Below the pieces are notes generated by a model. The model saw only the letters and a program-made list of their open reading frames with translations, ran no database searches and was not told where the DNA came from. A stretch of 54,223 nt of DNA, taken from contig CATLPG010000017.1 in assembly GCA_950054195.1 (NCBI GenBank), positions 1 through 54,223 of the forward strand. Direction: 5' to 3'. Position numbers and translations under genes: made by a program. This document shows, one piece after another, positions 1 through 54,223 of the stretch (positions within the stretch are counted from its first letter, which is position 1; each line of letters starts with the position of its first letter). The DNA comes from an uncultured Saccharospirillaceae bacterium. Its GTDB lineage: Bacteria; Bacteroidota; Bacteroidia; Flavobacteriales_D; CAJJDF01.

Positions 1-396
1 ATTGATGGGCTTTTTCGGGTATCTATTTATTTCGAATTTTTTGAGGGAATCATTCTTTTCTATAAGGTAAAAGTTAGCCTCTGAAAACACAGAGTCTATT
101 ATACCCATATCATTAAATTCACGCCCTAGTTGATACCATTTATTAAATTTTTCAATAGAATAAAACTCTTTGTCTTTAACACCAACAAGGACTTGAAAAC
201 CAGCTTCACCAAAAGTGTTTAAATAATCTTTTAAAACTAGATGGTCTTTGTGATTGTTTGGTAGCAAACTCGGCATCTGATACTTTAATCGTACATCTTT
301 TGCCAAGTATATGGATAAACCAGTTATAGCAATAACTACACCTAGAAGGAAGTATCTTTTAGATAAAATAAAGTGTGCTATTTTTTGACCTATCAT
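1..396 (-). CDS. RND-superfamily exporter, N-terminal part (cut by window edge)
   Basis: The frame is open from the ATG at 396 down to the window edge and gives the first 132 residues. Visible are a short cytoplasmic start, one hydrophobic segment at about residues 16-32 (FLLGVVIAITGLSIYLA), then a soluble stretch. The motif around LLPNNHKDHLVLKDYLNTFG, with an acidic/charged region after a conserved proline, resembles the periplasmic entry of hydrophobe/RND exporters (COG1033, MMPL-like). Such proteins usually have about 750-850 residues and 12 membrane helices, so most of it lies outside the window. The family assignment is an inference from this N-terminus only. A hairpin at about 408-437 separates it from the upstream gene, so it probably has its own promoter. 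Confidence 0.6.
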   Translation of the reverse strand, partial: MIGQKIAHFILSKRYFLLGVVIAITGLSIYLAKDVRLKYQMPSLLPNNHKDHLVLKDYLNTFGEAGFQVLVGVKDKEFYSIEKFNKWYQLGREFNDMGIIDSVFSEANFYLIEKNDSLKKFEINRYPKKPIN

Positions 397-406
397 CTTT
401 TACAAA

Positions 407-437
407 AAAAAGGGAACTTAGTTAAAAGGTCCCTTTA
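407..437 (-). terminator. Probable terminator after the COG1579 gene
   Basis: Inverted arms AAAGGGA(ac) and (gg)TCCCTTT at about 408-437, with an A-run on the plus strand (T-run in the minus transcript). It lies in the 64-bp gap after the stop of the 461-1243 gene and before the RND gene start. Confidence 0.5.
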
Positions 438-460
438 TTTAAATTTACACGTGTATGCTT

Positions 461-1243
461 TTACTTTAATAGTTTTGCAATTGTTTTTTCAACTTTAGAA
501 CTTAATTCTTCAGCCAAATCTTGATCTACTAGAATTCTCCCACTATGCTCATCAACAATAATTTTTGTTCTAGTTGCAATATCCAATTGTCTTTGTGGTG
601 GAATACTAATAAAAGAACCTCCAGAAGCACCTCTTTCAACAGGCACTACAGCTAAACCATTTTTGGCTCCAGATCTAATTCTCCTATATGCTTTTAATAA
701 ACGATCATCAATTTTCTTAGCTTCTTTTTCTGATTGTTCAATTAAAATTTCTTCTTCTTTTTTTGTCTCTGCAATAATTTCGTCAAGTTCTTTTTTCTTT
801 TGATCTAAAAGCTCTTGTCTCTCTTCTACTCTACCAGCAGATTCGCTTAGCACTTCTTTCTTATTTTCAATCTGTGCTTTGTGCTCTTTAATTCTCTTTT
901 CGCTTAACTCAATTTCTAATTGTTGAAATTCAATTTCTTTAGAAATAGCATCAAACTCTCTGTTATTTCTAACTTTTCCCTGTTGAGATTCGTATTTTTT
1001 TATCGCCTCTTTCGCCTCTTCAATCGTGTTTTTTCTTTTGTTAACAGCTAGTTCTAACTCAGCTATCTCCTCTTCGATTTTACCTTTTCTTGTTTTTAAC
1101 CCCTCTAATTCGTCTTCTAAATCTTGAACTTCGATAGGTAGTTCACCTCTAACTGTTCTTATCTTATCTATGCTTGAATCAATTAATTGAAGCGTGTATA
1201 AAGCCTTAAGCTTTTCTTCAACAGTTTGTGTTTTTTTGCTCAT
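461..1243 (-). CDS. COG1579/DUF164 coiled-coil protein with degenerate zinc ribbon
   Basis: 260 residues. Residues about 10-180 form a long charged coiled coil; the tail (about 190-260) corresponds to the C4 zinc-ribbon end of COG1579 proteins. In canonical members that tail carries two CxxC-type knuckles. Here they read SGGS (in ERGASGGSFISIPPQ) and DEHSGRILVD, so all four metal-binding cysteines are gone while the flanking GRIL and IPPQ residues stay. I recall the same loss in other flavobacterial homologues, so it is probably lineage-wide rather than a local decay. The fold is likely retained without zinc. The function is unproven; the family has been linked to nucleic-acid binding and envelope roles. 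It starts at the ATG whose complement is at 1241-1243. Confidence 0.8.
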   Translation of the reverse strand: MSKKTQTVEEKLKALYTLQLIDSSIDKIRTVRGELPIEVQDLEDELEGLKTRKGKIEEEIAELELAVNKRKNTIEEAKEAIKKYESQQGKVRNNREFDAISKEIEFQQLEIELSEKRIKEHKAQIENKKEVLSESAGRVEERQELLDQKKKELDEIIAETKKEEEILIEQSEKEAKKIDDRLLKAYRRIRSGAKNGLAVVPVERGASGGSFISIPPQRQLDIATRTKIIVDEHSGRILVDQDLAEELSSKVEKTIAKLLK

Positions 1244-1325
1244 TTTGCGATTGTTTAAGACTGCGAAATTAAGAAATAATAGCGATTTTTAATAAATTAT
1301 CGACTACAAATGTTAATAAAAAAAG

Positions 1326-1347
1326 AAAGTCGGCAATTGCCGACTTT
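1326..1347 (-). terminator. Rho-independent terminator
   Basis: Perfect 22-bp palindrome with arms AAAGTCGGC and GCCGACTTT around AATT, immediately after the stop of the 60-residue gene. In the minus direction it is followed by a T-rich run (ctttttttatt). Confidence 0.75.
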
Positions 1348-1350
1348 AAA

Positions 1351-1533
1351 TTATGACTCAAAAACTTCTAGAATCACATCTTTGTACATGTGTCCGAATT
1401 GTGCCAAACACCATACTTTTAATATGGTTTTTTGACCGGGTTTCACCCATTTAGAAGCTTTGACTAGCTCTTTTTGGAAGAGCACTCTATCAAAGCTCAT
1501 TCGCTTTAAAATAGTTTTACTTAGCTCTAACAT
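1351..1533 (-). CDS. Small conserved Bacteroidota protein (60 aa)
   Basis: A 60-residue soluble, basic, helix-rich protein with no signal peptide or membrane segment. It contains the block SFDRVLFQKELVKASKW followed by a Trp-Cys pair (VWCLAQFG). I recall very similar short proteins in many Flavobacteriia, which together with the following terminator hairpin makes it a real gene rather than a chance frame. No function is known to me. It stands alone between gltX and the coiled-coil gene, both in the same direction. Confidence 0.65.
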   Translation of the reverse strand: MLELSKTILKRMSFDRVLFQKELVKASKWVKPGQKTILKVWCLAQFGHMYKDVILEVFES

Positions 1534-1630
1534 AATTAATCTTTTTAATTGTTAGTCTAAATTACGCAATAAGGGTTAAAATATTATACTCTTTGTTAAT
1601 TTTTCGTTAACGAATGGGTGTTAAAAAATG

Positions 1631-3151
1631 TTAAGCCTTTTGTTTTTCTAGCCTTTCAAGACCTGTTTTTAATCTATTAATCACTTCTTCTTTCCCTAAC
1701 AACTCAGATATTTGAAACATCGATGGCCCCATCCCTTTACCTGTTACAAGCACCCTGAAATTTGGAAGTACAGCACCCATGCCTAACTCCTTTTCTGCTA
1801 AAAATGATTTAAACGTTTCTTCAATTTTTTTAGCACTAAAATCTTCTAATTGCTCGTAACGACTAGTTAGTTCAGTTATTATTTCAGGTGTTTGGTCTTT
1901 CCATTTCTTTTTAATGGTTTTTTCATCGTATGCTTGTGGTGCTTCAAAAAAGTAATCATCTTCTAACATCTCTTGAATAAATAAAGCTCTTTCTTTCATC
2001 AACTCACAAACGCCTGCCAAAAACTCATCCGATACATCAAAAGAAAGTGATGGTTTTAACAGTTGAGCGAGCTCTTCTCCCGATTTTTCTCTAAGGTATT
2101 GTTGGTTATACCACTTTGTTTTTTCAGGATCAAATTTAGATCCGGATTTTCCAACTCTTTCTAGAGAAAATGCTTCCACTAGTCCATCCAGACTAAAAAT
2201 TTCTTGTGGCGTCCCTGGATTCCAACCTAAGAAAGCTAACATGTTTACGAAAGCTTCTGGGAAATACCCTTTTTCACGATAACCCGAAGATATATCACCC
2301 GTTTTAGGATCTTTCCATTCCAATGGAAAAACAGGAAAACCTAATCGATCACCGTCTCTTTTGCTTAACTTTCCATTACCGTCTGGTTTTAAAATAAGTG
2401 GCAAGTGGGCTAATTTTGGCGCCTCCCAACCTAAATATTGATATAGTAAAATATGAAGCGGAGCACTTGGCAACCACTCTTCTCCTCGAATTACATGAGT
2501 AATTTCCATTAAATGATCATCTACAATATTAGCCATATGATAGGTTGGCATTCCATCTGATTTGTAAAGAACTTTATCGTCCATGTTAGCTGTATTCACA
2601 ACTACCCAACCTCTAATTTCATCATAAAAACGAACTTCTTCGTTTCTTGGAAGCTTAATTCGTATAACATAAGGCTCTCCTTCATCCAGCTTTTGTTTAA
2701 TTTCATCAGCGGATAAGCTTAATGAGTTTTTTAAGTACTGTCGAGTAATAGAATTATACTGCCAGCCAGCTTTACCTTGCGATTTTGCTAACTCTCTTTG
2801 TTCGTTTAATTCTTCAGCCGTATCAAATGCATAGTAAGCATGTCCACTCTCAATTAATTGGTCAACATATTGTCTATAAAGATGCTTTCTTTCTGATTGT
2901 TTGTACGGACCAAAATCTCCTCCATATCCTTGTCCTTCGTTAGGTTCAATTCCACACCATTTTAATGATTCGATGATGTAATCCTCTGCTCCAGGTACAA
3001 ATCGTGTTTGATCGGTATCCTCCACTCTTAGGATAAAATCTCCTTGGTGTTTTTTAGCGAACAAGTAATTGTATAATGCTGTTCTAACTCCTCCCATGTG
3101 AAGTGGCCCTGTAGGACTTGGTGCAAACCTTACTCTAACTTTTGATGACAT
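1631..3151 (-). CDS. gltX: Glutamate--tRNA ligase
   Basis: Class I aminoacyl-tRNA synthetase that charges tRNA-Glu. The N-terminus has VRVRFAPSPTGPLHMGGVRT, in which HMGG is the Bacteroidota form of the HIGH signature. The second ATP signature reads KLSKRDGDRLGFPVFPL (KMSKS equivalent). The remaining C-terminal half is the helical anticodon-binding part. The length, 506 residues, is normal. The frame stays open 7 codons upstream, but I prefer the ATG at 3151 (MSSKVRV): family members start just before the VRxRFAPSPTG block, and a TAnnTTTG-like box (complement of 3170-3177) would place transcription start inside the upstream extension. Confidence 0.96.
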   Translation of the reverse strand: MSSKVRVRFAPSPTGPLHMGGVRTALYNYLFAKKHQGDFILRVEDTDQTRFVPGAEDYIIESLKWCGIEPNEGQGYGGDFGPYKQSERKHLYRQYVDQLIESGHAYYAFDTAEELNEQRELAKSQGKAGWQYNSITRQYLKNSLSLSADEIKQKLDEGEPYVIRIKLPRNEEVRFYDEIRGWVVVNTANMDDKVLYKSDGMPTYHMANIVDDHLMEITHVIRGEEWLPSAPLHILLYQYLGWEAPKLAHLPLILKPDGNGKLSKRDGDRLGFPVFPLEWKDPKTGDISSGYREKGYFPEAFVNMLAFLGWNPGTPQEIFSLDGLVEAFSLERVGKSGSKFDPEKTKWYNQQYLREKSGEELAQLLKPSLSFDVSDEFLAGVCELMKERALFIQEMLEDDYFFEAPQAYDEKTIKKKWKDQTPEIITELTSRYEQLEDFSAKKIEETFKSFLAEKELGMGAVLPNFRVLVTGKGMGPSMFQISELLGKEEVINRLKTGLERLEKQKA

Positions 3152-3292
3152 ATTTTCTAAATTGAAGAACAAAAATAAAAAATCTAGTCGAACTTATGGG
3201 TAATTGAACTGTTTTGAAGTGAAAGAAAAATGAGATAAATTATTTATTCAAGAGGTTTGAAAGTATATTTACGTGCACAGAAAAATACTTTA

Positions 3293-3940
3293 ATGAAAAT
3301 CTGGACAGCTAAAGACTTGTTATATGCCACGCTTGAATTTAAAGCAATGGTTCCTAACTCAAATCACTGGAATGAGAATTCTTTAAACTATAACAAACCA
3401 AGATTAATTCGACTAAGAAGGTTAAACGTGCTTTTAAACGCATTCGAGTTAACAAGGTCTAGCAAACAAAAGGCGAGCATTTGGTCATTAGTTGAGGGAA
3501 AAGCTAAAATAAAGGAGAGTGAACTAATTAAGAATGAAATAACTCCTTTTTTAAATGGAGACTTCATTATTAAGAGGCAGTCGACAGATTATCCAAAACT
3601 AAAAAAGTTCATAGAAGAAAAAAAAGAGTTTAATTGGGAATCATTTGGCCTAATAGATATTTGTTCATTTTACAGACACTTAATACAATTTAGAATGAAA
3701 GCTTATAATCTACTTCAACACAACAATGAAGTCATTGAAGCAAGTGGTTTAGGGCTAAGATCAGCTATAAAAATAGTAGGTGAATTTAATAGTGATCTTT
3801 ATGAAAAAATCAAGCAAACTGATATGTTGCTTTTGGATATAATAGATCCTAAAGGGTTATCATTTGATGAAGAGGTAATAATTAAAAAACATGGATTCCC
3901 TAGAGAAAATCTAAATGAAATTGACATGGAAAACTATTAG
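3293..3940 (+). CDS. Hypothetical soluble protein
   Basis: 215 residues from the ATG at 3293. The frame also allows a TTG at 3257, but a TATATTTA box at 3264-3271 (Bacteroidota -7 type) lies between the two, which favours the ATG. There is no signal peptide, membrane helix or motif that I recognise. It is rich in Lys, Asn, Ile and Leu, with predicted helices around residues 40-70 and 120-180 (a notable block is SFYRHLIQFRMKAYNLLQ). It sits 23 bp upstream of murF in the same direction but shows no functional link to it. The codon use is AT-rich like its neighbours. Function unknown. Confidence 0.55.
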   Translation: MKIWTAKDLLYATLEFKAMVPNSNHWNENSLNYNKPRLIRLRRLNVLLNAFELTRSSKQKASIWSLVEGKAKIKESELIKNEITPFLNGDFIIKRQSTDYPKLKKFIEEKKEFNWESFGLIDICSFYRHLIQFRMKAYNLLQHNNEVIEASGLGLRSAIKIVGEFNSDLYEKIKQTDMLLLDIIDPKGLSFDEEVIIKKHGFPRENLNEIDMENY

Positions 3941-3963
3941 AAATTTATTAAATATTTCCTAAC

Positions 3964-5244
3964 ATGACCAACATACAATCACTCTACAACATCTATTTAA
4001 AGCATCCCAAGGTTTCAACAGACACCAGAAAAATTGAAAAGGGAGATCTTTATTTTGCTTTAAAAGGAGAGTCCTTTGATGGTAACAAATTTGCTCAGCA
4101 AGCCATTGAAAAAGGCGCTAGCTATGCAATCATTGATGATAAATCATACGCTTCAGAAAAAACCATATTGGTTGATGATGTGTTAACAACCTTGCAAAAT
4201 TTAGCTACTTACCACAGGAACCAACTAAAGATTCCTATAATCGGTATTACAGGGTCTAACGGCAAAACAACTACAAAAGAATTAATTAAAAGTGTGCTAT
4301 CTCAGCAGTTTCATGTTTTTGCTACGCATGGTAATTTAAACAATCATATTGGCGTTCCTCTTTCCTTATTATCGATTACTAACGAACATGAAATTGCCAT
4401 TATAGAAATGGGTGCTAACCACCAAAAAGAAATCGAATTTTTGAGCAACATCGCTCAACCAGATTATGGCTTTATTACAAACATTGGAAAAGCTCACCTC
4501 GAAGGTTTTGGAGGGGAAGAAGGCGTACTAAAAGGAAAAACCGAGTTGTATACTTACCTCAGGGAAAATGACAAAAAAGCATTTATTAACCTAACGGATA
4601 AAAAACTTGCTCCTTTTGCTACAACATTAAATCACATTGGTTTTGGAGGCAGGAATACCAACGTTTACGGAAAAGTGCTACAAAACAATCCAACGCTATC
4701 CGTAGAAATTACCGTAGGCGACAAAACACAACAAGTCCAAACCAACTTAGTTGGCGATTATAACCTAAGCAATATTTTAGCTGCAACAGCTATGGGAAAT
4801 CATTTTGGTCTTTCTTTAAACCAAATTCATGAAGGAATATCTTCTTACGAGCCTACAAATAACAGGTCTCAACTTTTAACAAAAGGGACAAACAAAATCG
4901 TTATGGACGCTTACAACGCTAATCCTACCAGCATGAATCATGCGATTGAAAATTTAATACAGTCTGCCAATGAAAATAAAGTAGCTATTATTGGTGACAT
5001 GTTGGAGCTGGGTGAACACACCAAACAAGAACATCAAAAAACAGTAGATATTCTCATTCAAAATAATATTACTGCTCTTTTAGTTGGCCCTCATTTTTCT
5101 AAAACAAAAGGACATTCATTTAAAACGTTTGTGCATGTAAATGATGCCAAAGAACACTTAAAAGAACATCCGCTTAAAGATGCATTGATTTTGATCAAAG
5201 GCTCAAGAGGCATCAAGCTAGAAGAAATATTGGATGTTTTATGA
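3964..5244 (+). CDS. murF: UDP-MurNAc-tripeptide--D-Ala-D-Ala ligase
   Basis: Mur ligase that adds D-Ala-D-Ala to the UDP-MurNAc-tripeptide, the last cytoplasmic step in peptidoglycan precursor synthesis. It has the N-terminal UDP-binding domain (STDTRKIEKGDLYFALKGE, residues about 18-36), the central ATPase with P-loop GITGSNGKTTTKE at 94-106, the MGANHQKEIEFL segment that binds Mg/ATP, and the C-terminal ligase domain with DAYNANPTSM and GDMLELG. Its 426 residues are typical. It is not in a dcw cluster here. The downstream peptidase starts 54 bp later, so co-transcription is possible. Confidence 0.95.
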   Translation: MTNIQSLYNIYLKHPKVSTDTRKIEKGDLYFALKGESFDGNKFAQQAIEKGASYAIIDDKSYASEKTILVDDVLTTLQNLATYHRNQLKIPIIGITGSNGKTTTKELIKSVLSQQFHVFATHGNLNNHIGVPLSLLSITNEHEIAIIEMGANHQKEIEFLSNIAQPDYGFITNIGKAHLEGFGGEEGVLKGKTELYTYLRENDKKAFINLTDKKLAPFATTLNHIGFGGRNTNVYGKVLQNNPTLSVEITVGDKTQQVQTNLVGDYNLSNILAATAMGNHFGLSLNQIHEGISSYEPTNNRSQLLTKGTNKIVMDAYNANPTSMNHAIENLIQSANENKVAIIGDMLELGEHTKQEHQKTVDILIQNNITALLVGPHFSKTKGHSFKTFVHVNDAKEHLKEHPLKDALILIKGSRGIKLEEILDVL

Positions 5245-5298
5245 TAGCAACTTTGGTAAAATTTCATCAATTGATTAACTTGCATACAAAGGTTTATC

Positions 5299-6387
5299 AT
5301 GGCTAAAAAAATTATTACGTCAAAATCAGTTAAGTTTTTAGAAAAATACTTAAACAATGCTTCTCCTACTGGGTTTGAAAGCGAAGGACAAAAACTATGG
5401 TTGGATTATATCAAACCATATATTGACGAACACTATATTGATAATTACGGAACTGCTGTAGGTATCATTAATCCAAAAGCAAAATATAAAGTAGTTATTG
5501 AGGCTCATGCCGATGAAATTTCTTGGTTTGTTCACTACATAAATAGTGATGGATTCATTTATTTAAGAAGAAACGGTGGTTCTGATCATCAAATCGCACC
5601 CTCTAAAACAGTGAACATTCATACTAAGAAAGGAATAGTTCCTGCAGTATTTGGTTGGCCAGCTATCCACACAAGAAAAGGGGGAAGCTCAGAAAAACCA
5701 CCAAAATTGGATAATATCTTTTTAGATTGTGGTTGCACAAGCAAAGAAGAAGTTGAAAAACTAGGCGTGCATGTTGGTTGTGTGGTTACTTATCCAGACA
5801 AATTCCACATTTTAAACAAAAACTATTATGTAGGTAGAGCCCTTGATAACCGAATTGGTGGGTTTATGATTGCTGAAGTAGCAAAATACCTACATGAAAA
5901 CAATATAAAGTTGCCATTTGCTCTTTATATAGTGAATGCGGTTCAAGAAGAAATTGGTTTAAGAGGTGCTCAAATGATTGCCGAAAAAATAAAGCCTCAT
6001 GTAGCTATCGTTACAGATGTTTGCCATGACACCAACACACCAATGATTAATAAAATCGAACAAGGAGATATTAAAGGAGGTAAAGGCCCTGTTTTAACCT
6101 ATGGTCCTGCTGTACAAAACAACCTTTTAAACTTGTTGATTGATACTGCTGAAAAGAAAAAAATACCTTTCCAACGTTTAGCAGCTTCAAGAAGTACAGG
6201 GACTGATACGGATGCTTTTGCATACTCAAATGATGGTGTACCTTCTGCATTAATATCTTTACCACTTAGGTATATGCATACTACAGTTGAAATGGCTCAT
6301 AAAGATGATGTAGAAAACATTATTAAACTATACATAGAGAGTTTAAAAGCAATTAAAAACAACCAAGATTTTAGATACATAAAATAA
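5299..6387 (+). CDS. M42-family metallo-aminopeptidase
   Basis: 362-residue cytosolic peptidase of family M42 (glutamyl aminopeptidase/FrvX/endoglucanase M type), which trims peptides with a two-metal centre. Candidate metal and catalytic residues are visible in order: His in VIEAHADEISWF, Asp in GRALDNRIGG, Glu-Glu in VQEEIGLRGA, Asp in VTDVCHDTN and His in RYMHTTVEMAHKDD. The length matches the family, and there is no signal peptide. The start ATG follows a 54-bp gap after murF. A small GC-rich hairpin follows the stop. The exact specificity cannot be read from sequence. Confidence 0.9.
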   Translation: MAKKIITSKSVKFLEKYLNNASPTGFESEGQKLWLDYIKPYIDEHYIDNYGTAVGIINPKAKYKVVIEAHADEISWFVHYINSDGFIYLRRNGGSDHQIAPSKTVNIHTKKGIVPAVFGWPAIHTRKGGSSEKPPKLDNIFLDCGCTSKEEVEKLGVHVGCVVTYPDKFHILNKNYYVGRALDNRIGGFMIAEVAKYLHENNIKLPFALYIVNAVQEEIGLRGAQMIAEKIKPHVAIVTDVCHDTNTPMINKIEQGDIKGGKGPVLTYGPAVQNNLLNLLIDTAEKKKIPFQRLAASRSTGTDTDAFAYSNDGVPSALISLPLRYMHTTVEMAHKDDVENIIKLYIESLKAIKNNQDFRYIK

Positions 6388-6400
6388 CCCCATGATGGGG
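6388..6400 (+). terminator. Short hairpin after the M42 peptidase gene
   Basis: CCCCA-TGA-TGGGG one base after the stop, followed by ctcagttttt. The stem is short and the T-run offset, so it is only a probable attenuating or terminating hairpin. Confidence 0.4.
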
Positions 6401-6454
6401 CTCAGTTTTTAATTGAAAAATGAATAAAAAATACAACTATATAAGTAATAATTA

Positions 6455-7027
6455 ATGAAGCGAATCTATTTAACCCTTTTATCATCATTTATTCTGTTTT
6501 CATGCGGTGATGATGTAGAAACACCAGATAATACAAACACCAATACTGTTGACGAAAATGCTGTGGCTACAGATTTATCAGAGTATGAGTTGCCACTAAC
6601 GATTGTTACAGAAAAATCGTGGGATCAATCAGGTGAAGAAAAAACGCTAAAGGTAGAACACGAAGAAGCTGATATAATATGGTCGTTAACGTTAGGAGAT
6701 CGTTTTAACATCATCATTGAAGATTGGACTGGTGTAGATAAAAATGCAACTGAAGAAGTTGAAAGAAAAGCCGAAACGCAACAACCTCTTGTTTTTGATT
6801 ATGTTTCGAAAGATGATGAATTAGTTGTTTACAGCATTAGCACACCAGATTCTGAGAAAAAAGAATTTCACTTTTATAAAGTTATCAAAGGAGAGGGAGA
6901 CCAATTGTTTACGGTTGTTTCTAATCCAATGAACACCTACACAAAAGAAGAAATTGACATTATGTTAAAAGCAGCTAACACGTTAAAAGTTGCAGAACAA
7001 ACAAAAAAGGAAGATCTAGAAAGTTAA
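6455..7027 (+). CDS. Lipoprotein, unknown function
   Basis: 190 residues starting with a lipoprotein signal peptide: a basic start, the hydrophobic stretch LTLLSSFILF and lipobox FSCG, giving lipidation at Cys17. The mature part is acidic, with a low-complexity Asp/Asn/Thr linker (about 18-38) followed by a compact alpha/beta domain. It ends only 2 bp before the deoC ATG, so it is probably the first gene of that operon. I do not recognise the domain and no nucleoside-related motif is visible. Confidence 0.7.
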   Translation: MKRIYLTLLSSFILFSCGDDVETPDNTNTNTVDENAVATDLSEYELPLTIVTEKSWDQSGEEKTLKVEHEEADIIWSLTLGDRFNIIIEDWTGVDKNATEEVERKAETQQPLVFDYVSKDDELVVYSISTPDSEKKEFHFYKVIKGEGDQLFTVVSNPMNTYTKEEIDIMLKAANTLKVAEQTKKEDLES

Positions 7028-7029
7028 GC

Positions 7030-7941
7030 ATGGCAAAAACAACTTATCCAAACTTTGATGCTTCACCTACTGTTGATCAAGTAGGCATTGGAGATCGCAT
7101 TACGCGAATCCAAAAAAGAAGTGTAAAAAATGACGCTAAAATCCAAGGATTAAAAATGGCGTTAAACATGATCGATTTAACAACGCTTGAAGGAGCAGAC
7201 ACCACAAATAAAGTAAAGCAGCTTTGTTACAAAGCAAAGCATTTACACGATGCATTGCCTGGGTTACCAACCGTAGCAGCAGTGTGTGTATACCCAACCT
7301 TTGTTGGAATCGCTAAAAAGGAATTAAAAGGAACTGATATTAAAGTGGCTTCTGTAGCTACTGCCTTTCCTTCTGGACATTCTTCTTTAGAGATAAAAAA
7401 ACAAGATACTCAAATAGCTATTGATAATGGAGCTGATGAGGTAGACATGGTCATCTCTAGAGGACGATTTCACCAAGGAGATTATGCTTATGTATTTGAT
7501 GAAATTGCAGCAATAAAAGAAGTTTGCGGAAAAAGCGTTCGGTTAAAAACTATTTTAGAAACGGGAGAGCTTGGCACATTGGATCGTGTAAGAAAAGCGA
7601 GTGATATTGCTCTTTATGCTGGGTCTGATTTTATTAAAACATCTACTGGAAAAATAAAACCAGCCGCTACATTGCCTTTTACGCTAACTATGCTCGAAGC
7701 AATAAAAGATTATTACTACGATACAGGCATTCAAGTAGGAATGAAACCTGCTGGTGGAATTTCCAACGCTAAATTGGCATTACAATATTTACTTCTAGTT
7801 AAAGAAACCTTAGGTAAAAACTGGTTAACTAACGAGTGGTTCAGATTTGGAGCAAGTTCGTTGGCAAATGATATTTTGATGCAGTTGGTAAAGCAAGAAA
7901 CGGGTGGATACCAATCAAAAGATTATTTCTCTATTGATTAA
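7030..7941 (+). CDS. deoC: Deoxyribose-phosphate aldolase
   Basis: DeoC cleaves 2-deoxyribose-5-phosphate to acetaldehyde and glyceraldehyde-3-phosphate in nucleoside catabolism. The TIM-barrel signatures are present: CVYPTFV, VASVATAFPSGHSS, ADEVDMVI (catalytic Asp139), KTILETGELG, and the Schiff-base lysine Lys203 in DFIKTSTGK, with a later proton-relay Lys in GMKPAGGIS. At 303 residues it is longer than the roughly 220-260-residue bacterial enzymes, with an N-terminal extension of the kind seen in the longer DeoC subgroup. It overlaps the next gene by one base (TAATG) and lies just upstream of two aldehyde dehydrogenase genes, which suggests the acetaldehyde product is oxidised by the neighbours. 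Confidence 0.95.
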   Translation: MAKTTYPNFDASPTVDQVGIGDRITRIQKRSVKNDAKIQGLKMALNMIDLTTLEGADTTNKVKQLCYKAKHLHDALPGLPTVAAVCVYPTFVGIAKKELKGTDIKVASVATAFPSGHSSLEIKKQDTQIAIDNGADEVDMVISRGRFHQGDYAYVFDEIAAIKEVCGKSVRLKTILETGELGTLDRVRKASDIALYAGSDFIKTSTGKIKPAATLPFTLTMLEAIKDYYYDTGIQVGMKPAGGISNAKLALQYLLLVKETLGKNWLTNEWFRFGASSLANDILMQLVKQETGGYQSKDYFSID

Positions 7942-8252
7942 TGGCAACATTGTTTCCTATATATAGTGTTATTTATATTCTTATTGGTTTTTTAGTACTT
8001 ATAAGAACCAAAGGGAATACTAAAAAAGCGTATCTCAGTATTTTGGGAGTAGCTCTTTTACCTAATATTATATTATTGATTTTGTATTTTATTCAAGGTC
8101 AAGAAGCAGTTTTAACACTAAAAGGTTACGTAATGGCATCTCATATTTTAATTTATGAACTGCTCATTTTAATTGTAAATATAATTTTTCTTCCCATTAT
8201 GTGCTTGCTCATTAGCACCACATTTTATAAGGGAATGACATATCCTAAATAA
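7941..8252 (+). CDS. Small membrane protein in deoC operon
   Basis: 103 residues with three hydrophobic segments at about 5-21, 32-50 and 66-97; the last is long enough for one or two passes. Its start codon overlaps the deoC stop (TAATG), and the next ALDH gene follows after 11 bp, so it is embedded in the operon. There is no recognisable domain. A role as a permease seems unlikely at this size; a membrane anchor or accessory role is only a guess. Confidence 0.7.
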   Translation: MATLFPIYSVIYILIGFLVLIRTKGNTKKAYLSILGVALLPNIILLILYFIQGQEAVLTLKGYVMASHILIYELLILIVNIIFLPIMCLLISTTFYKGMTYPK

Positions 8253-8263
8253 GCTTAGTAAAC

Positions 8264-9733
8264 ATGGCTAAAAAAGAAAAAATAATTGATTTTAATTCTG
8301 GTTGGGATTTAGCTCCTGCTCCAGAAAGCACAAGTCACATTCGTTTAAAAAAGAAGTATGATTTGTATATCGGTGGAAAATGGGTTAAACCATCTTCTGG
8401 AAAGTATTTTGATACGATTAACCCAGCTACCGAAGAAAAAATTGCTGAAGTTGCTGAAGCTGATGCAAAAGACATCGATAAAGCGGTGAAAGCTGCTAAA
8501 AAAGCATACGATGAAGTATGGTCGAAGCTTTCTGGAAAAGAAAGAGGAAAATACATTTACCGTATTGCTCGAATTATGCAAGAAAGAGCAAGAGAGCTTG
8601 CTGTTATAGAAAGTATTGATGGTGGTAAACCAATTAGAGAATCAAGAGATATTGATGTTCCTTTAGCTGCAAATCACTTCTTTTACTATGCGGGTTGGGC
8701 AGATAAACTAGAATATGCTTTCCCAAATAGAAAAGTTAAACCTTATGGTGTTGCAGGTCAAATAACTCCTTGGAACTTTCCTTTACTGATGGTTGCTTGG
8801 AAAATAGCTCCTGCTTTAGCCTGTGGAAACACAGTAGTTTTAAAACCTGCTGAAACAACTCCTTTAACTGCAATTAAACTTGCAGAAATTTGTGAGCAAG
8901 CAGGCTTACCAGCGGGTGTAGTAAATATTGTTACGGGGGCTGGTTCAACTGGTGCTGAAATTGTAAACCATAAGAATGTTGATAAAGTTGCTTTTACTGG
9001 TTCTACTGGTGTTGGAAAAATTATTCAACGTGCAATTGCTGGTACAGGTAAAAAAGCTACACTAGAATTAGGTGGTAAAGCTGCAAACATCATTTTTGAA
9101 GATGCCCCGTTAGACCAAGCGGTAGAAGGTGTAATTAATGGAATTTTCTTTAACCAAGGACATGTGTGTTGTGCTGGTTCTAGGTTATTTATCCAAGAGT
9201 CTGTTTATGATAAAGTAATGCGTAAACTAAAAGACCGTATGGAAAGCTTAGTAGTTGGTGACCCACTAGATAAGAATACAGATATAGGTGCAATTAACTC
9301 CAAAGAGCAATTAAACACCATCAATAAATACCTTAAAATTGGTAAGGAAGAAGGAGCTGATATTTATCAACCTTCTTGTAATATTCCTAAAAAAGGATAC
9401 TGGTGTAAGCCAACCTTGTTTTACAACTTAGCGCAATCAAGCAAAATCACACAAGAAGAAATTTTTGGACCTGTTTTAGCGATTCAAACATTTAGAACGG
9501 TATCAGAAGTTATTGCAAAAGCAAACAATACTCCTTATGGTTTATCTGCTGGTGTTTGGACAGATAAAGGATCGAAGATATTTAACATGACATCTCAAAT
9601 GAGAGCTGGAGTTGTTTGGGCAAATACCTACAACAAATTTGATCCTGCATCTCCGTTTGGAGGATATAAAGAAAGTGGGTTTGGACGTGAAGGAGGGTTA
9701 CATGGATTATCAGCTTATTTAAAATTTGATTAG
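8264..9733 (+). CDS. Aldehyde dehydrogenase, full length (ALDH16-type catalytic half)
   Basis: 489-residue NAD(P)-dependent aldehyde dehydrogenase. The Rossmann and catalytic signatures are complete: TPWNFPLLMVAWK (168-180), GNTVVLKPAE, FTGSTGVGK, LELGGKAANII with general base Glu268, and FNQGHVCCAGSR with nucleophile Cys302 and neighbour Cys303. EIFGPVL and the oligomerisation end are also present. It has a roughly 30-residue N-terminal extension before the DLYIGGKW block. It sits two genes after deoC and directly before a truncated ALDH-like gene. It may oxidise acetaldehyde from the DeoC reaction (inference from context). The 489 + 293 residue pair matches the two-part layout of single-chain ALDH16 proteins. 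Confidence 0.92.
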   Translation: MAKKEKIIDFNSGWDLAPAPESTSHIRLKKKYDLYIGGKWVKPSSGKYFDTINPATEEKIAEVAEADAKDIDKAVKAAKKAYDEVWSKLSGKERGKYIYRIARIMQERARELAVIESIDGGKPIRESRDIDVPLAANHFFYYAGWADKLEYAFPNRKVKPYGVAGQITPWNFPLLMVAWKIAPALACGNTVVLKPAETTPLTAIKLAEICEQAGLPAGVVNIVTGAGSTGAEIVNHKNVDKVAFTGSTGVGKIIQRAIAGTGKKATLELGGKAANIIFEDAPLDQAVEGVINGIFFNQGHVCCAGSRLFIQESVYDKVMRKLKDRMESLVVGDPLDKNTDIGAINSKEQLNTINKYLKIGKEEGADIYQPSCNIPKKGYWCKPTLFYNLAQSSKITQEEIFGPVLAIQTFRTVSEVIAKANNTPYGLSAGVWTDKGSKIFNMTSQMRAGVVWANTYNKFDPASPFGGYKESGFGREGGLHGLSAYLKFD

Positions 9734-9749
9734 CAAAAAGAAAGTACAA

Positions 9750-10631
9750 ATGGCTAGACTAGAAATATTGAAAACGTATAAAATATATATTGGAGGAAGT
9801 TTCCCTAGAACAGAATCTGGGAGGTATTACCCTTTAGTTGATAAAGACGGAAAAGAGATCGCAAACATTTGTTTGGGCTCTCGAAAAGACTTTAGAAATG
9901 CTGTTGTTGCGGCACGTGGAGCTTTTGGCGGATGGAGCAATAAAACAGCTTTCAACAGAAGTCAAATTTTATACCGTATTGCAGAAATGCTAGAAGGTAG
10001 AAAAGCTCAATTTATTGAAGAATTAGTACTTCAAGGCAGTTCAAAGGCGGATGCTGAAAAAGAAGTAATCACCTCTGTTGACCGTTTGATCTACTTTGCT
10101 GGTTGGGCAGACAAGTTTCAGCAAATTTTTAGCTCTGTAAACCCAGTATCAACACCACATTTTAATTTCTCTGGGCATGAGGCGATGGGAGTTGCTTCCA
10201 TCTTAGCCCCAGAAGATAATGGACTAATTGGATTAGTTTCAACAATTGCTCCTGTAATAGCATCTGGAAATACCTGTATTGTTATTCCATCAGAAAGTAA
10301 GCCATTAACAGCTATTTCTTTTGCTGAAGTATTAAACTCAAGCGATGTTCCTGGAGGGGTTGTAAATATTATTACAGGAAAAAAAGAAGAGATTTTACCG
10401 CATATTAATAAACACATGGATGTAAATGCCATTCTTTATTGTGGAGACGATAAAAAGCTTATTAAAGAGCTTGAAGAAGAATCTATCTCCAACCTAAAAA
10501 GGATTAGAGTAAAGAATTATAATTGGTTAAAAGACGATGCTGAAAACCCTTATTTCATTACCGATTTTACAGAAGTAAAAACTACTTGGCACCCAATAGA
10601 GCAAGTTGCTGGTGCTGGAAGTGGATATTAA
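9750..10631 (+). CDS. Truncated aldehyde dehydrogenase-like protein lacking the catalytic domain
   Basis: 293 residues from ATG 9750; an in-frame TTG at 9726 would overlap the preceding ALDH. It keeps the N-terminal ALDH core: YIGGSFPRTESGRYYPL, SVDRLIYFAGWADK, and GNTCIVIPSESKPLTAISFAE, which matches GNTVVLKPAETTPLTAI. It ends near where the catalytic Cys domain should begin, closing with WHPIEQVAGAGSGY. There is no GQxCxA motif or ELGG glutamate, so it cannot be an active ALDH alone. The clean reading frame, the intact terminator after it and the 16-bp spacing argue for a functional pseudoenzyme subunit rather than decay. It corresponds to the inactive second domain of ALDH16 proteins, here as a separate gene. 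Confidence 0.82.
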   Translation: MARLEILKTYKIYIGGSFPRTESGRYYPLVDKDGKEIANICLGSRKDFRNAVVAARGAFGGWSNKTAFNRSQILYRIAEMLEGRKAQFIEELVLQGSSKADAEKEVITSVDRLIYFAGWADKFQQIFSSVNPVSTPHFNFSGHEAMGVASILAPEDNGLIGLVSTIAPVIASGNTCIVIPSESKPLTAISFAEVLNSSDVPGGVVNIITGKKEEILPHINKHMDVNAILYCGDDKKLIKELEEESISNLKRIRVKNYNWLKDDAENPYFITDFTEVKTTWHPIEQVAGAGSGY

Positions 10632-10644
10632 AAAAAACTACTTG

Positions 10645-10684
10645 AAACAACAAAAGGGATGCTTGTGCATCCCTTTTGTTGTTT
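10645..10684. terminator. Bidirectional terminator
   Basis: Perfect 18-bp stem, AAACAACAAAAGGGATGC (10645-10662) with its complement at 10667-10684, around loop TTGT. It lies between the convergent deoC/ALDH operon and the minus-strand barrel gene, with A/T tracts on both sides, so it can serve both. Confidence 0.88.
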
Positions 10685-10702
10685 ATTATAAGTTTATTTC
10701 CA

Positions 10703-11338
10703 CTAGAACTTAGCCGTTAATCCACCTTGAATTACTGCTTTTGCTATTCCTACTTCAACATACGCACCAATTTTTTCTGTAAACATAAAGCGAGAACCAA
10801 TTGTCATATCTATAGCGTATTTTTGAGAAAAGACAAGAATTGATGTTGATGGACTAGATAAATAATCTCTCTCAGGGTCAGGATCATTACTCTCTACTTT
10901 CCAACTGTCTTTTCTATAACCTACTCCCATACCTATATATGGGTCTATTCTATCTCCTTTAGCAAAGTGATAATTAAACCTTAATAGAAAGGTAGTACTA
11001 CTCCATTTCCCTTTTTCTTTGAGTAACGCAGAGCTATCGCTCGTATAAATGCTATTGAAATTATAATTTATCGTTCCAGATGTATGAGCTACATTTATAC
11101 CAATGCCATAATTATCCTTAATACCATACTCATATTTAAGAAAAACAGGACCTAAAAAAGATGCTTTAATATCAACATCATCTGTTAAAGCAGGTGTAGT
11201 GGTCCTTAACATTGTTTGAGCGCTACTACCGTATCCATAACCAATACTCACATAGTGTTTACTTGATTCAAAAACTTGTGCATTAGCACTTAAAAAAGAC
11301 ATTCCTAAAAAGAGTGTATATATAATGTAATTTTTCAT
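10703..11338 (-). CDS. Outer-membrane beta-barrel protein (small barrel, paralogue 1)
   Basis: 211 residues with signal peptide MKNYIIYTLFLGMSFLSANA|Q. The mature protein consists of alternating amphipathic strands typical of 8-stranded OmpW/OmpX-like barrels and ends in a strand with a terminal aromatic residue (GGLTAKF). It is clearly a paralogue of the gene at 12293-12919: both share FLLRFNYHFAKGD/ILLRFNYHLGGND, DPYIGMGVGYRKDSWK/DPYFGMGAGYRQGTWK and the end GAYxEVG/GAYAEIG..KAxVQGGLT. The transported substrate is unknown. Transcription ends at the shared hairpin 10645-10684. Confidence 0.82.
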   Translation of the reverse strand: MKNYIIYTLFLGMSFLSANAQVFESSKHYVSIGYGYGSSAQTMLRTTTPALTDDVDIKASFLGPVFLKYEYGIKDNYGIGINVAHTSGTINYNFNSIYTSDSSALLKEKGKWSSTTFLLRFNYHFAKGDRIDPYIGMGVGYRKDSWKVESNDPDPERDYLSSPSTSILVFSQKYAIDMTIGSRFMFTEKIGAYVEVGIAKAVIQGGLTAKF

Positions 11339-11377
11339 GTTAATTGTTTTGTGTTTAAAAATTTGAAAAGCTTAGCC

Positions 11378-12097
11378 CTAAGCTAAAACAACTATTAAAA
11401 GAGCTAGTGTAATGAATACTAAACTAATTTTAACAGCTGTTCTACCAAAAAATTTAGTGTGCTTTGTATCATATTTAAAGTTTTCTCTTGCAGTAGCCTT
11501 TAAGGATAAAAGACCTAAACCTAGTGACGGTAAAAAAAACAAAAATGTCAATAGCATAATCCATGGTGCCCCTCCAAAAATTACTCCAAAACCTGTAATA
11601 GAAAAAGTTATTATTCCAATAATAGAAAATACAAAAGCAAATACTGATGTTCCAGAAGCACCTCTATTATATTCTTTTTCTTCAAAATTTTTAGAAATAT
11701 TATTTTCTTTTTTTATCTGGTCATTTGTCAATCTTGTGTTTAGCTGTTTTTCTGAGTGTGTTATTAAGGCTGCACGCTCATTATTTACTAAAGTGGGCTT
11801 AGATATATTCAAATCGCTTTTTATATCTGCTAAATTATCCGTTTGATTTTCTGATGTGTTTGAGGTTATAATACTTATAGCTTCTTTGTTTTGAATCTCC
11901 TCTTCGATAAAAACCTTATCCTTAATAATATTTCTCTGATTGGTTTTGTTATTCTTTCTATACTTTTTGGAAGAGTTAATGTAGTAACCTTTTGTGTATT
12001 TTCTTTTTTGAAAAATTGAATTTGATACTACGTCATTAGATGTTTTACACGATGCCAGTAGAATTAGCACAACTACACTAAAAAGAGTGTTTTTCAT
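11378..12097 (-). CDS. Lipoprotein with C-terminal transmembrane helices
   Basis: 239 residues from the ATG at 12097; a longer frame reaches 12187 but lacks a credible signal. The N-terminus MKNTLFSVVVLILLASC is a lipoprotein signal (lipobox LASC, Cys17). A basic/polar low-complexity linker (about 20-145) follows, then three hydrophobic segments: AFVFSIIGIITFSITGFGV, PWIMLLTFLFFLPSLGLGLL and the C-terminal VKISLVFITLALLIVVLA. Having both a lipobox and membrane helices points to an inner-membrane location. It lies between the two paralogous barrel genes. Function unknown; the C-terminal part resembles small DUF4190-like membrane domains, but I am not certain. Confidence 0.6.
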   Translation of the reverse strand: MKNTLFSVVVLILLASCKTSNDVVSNSIFQKRKYTKGYYINSSKKYRKNNKTNQRNIIKDKVFIEEEIQNKEAISIITSNTSENQTDNLADIKSDLNISKPTLVNNERAALITHSEKQLNTRLTNDQIKKENNISKNFEEKEYNRGASGTSVFAFVFSIIGIITFSITGFGVIFGGAPWIMLLTFLFFLPSLGLGLLSLKATARENFKYDTKHTKFFGRTAVKISLVFITLALLIVVLA

Positions 12098-12266
12098 TTT
12101 AATTTTTTTTGAATTGTTAACAAGCCTATTACAAATGACATGCCAAATTAGTTTTAAATAGAAAATATTCAAAATCAACTTTAACATTTGATCACTTTCT
12201 TGATTAGAAAAACAATCTCTTTTTATCTCATTTATTGCATATAGAATATTAAATAAGACATGAAAA

Positions 12267-12287
12267 AGGAGATGAAATTCATCTCCT
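12267..12287 (-). terminator. Terminator after small barrel paralogue 2
   Basis: Inverted arms AGGAGATGAA and TTCATCTCCT just after the stop of the 12293-12919 gene, followed in the minus direction by tttttca. Confidence 0.65.
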
Positions 12288-12292
12288 ATTAA

Positions 12293-12919
12293 TTATAAAT
12301 TAATTGTCAATCCTCCTTGTACTAGAGCTTTTGACAAGCCAATTTCCGCATAAGCCCCAATGTTTGGTGTAAACATGTATCTACCTCCCATAGTTAACTC
12401 AAAACCAAAAGGGTTTGCACCTGGTATATTAAAACTATCGAATGGCTGTTCTGGATCATTGGTTGACGTTTTCCAAGTTCCTTGACGGTATCCTGCCCCC
12501 ATTCCAAAGTATGGATCAAATTTATCGTTTCCGCCTAAATGGTAATTAAACCTTAGTAAAATACTATAATTGCTCCAATCAAGTGTTTGTTTTAATTGAT
12601 CATTTCCATCGCTTGTTGTTTCATTATAAATCCATTCGGTATGTGCAGAAGCATAAGCAAAGTTAACCCCAACTCCAAAGTTATCAGTTACTGCTTTTTC
12701 TACTTTAACAAATAAAGGATTAAATCCCGGTGAATAATTTATTTCCCCACCACTTATGGCATCAGCGGTTTTAAATGCAAACTGTGTTCCGTTTAAATAA
12801 CCCAAACCTCCACTAATTAATAAATCCCCTTCTTGAAAGGCCATTCCATCAAAGTTTTCTTGAGCACTTAAATTAAGTCCTAAAACTCCCATCGCTAGTA
12901 TTAAAATTCTCTTTTTCAT
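12293..12919 (-). CDS. Outer-membrane beta-barrel protein (small barrel, paralogue 2)
   Basis: 208 residues with signal peptide MKKRILILAMGVLGLNLSAQ. The barrel shows strands such as YSILLRFNYHLGG, FDPYFGMGAGYRQGTW and GAYAEIGLSKALVQGGLTINL. It is the paralogue of 10703-11338, about 1.2 kb away on the same strand with a lipoprotein gene in between, so the pair probably arose by tandem duplication. Its own terminator follows at 12267-12287, and it begins 60 bp after the stop of the O-antigen ligase-like gene. Confidence 0.82.
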   Translation of the reverse strand: MKKRILILAMGVLGLNLSAQENFDGMAFQEGDLLISGGLGYLNGTQFAFKTADAISGGEINYSPGFNPLFVKVEKAVTDNFGVGVNFAYASAHTEWIYNETTSDGNDQLKQTLDWSNYSILLRFNYHLGGNDKFDPYFGMGAGYRQGTWKTSTNDPEQPFDSFNIPGANPFGFELTMGGRYMFTPNIGAYAEIGLSKALVQGGLTINL

Positions 12920-12979
12920 CTTTCAAAAATTTTGTGTTTGCATGAGGTAAAGCAAGGGTTATACCAAAAAGTAAAAAGA

Positions 12980-14416
12980 TTATTTACTTAACTGTTTCTT
13001 AACTTTTATATCCAGCATTAAAATAGCTGAAAAGCTAAGCCATATGGGGACTGAGGCTTTATCAGTATCCAGGTAATTATTTAAGAATCCATGAGCAAAA
13101 TAGGAAGTTAATGCCATAATAATTCCTAATACCATCCACTTTAGGTTTGGATCTTCCAGTCGGATATATAACATAGATGCTTTATAAAAAACAAGCACTA
13201 ATAAGGTTAAGAGGGAAAGTAATCCTATAACACCAGTTTCTGCTAAGGCTCCTAAATATTCACTGTGGGCGTTTCCTCTATCTCCAAAATTTGTACTGAT
13301 AATGGTTAAATCTCCAGAGTGTTGAAAAGGTGCATATTCAAACGCATACGTTCCCCCACCCCATCCAAAAAACGGACGTTCTGCAAACATTTTATACGCA
13401 GATTTCCAACGATTAATTCGCTCTAGGTTTGATGCATCTGTAGAGATGTTAGAGATTGACTCGATATGCTTTGAAAAATTATCCGATGAATCGGTATCGT
13501 TTTTACTAAGCTTCATGGATATTTCGTTATAGAACCCAAGAGCAATGATTCCTCCAAGAAGCGTTACCCCAAGTACATACTTAAATTTAATTTTAAGTTT
13601 AAACAGTAAAAACACGCCAAAAGAGGCTAATAAGCTTAACCAAGCTGCCCTGGTATATGAATACACCAAACCTATAATTAATATCGTTAGTATGCTCCCT
13701 AAGGTTAACTGTGTGGCAGCGGTATTTCCTTTTCTAAATAGCATAACAGCTGCTATTGGAATAAAAAAGGCTACAATGGCTCCATACGAAGTATGGTCTT
13801 TAAAAAACGGACTCATAATCCAGTGAGCTATTTCTTGATCAAACCCATGTCCGTAATGTCTTACTAATGTGATTAAAACGACAATCGCTAGTGGGATAAG
13901 GTACAACCACTGCACGAGATAGATATTCTTTTCTTTCTTAAATAATCGAACCCCAAAAAAGAATAAAGGAATAATAAACCACAGTTTAGAAATAAAGAAC
14001 TTTAAAGAAACGATAGGTCGTTCACTTGTAAAACAAGTAATGAATATCCAAGCTAAATAAAAAATTACCGCATAACTAATGGGATGATTAATAATTTGCT
14101 TATTATACGTTTTACTTTGTAGCCATTTTAAACTAATTAGTACCGTTAAACCAAAAAGTATTGGTTCGGTAGGAAGATAGAATCCAAATGAGGCATCTAA
14201 ATCCATGCTCTCTAAGTTTAGCGAAAATGGGGTACAAAACACAACAAAAAGTACTACTGCTTTCGTATGATAAACAGAAGCATAGATGATGGCTAAAGCT
14301 GGTGGCAAAAATACAGCTAAATAGTTTTCGGCATAGATACTCCACACGCATAGACATATAAAAGTAATGCTTATACCATATAACCATCCTTTTTTATGTA
14401 ATCCTAGTGCTTGCAA
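12980..14416 (-). CDS. O-antigen ligase/polymerase family membrane protein
   Basis: 478 residues with about 11-12 hydrophobic segments. The long periplasmic loop (about 310-395) contains GWGGGTYAFEYAPFQHSG and GDRGNAHSEYLGALAETGVIGLL, the hallmark of the Wzy_C/WaaL family that joins or polymerises glycans on lipid carriers at the periplasmic face. The start appears to be TTG at 14416, 12 bp after the end of the Wzz-like gene; no in-frame ATG lies before the first helix. The pairing with a chain-length regulator suggests a polysaccharide role, but no glycosyltransferase genes are nearby, so the glycan is unknown. Confidence 0.85.
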   Translation of the reverse strand: MQALGLHKKGWLYGISITFICLCVWSIYAENYLAVFLPPALAIIYASVYHTKAVVLFVVFCTPFSLNLESMDLDASFGFYLPTEPILFGLTVLISLKWLQSKTYNKQIINHPISYAVIFYLAWIFITCFTSERPIVSLKFFISKLWFIIPLFFFGVRLFKKEKNIYLVQWLYLIPLAIVVLITLVRHYGHGFDQEIAHWIMSPFFKDHTSYGAIVAFFIPIAAVMLFRKGNTAATQLTLGSILTILIIGLVYSYTRAAWLSLLASFGVFLLFKLKIKFKYVLGVTLLGGIIALGFYNEISMKLSKNDTDSSDNFSKHIESISNISTDASNLERINRWKSAYKMFAERPFFGWGGGTYAFEYAPFQHSGDLTIISTNFGDRGNAHSEYLGALAETGVIGLLSLLTLLVLVFYKASMLYIRLEDPNLKWMVLGIIMALTSYFAHGFLNNYLDTDKASVPIWLSFSAILMLDIKVKKQLSK

Positions 14417-14428
14417 AATAACGGGTAG

Positions 14429-15403
14429 TTATTTTAACTGTTTGATTTTTTGATTTGCTAACAACAATACAATTGAAAACAAAAACGCACAAAATGTAGA
14501 AATAACCACAATTAACCAGCGAATTGGATAAGCTTTCTTTTCTGCTGGGTTCGCTTTTTCTACCTCAAATTTATGGGAGAATGTAGAGTTAGCATCAGAT
14601 TTTGCTTGTTCATAAACAAATTCCATTCGTGATAAACGCTCATTCATGTTTTCCAGCTTGTATTCCATGCTTGTGTATAAACTACCGTATTTATCGGTTG
14701 CATCAATTTTTTGTTTAATTAAGTTTTTCGTGCTAACATCGGTTGCACTAGCTAAACCAGAAACTAGGTAAGGACGTGTTTCTTTATCAACTACACCCTT
14801 TTCACTTAACGAAGCCATAGAATCAACAATGGTTGTTATTTCTTGCATCAGTTTTTCTTTTTCTGATTCTGCAATAGCCATGGCTTGCTTGGCTCTTATT
14901 TTAATCATTCGGTTTTTAGCACTATCCAAATATGCAGAAATATCGTTTGCTATATTTGCTGCATAAACAGGGTCTTTATCAAGCACGGATATTTTTACTG
15001 ATCCATACGGTGTTCTTTTGAAAGAGATGTTATCGTTATAGGTTTCATTTAATTCTGTTAGTTTTAGTTTGCTATCAGGATCAATATCGTAATGCTCGAT
15101 AAGGTTGTATTTACTTATGATACGATCTCTAATATCTGCAGATTGTAGTACCTGAATCATTTGTTCGGCTTGTTCTTCTTCTCCAAACTGAGTAGAGCTT
15201 TGCTCTGCATGGATTTCATCGGTAAAAGCTACGGTATTTGTCATTGCTGGAAAAACAATCACTTCTGATCGGTATTTTTCTTCAATCATAAAAGAAACGA
15301 TAGCAGACAAAACGGCTGCTACGAAACAAATAATGATTAAAAAAACTCTTTTATCCCAAATAAACTGCACCAAGTCGGATGCATTGTCTTGATTTTGGTT
15401 CAT
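14429..15403 (-). CDS. Wzz-type polysaccharide chain-length determinant
   Basis: 324 residues with the classical Wzz topology: a short cytoplasmic N-terminus, TM1 at about 18-37 (RVFLIIICFVAAVLSAIVSF), a large periplasmic coiled domain including the segment VSVLDKDPVYAANIANDI-like (KISVLDKDP..AANIANDISAYLDSAKN), and a C-terminal TM2 (WLIVVISTFCAFLFSIVLLL) followed by a basic tail. The proline-rich pre-TM2 block is AEKKAYPIRWL. There is no tyrosine-kinase domain. It is co-directional with the O-antigen ligase-like gene, with a 12-bp gap, and probably sets the chain length for it. Confidence 0.85.
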   Translation of the reverse strand: MNQNQDNASDLVQFIWDKRVFLIIICFVAAVLSAIVSFMIEEKYRSEVIVFPAMTNTVAFTDEIHAEQSSTQFGEEEQAEQMIQVLQSADIRDRIISKYNLIEHYDIDPDSKLKLTELNETYNDNISFKRTPYGSVKISVLDKDPVYAANIANDISAYLDSAKNRMIKIRAKQAMAIAESEKEKLMQEITTIVDSMASLSEKGVVDKETRPYLVSGLASATDVSTKNLIKQKIDATDKYGSLYTSMEYKLENMNERLSRMEFVYEQAKSDANSTFSHKFEVEKANPAEKKAYPIRWLIVVISTFCAFLFSIVLLLANQKIKQLK

Positions 15404-15543
15404 GATTTCGTTTTGGTTTAGGAATCAAAAATAGTAATATCTCTTTAATTATCGACTTAACCGCTAATAAAGGTAGTTAACTGTGTTTTTTAATAATTAT
15501 TTTGCGTGTGGGCAATAAGTTGGGGAAAGGAGTTTTCTTGAAA

Positions 15544-16509
15544 CTATTTTAGACCAATAATTTTAAATTCTACCCTTCTGTTTTTAGCATGAGCTAATTC
15601 TCTGTCTTGAATATCTTCAATCTTAATTATTTCTTCATTTTTAACCAACGCCTGTGCATTTTTGTACCCTTTACTGATTAAACGATCACTTTCAACTCCC
15701 TTTTCAACTAAATAGCTCTTGATATTTTTAGCTCTTTTCCTATCGATTCTATTGGCATATCTATTATACCTGCTATCTAAATGAACTCCTATTTCCACAA
15801 TTAGACTATCATGTTTTATCAAAAAATCAGCTATACTATCCAATAATTGAAAACTCTCTGGCTTAACTTCATATTTTTCAAAGTCAAATTGAATGCTTGT
15901 TGGAGGGGTATACGTATCTCCAATCTCAAAACTTGATGTATTGAAGGTTATTATTCCATAATTGTTGTTTTGAATCAAAGATGTATATCTATTAAAATCC
16001 TCATATAACACTGATTCTATTTTCAAAAGATTTTTTTCTAATGACAACTCATCAATGGGCTGTTTATTTGTTAAAAAACGGTCATATCCAAGTATTTCAG
16101 AATCAATTAGTTTTGCATTAACAAAATAAAACTTCCCCATATACTTGTTTTCTAAACTCGAATAATCAAAAGAGTCATTTGCTACATCATAGGAAAACGT
16201 GCCAAAACTCTCACTTATATAAATTAATTTATTTTTATTTATATAATACTTGTTATGATGGACACCATTTGAAACAAAAGTCTTAACCTCAATTTTTGCT
16301 AAAGAGTTATTGATGTATGAGGCCTCTAGAGTTCCCCCTCCATCTGTCACTTGGTTTTGAAACTCTTCATTTTCAAATACTACTGTTTTTGAGAATTTAG
16401 CACTATCAATAAAAGCAATTACTTTATCGATAGAATTATAAGTTTTGTTTAGTTGTCCAAAATAATTTACATTAATCAATAATAGTATTATCGTCAAAGC
16501 ATTTTTCAT
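15544..16509 (-). CDS. OmpA-domain outer-membrane/periplasmic protein
   Basis: 321 residues from the ATG at 16509 (an adjacent TTG at 16512 is also in frame). The N-terminus is a signal peptide (NALTIILLLINVNYFGQ). Residues about 20-210 are an unrecognised beta-rich domain. The last 110 residues form an OmpA-like peptidoglycan-binding domain: IQFDFEKYEVKPESFQLLDSI, then VEIGVHLDSR in place of the usual GHTD, RAKNIKSYLVEKGV, ISKGYKNAQAL and NRRVEF. The substitution of VHLDSR for GHTDNxG is unusual but keeps the key Asp. It probably tethers the envelope to peptidoglycan. It is unrelated to the Wzz gene, since 140 bp separate them. Confidence 0.8.
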   Translation of the reverse strand: MKNALTIILLLINVNYFGQLNKTYNSIDKVIAFIDSAKFSKTVVFENEEFQNQVTDGGGTLEASYINNSLAKIEVKTFVSNGVHHNKYYINKNKLIYISESFGTFSYDVANDSFDYSSLENKYMGKFYFVNAKLIDSEILGYDRFLTNKQPIDELSLEKNLLKIESVLYEDFNRYTSLIQNNNYGIITFNTSSFEIGDTYTPPTSIQFDFEKYEVKPESFQLLDSIADFLIKHDSLIVEIGVHLDSRYNRYANRIDRKRAKNIKSYLVEKGVESDRLISKGYKNAQALVKNEEIIKIEDIQDRELAHAKNRRVEFKIIGLK

Positions 16510-16542
16510 CAAAATAAAAATTAAACAATCATTATTTTAACC

Positions 16543-18261
16543 CTAAAAATCAACCGTCAACCCACCCATGATGTTCAATCCTTGGTTTGGATATTGGTAG
16601 TACCTGCGGTAGCGTTGAGAAATGATGTTGTTAAAGTTTAAGAATAAAGAAAACCTTTTCGTATAGCGGTACTCAAAACCTAAGTTAAAATCAACAAATG
16701 ACTTTAATTCTACAAAGTAATCGCTTCCTTCTTTTTGTACGTCATTAATTGTTGTATCTAATACCTTAGCGTTTCTGTTACCTACAAAAAAGATATCTCC
16801 ACGAACAATTATTTTGTCTTGTAAATCGTAAATACCCCCTAATGTAACTTCTATTGGGGATAAATTCCATGCGTACGCTTGGTTCACTGTTGAATACATG
16901 TTATACTCGGCCTTACCATAAACGTTTAACTTTTCTCCAACCCTGTATGATAATTGCCCAGTAACATTAAAAATATCAAGTGTATCATACAACACATCAA
17001 AGCGATTACCAATGGAGTAGGTCGTATCGCTAAAGTATAAGGGCATATCTACCACTCTACTTTTAGATGCTGATAAGTTAAACGAGGTTTTATTACTTAT
17101 GCTTCCTCTAACACCCCCATAAATATTATACTTCGTGTTGGTGTTTTTAAGATTAACACCCGAAAGCACAAACGGGTTTTCCTGTGTTAATGAGTAGAAT
17201 GTATTTTGCTTAAGGTTACCGTTTACCCCTACGTAAGGAATAAAAATATCATGAAAGCTGTATTTAAATTCTGCATTAGGATAAAAGTGAAAGCCTGTTG
17301 AGCTTCCCATATCAATAGCTATATCCAAACCTACTCTTGCTTTAAGGCGGTCACGGTTTGTAATTACATGAGGTGCTAACCTTAGGACTCCGTTTGTTTG
17401 TCTTCTATCCGTACTTATGAATGTAGAATCTTGGATAAGTGGCGTGTTGACGGTTGCGTTATAGCTGTTAATTAATAACTCTCCATCAATACCATAAAGC
17501 TCCTCATCAATGATTGTTTGAACCCTACCTCCAATGTTAAACTTGTTTTCGTTTGCTCTGTTACTGTCTCGGTAATTTCTAAAGCCAATTTCCCCGGTGT
17601 AATTAAATTCTGGAATATCTTGTAGGTAACTAGCAATTTTAGCTTTTGCTCCAATGGTTTGGAAACGCTGTTTAATTATGTCTCGATCTATTGATGTATC
17701 GGAAGTGTTAAATCCATAGAAATAGTTTACATCACGATCGTAATACAAATCTCCTCGGATAGACATATGATCCAGAAAATGTTTGTAGAAAACATCTGCA
17801 TGGTTTTGACTGAGTCCGCTGTAACCAAAATCTTTGCTTACTGCTTGATGCGATGAAAAATGATTGTAATTAATTCCCCAGTTGTTATGTCTTGACCTTT
17901 CTGAACCGTAATGAAGCTCAACCAAAGGAGTTAAATACATACCAATACCAGCTTTAAGGTATCCTCTTTTCAAACGATCTAGTGGATCGATAATTTTTAC
18001 TTTGGCAGGTTTAATTGTATCAACTGTAAACTCAGATGGTGCCATGTATTCGTAAAACACATAGTTCATCTTGAGTTGTTTTTTGGTAGTATCCAAAATA
18101 AGTGTAGGCTCCGTTACTAGTTTAGAAGAAGGTTTTATATTTCTATTCCCTTCAGTTCCGGATACGATTACTACACCATCCCCCAGTCCTTGAGCTATAG
18201 CATTATCTCCTACGATAAGCGTAAAAGCCAATAACATATAATATGTAAGTATTTTTTTCAT
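16543..18261 (-). CDS. Large outer-membrane beta-barrel protein (TonB-receptor-like, no plug)
   Basis: 572 residues with signal peptide MKKILTYYMLLAFTLIVGDNAIA. A roughly 90-residue N-terminal segment (KSSKLVTEP..., PLDRLKRGYLKAGIGMY) precedes about 20 amphipathic beta strands and a final strand ending in ...NIMGGLTVDF with terminal Phe, as expected for an outer-membrane barrel. No TonB box or plug domain is visible, so it is not a typical TonB-dependent receptor even though the barrel strands look like that class. It lies 34 bp downstream of a very large TPR gene on the same strand. I infer the two work together in the envelope. Substrate unknown. Confidence 0.75.
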   Translation of the reverse strand: MKKILTYYMLLAFTLIVGDNAIAQGLGDGVVIVSGTEGNRNIKPSSKLVTEPTLILDTTKKQLKMNYVFYEYMAPSEFTVDTIKPAKVKIIDPLDRLKRGYLKAGIGMYLTPLVELHYGSERSRHNNWGINYNHFSSHQAVSKDFGYSGLSQNHADVFYKHFLDHMSIRGDLYYDRDVNYFYGFNTSDTSIDRDIIKQRFQTIGAKAKIASYLQDIPEFNYTGEIGFRNYRDSNRANENKFNIGGRVQTIIDEELYGIDGELLINSYNATVNTPLIQDSTFISTDRRQTNGVLRLAPHVITNRDRLKARVGLDIAIDMGSSTGFHFYPNAEFKYSFHDIFIPYVGVNGNLKQNTFYSLTQENPFVLSGVNLKNTNTKYNIYGGVRGSISNKTSFNLSASKSRVVDMPLYFSDTTYSIGNRFDVLYDTLDIFNVTGQLSYRVGEKLNVYGKAEYNMYSTVNQAYAWNLSPIEVTLGGIYDLQDKIIVRGDIFFVGNRNAKVLDTTINDVQKEGSDYFVELKSFVDFNLGFEYRYTKRFSLFLNFNNIISQRYRRYYQYPNQGLNIMGGLTVDF

Positions 18262-18282
18262 CTGCTAATGAATAAGATTGAT

Positions 18283-18295
18283 GCCCATCATGGGC
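18283..18295 (-). terminator. Intercistronic hairpin after the TPR gene
   Basis: GCCCA-TCA-TGGGC directly after the TPR stop codon (18296-18298), in the gap before the barrel gene. It has only a weak T-run, so it may be a partial terminator or an RNA-stability hairpin within an operon. Confidence 0.35.
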
Positions 18296-21200
18296 TTATC
18301 TGTTTGAACCATTAATTTCTATTTCTTCCTCCTCTCCTTGGTTGTCTCCGTTTATTTCGTCTTGCTTTATTTTATTTAGTTTTTGCTTTGCTGTAGGAAC
18401 GATATCATCGTCCAACACGTAATTATCAATTACACTTTGCAGCGTTGCTTTCGCTTGGAAATTATCGCCTAGTTTTACATATACATCAGACAATAAAATA
18501 TATCCTTTTCCTAACCAGTAATCGTATGTTGGTTTTTGTTGGAAAAGATCAAATAATTCATCTTCAGCATCTTTATATTTTGATTCTTTAAATAGAATTT
18601 CACACACACGGTATTTGGCAATTGCCTTATCTACATCGTTAGATTTTTTTACTACTTGCTGATAAATAGGTTTTGCTAGTGTATAGTTTCTTAACTCATA
18701 ATTTGAGTTTGCTTTGATCATTAACGCTTCCTCTTCCAAGCTACCCTTAGTATCATCATTCGATAAAATTCTACCTGCATACAAAATAGCTTTGTTGTAG
18801 TCTTGAATTTCATACGAGGTACGCATTAATCCCTTTTGAATAGCAGGAATACGTAATTCGTCTCGGTTGATTGGCTCCAGTTGTGTTAAATACTCATTTG
18901 CTTTTTTATAATCTTTTCGTTTGTAAACAATATCTGCCGCTCTAAAAAGTGCATCCTCCAAATGAGAGCTCTTAAAAGCGATAACCAAGTTATAATAAGT
19001 AAGTGCTTCGTCCTCATTCCCTGCTAGGTTTGCACATTCTGCTAAATAAAAGTTTGCTTTAACTTTATTTTTGGGTCGTTTAATTTTCGTTAAATAAGTC
19101 TCCAAAGCTCTTTTTGCTGCATCACAATCTCCGCTAATGTAAGCTTCTTGTGCGGGTATCCATAAGGTTGAATCCAACCTACCTTGTGAGTACTTAACCC
19201 CTAGTGTGCTCAGCAAATCTGGAAATTGATCAATTTTATTTTGCAGCGCATACGCTCTTTCAAGTTCATTAATTGCTGCTTCGCTTTCGCTAGTTCCAGG
19301 GTAATTACGGATGATGTTTTCGAATACATCCTCTGCTGATCCAAAGTTTTCGTTTCTTAGGTGAATACCTCCAATGTTTAGTAGAGCCTTTCTTTTCTGC
19401 TCACCATCAGGATTGTTATCTACTATTTGCTGATACATCGCTAAGGCTTCATCATCCTTTCTTTGATTCCTGTAAGTATTTGCTAATTCATATTGTGAGT
19501 TTTTAGCATAAATAGAATTGGGATACTCTCTTAATAAGCGAGCAAGTAACTCTTCCTTATCATCATTATCGCCATTGTATCCTTTAATAATAGCTTGCTG
19601 GTATAAAGCATAATCATTGTTAGATGTACCTTCTACTACTGCTCTGCTGTAATATTTTAATGCATTAGCATCTTCCTTTTGTGTGTAGTATGCATCTCCT
19701 AAACGTAAGTTAGCATCTGCTTCTCTCTCATCGTCTTTGGCTCTTCTTACAAAATTTCTAAAAGCGGTTATGGCATCATCGTATTTCTTTTGATTAAAAA
19801 AGGCATAACCAATATTATAATCTACTAAATTATACGGCTCGGTATTAGCGGCTCCACTAGTAGTTTTAAATGTGTTATATGCACTAATTGCTTCGGTATA
19901 TTTTCCTTCGTTGAATTTTATTTCGGCAATCCAAAACTTGCTTAATGCGTTAAGCTCTGGAGAAATCATATACTTTTTTACATTATTAAAACTCGCGATT
20001 GCTTTTGCATATTCTTTCTTGAAAAACGATTCAACTCCTAAGTTGTAACTAAGTGTTTGGTATGCTTCTTTTATTTGAAAGTTTTTATCTTTTATTTTAT
20101 CGATGGATTTTAACGCTGCTTCAAAATCTTTAGTTGTTGAATACATATCAATTAGATACTGATATACGGTTTCCTTTTTTGAAGAATTAGGAAACTCATC
20201 TAAAAATTTATGGAAAATATCTACTGCACCATCATAAGGATTGTAAGAGATTTCGTATGTTGTTTTTGCATAACCAAAAAGGGCATCTTCGTTAATTAGT
20301 TCATCGTGACCTAAGTCGTAGGCTCTTTTAAATGCTGCTTTAGAGTATTCCTTATTATCGGTTTTGATGTAACACTCTGCTAAAATGTAATTCACTATTT
20401 GTGCACGCTCATCGTCATTTGCAGCAACTCTACCCAGGTATTTAATTGCTTTATCATATTCGCCTGTTTTGTAATAAGCAAATCCTAATTGATAGTAATC
20501 ATCCTCGGTTCTACTTTTAGCTTTTTTAAAGTACCCTTCTAGGTAAGGAATTGCCTCTTCGTATTTGTCCTGCTTGAAATACGCTGAGCCCAGAATACCT
20601 TCTAACTCTCCTTCCCTCTTCACTTTTTCGCGCTCAAGAATTTTAGGTGTATAGTCAATTACTTCGTCATACTTTTCCTGATTGAATAGTATTTGGGCAA
20701 TATAATAAGGTACTATTGGTCCGAAACCAGGCGTATCATCAATTTTTCTAAAGCTTTCTAGTGCTGTTTGATAATTACCTTTTAGATAAGCTAAATGCCC
20801 ATAATAGTAGTTTGCTGGTGCATAATACTCGCTTTCAATATCTTTTATTTCATAGAAATGTGTTTCTGCTAAATCGTATTTATCTTTTACGAAAAGACTA
20901 TACCCATATTTAAAGTGAAATTCTATGATTTCGAAGCGATCCAAATCGTACTCATCTACTTGTTCAAACCACTCAATCGCGTCTCGGTAATCTTTTTTTC
21001 GGTAGTAGTCTCTACCTAGGATAAAAGGTACTTTTTTGGTTTGGTTGGCATCAGGATGATCCAGCATAAACTGCTTAAAGAGAAACTGCGCATCAAGGTT
21101 GAATAAATACAAAGCACATTGTGCTTTCATATACTCGGCATTTACCTGAATTTCATCTTGCTTATTATCAATTTGTAGTATTGTATTATTGAATTTTTCC

Positions 21201-21352
21201 TGAGCAGCTGAATATTTTTGCTTATCAAAAAGCTCCAAACCATCTCTGTAATCTTTATACTCATCGGTATAGATTTTGGTTTGCTGCCCCAATAACATTC
21301 CGCTAAAAAGTATAGCTAAAAGAGCAAATGATATGTGTTTTTTAAGAAACAT
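18296..21352 (-). CDS. Periplasmic TPR-repeat protein (1018 aa)
   Basis: 1018 residues beginning with a signal peptide (HISFALLAILFSGMLLGQQ). Almost the whole mature chain is tetratricopeptide-like helical repeats, for example KYSAAQEKFNNTI, RDAIEWFEQVDEYD, EEAIPYLEGYFKKAK, YDKAIKYLGRVAAND, ALKYYSRAV and YDDAITAFRNFVRRAKD. The tail is acidic (GEEEEIEINGSNR). The architecture resembles a periplasmic scaffold such as BamD/YbgF or Bacteroidota TPR proteins that pair with barrels. It is followed closely by the 572-residue barrel gene, probably one operon, with a well-formed promoter at 21388-21417. The partner is inferred, not shown. Confidence 0.85.
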   Translation of the reverse strand: MFLKKHISFALLAILFSGMLLGQQTKIYTDEYKDYRDGLELFDKQKYSAAQEKFNNTILQIDNKQDEIQVNAEYMKAQCALYLFNLDAQFLFKQFMLDHPDANQTKKVPFILGRDYYRKKDYRDAIEWFEQVDEYDLDRFEIIEFHFKYGYSLFVKDKYDLAETHFYEIKDIESEYYAPANYYYGHLAYLKGNYQTALESFRKIDDTPGFGPIVPYYIAQILFNQEKYDEVIDYTPKILEREKVKREGELEGILGSAYFKQDKYEEAIPYLEGYFKKAKSRTEDDYYQLGFAYYKTGEYDKAIKYLGRVAANDDERAQIVNYILAECYIKTDNKEYSKAAFKRAYDLGHDELINEDALFGYAKTTYEISYNPYDGAVDIFHKFLDEFPNSSKKETVYQYLIDMYSTTKDFEAALKSIDKIKDKNFQIKEAYQTLSYNLGVESFFKKEYAKAIASFNNVKKYMISPELNALSKFWIAEIKFNEGKYTEAISAYNTFKTTSGAANTEPYNLVDYNIGYAFFNQKKYDDAITAFRNFVRRAKDDEREADANLRLGDAYYTQKEDANALKYYSRAVVEGTSNNDYALYQQAIIKGYNGDNDDKEELLARLLREYPNSIYAKNSQYELANTYRNQRKDDEALAMYQQIVDNNPDGEQKRKALLNIGGIHLRNENFGSAEDVFENIIRNYPGTSESEAAINELERAYALQNKIDQFPDLLSTLGVKYSQGRLDSTLWIPAQEAYISGDCDAAKRALETYLTKIKRPKNKVKANFYLAECANLAGNEDEALTYYNLVIAFKSSHLEDALFRAADIVYKRKDYKKANEYLTQLEPINRDELRIPAIQKGLMRTSYEIQDYNKAILYAGRILSNDDTKGSLEEEALMIKANSNYELRNYTLAKPIYQQVVKKSNDVDKAIAKYRVCEILFKESKYKDAEDELFDLFQQKPTYDYWLGKGYILLSDVYVKLGDNFQAKATLQSVIDNYVLDDDIVPTAKQKLNKIKQDEINGDNQGEEEEIEINGSNR

Positions 21353-21387
21353 ACTTAATTAAACCTGTTAAAAAATAAATTATTATA

Positions 21388-21432
21388 CAAACCTAATGTT
21401 TAAGTGAAAATTAACAAGCGGGTACTTGTTAA
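21388..21432 (-). promoter_or_regulatory. Promoter of the TPR gene with overlapping inverted repeat
   Basis: In the minus direction: TTG (complement of 21415-21417), 19-bp spacer, TAGGTTTG (complement of 21388-21395). This matches the Bacteroidota consensus TTG-N19-20-TAnnTTTG. A perfect inverted repeat TTAACAAG (21411-21418) ... CTTGTTAA (21425-21432) covers the -33 element, so a repressor or activator could act there (inference). Confidence 0.65.
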
Positions 21433-21469
21433 AGTAAGTAACAATATAATGTTAGCTGTAAACAAAAAA

Positions 21470-21488
21470 GGAGGGATAAAATCCCTCC
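21470..21488 (-). terminator. Terminator of the fad operon
   Basis: Stem GGAGGGA (21470-21476), loop TAAAA, TCCCTCC (21482-21488). In the minus direction it is followed by a T-run (cttttttg). It lies 32 bp after the fadE stop. Confidence 0.78.
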
Positions 21489-21519
21489 AGTATTGTCTGT
21501 TTTATTTGTTTTTTTTCAA

Positions 21520-23307
21520 TTAGAAGCAATATTCTCCTTTATCGATAATAGATGTAGCAATTTGTTGGTGAATGTTTTTGATATTGATTGGGTCATGCTT
21601 AGTAAAACGTTTTAAACCCATTAACATCATTCTTAATTCATCACCTTCTGCGAAAGAGTTTAATGTATCTTTTCCAGCCTTGTTGATACGATCAGCAGCA
21701 TCATAGATAAATGCTTTTGCTAATGCAATTTGATCAGCAGCAGCTTCCTCCCCGATTTGACCAACTAATTGCTCTACTCTTAGTAATACAGATTCTGCTA
21801 GGTAAGTATCGATACTCATATCAGCAATACCCATTAATACTTCTTGCTCTTTTGCAAGCGTAGCCATTAACTTTTGAACTGCAGAACCAGCAGTCATTAA
21901 GATGGTTTTCTTGAAGTTTGCGATGTATCCATGCTCTTTTGCGAATAATCCTTCTCTTTCTTCAGCAGTAGGAACACTCATTAATTCGCCTGCAACTTTC
22001 ATTGCTGGGCCCATTAAATCTAATTCTCCTTTCATTGCTCTTTTAAGGATCATATCAACAGTTAACATACGGTTGATTTCGTTAGTTCCTTCGAAGATTC
22101 GGTTAATTCTAGAATCACGGTAAGCTCTTTCGATTAAAGTTTCGGCAGAGTAACCCATTCCTCCATGAACTTGTAGCATTTCATCTACAGCAAAATCTAA
22201 ACACTCGGAACCTGCAACTTTTAAGATTGCACACTCAGCGGCAAACTGCTCAATTCCTTTAAGTGTAGCTTCGCCTTTATCCATACCTTCTGCAATGTAA
22301 GCAGCTGTTGCATCATCAATGTTTTGACCTGCTCTGTATGTTGCTGACTCAGTAGCATAAGCATAGATAGCAGCTTTAGCAATTTTTTGACGGATAGCTC
22401 CGTACTTAGCAATTGGTCTGCCAAATTGCTCTCTTTCGTTCGCATACTTAGTACCTTGTGTTATTGCCATTTTAGCAGCACCAACAGTACCAGCACCTAA
22501 TTTAATACGACCGATATTTAAGATGTTTAATGCAATTTTGAACCCATTTTCTCTTTCAGAAAGCATGTTTTCAACTGGCACTTTAACATTGTTGTAGAAT
22601 ACTTGACGTGTAGAAGAACCTTTGATCCCTAGTTTTTTCTCTTCAGCGTTTAATGTAATTCCTTCAGAGTCTGCTTCAACTAAGAATGCAGTTAATTTTT
22701 TATCGTCATCGATTTTAGCAAATACCGTATGTAGATTTGCAAAACCTGCGTTAGTAATCCACATTTTTTGTCCGTTAAGGATGTAGTGTTTACCATCTTC
22801 GCTTAAAACTGCTTTTGTTTTTCCTGAGTTTGCATCAGAACCTGCGCTTGGCTCAGTTAAACAGTAAGAAGCTTTCCATTCTCCAGAAGCTAGCTTAGGA
22901 ATGTATTTTGCTTTTTGCTCTTCGTTTCCATAATACAATAATGGTAACGTTCCAATTCCTGTATGTGCTCCATAAGATACAGAGAAAGAGAAACTCCCTC
23001 CTAATGCTTCGGTTGCAAGAAGAGATGTTTTAAAATCAACACCCATTCCTCCTAATTCTTCAGGAACTGAAAGACCTAAAAGACCTAATTCTCCAGCTTT
23101 TTCAACAATAGCAGGCATTAAACCTTCTTTCATTGAATCAATTTCATCCAAGTTTGGTAAAATTTCTGCTTTGATGAAATCATAACACATTTGAGCAATC
23201 ATTTTTTGCTCTTCTGTCCAATTTTCAGGAATAAAAATTTCTCCCGCTTTTGTTTCACGGATAATCCATTCTCCTCCTTTGATCGCTTTTTTTTCTAATG
23301 TTTCCAT
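21520..23307 (-). CDS. fadE: Acyl-CoA dehydrogenase (long, FadE type)
   Basis: 595-residue flavoprotein that catalyses the first oxidation of beta-oxidation. It has the usual ACAD core: SVPEELGGMGVDF, CLTEPSAGSDANSGKT, WITNAGFANLHTVFAK, a central helical domain with EREQFGRPIAKYGAIRQKIA, DEMLQVHGGMGYSAE, and active-site Glu in INRIFEGTNEINRML. It is followed by a roughly 170-residue C-terminal helical extension. The size and architecture match the FadE of the Bacillus fadNAE operon and human VLCAD/ACAD9 rather than short 380-residue enzymes. The gene order marR-fadN-fadA-fadE supports the assignment. The stop is followed by a terminator. Confidence 0.92.
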   Translation of the reverse strand: METLEKKAIKGGEWIIRETKAGEIFIPENWTEEQKMIAQMCYDFIKAEILPNLDEIDSMKEGLMPAIVEKAGELGLLGLSVPEELGGMGVDFKTSLLATEALGGSFSFSVSYGAHTGIGTLPLLYYGNEEQKAKYIPKLASGEWKASYCLTEPSAGSDANSGKTKAVLSEDGKHYILNGQKMWITNAGFANLHTVFAKIDDDKKLTAFLVEADSEGITLNAEEKKLGIKGSSTRQVFYNNVKVPVENMLSERENGFKIALNILNIGRIKLGAGTVGAAKMAITQGTKYANEREQFGRPIAKYGAIRQKIAKAAIYAYATESATYRAGQNIDDATAAYIAEGMDKGEATLKGIEQFAAECAILKVAGSECLDFAVDEMLQVHGGMGYSAETLIERAYRDSRINRIFEGTNEINRMLTVDMILKRAMKGELDLMGPAMKVAGELMSVPTAEEREGLFAKEHGYIANFKKTILMTAGSAVQKLMATLAKEQEVLMGIADMSIDTYLAESVLLRVEQLVGQIGEEAAADQIALAKAFIYDAADRINKAGKDTLNSFAEGDELRMMLMGLKRFTKHDPINIKNIHQQIATSIIDKGEYCF

Positions 23308-23326
23308 TTTTATTTTGCTTTAAAAG

Positions 23327-24505
23327 TTAGTTTAATAATTCAAATATACCAGCAGCTCCTTGACCTGTACCAACACACATTGTTACTGCTCCGTATTTTT
23401 GATTTCTTCTTCTCATTTCATTAAATAATTGTACACTCAGTTTGGCTCCAGTACAACCAAGTGGATGACCTAATGCAATTGCTCCTCCGTTTACGTTAAC
23501 GATATCAGGATTAATTCCTAATTCCTTAACTACCGCTACTGATTGTGATGCAAATGCTTCATTAAGCTCAACTTGCTCTAACTGATTTAATTCCATTCCC
23601 GCAGCTTTTAATGCCTTTGGCAATGCGTAAATTGGCCCCATTCCCATAACTCTTGGCTCTAAACCAGCTACCTGATAAGATACTAGACGTGCAATTGGTG
23701 TTAAGTTATTTTCTTTCATGAATTTTTCACTCACTACCATAACAAAAGCAGCACCATCTGATGTTTGAGAAGAGTTACCAGCAGTAACTGAACCTCCTTG
23801 AGCAAAAACAGGTCTTAATCGAGCTAATGCTTCCATGTTCGTTCCCTTTCTTACTCCTTCGTCTGTTTCTGCAACGTACTCTCTTGTTTGCGTTTTCTCA
23901 TTTTCATCAAGGTAAGTTTCTTTTACATGGATAGGAATTATATCCTCTTGAAACCTTCCTGATTCGATTGCTGCCGCAGCTTTTTCATGCGATTTTACTG
24001 CAAATGCATCTTGCTCTTCTCTTGAGATGTTATATCTTTCCGCAACTGCTTCGGCAGTAAGTCCCATTCCCCAGTACCAATCCTGGTGCTTTTTTGACAC
24101 CTCAGCATTAGGAGTAAGTCTCCATCCTCCCATTGGTAGCATACTCATAGATTCTACACCTCCAGCAATAATACAATGCCCCATTCCTGCTTTAATTTTT
24201 GCAGAAGCGATAGCTATTGTTTCTAAACCAGATGAACAGTATCTGTTCACCGTCATACCTGGTACTTTGTCGGTATTTAATCCCATTAATGAAATTAAAC
24301 GCCCAACATTAAGTCCTTGTTCTGCTTCTGGAGTTGCATTACCAACAATAACATCATCCACTTGATCGTGAGCTACGTTAGGCACAGCATTCATTACTCC
24401 TTTTATTACATCTGCTGCAAGATCATCAGGTCTGTAAAATTTAAAGACACCTCTTCCTGCTTTACCAACAGCTGATCTATATCCTGCTACTATATAAGTT
24501 TCCAT
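23327..24505 (-). CDS. fadA: Acetyl-CoA C-acyltransferase (3-ketoacyl-CoA thiolase)
   Basis: 392-residue thiolase that releases acetyl-CoA at the end of each beta-oxidation cycle. The catalytic residues are visible: nucleophile Cys90 in VNRYCSSGLETI, His in GGAIALGHPLGCTGA and the second Cys in MCVGTGQGAAGIFE. It ends 20 bp before the fadE start. Its own ATG lies immediately downstream of the inserted four-helix-bundle gene (16 bp), so read-through past that insertion or a promoter within it is needed for its expression. Confidence 0.94.
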   Translation of the reverse strand: METYIVAGYRSAVGKAGRGVFKFYRPDDLAADVIKGVMNAVPNVAHDQVDDVIVGNATPEAEQGLNVGRLISLMGLNTDKVPGMTVNRYCSSGLETIAIASAKIKAGMGHCIIAGGVESMSMLPMGGWRLTPNAEVSKKHQDWYWGMGLTAEAVAERYNISREEQDAFAVKSHEKAAAAIESGRFQEDIIPIHVKETYLDENEKTQTREYVAETDEGVRKGTNMEALARLRPVFAQGGSVTAGNSSQTSDGAAFVMVVSEKFMKENNLTPIARLVSYQVAGLEPRVMGMGPIYALPKALKAAGMELNQLEQVELNEAFASQSVAVVKELGINPDIVNVNGGAIALGHPLGCTGAKLSVQLFNEMRRRNQKYGAVTMCVGTGQGAAGIFELLN

Positions 24506-24510
24506 AATTT

Positions 24511-24548
24511 TTTTTAGATTTTAGATTTTAGATGCTAGACTATTAGAC
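24511..24548. repeat. Left boundary repeat of the four-helix-bundle insertion
   Basis: A TTAGAtttTAGAttttaga-type repeated tract overlapping the end of the four-helix-bundle gene. Its first 20 bases are an imperfect inverted copy of the tract at 24914-24934 on the other side of the gene. Confidence 0.6.
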
Positions 24549-24895
24549 TTGATCGTTTTTTGAAAACCTCTGGTCATTTTTATCAGTTCTAAAACCTGAT
24601 TTAATATTTTATCTGATTCTTTTTCTTTAATAAAACCTAAGCTTTTGGCAATTACTATTTGAGTATCAATTTCAAATAATGAACCAATAGCCAGTGATAA
24701 AAAGTAATTAAATTCTTTTTGAGAGTCTCTACTTGATCCCTCAGCAATATTTGACGCTACAGACACTGATGCTCTTTGCAATTGAGATACTAAACCAAAT
24801 TTTTCATTGGAAGGTAAATCAAAAGTTAATTGATAAACCGATTGGGTTAACTCAATTGACTTTTGCCATATTTTTAATTCTCTATAATTATGCAT
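24521..24895 (-). CDS. Four-helix-bundle protein (S23/IVS-encoded family)
   Basis: 124 residues of the four-helix-bundle family first seen in intervening sequences of 23S rRNA genes and related in fold to the Avd proteins of diversity-generating retroelements. Signature: YRELKIWQKSIELTQSVYQLTFDLPSNEKFGLVSQLQRASVSVASNIAEGSSR, with the conserved WQK, LPxxEKFGL, QLQRASVSVASNIAEGS and a later FNYFLSLAIGSLFEIDTQI. It sits between fadN and fadA, where it does not belong metabolically, and its flanks carry related TCTAAT/TTAGA tracts in inverted orientation. Its function is unknown; a basic surface suggests nucleic-acid binding. It probably reached this site as a small mobile unit. Confidence 0.88.
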   Translation of the reverse strand: MHNYRELKIWQKSIELTQSVYQLTFDLPSNEKFGLVSQLQRASVSVASNIAEGSSRDSQKEFNYFLSLAIGSLFEIDTQIVIAKSLGFIKEKESDKILNQVLELIKMTRGFQKTIKSNSLASKI

Positions 24896-24913
24896 AGCAT
24901 CTTCAGATCTATT

Positions 24914-24934
24914 GTCTAATATCTAATAATCTAA
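24914..24934. repeat. Right boundary repeat of the four-helix-bundle insertion
   Basis: TCTAATATCTAATAATCTAA-type tract whose last bases overlap the fadN stop codon (24931-24933). It is an imperfect inverted copy of the left tract at 24514-24533. Confidence 0.6.
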
Positions 24935-27318
24935 TTTCTTAAGATTTTTCCTGTTTTTAAAATGCTTTCAATTCTAGCAAGAGTTTTAGGCTTTTGGCAT
25001 AACTCTAAGAATGTTTTTCTTTCGAGATCAAGTAAGTATCTCTCAGAAACCTTCGTTCTTTGAGAAAGCTCTCCTCCACACATTACTGTACCAAGCTTTT
25101 CTGAAATGATTCTGTCGTGCTCAGAGATGTATTTACCAGACTCCATTGATTCTGCTCCAACATAAACAATACCAATTCCCTCATTACCTAATACTTCAAT
25201 ATCTTTTCTTTCAGGTTGTTGAACATATCCTTTTTCAGCTAACAACAGTGCTTGCTTTTTAGCATATGCAATTTGATGCGCTCTACTTACAATAATTTCA
25301 TCAACACCTTCTCTTAAGTAACCTAGTTCAAATGCTTCTTTAGCTGAAGTTCCAACTTTTGCTTGCCCAATAGTTAAGAATCTATTTCTTAATTGGTTTG
25401 TTCTAATATCCCCTTCATTTAAATCATCATTTAATCGAAGAACAAATTCTTTTGTTCCTCCACCACCAGGGATAAGACCAACACCAAACTCAACTAATCC
25501 CATGTAAGTTTCGGCATTCGCTACAACTTTATCAGCATGTAAACATAATTCGCAACCTCCACCTAGTGCTAATCCGTGAGGAGCAGCTACTACTGGAATA
25601 GACGAGTATCTTAATCTCATCATAGTATCTTGGAAACTCTTGATTGCAAAGTTTAATTCATCCCAATCTTGCTCTACAGCCATCATGAAAATCATACCTA
25701 CGTTTGCACCAGCTGAAAATTGTGCTCCTTCATTAGCAACAACAATTCCTTTCCATTGCCCATCAGATTCAGCTAAATCAATAGCTTTGTTTAAACCTTC
25801 AATAATTTCGCCTCCAATCGTATTCATTTTGGTATGGAATTCTACATTAAGAATACCGTCTCCTAAATCAATAATATGAACACCACTGTTTTTCCAAACT
25901 GTGTTTGTTTCTCTTAAGTTATCAAGTACAATTAAATCTTCTGTTCCTGGAATAACTTTGTATGATTTACTATCTATATCATAATACTTTTTAACTCCAT
26001 CTTCTAGTTTATAGAAAGATGTATTCCCAGCATCTAGCATATCGTAAACCCATTGAGCAGGCTTATCTCCAGCTTCTTCAATTTTAGAAATTGCAGCTTT
26101 AACGCCAACAGCATCCCACGTTTCAAAAGGACCTAATTCCCAACCAAATCCAGCTTTTAATGCATCATCAATTTTGTAGATTTCGTCTGCTATTTCTGGG
26201 ATTCTGTTTGAAACATAGTTAAATACTCCATTGAAAGACTTTCTGTAGAACTCACCTGCTTTATCCATACCATTGTAAAGCATTTTTGTTCTTGTTTTTA
26301 GGTCATCAATTGACTTAGTCATTTCCAACGTTGGGAAGCTAACTTTTGTTTTTGGTTGGTATTCTAATGTTTCTAAGTTTAGTTCTAAAATGGTTTTCTT
26401 TCCATTTTCATCTTTTGCTTTTTTGTAGAATCCTTGACCAGACTTACTTCCTAACCAACCATTTTCCACCATTTTAGTTACAAAATCTGGTATTTCAAAT
26501 AAATCTCTTCGTTCATCGTCTGGGCAGTTTTCCTTAACACCGTTAGCTACATGAACCAATGTATCAAGACCTACTACATCGCAAGTTCTAAAGGTTGCTG
26601 ATTTTGGACGCCCCATTACTGGACCAGTAAGTTTGTCAACTTCTCCTACTGTTAATCCCATTTCTTGAACCGTATGGAAAAGTGCTTGAATAGAGAAAAC
26701 CCCTACTCTGTTTGCAATAAAAGCAGGTGTATCTTTACATAAAACGGTTGTTTTACCTAATATTCTCGCACCATAATCCATCATAAAGTCAACTACTTTT
26801 TGATCTGTTTTAGGTGTAGGAATAATTTCTAATAGTTTTAAATATCTTGGTGGGTTAAAAAAGTGTGTTCCGAAAAAGTGTTTTTGAAAATCTTCGCTTC
26901 TTCCTTCTAACATCATATGGATTGGAATACCAGAAGTATTAGAAGTTATTAAAGAACCAGGCTTTCTGTGCTTTTCAATATTAGTAAAAACTTGTTGTTT
27001 AATGTCTAAACGCTCAACAACAACTTCGATTACCCAATCACAATCAGATATTTTAGGCAAATCATCATCAAGATTTCCTGTTTCAATTCTTGAAACATAG
27101 CTTTTGCTATAAATAGGTGATGGATTAGATTTTAAAGCAAACTTTAATGCATCATCTACGATTTTGTTTCTTGCAGCTTTATCAGTGGATTCTTTCGCTT
27201 CTTTTGGGACAATATCCAATAGCAAAACATCCAAACCAACATTAGCAAAATGACAAGCAATTCTTGAACCCATTACTCCTGAGCCAACAACTGCTACTTT
27301 TTTAATGTTTCTCTTCAT
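24931..27318 (-). CDS. fadN: 3-hydroxyacyl-CoA dehydrogenase/enoyl-CoA hydratase bifunctional enzyme
   Basis: 795 residues that hydrate enoyl-CoA and oxidise 3-hydroxyacyl-CoA in beta-oxidation. The N-terminal NAD-binding HAD domain comes first (VAVVGSGVMGSRIACHF, residues about 8-24, then HFFNPPRYLKLLEII and PAFIANRVGVF). The enoyl-CoA hydratase/crotonase domain follows at about 480-690 with NEGAQFSAGANVG and LALGGGCELCLHADKV, oxyanion-hole and catalytic region VEFGVGLIPGGGGTKE. This HAD-then-ECH order matches Bacillus FadN and is the reverse of proteobacterial FadB. It is the second gene of the operon, 21 bp after marR. The stop codon lies inside the repeat that bounds the four-helix-bundle insertion. 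Confidence 0.93.
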   Translation of the reverse strand: MKRNIKKVAVVGSGVMGSRIACHFANVGLDVLLLDIVPKEAKESTDKAARNKIVDDALKFALKSNPSPIYSKSYVSRIETGNLDDDLPKISDCDWVIEVVVERLDIKQQVFTNIEKHRKPGSLITSNTSGIPIHMMLEGRSEDFQKHFFGTHFFNPPRYLKLLEIIPTPKTDQKVVDFMMDYGARILGKTTVLCKDTPAFIANRVGVFSIQALFHTVQEMGLTVGEVDKLTGPVMGRPKSATFRTCDVVGLDTLVHVANGVKENCPDDERRDLFEIPDFVTKMVENGWLGSKSGQGFYKKAKDENGKKTILELNLETLEYQPKTKVSFPTLEMTKSIDDLKTRTKMLYNGMDKAGEFYRKSFNGVFNYVSNRIPEIADEIYKIDDALKAGFGWELGPFETWDAVGVKAAISKIEEAGDKPAQWVYDMLDAGNTSFYKLEDGVKKYYDIDSKSYKVIPGTEDLIVLDNLRETNTVWKNSGVHIIDLGDGILNVEFHTKMNTIGGEIIEGLNKAIDLAESDGQWKGIVVANEGAQFSAGANVGMIFMMAVEQDWDELNFAIKSFQDTMMRLRYSSIPVVAAPHGLALGGGCELCLHADKVVANAETYMGLVEFGVGLIPGGGGTKEFVLRLNDDLNEGDIRTNQLRNRFLTIGQAKVGTSAKEAFELGYLREGVDEIIVSRAHQIAYAKKQALLLAEKGYVQQPERKDIEVLGNEGIGIVYVGAESMESGKYISEHDRIISEKLGTVMCGGELSQRTKVSERYLLDLERKTFLELCQKPKTLARIESILKTGKILRN

Positions 27319-27339
27319 TTTCTTTAACTGTTTTTCGTG

Positions 27340-27774
27340 TTAAAATATATTGTTTTTATCAATTAGTTCATTTATCTCATTCATCACTTTAAAAAAATGA
27401 TCTATATCCTTTTCAGGTATATTTTTTCTTAAATGGTGATTAAATTTTAAAACCTTATACTTAGACAAGTCTCTTTTTTCTATTCCAAGCTCGGTTAAAA
27501 ATATTCTTACCATCCTGCCGTCATTTTTGTCTGCCTCCCGATAGATTATCCCGTTTTCCTCAAGCATTTTTAAAGGCCTTGACAAGCTTCTAGACTCCAT
27601 ACCCATTTTAGGCCCTAACTTCGTAGAAGGAGTGCCTTTCTTGGTGTCAATATTAAGTAATATCATTCCAGTTGCCATACTAACACCATACTCTGCCGCT
27701 TGAACATTATACATTCTTGCAATCTTGTGCCATGTAGACCTTATGGTAAAATCAATTGTTTCCTCTGGTTTCAA
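27340..27774 (-). CDS. MarR-family transcriptional regulator of the fad operon
   Basis: 144 residues with a winged-helix MarR core: TWHKIARMYNVQAAEYGVSMATGMIL, a recognition region (GTPSTKLGPKMGMESRSLSRPLKMLEENGII) and the wing YREADKNDGRMVRIFLTELG (the classic DxRxxxxxLT signature). The start must be TTG at 27774, because an in-frame TAG lies two codons upstream (27778-27780) and the first ATG is too far inside. It leads the fadN-fadA-fadE operon. A perfect 18-bp palindrome lies 51 bp upstream. By analogy with other fatty-acid MarR or TetR repressors the ligand could be an acyl-CoA (inference). Confidence 0.9.
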   Translation of the reverse strand: MKPEETIDFTIRSTWHKIARMYNVQAAEYGVSMATGMILLNIDTKKGTPSTKLGPKMGMESRSLSRPLKMLEENGIIYREADKNDGRMVRIFLTELGIEKRDLSKYKVLKFNHHLRKNIPEKDIDHFFKVMNEINELIDKNNIF

Positions 27775-27808
27775 TTTCTACTTAATTTTGTATGCAAAGT
27801 CATAAAAC

Positions 27809-27842
27809 CAAATATACAAAAAATTGTTATGCATGCATAACA
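27809..27842 (-). promoter_or_regulatory. fad operon promoter with 18-bp palindromic operator candidate
   Basis: The perfect palindrome TGTTATGCATGCATAACA occupies 27825-27842. In the minus direction it is followed 8 bp later by TATATTTG (complement of 27809-27816), a Bacteroidota -7 box, so the palindrome would cover the -33 region. A half-site-like TATGCA recurs at 27791-27796. MarR dimers bind such 16-20-bp palindromes; autoregulation by the adjacent MarR is inferred. Confidence 0.75.
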
Positions 27843-27960
27843 GTTTGTGTTGCTAATTTCAATTTATCAATAAAATAGCCTTCTCTAGTTCTGTTAAAAA
27901 TTAATTTTTATTACTTTCGGTCCTTAAAATTATCTCTTATAGATCATTAAGATTACGATT

Positions 27961-29640
27961 ATGAATAAATTTAAACTTATAATACCACCTATAACAATTA
28001 TGTTATTAGTTGGCTTTAGTTGTAAAAAAGAAGTCGCTATTGATAAACTAGGCAGCGATACTGTATCTCCAAGTTTTGGTATACCATTAGCAGAAGCAAC
28101 ACTTAATTTAGGGAGATACTTTGATAGCTCAAAAAATGTTTTTATTGAAACAAACCCCGTAACAGGAATTCTTGAGTATGTATATCCCAAGGCTTTATTT
28201 GATTTGAGAGCTGCAGATTTTTTTAATCTAAACTTGAACCCTATAAGCCAGTCTGCAAGCATGCCCCCTCCGGTAGTTACAGCTTTCAACACAGGTGGTG
28301 CAGGAACAACAGTTTCATTTTCCCAAGCTGGAACTGAAACTTTAAGCTTTCCTAATAATGAGCAATTGGACTCTATCTCTGTTTTGTCTGGCAATTTAGT
28401 AGTTGATATCCAATCAACTTTTACTCATGACGGGGTAATAACCATTACTATTCCTTCACTAAAATCTCCTTCAGGAACAATCTATTCAACGACAATCCCT
28501 CTTGATTATGTGGCTACAGTTCCCGTTACAGGTAATTCTTCTTTAAACATTAGTGGTTATACGTTTGATTTAACAGACTCTTCAACCACAAGTAATACAA
28601 TCAATTATGAGATAGCAATTCAATTAACTAATAGTGGAACCGGAGCAACTGGTGCTGAATCTATTGACATAACAATTGATCTTGGTATTAATCAATTTCA
28701 AACTATTTATGGCTACTTTGGAAATACAACAAATTTTATTGATCAAGATACATTAGCTATAGATTTCTATCAAAATCTAATGGGGGGCACAGTACATATA
28801 GCCAACCCTAGAATTGAGCTTGATTTCACTAACAGTACAGGTATTCCTGTTCAAACCATTTTTAATGGTGTTTATTCTCCAACACCAGGAACTTCTGTTA
28901 CTCTTGGAGGTCCGGGTTTAAGTTCTATTCCAATAGTTGCTGCACCATCTACAGTTGGTGACTCGGTTATAACGTCTCATATTATTGATAACAACAATAC
29001 TTCTCCTACATTAACAGCTTTAATTGACGAAGCTCCAGATGAAATTATTTACGATGGATCAACACAAATTAACCCTTCAGGTGTTACAAATAATTTTTTA
29101 GATATCGATTCTAGAGTAAGATGTGATAGCCGATTAATATTACCGTTACACGGTTGGGGAAGTGGTTTTAACTTAAGAGATACAACAAACTTTAATGCAA
29201 AAGATATTTTAGGTGATAGTAGTAGTACAGAACAAGTGAAATCTGCCACAGTTAGAGTTTTTGTTACAAACGAACTTCCTGTTGGTGCTACAGTACAGTT
29301 ATACTTTGCAGACTCAAACGATATCATTGTTGATTCTCTTTTTACAACTGCTAATGGTGAAAACATTATTGGATCCGCTCCTGTTAACACTACTGTTCCT
29401 CCATCAAATACTGATTATGGTACTTCAACTGGCTCTACAAAAAAGATTACTGATGTTACTATGAGCAAAGAGAAACTAATGAGTCTTTCAAATAACGGTG
29501 TTACTAAAATATACATTTTGGCTGCTGCTAATACCACAGACGCTTCAAACGCAACTGATGTCAAATTTTTACCACGTTACAACATAATAGTAAAAGTGTC
29601 TGCTAGGGTCAACCTTGAGTTCACTCCTGATTTCAACTAG
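27961..29640 (+). CDS. Large surface/periplasmic lipoprotein, unknown
   Basis: 559 residues with lipoprotein signal peptide (LIIPPITIMLLVGFSC, lipobox GFSC, Cys21). The mature protein is Ser/Thr/Asn-rich and beta-rich, with several Ig-like strand patterns (for example NNEQLDSISVLSGNLVVDIQ, VRVFVTNELPVGATVQLYF), and ends with a strand-like VSARVNLEFTPDFN. I recognise no named domain. It lies 23 bp upstream of a large barrel-OmpA fusion, so the two are probably one operon. It begins divergently from the marR-fad operon (186 bp between starts). A role in outer-membrane assembly or adhesion is conceivable but not shown. Confidence 0.72.
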   Translation: MNKFKLIIPPITIMLLVGFSCKKEVAIDKLGSDTVSPSFGIPLAEATLNLGRYFDSSKNVFIETNPVTGILEYVYPKALFDLRAADFFNLNLNPISQSASMPPPVVTAFNTGGAGTTVSFSQAGTETLSFPNNEQLDSISVLSGNLVVDIQSTFTHDGVITITIPSLKSPSGTIYSTTIPLDYVATVPVTGNSSLNISGYTFDLTDSSTTSNTINYEIAIQLTNSGTGATGAESIDITIDLGINQFQTIYGYFGNTTNFIDQDTLAIDFYQNLMGGTVHIANPRIELDFTNSTGIPVQTIFNGVYSPTPGTSVTLGGPGLSSIPIVAAPSTVGDSVITSHIIDNNNTSPTLTALIDEAPDEIIYDGSTQINPSGVTNNFLDIDSRVRCDSRLILPLHGWGSGFNLRDTTNFNAKDILGDSSSTEQVKSATVRVFVTNELPVGATVQLYFADSNDIIVDSLFTTANGENIIGSAPVNTTVPPSNTDYGTSTGSTKKITDVTMSKEKLMSLSNNGVTKIYILAAANTTDASNATDVKFLPRYNIIVKVSARVNLEFTPDFN

Positions 29641-29663
29641 TTTTAAAACATTCAAATAAAGAA

Positions 29664-32117
29664 ATGAAAAGAATTTTATTAATTGTACTAACATTAAGTA
29701 TTGTTAAATCATTTAAAGCCCAAGAAGATTTAACTATATATTACATGGAAAATGTAACCCAGCGAACCTATTTAAATCCTGCTTTTAGTCCAAAAGCTAA
29801 GTGGCACTTAGGCATCCCTGGAATTTCTTCTATCCATGTTACGCACTCCAACTCAACATTAACTCCCGCAAATCTATTAAACGATGATTTTACTGCACTA
29901 GCACTAAACGAGTTTAAAGAAAAGATTAGAACAAATAATTTTATTGATTTTAATACTAAAGTTGATCTAATCTCATTTGGGTTTAGGTATAAAAAAAGGA
30001 ATTACATTTCTTTTAATGTAAGCCAAAACCTTTTCGGTAGGTTTAATCTACCTGGTGGTCTTTTACGTTTTCCTCTAGAAGGTAATATTGATGAAAATGG
30101 TAATGGTGTTGATGTTGACCTAAACAACCTATCGTTTAATATAAATGCTTATACTGAATATGGAATAGGTTTCCAACGTGAATGGAATGACAAATTAAGT
30201 GTTGGAGCAAAAGTTAAGTACTTAAGAGGACAAGCGAATGTTTTTACAAAGCAGAGCGACTTTAACATTGTAACCAACCCTGAAACATACGATTTAACCG
30301 TTACTGGTGGGTTAGATATAAGAACTTCTCTACCTACTGTTGATTTTGAAGTAACAGATTCTGGTATTACCGTTGTTGATGGAAACGAAATAACTACGGG
30401 TGATATTATTGGTAAAAACCATGGCTTAGGTATTGATCTTGGTGCAGAGTATAAATTAACCGATAAAATCAATGTTAATGCTAGTATAGTTGACCTAGGC
30501 TTTATAAGATGGAGTAACTATGCAAACAGACTTACTGTAAAAGATGCAGAAGTAGTATTTTCTGGAATTGATTATACTGAGGCATTATATGCACCAGATA
30601 GCGTTAGGCAAGACAGTATAGACGCTGCTACAGAAAGAGCTATTGATGAATTACAAGAAGGATTAGACGGTAATGCGGAGAAGAAAGCTTATAATGCCCC
30701 ATTACTAACTAGGCTTCACTTTGGAGGTACTTATCAGGTATTTAGCAATGATAAGTTTGGAGGTAAGGTTGGTGCCTTATTACAAGCTGAAGTTTACCGT
30801 AAGCGTATTAGACCATCATTCACTTTATCATATAATCAATCAGTAGGAAGATGGTTAAATGCATCATTATCATATTCTGCAATTAACAGAAGTTGGCAAA
30901 ATATTGGGGCTGGGTTAAGCCTTAATCTAGGACCATTACAATGGTATATTATTGCTGACAACTTATTAGCAGGAAACTTAGTTGATTTTAAAGACGAAGG
31001 TAAAACAGTAGCTATGTATCCTGCAAGTGCTAAATACGTGCATGTTCATACAGGTTTTAATTTAACTTTTAGAGGCAAAAAAGATAGAGACGAAGATGGT
31101 ATAGCTGATAAAAGAGACGAATGTCCTGATACTCCAGGCTTAAAGGAGTTTAATGGTTGTCCTGACACGGATATGGATGGAATTCCTGATAAAGATGATA
31201 ATTGCCCAGATATTCCTGGAGTAAAAGAATTAAATGGTTGTCCAGATGCCGATGGTGATGGAATTACAGATGCTAGTGATGAATGTCCTGAAATTGCAGG
31301 GTTAAAAGTATTTAACGGCTGTCCAGATACCGATGGTGATAGCATTGTTGATGCATTAGATTCTTGTGTTGATGTTGCTGGATTAGCAGAATTTAACGGA
31401 TGTCCTGATACCGACAAAGACGGAGTAATGGATAAACTAGATCCTTGCCCAAATGAGTTTGGCCCATTAGAAAACAATGGCTGTCCTTGGGGTGACAAAG
31501 ATGAAGACGGTGTTAAAGATAATGTCGATAAATGTCCAGAAGATGCAGGAGTAAAAGAAAATAATGGCTGTCCTTGGGGCGATAAAGATGGAGATGGAAT
31601 TAAGGATAATGTTGATAAATGTCCTGATGTTGCAGGAATTCCAGAGAAAGATGGATGCCCTAACAATGATAACGATAACGATGGAATATTAAACGATGTA
31701 GATAAATGTCCAAACATACCAGGTGTTGCTGAGAACGATGGTTGTCCAGAAATCAAAAAGGAAGAGCAAGAAGTCATTAAAAGGGCTTTTGACAACCTTG
31801 AGTTTGAAACAGGTAAAGCTGTTATTAAAACTAAATCATATAGCTCATTAAAAGAATTGGCTGATTTACTTAAAGAGCATGATGATTGGAAACTTTCTAT
31901 CGCAGGACACACAGATAATGTTGGTTCTGATGCTGCAAACATGAAACTTTCTAAAGAGAGAGCATTGGCTGTTAAAAAATTCTTGGTTAACAAATGGGTT
32001 AAAGAAGAAAACATTAGAGCAGCTTGGTTTGGAGAAACCATGCCATTAGCTCCTAACGATACACCAGAAGGAAGACAAAAGAATAGAAGGGTTGAACTAG
32101 ACATTCAGTTTGAATAA
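29664..32117 (+). CDS. Outer-membrane barrel (DUF5723-like) fused to TSP3 repeats and OmpA domain
   Basis: 817 residues with signal peptide (RILLIVLTLSIVKSFKAQ). Residues about 20-465 are a DUF5723/PorP-like beta barrel: an opening YMENVTQRTYLNPAF, then strands such as YGIGFQREWNDKLSVGAKVKYL and GLSLNLGPLQWYIIADNLLAG. Residues about 472-695 hold eight thrombospondin type-3-like calcium-binding repeats (DxDxDGIxD...CPD..G...NGCP). Residues about 705-817 are an OmpA peptidoglycan-binding domain with SIAGHTDNVGSD and GRQKNRRVEL. Thus one chain spans outer membrane, Ca-stiffened linker and peptidoglycan. It is in an apparent operon with the preceding lipoprotein and is closed by a strong terminator. 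Confidence 0.9.
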   Translation: MKRILLIVLTLSIVKSFKAQEDLTIYYMENVTQRTYLNPAFSPKAKWHLGIPGISSIHVTHSNSTLTPANLLNDDFTALALNEFKEKIRTNNFIDFNTKVDLISFGFRYKKRNYISFNVSQNLFGRFNLPGGLLRFPLEGNIDENGNGVDVDLNNLSFNINAYTEYGIGFQREWNDKLSVGAKVKYLRGQANVFTKQSDFNIVTNPETYDLTVTGGLDIRTSLPTVDFEVTDSGITVVDGNEITTGDIIGKNHGLGIDLGAEYKLTDKINVNASIVDLGFIRWSNYANRLTVKDAEVVFSGIDYTEALYAPDSVRQDSIDAATERAIDELQEGLDGNAEKKAYNAPLLTRLHFGGTYQVFSNDKFGGKVGALLQAEVYRKRIRPSFTLSYNQSVGRWLNASLSYSAINRSWQNIGAGLSLNLGPLQWYIIADNLLAGNLVDFKDEGKTVAMYPASAKYVHVHTGFNLTFRGKKDRDEDGIADKRDECPDTPGLKEFNGCPDTDMDGIPDKDDNCPDIPGVKELNGCPDADGDGITDASDECPEIAGLKVFNGCPDTDGDSIVDALDSCVDVAGLAEFNGCPDTDKDGVMDKLDPCPNEFGPLENNGCPWGDKDEDGVKDNVDKCPEDAGVKENNGCPWGDKDGDGIKDNVDKCPDVAGIPEKDGCPNNDNDNDGILNDVDKCPNIPGVAENDGCPEIKKEEQEVIKRAFDNLEFETGKAVIKTKSYSSLKELADLLKEHDDWKLSIAGHTDNVGSDAANMKLSKERALAVKKFLVNKWVKEENIRAAWFGETMPLAPNDTPEGRQKNRRVELDIQFE
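31077..31755 (+). repeat. Eight TSP3-type Asp-rich repeats (coding)
   Basis: In-frame repeats of about 78-87 bases encoding DxDxDG(I/V)xDxxDxCPxxxG(x)xxNGCP. The nucleotide copies have diverged, though two adjacent ones (GCPWGDKDEDGVKDNVDKC and GCPWGDKDGDGIKDNVDKC) are near-identical and look recently duplicated. Confidence 0.85.
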
Positions 32118-32142
32118 TCTCACTAATTCTTTTTAATTAGTT

Positions 32143-32170
32143 AAAGGTGGTCAAATGACCACCTTTTTTG
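32143..32170 (+). terminator. Rho-independent terminator
   Basis: Arms AAAGGTGGTCA and TGACCACCTTT (32143-32166) around AA, followed by tttttg, 26 bp after the barrel-OmpA gene stop. Confidence 0.85.
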
Positions 32171-32178
32171 TTCTATAA

Positions 32179-32209
32179 TTGTTTTTCATCAATAGTATAT
32201 CTAATTTTG
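32179..32209 (+). promoter_or_regulatory. Promoter of the sufE operon
   Basis: TTG at 32179-32181 and TAATTTTG at 32202-32209, with a 20-bp spacer: a good match to the Bacteroidota TTG-N19-20-TAnnTTTG promoter, ending 20 bp before the sufE start. Confidence 0.65.
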
Positions 32210-32228
32210 AATTAATCTAAATAATACT

Positions 32229-32648
32229 ATGCCATCTATAACAGAAATAGAACAAGAAATAATTGATGACTTTGATTTTTTTGATGATTGGATGGAGAAA
32301 TATGAGCATCTAATAGAATTAGGAAAGGAGCTTCCTTTATTGGATGAGTCAGAAAAATCAGACGATTTATTGATTAAAGGTTGTCAATCCAGAGTTTGGC
32401 TTAAAGCCAATATAAACAATGGAAAAATCAATTACCATGCCGATAGTGATGCAATTATTACAAAGGGTATCATTTCATTATTGATTAAGGTTTTAAACAA
32501 TCAACCGTCTCAAGATATAGTTAATGCCGAATTAGGCTTTATTGACAAAATAGGTTTAAAAGAACACTTATCTCCTACTCGATCAAACGGATTAGTGAGT
32601 ATGGTTAAACAAATGAAAATTTATGCCTTGGCATTAGCTGCTAAATAA
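32229..32648 (+). CDS. sufE: SufE sulfur-acceptor protein
   Basis: 139 residues. SufE accepts persulfide sulfur from the cysteine desulfurase SufS and passes it to the SufBCD scaffold in iron-sulfur cluster assembly. The signature KGCQSRVWL carries the acceptor Cys52, and the N-terminal DDFDFFDDWMEKYEHLIELGKELP is typical. The length is normal. SufS and SufBCD are not in the window. It is followed at 7 bp by a DUF59 gene, then DUF2007 and DUF2480, the tight order I recall from other Bacteroidota. Confidence 0.94.
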   Translation: MPSITEIEQEIIDDFDFFDDWMEKYEHLIELGKELPLLDESEKSDDLLIKGCQSRVWLKANINNGKINYHADSDAIITKGIISLLIKVLNNQPSQDIVNAELGFIDKIGLKEHLSPTRSNGLVSMVKQMKIYALALAAK

Positions 32649-32655
32649 AACCAAC

Positions 32656-32967
32656 ATGGATAAAAAAGAATTAGAAAATAAAATAATAGAGGTTATAAAA
32701 ACAATTTATGACCCAGAGATTCCTGTAGACATCTATGAGCTAGGACTAATTTATGATGTTCGAATAGATGATGGCGGTGCTGTTGATGTTGATATGACAT
32801 TAACTTCCCCTTCTTGTCCTGTAGCAGAATCACTTCCTGTAGAAGTTGAAGACAAAATAAAAACAGTTGACGAAGTTACCTCTGCTAAAGTAAACATCGT
32901 TTTTGATCCACCTTGGAGTAAAGACATGATGAGTGAGGAAGCAATGCTGGACTTAGGTTTTATTTAA
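32656..32967 (+). CDS. DUF59/MIP18-type Fe-S assembly protein (SufT-like)
   Basis: 103 residues of the DUF59 family: IKTIYDPEIPVDIYELGLIYDVRID, TLTSPSCPVAESLPVEVEDKI with the conserved Cys in TSPSCP, and VNIVFDPPWSKDMMSEEAMLDLGFI. Members such as SufT and eukaryotic MIP18/CIA2 help insert iron-sulfur clusters into targets. Here it is a single domain without an ApbC-type ATPase. It sits between sufE and DUF2007 in the same operon, which supports the iron-sulfur role. The suf cysteine desulfurase is outside the window. Confidence 0.92.
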   Translation: MDKKELENKIIEVIKTIYDPEIPVDIYELGLIYDVRIDDGGAVDVDMTLTSPSCPVAESLPVEVEDKIKTVDEVTSAKVNIVFDPPWSKDMMSEEAMLDLGFI

Positions 32968-32971
32968 ATTA

Positions 32972-33175
32972 ATGATAAAAATTAAGGAATATTACCAACT
33001 TCATGAAGCTTACATTGATAAAGCTTTTTTAGCCGAAAACGGAGTAGAATCATTTGTTTCGAACGAAAACTCAAACACAATTAAACCTGATGGCTACACA
33101 CCCAGTGTGTTTTTAATGGTTAACGAAGCTGAAGTAAAAAAAGCCATAGAGATATTAACTGCTCCACACAACTAA
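32972..33175 (+). CDS. DUF2007-like small protein
   Basis: 67 residues resembling the DUF2007 fold (putative signal-transducing, ferredoxin-like): EYYQLHEAYIDKAFLAENGVESFVSNENSN followed by SVFLMVNEAEVKKAIEIL, with strand-helix-strand and strand-helix halves. It starts 4 bp after the DUF59 gene and ends 1 bp before DUF2480, so it belongs to the Fe-S operon. It has no metal-binding cysteines. Biochemical role unknown; the link to Fe-S assembly rests on context. Confidence 0.78.
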   Translation: MIKIKEYYQLHEAYIDKAFLAENGVESFVSNENSNTIKPDGYTPSVFLMVNEAEVKKAIEILTAPHN

Positions 33176-33176
33176 C

Positions 33177-33689
33177 ATGATTGATGTAATTGAAAATAAA
33201 ATCGAAAAAAGCGGTCTAATAACACTAGACTTAGGAGACTATTACCCAAAGGGAGCTATTATTAGCTTTGACATAAGAGATTTTTTGTACGAGGGTATGA
33301 TTCTTAGAGAAAAAGAGTTTAGAGCAAATCTAAAATCACATGACTGGGATAAGTATAACAACTGTTTCGTGCATATATCAAAAGCAGATGATCTTATTAT
33401 TCCTTCTTGGGCATACATGCTCATTGGCTCTTACTTAGCGGAATCAAGCAAAGATTTTTGCTATGGAGAAAAAAATGATCTTATTGATTATTTAATAATT
33501 AAAAACCTAAGACAAAATATAAGTGCTAGTGACTACTCTGATAAAAGAGTTTTAGTAAAAGGTTGCAGCACTTTTGAAATACCTCAGTCCGCTTACATAG
33601 AAATCTTCAAATTATTAAAACCAGCTACGAAAAGCTTAATGTTTGGAGAAGCCTGTTCTTCGGTTCCTGTATACAAAAGACCTAATTAG
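33177..33689 (+). CDS. DUF2480 family protein
   Basis: 170 residues of the Bacteroidota-restricted DUF2480 family: KSGLITLDLGDYYPKGAIISFDIRDFLYEGMILREKEFR, then the WDKYNNCFVHISKADDLIIPSWAYMLI core, and a C-terminal VLVKGCSTFEIPQSAYIEI...KSLMFGEACSSVPVYKRP. Cysteines in VKGC and GEACSS are conserved in my recollection and could bind a metal or sulfur. It is the last gene of the sufE operon and its 3' end overlaps the convergent methylmalonyl-CoA epimerase gene by 8 bp. The function is probably linked to Fe-S assembly by context. Confidence 0.88.
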   Translation: MIDVIENKIEKSGLITLDLGDYYPKGAIISFDIRDFLYEGMILREKEFRANLKSHDWDKYNNCFVHISKADDLIIPSWAYMLIGSYLAESSKDFCYGEKNDLIDYLIIKNLRQNISASDYSDKRVLVKGCSTFEIPQSAYIEIFKLLKPATKSLMFGEACSSVPVYKRPN

Positions 33690-34086
33690 AAATTTCTTGG
33701 CAAAGCTCTACTAAAACACCATTAGTTCCTTTAGGGTGTAAAAAAGCGATAAGTTTATTGTCAGCACCTTTTTTAGGCTCTTCGTGTATTAATCGAAAAC
33801 CTTCAGCCTTTAACCTTTCTAATTCTTTGTAAATATCTTTAACATCAAAGGCAATATGGTGAATTCCTTCTCCTTTTTTTTCTATAAACTTTGCTATTGC
33901 ACTTGATTCATCAGTAGCTTGTAAAAGCTCAATTTTAGATTCTCCTGTTTTAAAAAAAGATGTGATTACATTTTCTGATTTTACTTCCTCCCTCTTATAC
34001 GGTTTTGTTCCTAACAACGATTCAAACAAAGCCTCAGAAGCATCGATATCCTTAACAGCTATTCCTAGATGTTCAATCTTTTTCAT
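33682..34086 (-). CDS. mce: Methylmalonyl-CoA epimerase
   Basis: 134-residue vicinal-oxygen-chelate enzyme that interconverts (S)- and (R)-methylmalonyl-CoA, supplying methylmalonyl-CoA mutase in propionate/odd-chain metabolism. Key features: IEHLGIAVKDIDASEALFESLLG (metal His near the N-terminus), GEGIHHIAFDVKDIYKEL (second His), and a C-terminal NGVLVELCQ with the metal Glu. The length is normal. The 3' end overlaps the DUF2480 gene by 8 bp on the opposite strand. The mutase genes are not in the window. Confidence 0.92.
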   Translation of the reverse strand: MKKIEHLGIAVKDIDASEALFESLLGTKPYKREEVKSENVITSFFKTGESKIELLQATDESSAIAKFIEKKGEGIHHIAFDVKDIYKELERLKAEGFRLIHEEPKKGADNKLIAFLHPKGTNGVLVELCQEISN

Positions 34087-34122
34087 AAAAATTTGTAAAT
34101 AAAAGGGACTTTTGCTTGCGTA

Positions 34123-34926
34123 CTACTTCTTATTAAAAGTAGCCGTTTCGTTATCAAAACTTAGGTAGTAGAATCCTTTTTTTAGGTCTGTACAATCAAT
34201 TTTAGCTGATCTTCCTTTAACAACTGTATTTCCAAAACGATCCAATATTTTGTAAGAAGTTTCATTTGAGAAAACAATATCCTTTCTAACTTTTTTAGGA
34301 TAGAAAGTAACCTTTTCCTTATCAGATCTGTAAATAACTTCTTTAGAAGGCCTTACTTTACCTGTATAATCCTTTTGACTTACTCTATATTTATTCTCTC
34401 CAGAGTGAGGAACAATTTTGAACTTGTATCGTTGTTGACTTTCCTTTCCTTCTCCCATTACTCTTCCAACTTCTACCCACTCTCCCCACTTATACTGCTC
34501 AACAACAAAATCTAATTTTCCTTTTTCACCAGTAGTAGTCCAAACTAAATTTTGATCTCCATCAACAGCAATTTCACCTACTGTGTAGGTACTTTTTGGA
34601 GTTAATGCCTCTGGATTAATTACTTTAGGCTTACAATTTTTATCATGATAAATAATAATCTCAACTGGATCACCAATTACAAAACTGTATAAACTTAAAT
34701 CTATTTCGAAAGACGATGAATTTATCTCATCTGTAGTTACATTTCCATTAACCGTTACTTTAGAAACACAAAAACCAACTTTTTCGCTTCTATACGGGTT
34801 TTTAACAAAAACTGGACGCTCTTGATACGTTCCACTTAGTGTTAACGGCACTTGCTGAGAAAAAACAGTAATCCCAGTTAGTTGAAAAGCACTTATTAAT
34901 AATATATATTTTAATCCCTTAATCAT
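34123..34926 (-). CDS. Probable exported protein with T9SS-like C-terminal tail
   Basis: 267 residues from the ATG at 34926 (a longer frame reaches 34977, but the signal peptide begins at this Met). Signal peptide: LKYILLISAFQLTGITVFSQQ. The middle is an unrecognised beta-rich region with FVIGDPVEIIIYHDKNCKPKVI. The last 60 residues resemble the type A sorting domain of type IX secretion cargo: VTFYPKKVRKD, YKILDRFGNTVVKG, IDCTDLKKGFYYLSF and the basic ending FNKK. This matches the xYPNP/GxxV/DLxxGxYxx layout, but the PNP is replaced by PKK, so it is a degenerate or borderline tail. Function unknown. Confidence 0.65.
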   Translation of the reverse strand: MIKGLKYILLISAFQLTGITVFSQQVPLTLSGTYQERPVFVKNPYRSEKVGFCVSKVTVNGNVTTDEINSSSFEIDLSLYSFVIGDPVEIIIYHDKNCKPKVINPEALTPKSTYTVGEIAVDGDQNLVWTTTGEKGKLDFVVEQYKWGEWVEVGRVMGEGKESQQRYKFKIVPHSGENKYRVSQKDYTGKVRPSKEVIYRSDKEKVTFYPKKVRKDIVFSNETSYKILDRFGNTVVKGRSAKIDCTDLKKGFYYLSFDNETATFNKK

Positions 34927-35049
34927 AAAGCAAGTGTAAAAATATTGTTTTTTTGCAGAAAATTGCAAATATATCAACGAAATTTAATCTTTAATTGTAT
35001 GATACTCTAAAAAAAAGTATTTTCAATCAATCAAAAAAGATAAATAATC

Positions 35050-35565
35050 ATGCTTAATACAAAAATAGAAAACGCATTAAATGAGCAACTTAAAATAGAA
35101 GCTTTTTCATCACAATATTACTTAGCAATAGCCTCTTGGGCAGAAAATAACGGACTTAACGGTACGGCTGAGTTCTTCTACCAACAGTCAGACGAAGAGC
35201 GTATGCACATGCTAAGAGTATTAAAATTTATTAATGAAAGAGGAGGAACTGCTATTATAAGTGCCATTAAACAGCCAGATGTTACTTTTAAATCATTAAC
35301 AGAAGTTTTTGATAGTTTTTTAAATCACGAACAAATGGTTACTCAAAAAGTGCATGATATTGTTGCAATTTGTTTAGACGAAAGAGATCATGCAACAAAT
35401 AACTTCATGCAATGGTTCGTTTCAGAACAAATAGAAGAAGAAGCCTTAGTTAGAACGCTAATCGATAAACTTAGATTAATTGGTGAAGAAAAAAGTGGTT
35501 TATATTTCTTCGACAGAGACTTACTTTCTGCTAAAAACCCTAATGTTACAGTAAACAACGAATAA
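35050..35565 (+). CDS. ftnA: Ferritin (non-haem)
   Basis: 171-residue ferritin-like four-helix bundle for iron storage. The ferroxidase ligands are visible: Glu17, Glu50, His53, with Tyr24 nearby (QLKIEAFSSQYYLAIASWAE and SDEERMHMLRVLKF), and later CLDERDHATNNFMQWFVSEQIEEE. This is the bacterial FtnA type and not bacterioferritin (there is no conserved haem Met position that I could place). The length is usual. It stands alone with its own upstream region, next to the microdomain operon but 57 bp away. Confidence 0.94.
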   Translation: MLNTKIENALNEQLKIEAFSSQYYLAIASWAENNGLNGTAEFFYQQSDEERMHMLRVLKFINERGGTAIISAIKQPDVTFKSLTEVFDSFLNHEQMVTQKVHDIVAICLDERDHATNNFMQWFVSEQIEEEALVRTLIDKLRLIGEEKSGLYFFDRDLLSAKNPNVTVNNE

Positions 35566-35622
35566 TTTTAAAAGTAGTGGTTACGTTTTTTAAAATCTGC
35601 TATAAACCACTAAAATCAACAT

Positions 35623-36195
35623 ATGGGATCATTTAGTAACATGACAACAATGGAATTAGCTTTTTGGATAATAGCTATTATTGGGTCTGTCGTATTTATT
35701 CTTCTTTTTATCTTGAGTTTAGCTGGTGCTGATGCTGATGCCGACATGGATGTAGATATGGAAGTTGAAGCTGATACAGGCATTGGTCTCCAATTTTTCA
35801 CATTTAAAAATGTAATGGCGTTTTTCACCTTGTTTGGGTGGACCGGTATTGTTTGCCTTGATAATGGACTTAGTAATACAGCAAGTATTTTAATCGCATC
35901 TGTAGCTGGTCTACTAATGATGACTTTAATGGCCTTTCTCTTCTTTTGGATGAGTAAATTAGCCGAAGATGGATCATTGAAAATTATTAATGCTGTTGGA
36001 GCTGTTGGAGAGGTTTACCTTTCTATTGGTTCAAACAGGAGCAAAATCGGTAAAATATCTATTGACGTTCAAGGATCAAGAAGAGAATTAAGCGCACTAA
36101 CAGATGAAGATATTACACTAAAACAAGGAGATGTTATAAAAGTTTTAGGGGTAGTTAGTGGAGAAATATTATTAGTAGAAAAATTAAAAAACTAA
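35623..36195 (+). CDS. NfeD-like membrane protein
   Basis: 190 residues. Hydrophobic segments lie at about 10-31 (LAFWIIAIIGSVVFILLFIL), 56-75 (FFTFKNVMAFFTLFGWTGIV) and 85-112 (TASILIASVAGLLMMTLMAFLFFW). An acidic loop (ADADADMDVDMEVEAD) lies between the first two. The C-terminal 70 residues form an OB-fold-like beta domain (AVGAVGEVYLSIGSNRSKIGKISIDVQGSRRELSALTDEDITLKQGDVIKVLGV), as in short NfeD proteins. It ends 6 bp before a flotillin gene, the standard partner, so it probably acts in an SPFH microdomain complex. Confidence 0.82.
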   Translation: MGSFSNMTTMELAFWIIAIIGSVVFILLFILSLAGADADADMDVDMEVEADTGIGLQFFTFKNVMAFFTLFGWTGIVCLDNGLSNTASILIASVAGLLMMTLMAFLFFWMSKLAEDGSLKIINAVGAVGEVYLSIGSNRSKIGKISIDVQGSRRELSALTDEDITLKQGDVIKVLGVVSGEILLVEKLKN

Positions 36196-36201
36196 AAGAA
36201 A

Positions 36202-37617
36202 ATGGAATCAATCATTTTATTACAAGCAAGCGGTAATCTATCGTATTTAGCTATACCAGCAGCAGTTGTTGTTATAGTAGCCGTTTTTATCTTTTCAATC
36301 ATAAAAAGATATAAAAGGTGTCCTTCGGATAGGGTATTAGTTGTTTATGGTAGAACAGGAGGAGGTTCTGCAAAATGTGTTCACGGTGGAGGTGCTTTTA
36401 TCTGGCCAATTATTCAGGATTATGAGTACTTAAACTTAACCCCTATTTCTATGGATGTTAACTTAACAAACGCTTTATCAAAGCAAAACATTCGTGTAAA
36501 CGTTCCTTCCAGCTTTACTATTGGTATTTCTACAGAGCCAACTGTTATGCAAAATGCTGCTGAAAGACTTTTAGGTCTTGATATGAACGCTATTAGAGAA
36601 CTTTCTAAAGAAATTATTTTTGGTCAGTTACGTATGGTAGTTGCCAGTATGGATATCGAAGAAATTAATAGCGATAGAGATAAATTTTTAACGCATATTA
36701 CACATAATGTAGAGGTTGAACTTCAAAAAGTAGGGTTAAAGCTTATCAACGTAAACATTACAGATATTCATGATGAATCTGGATATATTGAAGCTTTAGG
36801 TAAAGAAGCTGCTGCAAAAGCCATTAACGATGCAAGAGTATCGGTAGCTCAAAAAAACAGAGACGGTTCTATTGGTGAGGCAAATGCTATGCAAGAGCAA
36901 AGAACACTAGTTGCTTCAGCAAATGCAAAAGCGGTTGAAGGGGAAAACACAGCAAAAATTCAAGTTGCTAATTCTGATGCTGCAAGAAGATCCAAAGAAG
37001 CAGAAGCAGAGAAAATTGCTATTGCCTCTGAAAAAGTACAATCGGCAAAGGCGCTTGAAGAAGCTTACGCTGCTGAAAAAATTGCAGAAGAAGCCAGAGC
37101 ACTAAGAAAAAAGGCCGAGCAACAAGCCGATATAGTTATCCCAGCAGAAATTCAAAAGCAAAAAGTAGAAATTGATGCGGAAGCGGAAGCAGAACAAATT
37201 AGACGAGTAGCTAAAGGGGAGGCAGATAGTATTCTCTTTAGAAAACAAGCAGAAGCACAAGGTTTATATGAAATATTAACTAAGCAAGCAGAAGGATTAG
37301 ATCGTATCGTTAAAGCTGCTGATAATAACTCTAAAGATGCAGTATTGTTATTAATTGCCGATAAACTACCAGAACTGGTTAAACTACAATCAGAAGCTAT
37401 TAAAAACATTAAAATTGATAAAGTTACAGTTTGGGATGGCGGAAGTAATAAAGATGGCAAATCATCAACTGCAGGGTTCCTTTCTGGGCTATACCAATCG
37501 GTTCCTCCTTTACAGGATATGTTTAACATGGCGGGAATGCAATTACCGGATTACCTAAAAGGTAAAGATGTAAACAATAACAACAACGAAACTGTTACAG
37601 AAGAAGAAAACAATTAA
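36202..37617 (+). CDS. Flotillin-like SPFH protein
   Basis: 471 residues. An N-terminal membrane segment (LAIPAAVVVIVAVFIFSII, about 14-32) leads into the SPFH/band-7 domain (RCPSDRVLVVYGRTGG..., SMDVNLTNALSKQNIRVNVPSSFTIGI, to about 195). A long Ala/Glu/Lys-rich coiled coil follows (about 205-370), and the tail contains DMFNMAGMQLPDYL. This is the FloT/YqiK (UPF0365/flotillin) architecture that scaffolds membrane microdomains. It lies between NfeD-like and stomatin-like genes with spacings of 6 and 11 bp, implying co-transcription. The tail is Asn-rich and may be disordered. Confidence 0.92.
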   Translation: MESIILLQASGNLSYLAIPAAVVVIVAVFIFSIIKRYKRCPSDRVLVVYGRTGGGSAKCVHGGGAFIWPIIQDYEYLNLTPISMDVNLTNALSKQNIRVNVPSSFTIGISTEPTVMQNAAERLLGLDMNAIRELSKEIIFGQLRMVVASMDIEEINSDRDKFLTHITHNVEVELQKVGLKLINVNITDIHDESGYIEALGKEAAAKAINDARVSVAQKNRDGSIGEANAMQEQRTLVASANAKAVEGENTAKIQVANSDAARRSKEAEAEKIAIASEKVQSAKALEEAYAAEKIAEEARALRKKAEQQADIVIPAEIQKQKVEIDAEAEAEQIRRVAKGEADSILFRKQAEAQGLYEILTKQAEGLDRIVKAADNNSKDAVLLLIADKLPELVKLQSEAIKNIKIDKVTVWDGGSNKDGKSSTAGFLSGLYQSVPPLQDMFNMAGMQLPDYLKGKDVNNNNNETVTEEENN

Positions 37618-37628
37618 AATTATAACGA

Positions 37629-38561
37629 ATGAATACCATCATTTTACAAGCAAGTCAATTACCATTTAACCTACCCTTGGTTATTGGTGTTATCTTATTA
37701 CTAGTTCTAATTATCATGTCGATAGTTATAGTACCAGAACAATCAGCAAAAGTTATTCAGCGACTTGGTAAATACAAAAGAGTTGCTCACTCAGGATTGA
37801 GTTTTAAAATTCCAATTATCGATGGAGTTGCTGGTACGGTTAATCACCGTGTACAACAATTAGATGTACATGTAGAAACTAAAACAAGCGATAACGTGTT
37901 CGTTAACATGCAAGCTTCGGTACAGTACAAAGTAATTAAAAGCAAAACCAGAGCAGCATTTTATGAACTTGATGATCCTGCAAGACAAATTTCTTCGTTC
38001 ATTTTTGATGTAATCCGTGCAGAAGTTCCAAAACTAGAACTTGATGATGTGTTTGCTAAAAAAGACGATATTGCTATTGCAGTAAACGAAAGCTTATCCA
38101 ACTCTATGGATGATTATGGGTTTGAAATTATTAAAACCTTAATTACTGATATAGATCCAGACGCACACGTAAAAGCATCTATGAATAGAATTAATGCGGC
38201 TAAGCGAGATAAATATGCTGCACTTGAAGAAGCGGAAGCTAAAAAAATCCAAATTGTTAAAGAAGCAGAAGCGGATGCAGAAAGCAAGCGTTTACAAGGA
38301 GAAGGTATTGCTAAGCAACGTATAGAAATTGTTAGAGGATTTAAAGAATCTGTAGAAGATTTCAAAGACTCTCTACAAGATATCGACTCGGCAGAAGTGA
38401 TGCAATTTGTATTGCTTACACAATATTTTGATACCCTAAACAACATTGGAACAAAAGAAGGAAACAACACCATTATGGTTCCTCACTCTCCAAGTGGCAT
38501 GAAGGATTTTCAACAACAAATTATTGATGGAACCTTTATAGGAAGAAAGCTGGGTGAGTAG
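37629..38561 (+). CDS. Stomatin/QmcA-like SPFH protein
   Basis: 310 residues of the stomatin-prohibitin branch. One N-terminal helix (LVIGVILLLVLIIMSIVIV, about 19-37), then the SPFH domain: VPEQSAKVIQRLGKYKRVAHSGLSFKIPIIDG, VNMQASVQYKVI and VIRAEVPKLELDDVFAKKD. The coiled end DKYAALEEAEAKKIQIVKEAEADAESKRLQGEGIAKQR is typical of stomatin/QmcA. It is the third gene of the NfeD-flotillin-stomatin operon. Such proteins commonly associate with membrane proteases. Its target here is unknown. Confidence 0.92.
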   Translation: MNTIILQASQLPFNLPLVIGVILLLVLIIMSIVIVPEQSAKVIQRLGKYKRVAHSGLSFKIPIIDGVAGTVNHRVQQLDVHVETKTSDNVFVNMQASVQYKVIKSKTRAAFYELDDPARQISSFIFDVIRAEVPKLELDDVFAKKDDIAIAVNESLSNSMDDYGFEIIKTLITDIDPDAHVKASMNRINAAKRDKYAALEEAEAKKIQIVKEAEADAESKRLQGEGIAKQRIEIVRGFKESVEDFKDSLQDIDSAEVMQFVLLTQYFDTLNNIGTKEGNNTIMVPHSPSGMKDFQQQIIDGTFIGRKLGE

Positions 38562-38650
38562 GGTTAGCTAATTATTTAACTCTGTCAAAATAGTGTGTTT
38601 ATTCGCATGTTAGGGTGAATGATGGTAAATCAAATAAAAGAAATCAACCT

Positions 38651-39523
38651 ATGTTAAAAATTAACCCAGTTTTATATATTACATTATTGTTTATAGTTAT
38701 GGCTTGCTCTACTGATAAACCAAGTTGCAAAACTGGTAACTGCGAAAACGGTTATGGAGTCAAGATATATCCAGACGGTGGTTTTGATAAAGGATATTGG
38801 AAAAACGGAAAACTTGATGGGTATGGGGAACAATTGTTTGGTAAAGATTCAAAGTTTGCTAGAGATACTTATAAGGGTGAATTTAAGAATAGTAAATATC
38901 ATGGATACGGTGTATACATTGATATTAGTGAAGGTAATACTTACGAAGGAGAATGGAAGAATGGGGCGCCAATTGGAGATGAAATATTAAACCATGATGT
39001 TGCACATAAGAAAGCAACTATTAAGCCAAAATTAGAATGGGAGTCTTTTGTTAATCATGAGCTTTCATTCCAAGCTAAGTTTCCCAAGTTAATCGAAGCT
39101 AAGATTGAGGTTAGTGAAACATTACAAGAAGACACAGAGTATGGGGATATTAAATTAACATCATATAAATTAAACTGTCAAAAAACGGAACACTTGAATA
39201 TGGGATATTCTCTATCAATATTAGATATTGGAAAGGATAATTTTAAAAATTATGATGACCATGATTGGAAAGTGTTTTTTAATAAAACTGCATCAAGCAT
39301 TCAAGAAATGACTGGTTTTAAACCCTATGCCAAACTAGTAATTGACACTGACAAATTTCGAGGCAGAAAAATCTTTTTTAAAAGTGAAGATCATAAACTT
39401 CGCCTATTATCTAAAGTAATGGTTAGAGAGGGCTATGAATATAGAATGAATGTTGTAGTTCTTGAGGGAAATCATTTAAACCCATATATCAATATGTTTT
39501 TTGATTCTTTCAGTTTTAAGTAA
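38651..39523 (+). CDS. MORN-repeat lipoprotein
   Basis: 290 residues from the ATG at 38651; an in-frame start at 38615 would add a hydrophilic leader before the signal peptide. Lipoprotein signal (PVLYITLLFIVMAC, Cys16). Residues about 25-112 are MORN-type repeats: CENGYGVKIYPDGGFDKGYWKNGKLDGYGEQLF, TYKGEFKNSKYHGYGVYI and NTYEGEWKNG. The C-terminal 170 residues form an unrecognised alpha/beta domain (SFVNHELSFQAKFP and KLVIDTDKFRGRKIFFKSEDH). It is bracketed by a perfect 10-bp inverted repeat (38609-38618 and 39531-39540), unlike its neighbours, so it may be an acquired unit. Function unknown. Confidence 0.8.
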   Translation: MLKINPVLYITLLFIVMACSTDKPSCKTGNCENGYGVKIYPDGGFDKGYWKNGKLDGYGEQLFGKDSKFARDTYKGEFKNSKYHGYGVYIDISEGNTYEGEWKNGAPIGDEILNHDVAHKKATIKPKLEWESFVNHELSFQAKFPKLIEAKIEVSETLQEDTEYGDIKLTSYKLNCQKTEHLNMGYSLSILDIGKDNFKNYDDHDWKVFFNKTASSIQEMTGFKPYAKLVIDTDKFRGRKIFFKSEDHKLRLLSKVMVREGYEYRMNVVVLEGNHLNPYINMFFDSFSFK

Positions 39524-39718
39524 ACAAAACTCACCCTAACAGTTTGTAAATACCATTTTGTCGCCTAGCATGAGTATTTGAATCAAACAAGCCAATCAAT
39601 TAACCCGCATTCTGTTGCTTATTACAAATTAACTTCGTCTTAATCAACTAGCAAAAAACGGTCTTTAAGTGGAGTTATCTCCAATTATCCCAAACGATCA
39701 TCTATCTTTACCCTCCCA

Positions 39719-39757
39719 AAAAGCCTTAAGCAACCATGCCCATTCGTATAGTTCCTG
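39719..39757 (+). repeat. Partial duplication of the C1 peptidase gene 5' end, copy 1
   Basis: The 37-base stretch from aaaagcc to gttcc is identical to 42800-42836. The similarity continues less precisely both upstream, through a -7-like box TATCTTTA at 39703-39710, and downstream. It contains the same start codon and first seven codons (MPIRIVP). Confidence 0.8.
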
Positions 39758-39810
39758 ATAAAAAACAAAAGCACTCAATAAACAACACAACAACATCAAC
39801 AAGTAACTAA
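39736..39810 (+). pseudogene. Truncated 24-codon copy of the C1 peptidase N-terminus, or leader ORF
   Basis: A small open frame, MPIRIVPDKKQKHSINN... (24 residues), starting like the C1 peptidase at 42817 (MPIRIVPDKNKKSSN) and then diverging. Its TAA directly abuts the ATG of the Crp-like gene (39808-39811). It is either a remnant of a duplicated protease gene or a leader peptide coupled to crp translation. There is no evidence that it is made. Confidence 0.55.
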
Positions 39811-40365
39811 ATGAAGGCATTTCTTTCCAGTTTTATAGATTTTACGGATCAAGAATATGAGTCGTTTATAGCTATCGCTAAGCTAAAGGAGTTCAAAAAA
39901 AATGAATACCTGCTTCGTGCTGGAAGCCCCGTGAAAAAGCTGTTTTTTGTAAACTATGGTTTCATGCGTGGATACAGAATCCAAGAAGGTATGGATATTA
40001 CCCATCACTTTTATTTAAGCAACTGGTTGGCTACCGATTATGAAAGTTACCTTAGTGGAAATCCTGGAGAATTATATATAAAAGCTCTAATTGATACTTC
40101 TGTCTATGAGTTCGATTATGATAGCTTACACGCATTCTTTAAAACAAACCAAAAATTCGAAAAAATTCGTACAATACAAGCAGAAGACGCTTACCTACGA
40201 ATGGTTAAAAGACTTAAAAACTTCCAGTATATGGAATTAAAAGATCGTTACCTAGCTCTAGTAAATGAAGATCCAGGGCTATTTAATCTTGTTCCACAAA
40301 GATACATTGCTTCTTATTTGGGAGTTACTCCTCAAAGCTTAAGCAGAATCAAAAAAGAATTATAG
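39811..40365 (+). CDS. Crp/Fnr-family transcriptional regulator
   Basis: 184 residues with an N-terminal cNMP-binding-like beta roll (FSSFIDFTDQEYESFIAIAKLKEFKKNEYLLRAGSPVKKLFFVNYGFMRGYR) and a short C-terminal HTH (LFNLVPQRYIASYLGVTPQSLSRIKKEL), the common Bacteroidota layout. No Cys-based Fe-S site is visible, and the RxS-type cAMP motif is absent, so the effector is unknown. Its ATG follows immediately after a 24-codon truncated protease fragment. The downstream hydrolase gene starts 100 bp later with its own TAGTTTTG box, so it is a possible target (inference). Confidence 0.9.
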   Translation: MKAFLSSFIDFTDQEYESFIAIAKLKEFKKNEYLLRAGSPVKKLFFVNYGFMRGYRIQEGMDITHHFYLSNWLATDYESYLSGNPGELYIKALIDTSVYEFDYDSLHAFFKTNQKFEKIRTIQAEDAYLRMVKRLKNFQYMELKDRYLALVNEDPGLFNLVPQRYIASYLGVTPQSLSRIKKEL

Positions 40366-40427
40366 TTAATTATTCTTAAATATGTAATTCGTTAACATAT
40401 GCGAATGCTTATGGGTATTCTTTCATT

Positions 40428-40435
40428 TAGTTTTG
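40428..40435 (+). promoter_or_regulatory. -7 box candidate of the hydrolase-S41 gene
   Basis: TAGTTTTG fits the TAnnTTTG consensus 29 bp before the ATG at 40465. No clear TTG lies 19-21 bp upstream. The imperfect symmetrical TTCG...CGAA element at 40387-40404 could be an operator. Confidence 0.4.
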
Positions 40436-40464
40436 TATAAAGCTATCAATTAACACAACACTTT

Positions 40465-42687
40465 ATGAAAACTTGGCTCTCTATTTTAATCTTATTATTA
40501 ACACAGCAAACCATTTCTCAAGAACTAATTAAACGAGAAATAAGTAAAGACGACCCTTATAGTTTTTATATAAATGATAATGATTCAACAAACCTCTTTT
40601 ATTACAAAATGGTTCCTAATAAAGCACCAATTGGTGCTTTAATCTTACTACCAAGTGGTGGTGAGTCAATTGAAAGTATGCTAAATCAAATTACATTACA
40701 TAAAGAGGCTTTAAAAAATAATTTACTTGTTGTTATACCATCTTACAACTGGGGAACAATACAACAAATTCCTGAAATTTCCTTTTTTGATACCATTTTT
40801 GAACAGGTGGTAAACGAACATAAAGTTTCTAAAGATAATTTTATTTTTTGTGGGCTTTCAAATGGAGCTATGATAGCTTTAACTTATGGCGTAAGATCGG
40901 TAAGAGATAGCAATACCTATATTATCCCAAAAGGCATAATAGGTTTAGACCCTCCTGTAGATTTATCAAGATTTTACAACTATTGTGAGCGTGAAATTGA
41001 ACGTAACTTTAGTGAAGCTGGAGTTAATGAAGCTAAGTGGCTAAAAAATGTTTACAACCAAGTTTATGGAGGTTCTCCAGATAGTTTTCCAACACAATAT
41101 CAAGAAGCTTCTGTTTTCTCGTACGGATCACCAAAAGGTGGAAATGCAAAATACCTAAATGATATTGGTATACTCATGTATTCCGATTTAAACATTGATT
41201 TTTTATTAAACCAAAGAAAAAGAGACCTCTATGATTGGAACGGTACAGACATAGTAGCATTTGTAAACCAATTACAAATTAATGGTAATAAAAATGCCGA
41301 AGTAATTATTTCTCAAAATAAAGGAAAAAGACCTGATGGTACATTGCACCCTCACTCATGGTCAATTTTAAACACTAAAACTACAATCGAATGGATATTA
41401 GAGTTATTAAAAGAAAATAAGGCTGATCACAACAAACAAACCCACAAGTACTTTGTTAATGAAAAGTTGCAAAAATCTGATTATATAGAAGATTTAAATC
41501 AATTAGTAGACTCCCTACAAACGTACCACCCTCAACCGTATGAATTTATCTCTAAAAATGATTTTGAATCTTTTATTAATGTAACAAAAAATAAAATTAC
41601 TGATTCAACAACTGTTAGCGAGTTTGCATGGATTAGCAGTGAGGTTGCTGCCAAAGTAGGCTGTCTACATACCAATACATCAGCTTCAAGCATTTTAAAT
41701 TTTAGTTCTGAAATGTTTTTTCCTCTAAATGTAAAATATGTAGATTCTAAACTTTACTTAACTGATACTTACAAACCAAATACCGAGTTAAAAACACATA
41801 CTGAAATAGTAAAAATAAATGGAATTGATGTTCTTGAGCTAAAAAATAAAATTGCAAATCATATATCATCAGATGGATACAATGAAAAATTTTTAGACGA
41901 AATAATAAATAGAAACTTTGGTTATTTCTGTACACTTCAACTCAACTTCCCAACTGGATATAAGCTAGAAATCAAAGAGGATAATATCAAGAAAGAAGTA
42001 CTCTTGAATAAAAACCTAAACAATCAGACATCAGACAACTCAAATACTCAAACAAAGAACTTAGAGTTTGAGATTAACACACCCGAAAATTTAGCGGTTA
42101 TAACTATTAAAAGCTTTGTATACTATGATGATCAGTTGCCTGTTTTCAAATCATTTGTTGATAGTTGCTTTAAACAAATTAAAAGTCAGCAAATTAAAAA
42201 TGTAGTTATAGATTTAAGAGATAATGGAGGTGGCGACCCTTATTGTGCTACTCATTTATTACAGTACATCTCTAATAAATCATTCCGATACTATAAAAAA
42301 GGCTCTACTGATGCCTACAAAGATTTAGAAAAGAAAATTAAACCTTTTAAAAACAATTTCTCAGGGAAACTTTACATCTTAATCAATTCGCTCTGCTGTT
42401 CTACTACAGGACATTTATGCTCTATTTTAAAATACCATAACATAGGTACGCTAATTGGAAGTGAAACTGGAGCAACCTATAGTTGCAACGCTAACAACAT
42501 CAACTTTAAACTTAAAAACACTGGCATCAGTGCTTCAGTTGCTACAAAAACCTATCAAACAGATGTTACTGGCTTTAAAAAAAACAGAGGTATTATACCC
42601 GATTATCAAACAACTAAAAACTTAAAAGACACACCAAATAAAGACATGGAAATGAAACAGGTGATGGAGTTAATTAATGCTAAATAA
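40465..42687 (+). CDS. Fusion of alpha/beta hydrolase and S41 peptidase
   Basis: 740 residues with a signal peptide (TWLSILILLLTQQTISQ). Residues about 20-325 are an alpha/beta hydrolase: LILLPSGGES, nucleophile elbow FCGLSNGAMIAL (GxSxG) and a late His in LHPHSWS. Residues about 340-740 are an S41 (tail-specific/C-terminal processing) peptidase domain: VVIDLRDNGGGDPYCATHLL, then NSLCCSTTGHLCSILKYH with the nucleophile Ser, and GSETGATYSCN; the tail has RGIIPDYQT. Such N-hydrolase/C-S41 fusions are uncommon. It follows the Crp-like gene and precedes a C1 protease gene. Substrates are unknown; the two active sites could act on the same exported substrate (inference). Confidence 0.85.
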   Translation: MKTWLSILILLLTQQTISQELIKREISKDDPYSFYINDNDSTNLFYYKMVPNKAPIGALILLPSGGESIESMLNQITLHKEALKNNLLVVIPSYNWGTIQQIPEISFFDTIFEQVVNEHKVSKDNFIFCGLSNGAMIALTYGVRSVRDSNTYIIPKGIIGLDPPVDLSRFYNYCEREIERNFSEAGVNEAKWLKNVYNQVYGGSPDSFPTQYQEASVFSYGSPKGGNAKYLNDIGILMYSDLNIDFLLNQRKRDLYDWNGTDIVAFVNQLQINGNKNAEVIISQNKGKRPDGTLHPHSWSILNTKTTIEWILELLKENKADHNKQTHKYFVNEKLQKSDYIEDLNQLVDSLQTYHPQPYEFISKNDFESFINVTKNKITDSTTVSEFAWISSEVAAKVGCLHTNTSASSILNFSSEMFFPLNVKYVDSKLYLTDTYKPNTELKTHTEIVKINGIDVLELKNKIANHISSDGYNEKFLDEIINRNFGYFCTLQLNFPTGYKLEIKEDNIKKEVLLNKNLNNQTSDNSNTQTKNLEFEINTPENLAVITIKSFVYYDDQLPVFKSFVDSCFKQIKSQQIKNVVIDLRDNGGGDPYCATHLLQYISNKSFRYYKKGSTDAYKDLEKKIKPFKNNFSGKLYILINSLCCSTTGHLCSILKYHNIGTLIGSETGATYSCNANNINFKLKNTGISASVATKTYQTDVTGFKKNRGIIPDYQTTKNLKDTPNKDMEMKQVMELINAK

Positions 42688-42784
42688 ACTGAAATACTGG
42701 GCAAACTAGATTAGTATCTAATTAGAAAAGCATTTTTTAGCAGACTGAGTTAGCTTAACTAACAAATATTTTATGGTGATATTC

Positions 42785-42792
42785 TATATTTG
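42785..42792 (+). promoter_or_regulatory. -7 box of the C1 peptidase gene with upstream inverted repeat
   Basis: TATATTTG matches TAnnTTTG. An inverted repeat GTTAG-CTTAA-CTAAC (42749-42763) lies about 22 bp upstream, in the -33 region, where a TTG is lacking; this is compatible with activator control. Confidence 0.5.
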
Positions 42793-42799
42793 TTTTCTC

Positions 42800-42838
42800 A
42801 AAAGCCTTAAGCAACCATGCCCATTCGTATAGTTCCAG
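42800..42838 (+). repeat. Partial duplication of the C1 peptidase gene 5' end, copy 2 (intact gene)
   Basis: The intact copy of the stretch also found at 39719-39757. It starts near the predicted transcription start and runs into the first codons of the peptidase gene. Confidence 0.8.
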
Positions 42839-44361
42839 ATAAAAACAAAAAATCAAGCAATCGTAACAGTCCGCCTAGAAGAAACTCTAATCAAGGAGGA
42901 GGAAATTTAGCTAGTACACTGCTTCCTGTTGTTATGAGCTTATTTTCTAAAAAGCCTAAACTCGCTATTGCGATAGTTATCGCTGGAATAATTATTTTCA
43001 TAGTCGTTGGAAAAGGCTGTGGAGAAGGTGCTGGAATTACAAGTGCTTTTGCAACTGGTGGAAAATTCGATCTTGAAAAATACGATGCTACCGAAGTATT
43101 TGAACCTTTAGCGGATAATAGAAAAAATCCCCTGCCAGAACGATATTCACTTCTAAAATATGCTCCTCGTAGATTAAACCAAGGACAACAAGGTTCGTGT
43201 GTGGGTTGGGCAACATCCTATGCTGCACGCACAATTTTACATGCTCGTATGACAGGCAAAGATCCTAACGAAGTAATTTTTAGTCCGTCTTTTGTGTATA
43301 ACCAAATTGCTTTAGAAAATTGCCAAGGCACCTACCTAAGTGAAGCTATGCAGACCTTAGAAACAGTTGGTGACCTTCCGTTTACACAATTTGCTTACGA
43401 TGAATATTCTTGCGGACGAACACCTAATAACGATGAAAAAAGAGCAGCTAATCAGTTTAAAATAAAAGGATATAATCGCTTAACTGTTAGTGGTAACAAG
43501 TACCAGCCCGATATGCTTGCAATAAAACAAAACATTGCACAAGGTGCTCCTGTTGTTATTGGTATGATGGTTGGAGGTTCGTTTACCAAGCAAATGCAAG
43601 GAAAAAAAGTTTGGTTTCCAACCCAAGCAGATTATAACCAACGTAATTTTGGCGGACATGCCATGTGTGTGATTGGCTATGATGATTACTTAGAAGGTGG
43701 AGCTTTTCAAATCATGAATAGCTGGGGGCCTGCCTGGGGAGAAAATGGTGTTGCTTGGGTTAGGTACAAAGATTTTGACTATTTCAACAAAGAAGCTTTT
43801 GGTTTATACCCAATGGGTAGTGCTAACCAAAAAAACGAAACAAAACTAAACATGAAGTTTGGTATTGTAGATAACAAATCGGGTAAAAACATACCTTTTG
43901 TAAAAAGCAAAGGCATTTTATTTAAAACAGAAAAACCAATAAAAAAAGGCACAACATTTAAAATAGAATCCACAAACTCTATTCCTTGTTACACCTACGT
44001 ATTTAGTCAGCAAACAAATGGTTCAAGCGAAGTTCTATTCCCTTACACTCAAAAACATTCCCCTTACTGCGGAATTACAGGAACGAGATTATTCCCAAAA
44101 GATCATTCGCTCGAAGCTGACGATATTGGCACAAAAGACTTTATGGCTGTTGTAGTAACCAAAGAACCCATCGATTACATAAAATTAAACGAACAATTTA
44201 GCCAAGCTTCTGGAAGTTCCTATGCCGAAAAAATTGAACGTGTTTTAAAGTCAGAAATGATAAAAGATATTAGTTTAAGCACATCAAGTACAATCAACAT
44301 TTCTTGCGATACAAAAGGAAAAAATGCATTAGCAGTAGTGTTAGAAATCGATAAATATTAA
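42817..44361 (+). CDS. Membrane-anchored papain-like (C1) peptidase with DUF4384-like tail
   Basis: 514 residues. A basic, Asn/Pro-rich cytoplasmic start (about 1-45), one TM helix (LAIAIVIAGIIIFIVVGKG, 49-67), then a papain-like domain with Cys128 in NQGQQGSCVGWATSYAA, His281 in GGHAMCVIGYDDY and Asn301 in IMNSWGPAWGENG, a full catalytic triad. The C-terminal 160 residues carry a DUF4384-like region (KGTTFKIESTNSIPCYTYVFSQQTNGSSEVLFPY and DFMAVVVTKEPIDY). The topology places the protease in the periplasm. It is 5 bp before a pabB-like gene, but without a functional tie. Confidence 0.9.
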   Translation: MPIRIVPDKNKKSSNRNSPPRRNSNQGGGNLASTLLPVVMSLFSKKPKLAIAIVIAGIIIFIVVGKGCGEGAGITSAFATGGKFDLEKYDATEVFEPLADNRKNPLPERYSLLKYAPRRLNQGQQGSCVGWATSYAARTILHARMTGKDPNEVIFSPSFVYNQIALENCQGTYLSEAMQTLETVGDLPFTQFAYDEYSCGRTPNNDEKRAANQFKIKGYNRLTVSGNKYQPDMLAIKQNIAQGAPVVIGMMVGGSFTKQMQGKKVWFPTQADYNQRNFGGHAMCVIGYDDYLEGGAFQIMNSWGPAWGENGVAWVRYKDFDYFNKEAFGLYPMGSANQKNETKLNMKFGIVDNKSGKNIPFVKSKGILFKTEKPIKKGTTFKIESTNSIPCYTYVFSQQTNGSSEVLFPYTQKHSPYCGITGTRLFPKDHSLEADDIGTKDFMAVVVTKEPIDYIKLNEQFSQASGSSYAEKIERVLKSEMIKDISLSTSSTINISCDTKGKNALAVVLEIDKY

Positions 44362-44366
44362 TTGTT

Positions 44367-45632
44367 TTGTGGAATAAAAAAACCATAGACATACAAACTC
44401 CCATTAGCAGTCTATTGCTAAAAAAACTAGAGAATAGTTACTCCCACATAGCTTACCTCAACGGGAATAAATCGAACAAATTATTCCTCGCACTTGGCTC
44501 AAGAGAACTATTTTCTTTTGATAATGATTTGTTTGACGAACTAAATGCTTTTATTAACAATAACTGGGTGTTTGGTTATTTTGGTTATGACTTAAAAAAT
44601 ACTATTGAGCCTTCACTTTCATCAAAAAATGAAGACTTTATCAATCTTGATGACTACCACTTTTTTATTCCTGAAGTAGTAATTGAAATAGACGAATCGG
44701 AAACATATATTCATTATCAAAATGAAACTGAGGTAGAAAAATTTGATCAAATAAGTAAATCAAACCTGGATCAACAGTCGAATCAAAATTCTAATATTAA
44801 TCTTCATCATAAAGTTTCAAAGACCGAATATTTACAACACGTAAAAGATATAAAGCAAGAAATTCAATTAGGTAACATCTACGAAATGAATTTTTGTCAC
44901 GAGTTTTTTGCAAGCGATGTTACGCTAAATACGGTTGATACTTATTCCAAATTAAATGAATTAACACAAGCTCCTTTTTCTTGTTTTTATAAAAACAAAG
45001 ATCAATTCATATTAAGTGGAAGTCCAGAAAGATTCCTAAAAAAAGAAGGAAATACTATAATTTCTCAGCCAATTAAAGGAACTGCTAAACGTGGAAACAC
45101 GAAAGAAGAAGATGAAGAAATAAAATTAGCCTTAGAAAATGATCCAAAAGAGCGATCAGAAAACATTATGATTGTTGACTTAGTAAGAAACGATCTTTCA
45201 AAAACTGCTGAGAAAAATTCTGTTACCGTTAACGAGCTATGTAAAATATATACGTTTGAAACGGTACATCAAATGATTTCAACAGTTACCTCAAGAGTAA
45301 ACTCCAAAACCAAAATAACGGATATTATCAAACATGCTTTCCCTATGGGCTCGATGACAGGAGCTCCTAAAGTTGAAGCAATGAAAATCATTGAACAACA
45401 CGAGTCTTCCAAAAGGGGTGTTTATTCAGGGGCGATTGGTTACTTTACACCTTCCAGTGACTTTGATTTTAACGTGGTTATCCGCTCAATTTTGTATAAT
45501 AAAGCATTAAAGAGATGTTCTTTTATGGTTGGTGGAGCCATTACGCTAAAATCTGACCCCGAAAAAGAATACGAAGAAACACTAACCAAAGCGCAAGCAC
45601 TTATCAAAGCATTATCATCAAATGAAAAATAA
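44367..45632 (+). CDS. pabB: Aminodeoxychorismate synthase component I (PabB-like)
   Basis: 421 residues of the chorismate-binding family, which makes 4-amino-4-deoxychorismate for folate. Signatures: IYEMNFCHEFF, SGSPERFLKK, ISQPIKGTAKRG, ERSENIMIVDLVRNDLSKTAEKNSV and FPMGSMTGAPKVEAMKIIE. No in-frame ATG lies near the 5' end, so TTG at 44367 is the best start (the previous stop ends at 44361). The chain is shorter at the N-terminus than TrpE, which fits PabB. The glutaminase and lyase partners are not nearby. It overlaps the next gene by 11 bp. Confidence 0.87.
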   Translation: MWNKKTIDIQTPISSLLLKKLENSYSHIAYLNGNKSNKLFLALGSRELFSFDNDLFDELNAFINNNWVFGYFGYDLKNTIEPSLSSKNEDFINLDDYHFFIPEVVIEIDESETYIHYQNETEVEKFDQISKSNLDQQSNQNSNINLHHKVSKTEYLQHVKDIKQEIQLGNIYEMNFCHEFFASDVTLNTVDTYSKLNELTQAPFSCFYKNKDQFILSGSPERFLKKEGNTIISQPIKGTAKRGNTKEEDEEIKLALENDPKERSENIMIVDLVRNDLSKTAEKNSVTVNELCKIYTFETVHQMISTVTSRVNSKTKITDIIKHAFPMGSMTGAPKVEAMKIIEQHESSKRGVYSGAIGYFTPSSDFDFNVVIRSILYNKALKRCSFMVGGAITLKSDPEKEYEETLTKAQALIKALSSNEK

Positions 45633-46155
45633 AAAATTATCGCTTAGCGAGCTAAACCGAGTTACTGTAGACGAATTCAAAGAAAAAGAAAAAACGCCTT
45701 TGGTAGTTATTCTTGATAACATCAGAAGCCTGAATAACATTGGTTCTGTTTTTAGAAGTTCGGATGCTTTTGCTATTGAAAAAATCTATTTGTGTGGTTA
45801 CACAGCTACTCCTCCACATCGAGAAATACGTAAAACAGCTATTGGAGCAACTGAATCTGTTGATTGGGAACACCAAGAAAACATATTAGATGTGATTCAA
45901 GCATTAAAAAATCAGCAATACGAAGTGTTTGCTATTGAACAAACAGAAAACTCCATTAAGCTTCAAGACTTTAAACCAAAAGGAAAGTTAGCTATCATTA
46001 TGGGTAATGAAGTTGAAGGGGTCCAACAAGAAGCTATTGATTTATGTGATGGTGTAATAGAAATCCCACAAGAAGGGACCAAACATTCATTAAATATTTC
46101 GGTTTCTTGTGGGATCGTACTTTGGGATATTTATCAAAAGCTAAAGTCTAGCTAG
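45622..46155 (+). CDS. SpoU/TrmH-type RNA 2'-O-methyltransferase
   Basis: 177 residues of the SPOUT superfamily, which methylates ribose in tRNA or rRNA. Motif 1 LVVILDNIRSLNNIGSVFRSSDAF, motif 2 LAIIMGNEVEGVQQEAID and motif 3 EIPQEGTKHSLNISVSCGIVLWDI are all present, forming the knotted SAM site. The RNA target cannot be read from the sequence; TrmH-like short members usually lack an N-terminal RNA-binding domain, as here. Its ATG lies within the last codons of pabB, so translation is probably coupled. Confidence 0.92.
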   Translation: MKNKKLSLSELNRVTVDEFKEKEKTPLVVILDNIRSLNNIGSVFRSSDAFAIEKIYLCGYTATPPHREIRKTAIGATESVDWEHQENILDVIQALKNQQYEVFAIEQTENSIKLQDFKPKGKLAIIMGNEVEGVQQEAIDLCDGVIEIPQEGTKHSLNISVSCGIVLWDIYQKLKSS

Positions 46156-46186
46156 CTCATAAGATATAAATTGGTCATCCAGTGAC

Positions 46187-46543
46187 CTAAAACGGTAAAT
46201 CAGCTTTCTCTTTTTTATCAAGCTTCACAAAACTTCCTATGCTAATTTCTGTAATGTAGTGCATCACACCCTTTTTGTCTTCGTATTTTTTGTTGATTAG
46301 CTTCCCTTTAACCAAAATTTGATTTCCTTTTTCAACTAACTCAGTTAAAAGTTCTGCTGGTTTGTTCCATGCTACAATTTTATGCCAAGTAGTTTCTTTA
46401 ACACGCTCGCCTTTTGCATTTTTATAGAACTCATTTGTAGCTAAAGAAAAGTTTAAAAACTTCTTTCCGTTTTTAGTTTCTTTTAACTCTAAGTCTTGTC
46501 CTACTCTACCGATTAATTGTACTTGATTGTTTAACGTAATCAT
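46187..46543 (-). CDS. ssb: Single-stranded DNA-binding protein
   Basis: 118 residues: one OB-fold with NNQVQLIGRVGQDLELKE, KKFLNFSLATNEF, TTWHKIVAWNKPAELLTELVEKGNQILVKGKLINKKYEDKKG and YITEISIGSF. The acidic tail usual in SSB is very short here, but the protein still ends in ADLPF, keeping the hydrophobic Pro-Phe tip that recruits partner proteins. It is convergent with the methyltransferase gene and divergent from a small zinc-finger gene. It is a short SSB, probably accessory or the sole chromosomal SSB. Confidence 0.92.
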   Translation of the reverse strand: MITLNNQVQLIGRVGQDLELKETKNGKKFLNFSLATNEFYKNAKGERVKETTWHKIVAWNKPAELLTELVEKGNQILVKGKLINKKYEDKKGVMHYITEISIGSFVKLDKKEKADLPF

Positions 46544-46670
46544 ATTTTTTTGTTTTTATGCTTGTATGTAACAAGCGGGTTATTATTTAATTTATAAAAC
46601 GGTTAACCAATTGGTTGATGCAAACTTAGGACGAGATAAAATTGTTAATCGTTAATTAATTGCTTAGATT

Positions 46671-46702
46671 CGTTTGTAATCGTTTACAGCCGTTTGAAAA
46701 CG
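46671..46702 (+). repeat. Phased CGTTT repeats upstream of the zinc-finger gene
   Basis: Three consecutive 10-bp units CGTTTGTAAT, CGTTTACAGC, CGTTTGAAAA, followed by CG, just before the ATG at 46723 in the ssb/zinc-finger divergent region. Helically phased, so possibly a protein-binding site. A related ATCGTTAAT sits at 46648-46656. Confidence 0.4.
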
Positions 46703-46722
46703 ACTTTAAAAATAGTAGCAAC

Positions 46723-47085
46723 ATGAGTGATAAAGCCTGTTTAGAGTGTGGCGAAAAGGTTTTTGGTAGAGCAGATAAAAAATTTTGTTCCGATCAATGT
46801 AGAACGTCATATAATAACAAAAACAACAGTGATAGCTCTAACTTTATGCGTAACGTCAATAATATTTTACGCAAAAACAGACGAATTTTGGCCGAATTAA
46901 ATCCCAACGGAAAGTCAAAAGTATCTAAAACCAAACTTATGGATCTCGGCTTTAAGTTTAGTTACTTTACCAATACCTACACAACTAAAAACGGAAATGT
47001 ATACCACTTTTGTTACGATCAAGGTTATTTAGAACTGGACAATGATATGTTTGCATTGGTTGTTAGACAAAGTTATGTGGATTAA
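46723..47085 (+). CDS. Small zinc-finger protein
   Basis: 120 residues from the ATG at 46723; the frame extends upstream through a TTG at 46660, but that part covers the phased repeat and is unlike coding sequence. The N-terminus has a four-cysteine zinc finger, CLECGEKVFG...KKFCSDQC (CX2C-X12-CX3C). The rest is helical and basic with NILRKNRRILAELNP, a block YFTNTYTTKNGNVYHFCYDQGY and an end DMFALVVRQSY. It resembles small Bacteroidota zinc-ribbon proteins of unknown role. It is divergent from ssb, which might hint at a DNA-linked role (inference). Confidence 0.75.
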   Translation: MSDKACLECGEKVFGRADKKFCSDQCRTSYNNKNNSDSSNFMRNVNNILRKNRRILAELNPNGKSKVSKTKLMDLGFKFSYFTNTYTTKNGNVYHFCYDQGYLELDNDMFALVVRQSYVD

Positions 47086-47353
47086 GTATTTAACTATACA
47101 TAAGGTTAGTTTGGTGTTTTTATTTGTACTAACTACAACACTTTTAAATGCCTTTGATAGTGCTTTTGATCCAATCGATTCATACGTAAGAAAGGTTGGC
47201 TTCGGAGAAGCTTACCCCAAATGCAAAAAACTATTAATGTTTCTTAAGCTAAATTATTCCTCGCAAGAAATAGCAGATATTCTATTCGTATCCATACATG
47301 CAGTTAATAAATCAAGGCAAAGACTTAACAAAAAAACGCAAGAAAATCTGTAA
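47075..47353 (+). pseudogene. Short protein with LuxR-type HTH end, probable remnant
   Basis: 92 residues from the ATG at 47075 (an ATG at 47042 is also in frame), overlapping the zinc-finger gene. One hydrophobic segment (VSLVFLFVLTTTLLNAF) precedes a C-terminal helix-turn-helix resembling LuxR/GerE: LLMFLKLNYSSQEIADILFVSIHAVNKSRQRLNKK. Full Bacteroidota proteins of this type have N-terminal repeats (usually TPRs), a membrane helix, a coiled segment and a block of about 15-20 residues before the HTH. Those parts are missing or shortened, so it looks like a deletion remnant. A functional small membrane-bound regulator cannot be excluded. Confidence 0.55.
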
Positions 47354-47451
47354 ACCAATGAGTTGTTTGTTTGTCTTATTATTGTACTAGTCTAATTATA
47401 TGGTGTTGTCAATTTGTTAGTGTACATTTATTCTAAATAAATTAAAATCTA

Positions 47452-47997
47452 ATGAAAAAAATCACCTTATTACTAGCCCTAGGCATTACACTCCTTTCCT
47501 GTGGATCAAAATCCGAATTAAATCAATTAGCAGAAGCTTCCGTTGCAATAATCGAAACAATTAAACTTGGTGAAGAAAATGAGTCTTTAGATCCAAAAAG
47601 AATTGGAGAATATACGTTTAAAAATGAATCTGGTGATCAATTTGGATTAAGTGTAAACCCAACCTATTTCATAACAGGAGAAAACCTAAGCGATAAACTG
47701 AGTTATACGTTAACCAAAAATGGAGGACCAAAAGTTGAATCAGTAACTATAGGTGTTCTATTCGATCTAGAAACTGAAAAAGAAATCTATAGAAAAGAGT
47801 TTAAAAATCACTTTTCAGATCTTTTAAAAGAAAAAGGATACGTATATGATGAAAAAGAAAGCCTAAAAGAAATGCTTAAAAACCCTCAGGCTCCTCAGCC
47901 ATACTTTTACAACAACGATAAAGATAAAAGATGGATTGATCTATTTATTGATGAAGAAAAGAAAACAGCAACCATCTATTATATCATCATGAAATAA
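47452..47997 (+). CDS. Lipoprotein, unknown function
   Basis: 181 residues with lipoprotein signal peptide KITLLLALGITLLSC (lipobox LLSC, Cys17). The mature part is charged and alpha/beta, with EYTFKNESGDQFGLSV and DKRWIDLFIDEEKKTATIYYIIMK near the end. I recognise no domain. The gene is closed by a clear terminator at 48029-48060, so it seems to be monocistronic. Confidence 0.7.
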   Translation: MKKITLLLALGITLLSCGSKSELNQLAEASVAIIETIKLGEENESLDPKRIGEYTFKNESGDQFGLSVNPTYFITGENLSDKLSYTLTKNGGPKVESVTIGVLFDLETEKEIYRKEFKNHFSDLLKEKGYVYDEKESLKEMLKNPQAPQPYFYNNDKDKRWIDLFIDEEKKTATIYYIIMK

Positions 47998-48028
47998 TCT
48001 CTTTTATTATTTCTCAACAAGTTCTTTT

Positions 48029-48060
48029 AAGGCTTTATTCATTGCAATAAAGCCTTTTTT
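48029..48060 (+). terminator. Rho-independent terminator
   Basis: Arms AAGGCTTTATT (48029-48039) and AATAAAGCCTT (48046-48056) around CATTGC, followed by TTTT. It ends the lipoprotein gene and precedes the M28 peptidase start. Confidence 0.8.
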
Positions 48061-48118
48061 GTTTTCTAAATCATTCATTTATTTACTACCTTTTATCATC
48101 ATTCAAAGGAATACAAAA

Positions 48119-49384
48119 ATGCACAAACTACTCGCTTTAAGCTTCATTTTATTCGTCAACACAGTCGTATTTTCTCAAAAAGACTATGGAAAACAGCTAT
48201 TAGACTCCCTAGCTTCTGATCAATTTTATGGAAGAGGTTACGTGAAAAACGGAGATAAAATAGCCGCCAATTTTATCGTTAAAGAATTTAAAAAGCTAGA
48301 TGCTCAACCTATTGGTAGCAGTTTTTTTCAAAACTATATCCTTCCTGTTAATACCTTTCCTAATGATGTTGAAGTTATCATCAACAATAAAAAACTTAAA
48401 ACAGGTGAAGATTTTATTATAAGTCCATACTCAGGCTCTGCTAAAGGAACCTACAAACTCGAACTCATTGATGAAAAACAAGTAACAAATATCATCAATA
48501 CCTTTGACCCTGAAAACAACTTAGTTGAAAAAGACATTGCTTATCTCGTTAACTTTGAAAAAGTAACCGACCGAAAAGATCGATCCAAACAAGAATACCT
48601 AAAACAATTTCTTGCACAGCTTGCTCCAGTTATCGTTCCAGATGATGAAAAATTCACATGGTCTGTTGCTCGTGAAGCATTACCCAACCCTATAATTCAG
48701 GTGCACTCATCCTTTCTTAAAGAAACTAAAACCATCACACTCAATATTCAAAACAAACTTGTATCATCCTATCAAACGCAAAATGCAATAGGTATAATTC
48801 CTGCAAAAAGAAAGTGTAAAAGAGATAAATACATCTTCTTTACGGCTCATTACGACCACTTAGGTATGATGGGAGAAAATGCCACATTTAATGGTGCAAA
48901 TGATAACGCTAGTGGAACGGCTCTTATGCTCTCTTTAATGAAACATTATAGCCAAAAAAAACCAGAATACACCATGGTGTTTATCGCTTTTGGTGCAGAA
49001 GAAGCTGGTCTGGTAGGCTCTAAATACTTTGTAGAACATCCTTTAGTTCCTTTAGACAAAATAAAGTTTTTAGTAAATGTAGATTTAATGGGCACAGGCG
49101 AAAATGGAGTAACGGTAGTAAATGCAACCGAACACGAAAAAGAGTTCGAATGGCTTAAAAAAATAAATAAGAAAAAAAACTTATTAAAAACAGTAAACCC
49201 AAGAGGAAAAGCAGCGAATAGCGATCATTATTGGTTCGAAGAAAGTGGAGTTCCTTCGTTTTTTATTTACGCCATGGGAGAACCCAGCCACTATCACGAC
49301 ATCAACGATCGACCAGAAACTCTTCCACTAACTGAGTTTGACGATCTTCAAGAGCTCATTATCCGATTTGTAAAGAAGTTTTAG
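48119..49384 (+). CDS. Secreted M28-family peptidase
   Basis: 421 residues from the ATG at 48119; the frame opens from a TTG at 48059, but the signal peptide (LLALSFILFVNTVVFSQ) begins just after this Met. The M28 zinc peptidase core is at the C-terminal half: FTAHYDHLGMMG, GANDNASGTALM, AFGAEEAGLVGS, VNVDLMG and PSHYHDIND, supplying His, Asp, Glu-Glu, Asp and His zinc/catalytic residues. The N-terminal 200 residues carry an inserted domain like PA-containing aminopeptidases. It probably cuts peptides in the periplasm or outside the cell. It is monocistronic. Confidence 0.92.
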   Translation: MHKLLALSFILFVNTVVFSQKDYGKQLLDSLASDQFYGRGYVKNGDKIAANFIVKEFKKLDAQPIGSSFFQNYILPVNTFPNDVEVIINNKKLKTGEDFIISPYSGSAKGTYKLELIDEKQVTNIINTFDPENNLVEKDIAYLVNFEKVTDRKDRSKQEYLKQFLAQLAPVIVPDDEKFTWSVAREALPNPIIQVHSSFLKETKTITLNIQNKLVSSYQTQNAIGIIPAKRKCKRDKYIFFTAHYDHLGMMGENATFNGANDNASGTALMLSLMKHYSQKKPEYTMVFIAFGAEEAGLVGSKYFVEHPLVPLDKIKFLVNVDLMGTGENGVTVVNATEHEKEFEWLKKINKKKNLLKTVNPRGKAANSDHYWFEESGVPSFFIYAMGEPSHYHDINDRPETLPLTEFDDLQELIIRFVKKF

Positions 49385-49408
49385 ACAATATAAGCTTCCA
49401 TCTTAAGC

Positions 49409-49453
49409 CTGCCTTTGTCGGCAGACAGGAGGGATTGAGGGTGTGTAAAATAA
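49409..49453 (+). repeat. Intergenic repeat copy 1 (hairpin plus GAGGGATT..AGGGTGTGTAAAAT)
   Basis: A hairpin CTGCC-tttgtc-GGCAG (49409-49424) followed by GAGGGATTGAGGGTGTGTAA and AATAA. The second copy is at 50732-50766. It looks like a dispersed Bacteroidota intergenic repeat. Confidence 0.6.
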
Positions 49454-49526
49454 TTCAATACATTTTTTTAATTTTCAAATTAAACCTTTTCAAAAAGAAA
49501 CAGTCTTAGATGTATAACAACCCTGC

Positions 49527-50063
49527 ATGGAGGTGACCGATCAACAGATACTAGAAACCTATAAAAAAGGAAAACAAGACTTGGCTTTTAGTCAGCTAAT
49601 GACAAAATACCAAGAGCGTATCTATTGGCATATCCGAAGGATGGTACTCAAACATGATGATGCAAACGACATCATCCAAAACACCTTTATAAAAGCGTGG
49701 AAAGGACTCGAAAAATTTCGAGAAGAAGCAAACCTGTACACTTGGTTATACCGAATCGCTACCAACGAAACTATCACCTTCATCAATCAAAACAAAAAGC
49801 GATTAGCACAAAACATTGATGATGTTGCAGAGGTATTACAACAAGAAAAAACAGACAACCACTACACCGGTGAAGAAATAAAAATAAAATTGCAACAAGC
49901 CATAAGCACATTACCTGAGAAGCAAAAACTGGTGTTTAACATGAAGTATTTTCAAGAAATGAAATACCAAGACATGGCAGATATACTTGGTGGATCTGTA
50001 GGCTCGTTGAAAGCTTCCTACTTTCATGCAGTAAAAAAAATAGAAGAATTTTTAACCAAATGA
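49527..50063 (+). CDS. ECF-type RNA polymerase sigma factor
   Basis: 178 residues of the extracytoplasmic-function sigma group. Region 2: FSQLMTKYQERIYWHIRRMV, DDANDIIQNTFIKAWKGLEKF, TWLYRIATNETITFIN. Region 4 HTH: LPEKQKLVFNMKYFQEMKYQDMADILGGSVGSLKASYFHAVKKIEEFL. It is followed by a membrane anti-sigma-like gene and a Spy-like exported protein, the usual layout of envelope-stress regulons in Bacteroidota. It starts 36 bp before the anti-sigma ATG. Confidence 0.93.
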   Translation: MEVTDQQILETYKKGKQDLAFSQLMTKYQERIYWHIRRMVLKHDDANDIIQNTFIKAWKGLEKFREEANLYTWLYRIATNETITFINQNKKRLAQNIDDVAEVLQQEKTDNHYTGEEIKIKLQQAISTLPEKQKLVFNMKYFQEMKYQDMADILGGSVGSLKASYFHAVKKIEEFLTK

Positions 50064-50099
50064 TTAAACCTTTTGCAAAAAAAGGAGTCATACTTACAA

Positions 50100-50663
50100 A
50101 TGGACAAAAACAACCAACATATCAACTTTTCTAGTAACGGTTCAAACAATGATTTTGAACTACCAAAAAACTACTTCGATGAAATGCAATTAGAAATAAA
50201 AGCAAAAATCATCGAAGAGAAATTAAAGGCATTGGTTACTAACTCAAACGACTTTAAAGTTCCACAAGGGTATTTTAAGCAGCTTCAAAGTCATATTCCA
50301 TTAAAGAAAAAAACACCTATTGTTTCGTTAATTTCGTCAAGAGTTATAAAATATGCTGCCGCAGTAGCGATTATTCTTACACTAGGAATTATCGGTTACC
50401 AAACATATAGTACTACAAGTACAGCTGATGAATTTTTACTAGCCGATAATTTCGCCACAACCTCTGTAGAAGATTATTTTAATGACTTAACAGAAGACCA
50501 AACAACGATTGAATTAATTGAATATAGCGAAGAAACAAACGCTCCCGTAACCAAGGAACAAAACACAACAGTAAAAGAAGTAGAAGATATTATTGATGAC
50601 CCCATAACTATCGACCCTACTGACCTACTAGAAATTGAAGAAGAGGATTTTGATATATTATAA
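50100..50663 (+). CDS. Anti-sigma factor-like membrane protein
   Basis: 187 residues from the ATG at 50100 (a TTG at 50073 would overlap poorly). The N-terminal cytoplasmic part is polar and helical with PKNYFDEMQLEIKAKIIEEKLKAL. One TM helix lies at about 82-99 (IKYAAAVAIILTLGIIGYQ). A short acidic periplasmic tail follows, rich in Asp/Glu/Thr, with IDPTDLLEIEEEDFDIL. The position, directly after the sigma gene, and the single-pass layout identify it as the probable anti-sigma partner, although the anti-sigma ZAS-type motif (HxxxCxxC) is absent. It starts 36 bp after the sigma stop. Confidence 0.75.
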   Translation: MDKNNQHINFSSNGSNNDFELPKNYFDEMQLEIKAKIIEEKLKALVTNSNDFKVPQGYFKQLQSHIPLKKKTPIVSLISSRVIKYAAAVAIILTLGIIGYQTYSTTSTADEFLLADNFATTSVEDYFNDLTEDQTTIELIEYSEETNAPVTKEQNTTVKEVEDIIDDPITIDPTDLLEIEEEDFDIL

Positions 50664-50731
50664 AACACACATAAAATAACCTTAATGAGTCATCATACTA
50701 ATTTAATAGAAAAAATCATACAAATTAATTT

Positions 50732-50766
50732 CCCTCTTGAGAGGGATTTAAGGGTGTGTAAAATAA
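50732..50766 (+). repeat. Intergenic repeat copy 2
   Basis: Hairpin CCCTC-TTGA-GAGGG (50732-50745) and the tract GAGGGATTTAAGGGTGTGTA plus AAATAA; the same tract as 49429-49453 with one base changed in length. It lies between the anti-sigma gene and the Spy-like gene. Confidence 0.6.
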
Positions 50767-50826
50767 AAATAACCTCATGATTTTTTCGATTATAATGCAC
50801 AAACGGACAATCAAAAAACTATTATC

Positions 50827-51294
50827 ATGAAAACATTTAACTACATATTAGCCATACTTTTCGTTTTTAACGGATTAATAGCCTCTGCCCAAGGCGGAGA
50901 TGAACAAACCAGACAAGAAACACGCAAAGCAATGAAAATTGCCATTATTACTAAGCGAGTAGGATTAACCGAAGAAGAATCTAAAAAGTTTTGGCCCATC
51001 CATGATGCCATGGAACAGGAAATGAAAGCGCTTCGAAAAGATTATAAAAAGAAAAACAAAAGCGACAAAAAACTGGAAGACTTAAGCGATCAAGAGTTAG
51101 AAGCTTTGTTGAATGCTTCGTTCGAATTCAAACAAAAGCAACTAGATCTTAAGCGAAAGTATCATACCAAATACAAAGAGGTGTTGCCTATTCGTAAAAT
51201 AGCTAAGTTATACCATGTGGAAAAACGCATCAACCAAGAAATAAAATCCCGAGACCAAGGCAAACCAAGAGGTGATTTTAGAGGTAGAAGATAA
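50827..51294 (+). CDS. Spy/CpxP-like periplasmic protein
   Basis: 155 residues with a signal peptide (YILAILFVFNGLIASAQ). The mature part is highly charged and helical: KRVGLTEEESKKFWPIHDAMEQEMKALRKDYKKKNK and FEFKQKQLDLKRKYHTKYKEVLPIRKIAKLYHVEKRINQEI. The helical repeats and the LTEEESKKFWPI motif match the Spy/CpxP family of periplasmic chaperones or stress sensors. It is the third member of the sigma/anti-sigma/Spy-like set and probably a regulon target or sensor. Confidence 0.85.
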   Translation: MKTFNYILAILFVFNGLIASAQGGDEQTRQETRKAMKIAIITKRVGLTEEESKKFWPIHDAMEQEMKALRKDYKKKNKSDKKLEDLSDQELEALLNASFEFKQKQLDLKRKYHTKYKEVLPIRKIAKLYHVEKRINQEIKSRDQGKPRGDFRGRR

Positions 51295-51305
51295 CATGAG
51301 TTTGT

Positions 51306-51899
51306 ATGTTCAAAAAAAGCGTTCATAGAACTCATATCAATACAAACATTTTGTTAGGATTTTTTATTCAGCCTATTACATTTCTTTTGATTGTCTTCTT
51401 AACTTCTTGTGGGGCATTAACAAGTGAAGAAAAAAAAGAACCAGAGGATGAAAATAAATTTGAGCTCAAAAACAATTTTAAAGATTTCTCAAAGACCTTA
51501 AGCGATAATGATTCGATCAAGTTCATGTTTGACTTATCCGTTTGTACTAGTGTATCAAATGCTTCTTTTGTTTTTGAGAAGAACGACAAACAGATCATTT
51601 GGAAAGGCTACTTTTCTGATGAATTTATGGATACCATAGCTTATTTAAAACATCCAATAGAAGATTTCTCTTTAGACGCTTCCTTAGCACAAAGTATCAA
51701 TTATTATTTCACAGAAGTTAGCAAAGATACATTGAGGTACCACTTTAGACCCGACCTAACCATAACAAACAAAAGTGATACACTGTTTTATGTAAATAAG
51801 GGTAATTTAATCGATAAGCTAAAATTCTTAGCTAACTTTAATAAATCATTTAAACCTTACTTGGGAGAGATTGGTTTAGTAGAGACACCTCAAAAGTAA
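51306..51899 (+). CDS. Lipoprotein, unknown function
   Basis: 197 residues from the ATG at 51306, 11 bp after the Spy-like gene. There is a basic stretch (MFKKSVHRTH), a hydrophobic segment ILLGFFIQPITFLLIVF and a lipobox (LTSC, Cys35). An acidic region (EEKKEPEDENK) leads to a beta-rich domain (ETVSKDTLRYHFRPDLTITNKSD-like). The function is not recognised. The close spacing suggests it belongs to the envelope-stress set. Confidence 0.65.
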   Translation: MFKKSVHRTHINTNILLGFFIQPITFLLIVFLTSCGALTSEEKKEPEDENKFELKNNFKDFSKTLSDNDSIKFMFDLSVCTSVSNASFVFEKNDKQIIWKGYFSDEFMDTIAYLKHPIEDFSLDASLAQSINYYFTEVSKDTLRYHFRPDLTITNKSDTLFYVNKGNLIDKLKFLANFNKSFKPYLGEIGLVETPQK

Positions 51900-51941
51900 G
51901 GTTATCTCTTTTCATAAATCGAAAAGCACTTATTGAAAGGT

Positions 51942-52105
51942 GAATGTTTACAGAAATAGCTGTACATCAAACGGAATTGCGTTCCGAATGGAACATAGCA
52001 TGAAGTGCAGCATTTAACAGCGGTTTTGTGATTGGATCATCACAAAAATTTCCTTAAATATTCTTGATTTTTTTGATTCGTTTTTTCATCAAGGAAAAAA
52101 TGAAT
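51942..52105. repeat. 164-bp structured direct repeat, copy 1
   Basis: Aligned without gaps to 52863-53026, with ten mismatches (about 94 percent identity by eye). It carries three small hairpins: TTACAG..CTGTA, GTTCC-GAAT-GGAAC, and TGTGAT-TGGATC-ATCACA. A TTTTTTC-ATCAAG-GAAAAAA terminator-like end follows. A 19-codon frame (MFTEIAVHQTELRSEWNIA) occurs in both copies with two amino-acid changes. It occupies the gap between the lipoprotein gene and mntA. Confidence 0.85.
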
Positions 52106-52175
52106 ACACAAGGCTTGAAGAAATTGTGTTTATGTAAACAACATAAGTACTTCAATTATTGTTATTTTTATATCA

Positions 52176-52475
52176 ATGAAACTCATAGAATCAAATATTG
52201 ACAAAATCATTGAGCTTTGTAGATTACACAAAGTATCAAAGCTATTTGCCTTTGGATCTGTCCTTTCAAAAAATTTCAAGCAATCAAGCGATATTGATTT
52301 ACTAGTCGACTTTGAAGATATGGATGTAATCGACTATGCAGACAATTATTTTAATTTAAAAAGTGCACTAGAAGCAATTCTTAAAAGACCCATTGATTTA
52401 CTTGAACAGCAAGCAGTAAAAAACCCTTACCTTAAAAAATCAATTGACACAAATAAACAGTTAATTTATGGATAA
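52176..52475 (+). CDS. mntA: MNT-domain nucleotidyltransferase antitoxin (MntA-type)
   Basis: 99 residues of the minimal nucleotidyltransferase family. Active-site motif FAFGSVLSKNFKQSSDIDLLVDF has the GS-X10-DXD pattern with the two catalytic Asp residues. Known family members AMPylate the partner HEPN toxin on a tyrosine and neutralise it. It is the first gene of a two-gene cassette, overlapping hepT by 8 bp. The pair lies between two copies of a 164-bp repeat. Confidence 0.9.
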   Translation: MKLIESNIDKIIELCRLHKVSKLFAFGSVLSKNFKQSSDIDLLVDFEDMDVIDYADNYFNLKSALEAILKRPIDLLEQQAVKNPYLKKSIDTNKQLIYG

Positions 52476-52806
52476 GCATATCAAAACATGGCTTTATGAT
52501 ATTCTTCAATCCATTCATGAAATTGAAAGTTACTTTGATAATGATCAATATGGTTATAACGATTACGTAGCTGACACGAAAACAAAACGAGCTGTTGAAA
52601 GAGATTTAGAAATAATTGGTGAAGCTATTAATCGAATCCTTAAACTAGATGATAGCATTAAAATTTCTAATGCTCGAAACATTATTGGCACACGAAACAG
52701 AATCATCCACGGTTATGATACCATATCTGACCAACTCATTTGGTCTATCGTTCAAAAAGATCTCCCTATTTTAAAAACAGAAGTTGAATATTTGCTGGGT
52801 GAGTAA
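52468..52806 (+). CDS. hepT: HEPN-domain RNase toxin (HepT-type)
   Basis: 112-residue helical HEPN protein. The RNase motif R76-X4-H81-X-Y83 reads TRNRIIHGYD; His is the catalytic residue and Tyr83 is the family's known AMPylation target. ERDLEIIGEAINRIL is also conserved. Active-site integrity suggests a live toxin. It overlaps mntA by 8 bp, so both are translated together. Confidence 0.9.
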   Translation: MDKHIKTWLYDILQSIHEIESYFDNDQYGYNDYVADTKTKRAVERDLEIIGEAINRILKLDDSIKISNARNIIGTRNRIIHGYDTISDQLIWSIVQKDLPILKTEVEYLLGE

Positions 52807-52862
52807 TTCCCTAATCCCTAAAAAGAATTACCAAACAACAATTAAGTTACCCTCTAAAGGAC

Positions 52863-53026
52863 GAATGTTTACAGAAATAGCTGTAAATCAAACGGAATTG
52901 CGTTACGAATGGAACATAGCCTGAAATGCAGCATTTAACAGCGGTTTTGTGAGGGGATCATCACAAAAATTTCCTTAAACATTCTTAATTTTTTTGATTC
53001 ATTTTTTCATCAAGGGAAAAATGAAT
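52863..53026. repeat. 164-bp structured direct repeat, copy 2
   Basis: Copy of 51942-52105, lying 57 bp after hepT and 51 bp before the next gene. The hairpin GTTAC-GAAT-GGAAC has lost a pair here, while TGTGA..TCACA remains. Confidence 0.85.
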
Positions 53027-53077
53027 ATCCAAATACTTGGATAAATTGTTTTAATTTGTGATCCATTATCTTCTAAA

Positions 53078-53626
53078 ATGAAATTTAATAACAAGAATTA
53101 TATAATAGAAGTCTCTATTGATGACTCAAGTATTGATGAGCCTTTTGGGAATAAGTTTAATAAAGTATATTTTGAAGAATCAGAATATATTTTCCCTACA
53201 AAGATTGGGATTAAGATCTTTCAAAATAATAAAATGATAAATTCCGCAATAATAGGATCTGTTGGTGGCGGAACTGGAATCCATAAAAACTCCCTAATAA
53301 TAGAAGACAATAGATTGATTATTTGTTGCTCTAATTATGTTTTTTGTATGACAATTCCTAATCTAGAGTTGGAGTGGAAAACAAAAGCTGATTTTGCAAC
53401 TTGCTTTGCAATATTTAAACTCGATTCTGACTATATCGTCCATGGAGAATTAGAGATATCAAAACTAAATTCCAAGGGAGAAATCATATGGAAACAATCG
53501 GGAGCCGATATTTTTACTACAGAAAAAGGAGATGATTGTTTTGAAATAACCAAATCTTATATTCAAGCTAAAGATTGGAGTAATAATATATATAAATTCA
53601 GTTTTGATGGGGAAATAATAAAATAA
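53078..53626 (+). CDS. Hypothetical beta-rich protein after the MntA-HepT cassette
   Basis: 182 residues, no signal peptide. The chain is mostly beta strands: YIIEVSIDDSSIDEP, IGSVGGGTGIHKNSLIIEDNRLIICCSNYVFCM, NLELEWKTKADFATCF and KINSKGEIIWKQ-like (KLNSKGEIIWKQSG). The Trp- and Gly-spaced strands resemble beta-propeller or PQQ-like repeats of a small WD-type fold. I recognise no named family. It lies directly after the second 164-bp repeat and ends 3 bp before the convergent AtoE gene. Its position in the repeat-flanked segment suggests it was acquired with it. Confidence 0.6.
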   Translation: MKFNNKNYIIEVSIDDSSIDEPFGNKFNKVYFEESEYIFPTKIGIKIFQNNKMINSAIIGSVGGGTGIHKNSLIIEDNRLIICCSNYVFCMTIPNLELEWKTKADFATCFAIFKLDSDYIVHGELEISKLNSKGEIIWKQSGADIFTTEKGDDCFEITKSYIQAKDWSNNIYKFSFDGEIIK

Positions 53627-53629
53627 GAA

Positions 53630-54223
53630 TCAAAAAACCACCAAAACCCCTGCAAAAATAACCGTACCAATTACCATCAAAAACAAACAATAAGGAATAA
53701 TCTCTTTTACGTTTAATTTGGTAATACCAAGCAAAGGCAGTGCCCAAAAAGGTTGTAACATATTCGTTAATTGATCTCCGTAAGCAATCGCCATAATGCT
53801 TTTGGGTAAAGAAACACCTAACTCATTCGCTGCTTGCAACACAATAGGTCCTTGTATTGCCCACTGTCCTCCTCCACTAGGCACAAAAACATTTACTAAA
53901 CCAGCACTAACAAAGGTGTATAATGGAAAGGTTGCTTCAGTAGATACCTCAACAAAAAACTGCGAAATTTCATTCATCAATCCGCTATATTTCATTACTC
54001 CTAGTATTCCAAAATAAAAAGGAAATTGAATTAATATCCCCGATACACTTCCAATAGATTTTTCAATGCCTCTCAAAAAAGTGAAAATGCTTTTGTAAGA
54101 GATAAAACAAAGTCCCAAAAGAAAGAGATTAATAAAATCGAGCGTTAAAAACTTAAGCGATAAGCTGGCTGGCTTAATAATAGCTACATAAATCGCATAA
54201 CCAATAATAATGGCTCCTATAAG
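53630..54223 (-). CDS. atoE: AtoE-type short-chain fatty acid transporter (C-terminal part, cut by window edge)
   Basis: 197 residues; the frame runs off the right edge, so the start is missing. Several membrane helices are visible (ILIQFPFYFGILGVM, FPLYTFVSAGLVNVFV, FWALPLLGITKL and a final CLFLMVIGTVIFAGVLVVF). The signature FVPSGGGQWAIQGPIVLQAANELGVSL is the hallmark of the AtoE family of short-chain fatty acid transporters. In the full-length family it is about 440 residues, so about half is present. It may supply acyl chains for beta-oxidation, matching the fad operon upstream, but no direct link is seen. Confidence 0.9.
   Translation of the reverse strand, partial: LIGAIIIGYAIYVAIIKPASLSLKFLTLDFINLFLLGLCFISYKSIFTFLRGIEKSIGSVSGILIQFPFYFGILGVMKYSGLMNEISQFFVEVSTEATFPLYTFVSAGLVNVFVPSGGGQWAIQGPIVLQAANELGVSLPKSIMAIAYGDQLTNMLQPFWALPLLGITKLNVKEIIPYCLFLMVIGTVIFAGVLVVF

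Follow-up and report, generated by a model that had tools for sequence, protein, structure and literature searches.

Chromosomal integrons are built around a tyrosine recombinase that heads an array and whose gene adjoins the insertion site, behind which single-gene cassettes with a GTTR core follow head to tail in one direction; CALIN are single or clustered attC sites that lack an integrase. In these arrays the R''/R' and L''/L' arms of each attC pair in a covarying hairpin, and introns occur at attC, which class IIC introns prefer. The ends of canonical integron cassettes match over about 7 nt. The IntI-specific domain is presented as defining, and as necessary for integron recombination, in a passage of Ghaly et al. 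(PMC9668308), and a section of Smyshlyaev et al. (PMC8138268) holds this insertion to be essential for integrons to function, with conservation that is incomplete in an integron-like subgroup. For Bacteroidetes, the part of the IntegronFinder 2.0 survey dealing with this phylum names one complete integron, in Salinibacter ruber M1 (Neron et al., PMC9024848), and a list within PMC8618304 gives integrons for Bacteroidota.

Here we describe a locus within a stretch of 54,223 nt from an uncultured bacterium (contig CATLPG010000017.1; hereafter the window) that shares much of this design. Positions 38609-39673 are best read as a single gene cassette belonging to an integron-like system common to many Bacteroidota, a reading to which we give a probability of roughly 0.87 on the strength of sequence comparison. 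Its anatomy consists of an attI-like flank, a GTTR N6 ... N6' YAAC pair around the gene and an attC-type hairpin behind it, and the same anatomy is found beside a Xer-like recombinase on another contig of this genome (C112) and in other Bacteroidota. A preliminary description of the window had suggested a lone integron-type cassette, and this gains support from the recombinase-derived flank, the GTTR core, the cassette-specific ends and the attC-type hairpin, each of which has counterparts at other loci. A literature search for such a system returned no paper; preprints and most subscription journals lay outside its scope, and a report may be in print.

The proposed window cassette and its ends

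The cassette gene (38651-39523, forward strand) encodes a 290-aa MORN lipoprotein-like protein, in which a PF02493 match (E 8e-11) bears out the MORN identity first assigned by inspection; the lipobox was recognised by eye. We prefer ATG 38651 over GTG 38615 as the start, because the latter falls within the repeat. The longer frame gave no NCBIfam match, and a defence-model scan gave no PADLOC match for the protein.

The left end R', GTTAGGGTGA (38609-38618, forward strand), comprises the core GTTA and six cassette-specific bases, and the right end R'', TCACCCTAAC (39531-39540, forward strand), is its exact reverse complement. The 10-bp inverted pair was thus described correctly at the outset, with exact coordinates and perfect inversion; the right arm, which had been placed directly behind the stop, is present, but a gap of 7 nt separates it from the stop codon ending at 39523. 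The 10-mer has two copies in the entire 3.27-Mb genome, both at this locus. The preliminary description had counted a pair found nowhere else, together with a gene syntenic in all relatives, against a mobile cassette. The first of these does hold; yet a unique pair is exactly what the system predicts, because every cassette has its own pair.

By itself, the inverted pair is weak evidence, because pairs of its type are found at counts near the simulated background: at a spacing of 150-2500 nt, 403 kb of this genome hold three GTTAG-type 10-bp pairs (one of them at the C4 locus described below), against 0-1 in five simulated sets, and 21 GTTA-type pairs, against 8-19 simulated. A random pair flanking an ordinary accessory gene would find some backing in these rates, with about one GTTAG-type pair per 400 kb and about 8-19 of the GTTA type arising by chance. 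Such an accident would leave unexplained the homologous flanks of C4 with their different perfect pair, the recombinase-derived left flank and the matching ends at 42 of 50 loci elsewhere, and we regard it as highly improbable. The cassette reading is preferred, and the window pair gains its meaning because it is part of a wider system seen at C4, at C112 and in other Bacteroidota.

Behind the gene lies an attC-type imperfect hairpin (39541-39673, forward strand), in which TAAATACCATTTT (39547-39559) pairs with AAAACGGTCTTTA (39655-39667) at 11 positions out of 13, with GTTA at 39674 as the closing element. The hairpin initially seen at 39541-39585 exists but is merely a portion of this larger structure. 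Likewise, no closing GTTRRRY had been noticed, whereas a GTT core does occur at 39674; the earlier statement stands insofar as GTTATCT fits GTTRRRY only through GTTA. This closing core, GTTATCTCCA (39674-39683, forward strand), has no partner in the window, and no second cassette was found behind 39674.

Among 6822 random YAAC sites of this genome, 132 have a pairing score at least as high as that of the window site, and 10 one at least as high as that of the C4 site. A covariance model built from 56 attC sites of other species (see below) gave no match in the window with default filters; with filters off, a full-length match (39537-39677; 7.4 bits, E 1.4) ranked fifth of 35 matches in 7 kb, and the window hairpin alone is not significant under this model. 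Folding of the right flank as an attC, as had been proposed, shows arms that pair, but the folding energy alone is unremarkable at both loci (z of -2.13 for the bottom and -1.14 for the top strand of the window, -0.73 for C4). Rfam at gathering scores detected nothing in the window or C112. It is rather the homology to C4, the attI-like flank and the exact ends that carry the case for the window copy as a putative cassette.

attI-like modules and further putative cassettes in the same genome

The left flank (38562-38608, forward strand) begins directly behind the stop codon of a Band_7 gene and is homologous to the final codons of the recombinase on C112 together with the palindrome that follows them, except that the left palindrome arm is missing. 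Local alignment of 38562-38613 to this gene end and its palindrome scored 48, reached by none of 2000 shuffles and none of 1700 genome windows; the left flank of C4 scored 59.5 against the same recombinase tail and palindrome. The window flank appears, from this alignment, to derive from the tail of a recombinase gene and its palindrome. On C112 the complete order is a 378-aa tyrosine recombinase, the palindrome CGAATAAACACCATAGTGTTTATTCG with TATGTTACCCAAC, a 193-aa gene and GTTGGGTAAT, which is the expected cassette-end partner with one mismatch; a group II intron reverse transcriptase follows on the opposite strand.

A BLAST search of 38480-39830 against the genome returned C4:35421-35524, 82% identical to the stretch directly behind the MORN gene (39536-39639). 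On C4 an unrelated 244-codon frame lies between GTTAGCATAT and ATATGCTAAC, a perfect 10-bp pair, and the two loci have a common left neighbour, TTCGCATGTTAG, and a common right neighbour, CTAACAGTTTGTAAATACCATTTTGTCG. The pair thus reads GTTAGGGTGA in the window, GTTAGCATAT on C4 and, with one mismatch, GTTACCCAAC on C112. Because the flanks are shared while the pair changes from gene to gene, this is the pattern of integron cassettes, unlike the fixed ends of transposons. A transposon- or MITE-like repeat carrying a gene by accident would account for the terminal inverted repeats and the repeated right flank; however, the same terminal repeat is not found in every copy, the elements elsewhere form head-to-tail arrays with one hairpin per gene, and the array heads carry a recombinase and no transposase. 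We consider such an origin hardly credible compared with an integron-like cassette.

Allowing up to two mismatches, the palindrome pattern occurs at seven places in the genome, against none for the control pattern. The copies at C112, C4, C7, C44 and C62 are followed by a GTT start, the copy at C9 is not, and a copy at window position 48966 seems, by eye, to lie within a coding frame. The cassette on C7 holds a 563-codon frame, with ends that agree at 9 of 10 positions and no exact partner found, and behind it lies a weak attC remnant (15.3 bits, E 1.9). The right ends of the C44 and C62 cassettes are unseen because both reach the contig end. The lone cassettes on C7 and C62, which stand behind attI-like palindromes, have frames that by eye resemble OLD-type ATPases.

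The window locus itself lacks a recombinase gene, and attI-like modules of this kind could reflect either post-insertion loss of the enzyme gene or copying of the module. The window copy would be a lone cassette beside a damaged attI, and it could be mobilised only by the C112 enzyme acting in trans, because a local recombinase is absent and the attI is damaged. The likely enzyme of the system in this genome is indeed the Xer-like recombinase on C112, a role resting on its position.

Arrays in other Bacteroidota and their recombinases

A scan of genome contigs for relatives of the C112 recombinase found 87 loci, of which 80 were kept, mostly Bacteroidota by title; best-segment identities range from 32 to 67%, with three Chloroflexi at 32-33%. 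As at C112, a palindrome and GTTR stand behind the recombinase stop at many loci, within about 200 nt, such that the tyrosine recombinase gene adjoins the insertion site. Palindrome arms of at least 8 nt occur within 95 nt of the stop at 43 of the 69 loci that remained once 11 truncated or distant ones were set aside from the 80, whereas shuffling produced such arms in 23 of 1380 trials. Further, 39 of 44 palindromes are preceded by the element TAnnTT(T/A)G at a distance of at most 60 nt, compared with 84 of 1600 random windows from the same loci, and in 33 of the 39 the distance is 10-20 nt; we take this element to resemble the -7 promoter element of Bacteroidota.

Matching cassette ends were sought at loci with at least 700 nt downstream, where the bases following a GTTR within 200 nt had to have an exact partner. 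Of the 50 such loci, 42 had them, compared with 8 of 392 upstream control windows, and the exact partner is 10 nt long at 30 loci and 9 nt at 12. Three of the eight loci without matching ends belong to the distant Chloroflexi relatives. An antisense downstream control gave 23 of 236, above the upstream rate of 8/392, and is not clean because real cassette ends occur on that strand too. Matches at three loci look like chance: L126 (attC score 9.4), L212 (11.1) and L227 (10.4).

Chaining from these ends yielded 92 cassettes with scored attC sites at 36 of the 42 loci, arranged in one-way arrays of single-gene cassettes; the window has one cassette. The longest array, in Winogradskyella eckloniae, holds nine, with the ninth site under the score limit. 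An open reading frame of at least 40 codons is present in 81 of the 92, and 80 of these 81 point forward; the median distance between core and ATG is 31 nt, and that between stop and R'' is 18 nt. Among 40 loci, there are eight pairs in which the 60 nt of attI region preceding GTT are 87-100% alike and the 60 nt following it 32-38% alike; this drop places the junction there, and we infer attC x attI junctions at GTT from the comparison of loci.

Several observations concern the arrays themselves. Four cassettes of different species (L127_3, L165_2, L165_3 and L190_2) are 80-89% alike over the first 170-198 columns, starting at core base 1; because only the first part is alike, they may be members of a common gene family instead of copies of a single cassette that has moved. 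In L166, cassettes one and four are equal in length and attC score, suggesting duplication inside one array. At L129, L132, L141, L155, L164, L177, L192 and others the contig ends 40-150 nt behind the recombinase gene, a pattern that repeated arrays would produce by breaking assemblies.

The attC ends (YAAC/GTTR) and folding inner arms recur across the arrays, with site lengths of 46-80 nt (12 sites), 112-121 nt (65) and 154-226 nt (15). In an alignment of the 56 middle-class sites (112-121 nt) scoring at least 20, 93.0% of stem cells are paired, and 151 cells have changes on both sides, against 41.3 after shuffling, with none of 500 shuffles reaching 151. The stem covariation is 0.527, compared with 0.125 shuffled and at most 0.094 slid. 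The number of pairs changed on both sides (11, against 9.0 shuffled, with 24 of 500 reaching 11) says little, and it is the remaining measures that carry the case for covariation.

The cassette content was scanned in 82 proteins, comprising those of the window, C4 and 80 cassette frames, with one reverse frame left out. Anti-phage models matched AbiLi (2), AriA (2), Old (2), GajA (2) and GajB (1), with overlaps possible, and the commonest Pfam family is DUF6090 (4 of 82). At L175 a group II intron (RF01999, 93.6 bits; 8610-8731) starts where the first attC breaks off. On C112, the group II intron reverse transcriptase (L082 175-1446) adjoins the R'' of the cassette and is possibly part of an attC-targeting intron in Bacteroidota. 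Both placements, the one adjoining R'' and the other within a first attC, are like those of group IIC-attC introns.

Concerning the recombinase, the initial statement that no integron integrase was seen has held up, as none in the genome passes the curated cut-off. The integron-integrase family search gave sub-cut-off matches to three tyrosine recombinases, one of them on C112, and TIGR02249 scored 194.7 bits against a cut-off of 265, such that an integron integrase with the IntI-specific domain was not found. Among 81 recombinases examined at the scanned loci, 13 were not measurable and the IntI-specific insert is absent from 68 of the 68 that were. The spacing from GLRxxE to HxLRH is 91-93 aa in 68 of the 81 proteins; it is 98 and 92 in the genome's own XerC/XerD-like proteins and 134, counted from an alignment, in IntI4. 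The C112 enzyme resembles XerA/XerD in passing NF040815 (229.2 against 220 bits), in its best PDB sequence matches, which are archaeal Xer proteins, and in its top Foldseek match by E-value, XerA 5hxy. Its AlphaFold model (mean pLDDT 82.6, pTM 0.53) has TM-scores of 0.57 to XerH, 0.55 to IntI4, which is fourth by E-value, and 0.43 to XerA. Unlike XerA/XerD, it carries about 105 extra N-terminal residues, predicted to form a small alpha/beta unit, and recombinases of this kind stand at the head of cassette arrays.

An ordinary integron cassette whose canonical IntI has been lost or is missing from the assembly could be invoked, given that the genome lies in 118 contigs and that integrons of Bacteroidota are on the list in PMC8618304. 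Against this, the genome is rated 100% complete and yet has no IntI that exceeds the cut-off, the attI flank corresponds to the end of a Xer-like recombinase gene, and the array recombinases elsewhere lack the insert in all 68 measurable cases (81 examined); this explanation is therefore unlikely. An integron-like system of Xer-like recombinases is preferred. By its anatomy it would be an integron, but one defining feature that was tested, the IntI-specific insert, is missing. It further differs from chromosomal integrons and CALIN in its palindromic attI behind the recombinase stop codon, in cassette ends that match over 9-10 nt and, in this genome, in the presence of several loci where an attI-like module accompanies a single cassette.

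In such a system, the substrate of the recombinase would be attC folded as a single strand, with cutting at the GTT core; a circular cassette would be inserted adjoining the attI palindrome, and its expression may be driven by the promoter element that precedes this palindrome. On balance we lean towards a widespread integron lineage in Bacteroidota whose recombinases are Xer-like and devoid of the IntI domain, and which is marked by 10-bp cassette-specific ends and a palindromic attI. Some genomes would then hold a dispersed integron of scattered attI modules and single cassettes, each with its own attI and promoter, overlooked by tools that demand the IntI domain. If true, arrays headed by a recombinase lacking this domain would mean that cassette recombination is possible in another way. 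This would bear on the apparent rarity of integrons in Bacteroidetes and open up a reservoir of mobile genes, among them several that match anti-phage models.

Relatives of the host and surroundings of the window cassette

Among 399 genomes from the order to which the window belongs, 158 match the recombinase at 1e-60, and 35 of these, its own included, do so at 1e-100 or better. Thirteen family loci were fetched, and among the ten with at least 700 nt downstream nine have matching ends by the rule given above, eight without the doubtful L212; L214, L216, L217, L218 and L224 are records already in the first scan, and the new positives are L213, L215, L222 and L223. Loci with more distant recombinases cannot be used as a negative control because five of seven were matched (L227 being doubtful). 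One of them, L229, chains six cassettes with the last site under the score limit. The recombinases of L228, L229, L230 and L231, at E of about 1e-69 to 1e-78 from the C112 enzyme, head cassettes with matching ends and attC-like hairpins, and from these sequences the system seems not confined to enzymes bearing the extra N-terminal part.

Searches with single elements were less productive. BLAST of the C4 attC against the 399 genomes found only the genome itself and one weak match in another (G007), and an exact attC-half pattern was not found in genome contigs. TAACNGTTTGTAAATACC as a lone motif, with up to two mismatches, occurred in 19 of 30 genomes, about the same rate as its reversed control, and two matches inspected (G004, G002) look like chance. 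A search with the MORN protein gave no match in G001, whereas 12 of 59 other genomes searched contain partial matches across its repeat part.

Genes left of 38558 are partly conserved in the fetched stretches of four family members (G001, G003, G004 and G005). The MORN gene is absent behind Band_7 in all four stretches, so that synteny of the gene in all relatives, the other observation expected to count against a mobile cassette, was not seen. None of the window proteins tested from the right side follow in these stretches, G002 has no Band_7 match, and CysC as a synteny anchor is absent in five of five relatives. The ABC-F gene beside C4 has different neighbourhoods in G004 and G002, and this comparison therefore yielded no clean empty site.

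To the right of the cassette, a 51-bp near-duplicate (96% identity) links 39719-39770 and 42800-42850. The 5' end of a cysteine-protease gene (42817) recurs by itself at 39719, in front of regulator and S41-peptidase genes, which look as if inserted at the start of the cysteine-protease gene.
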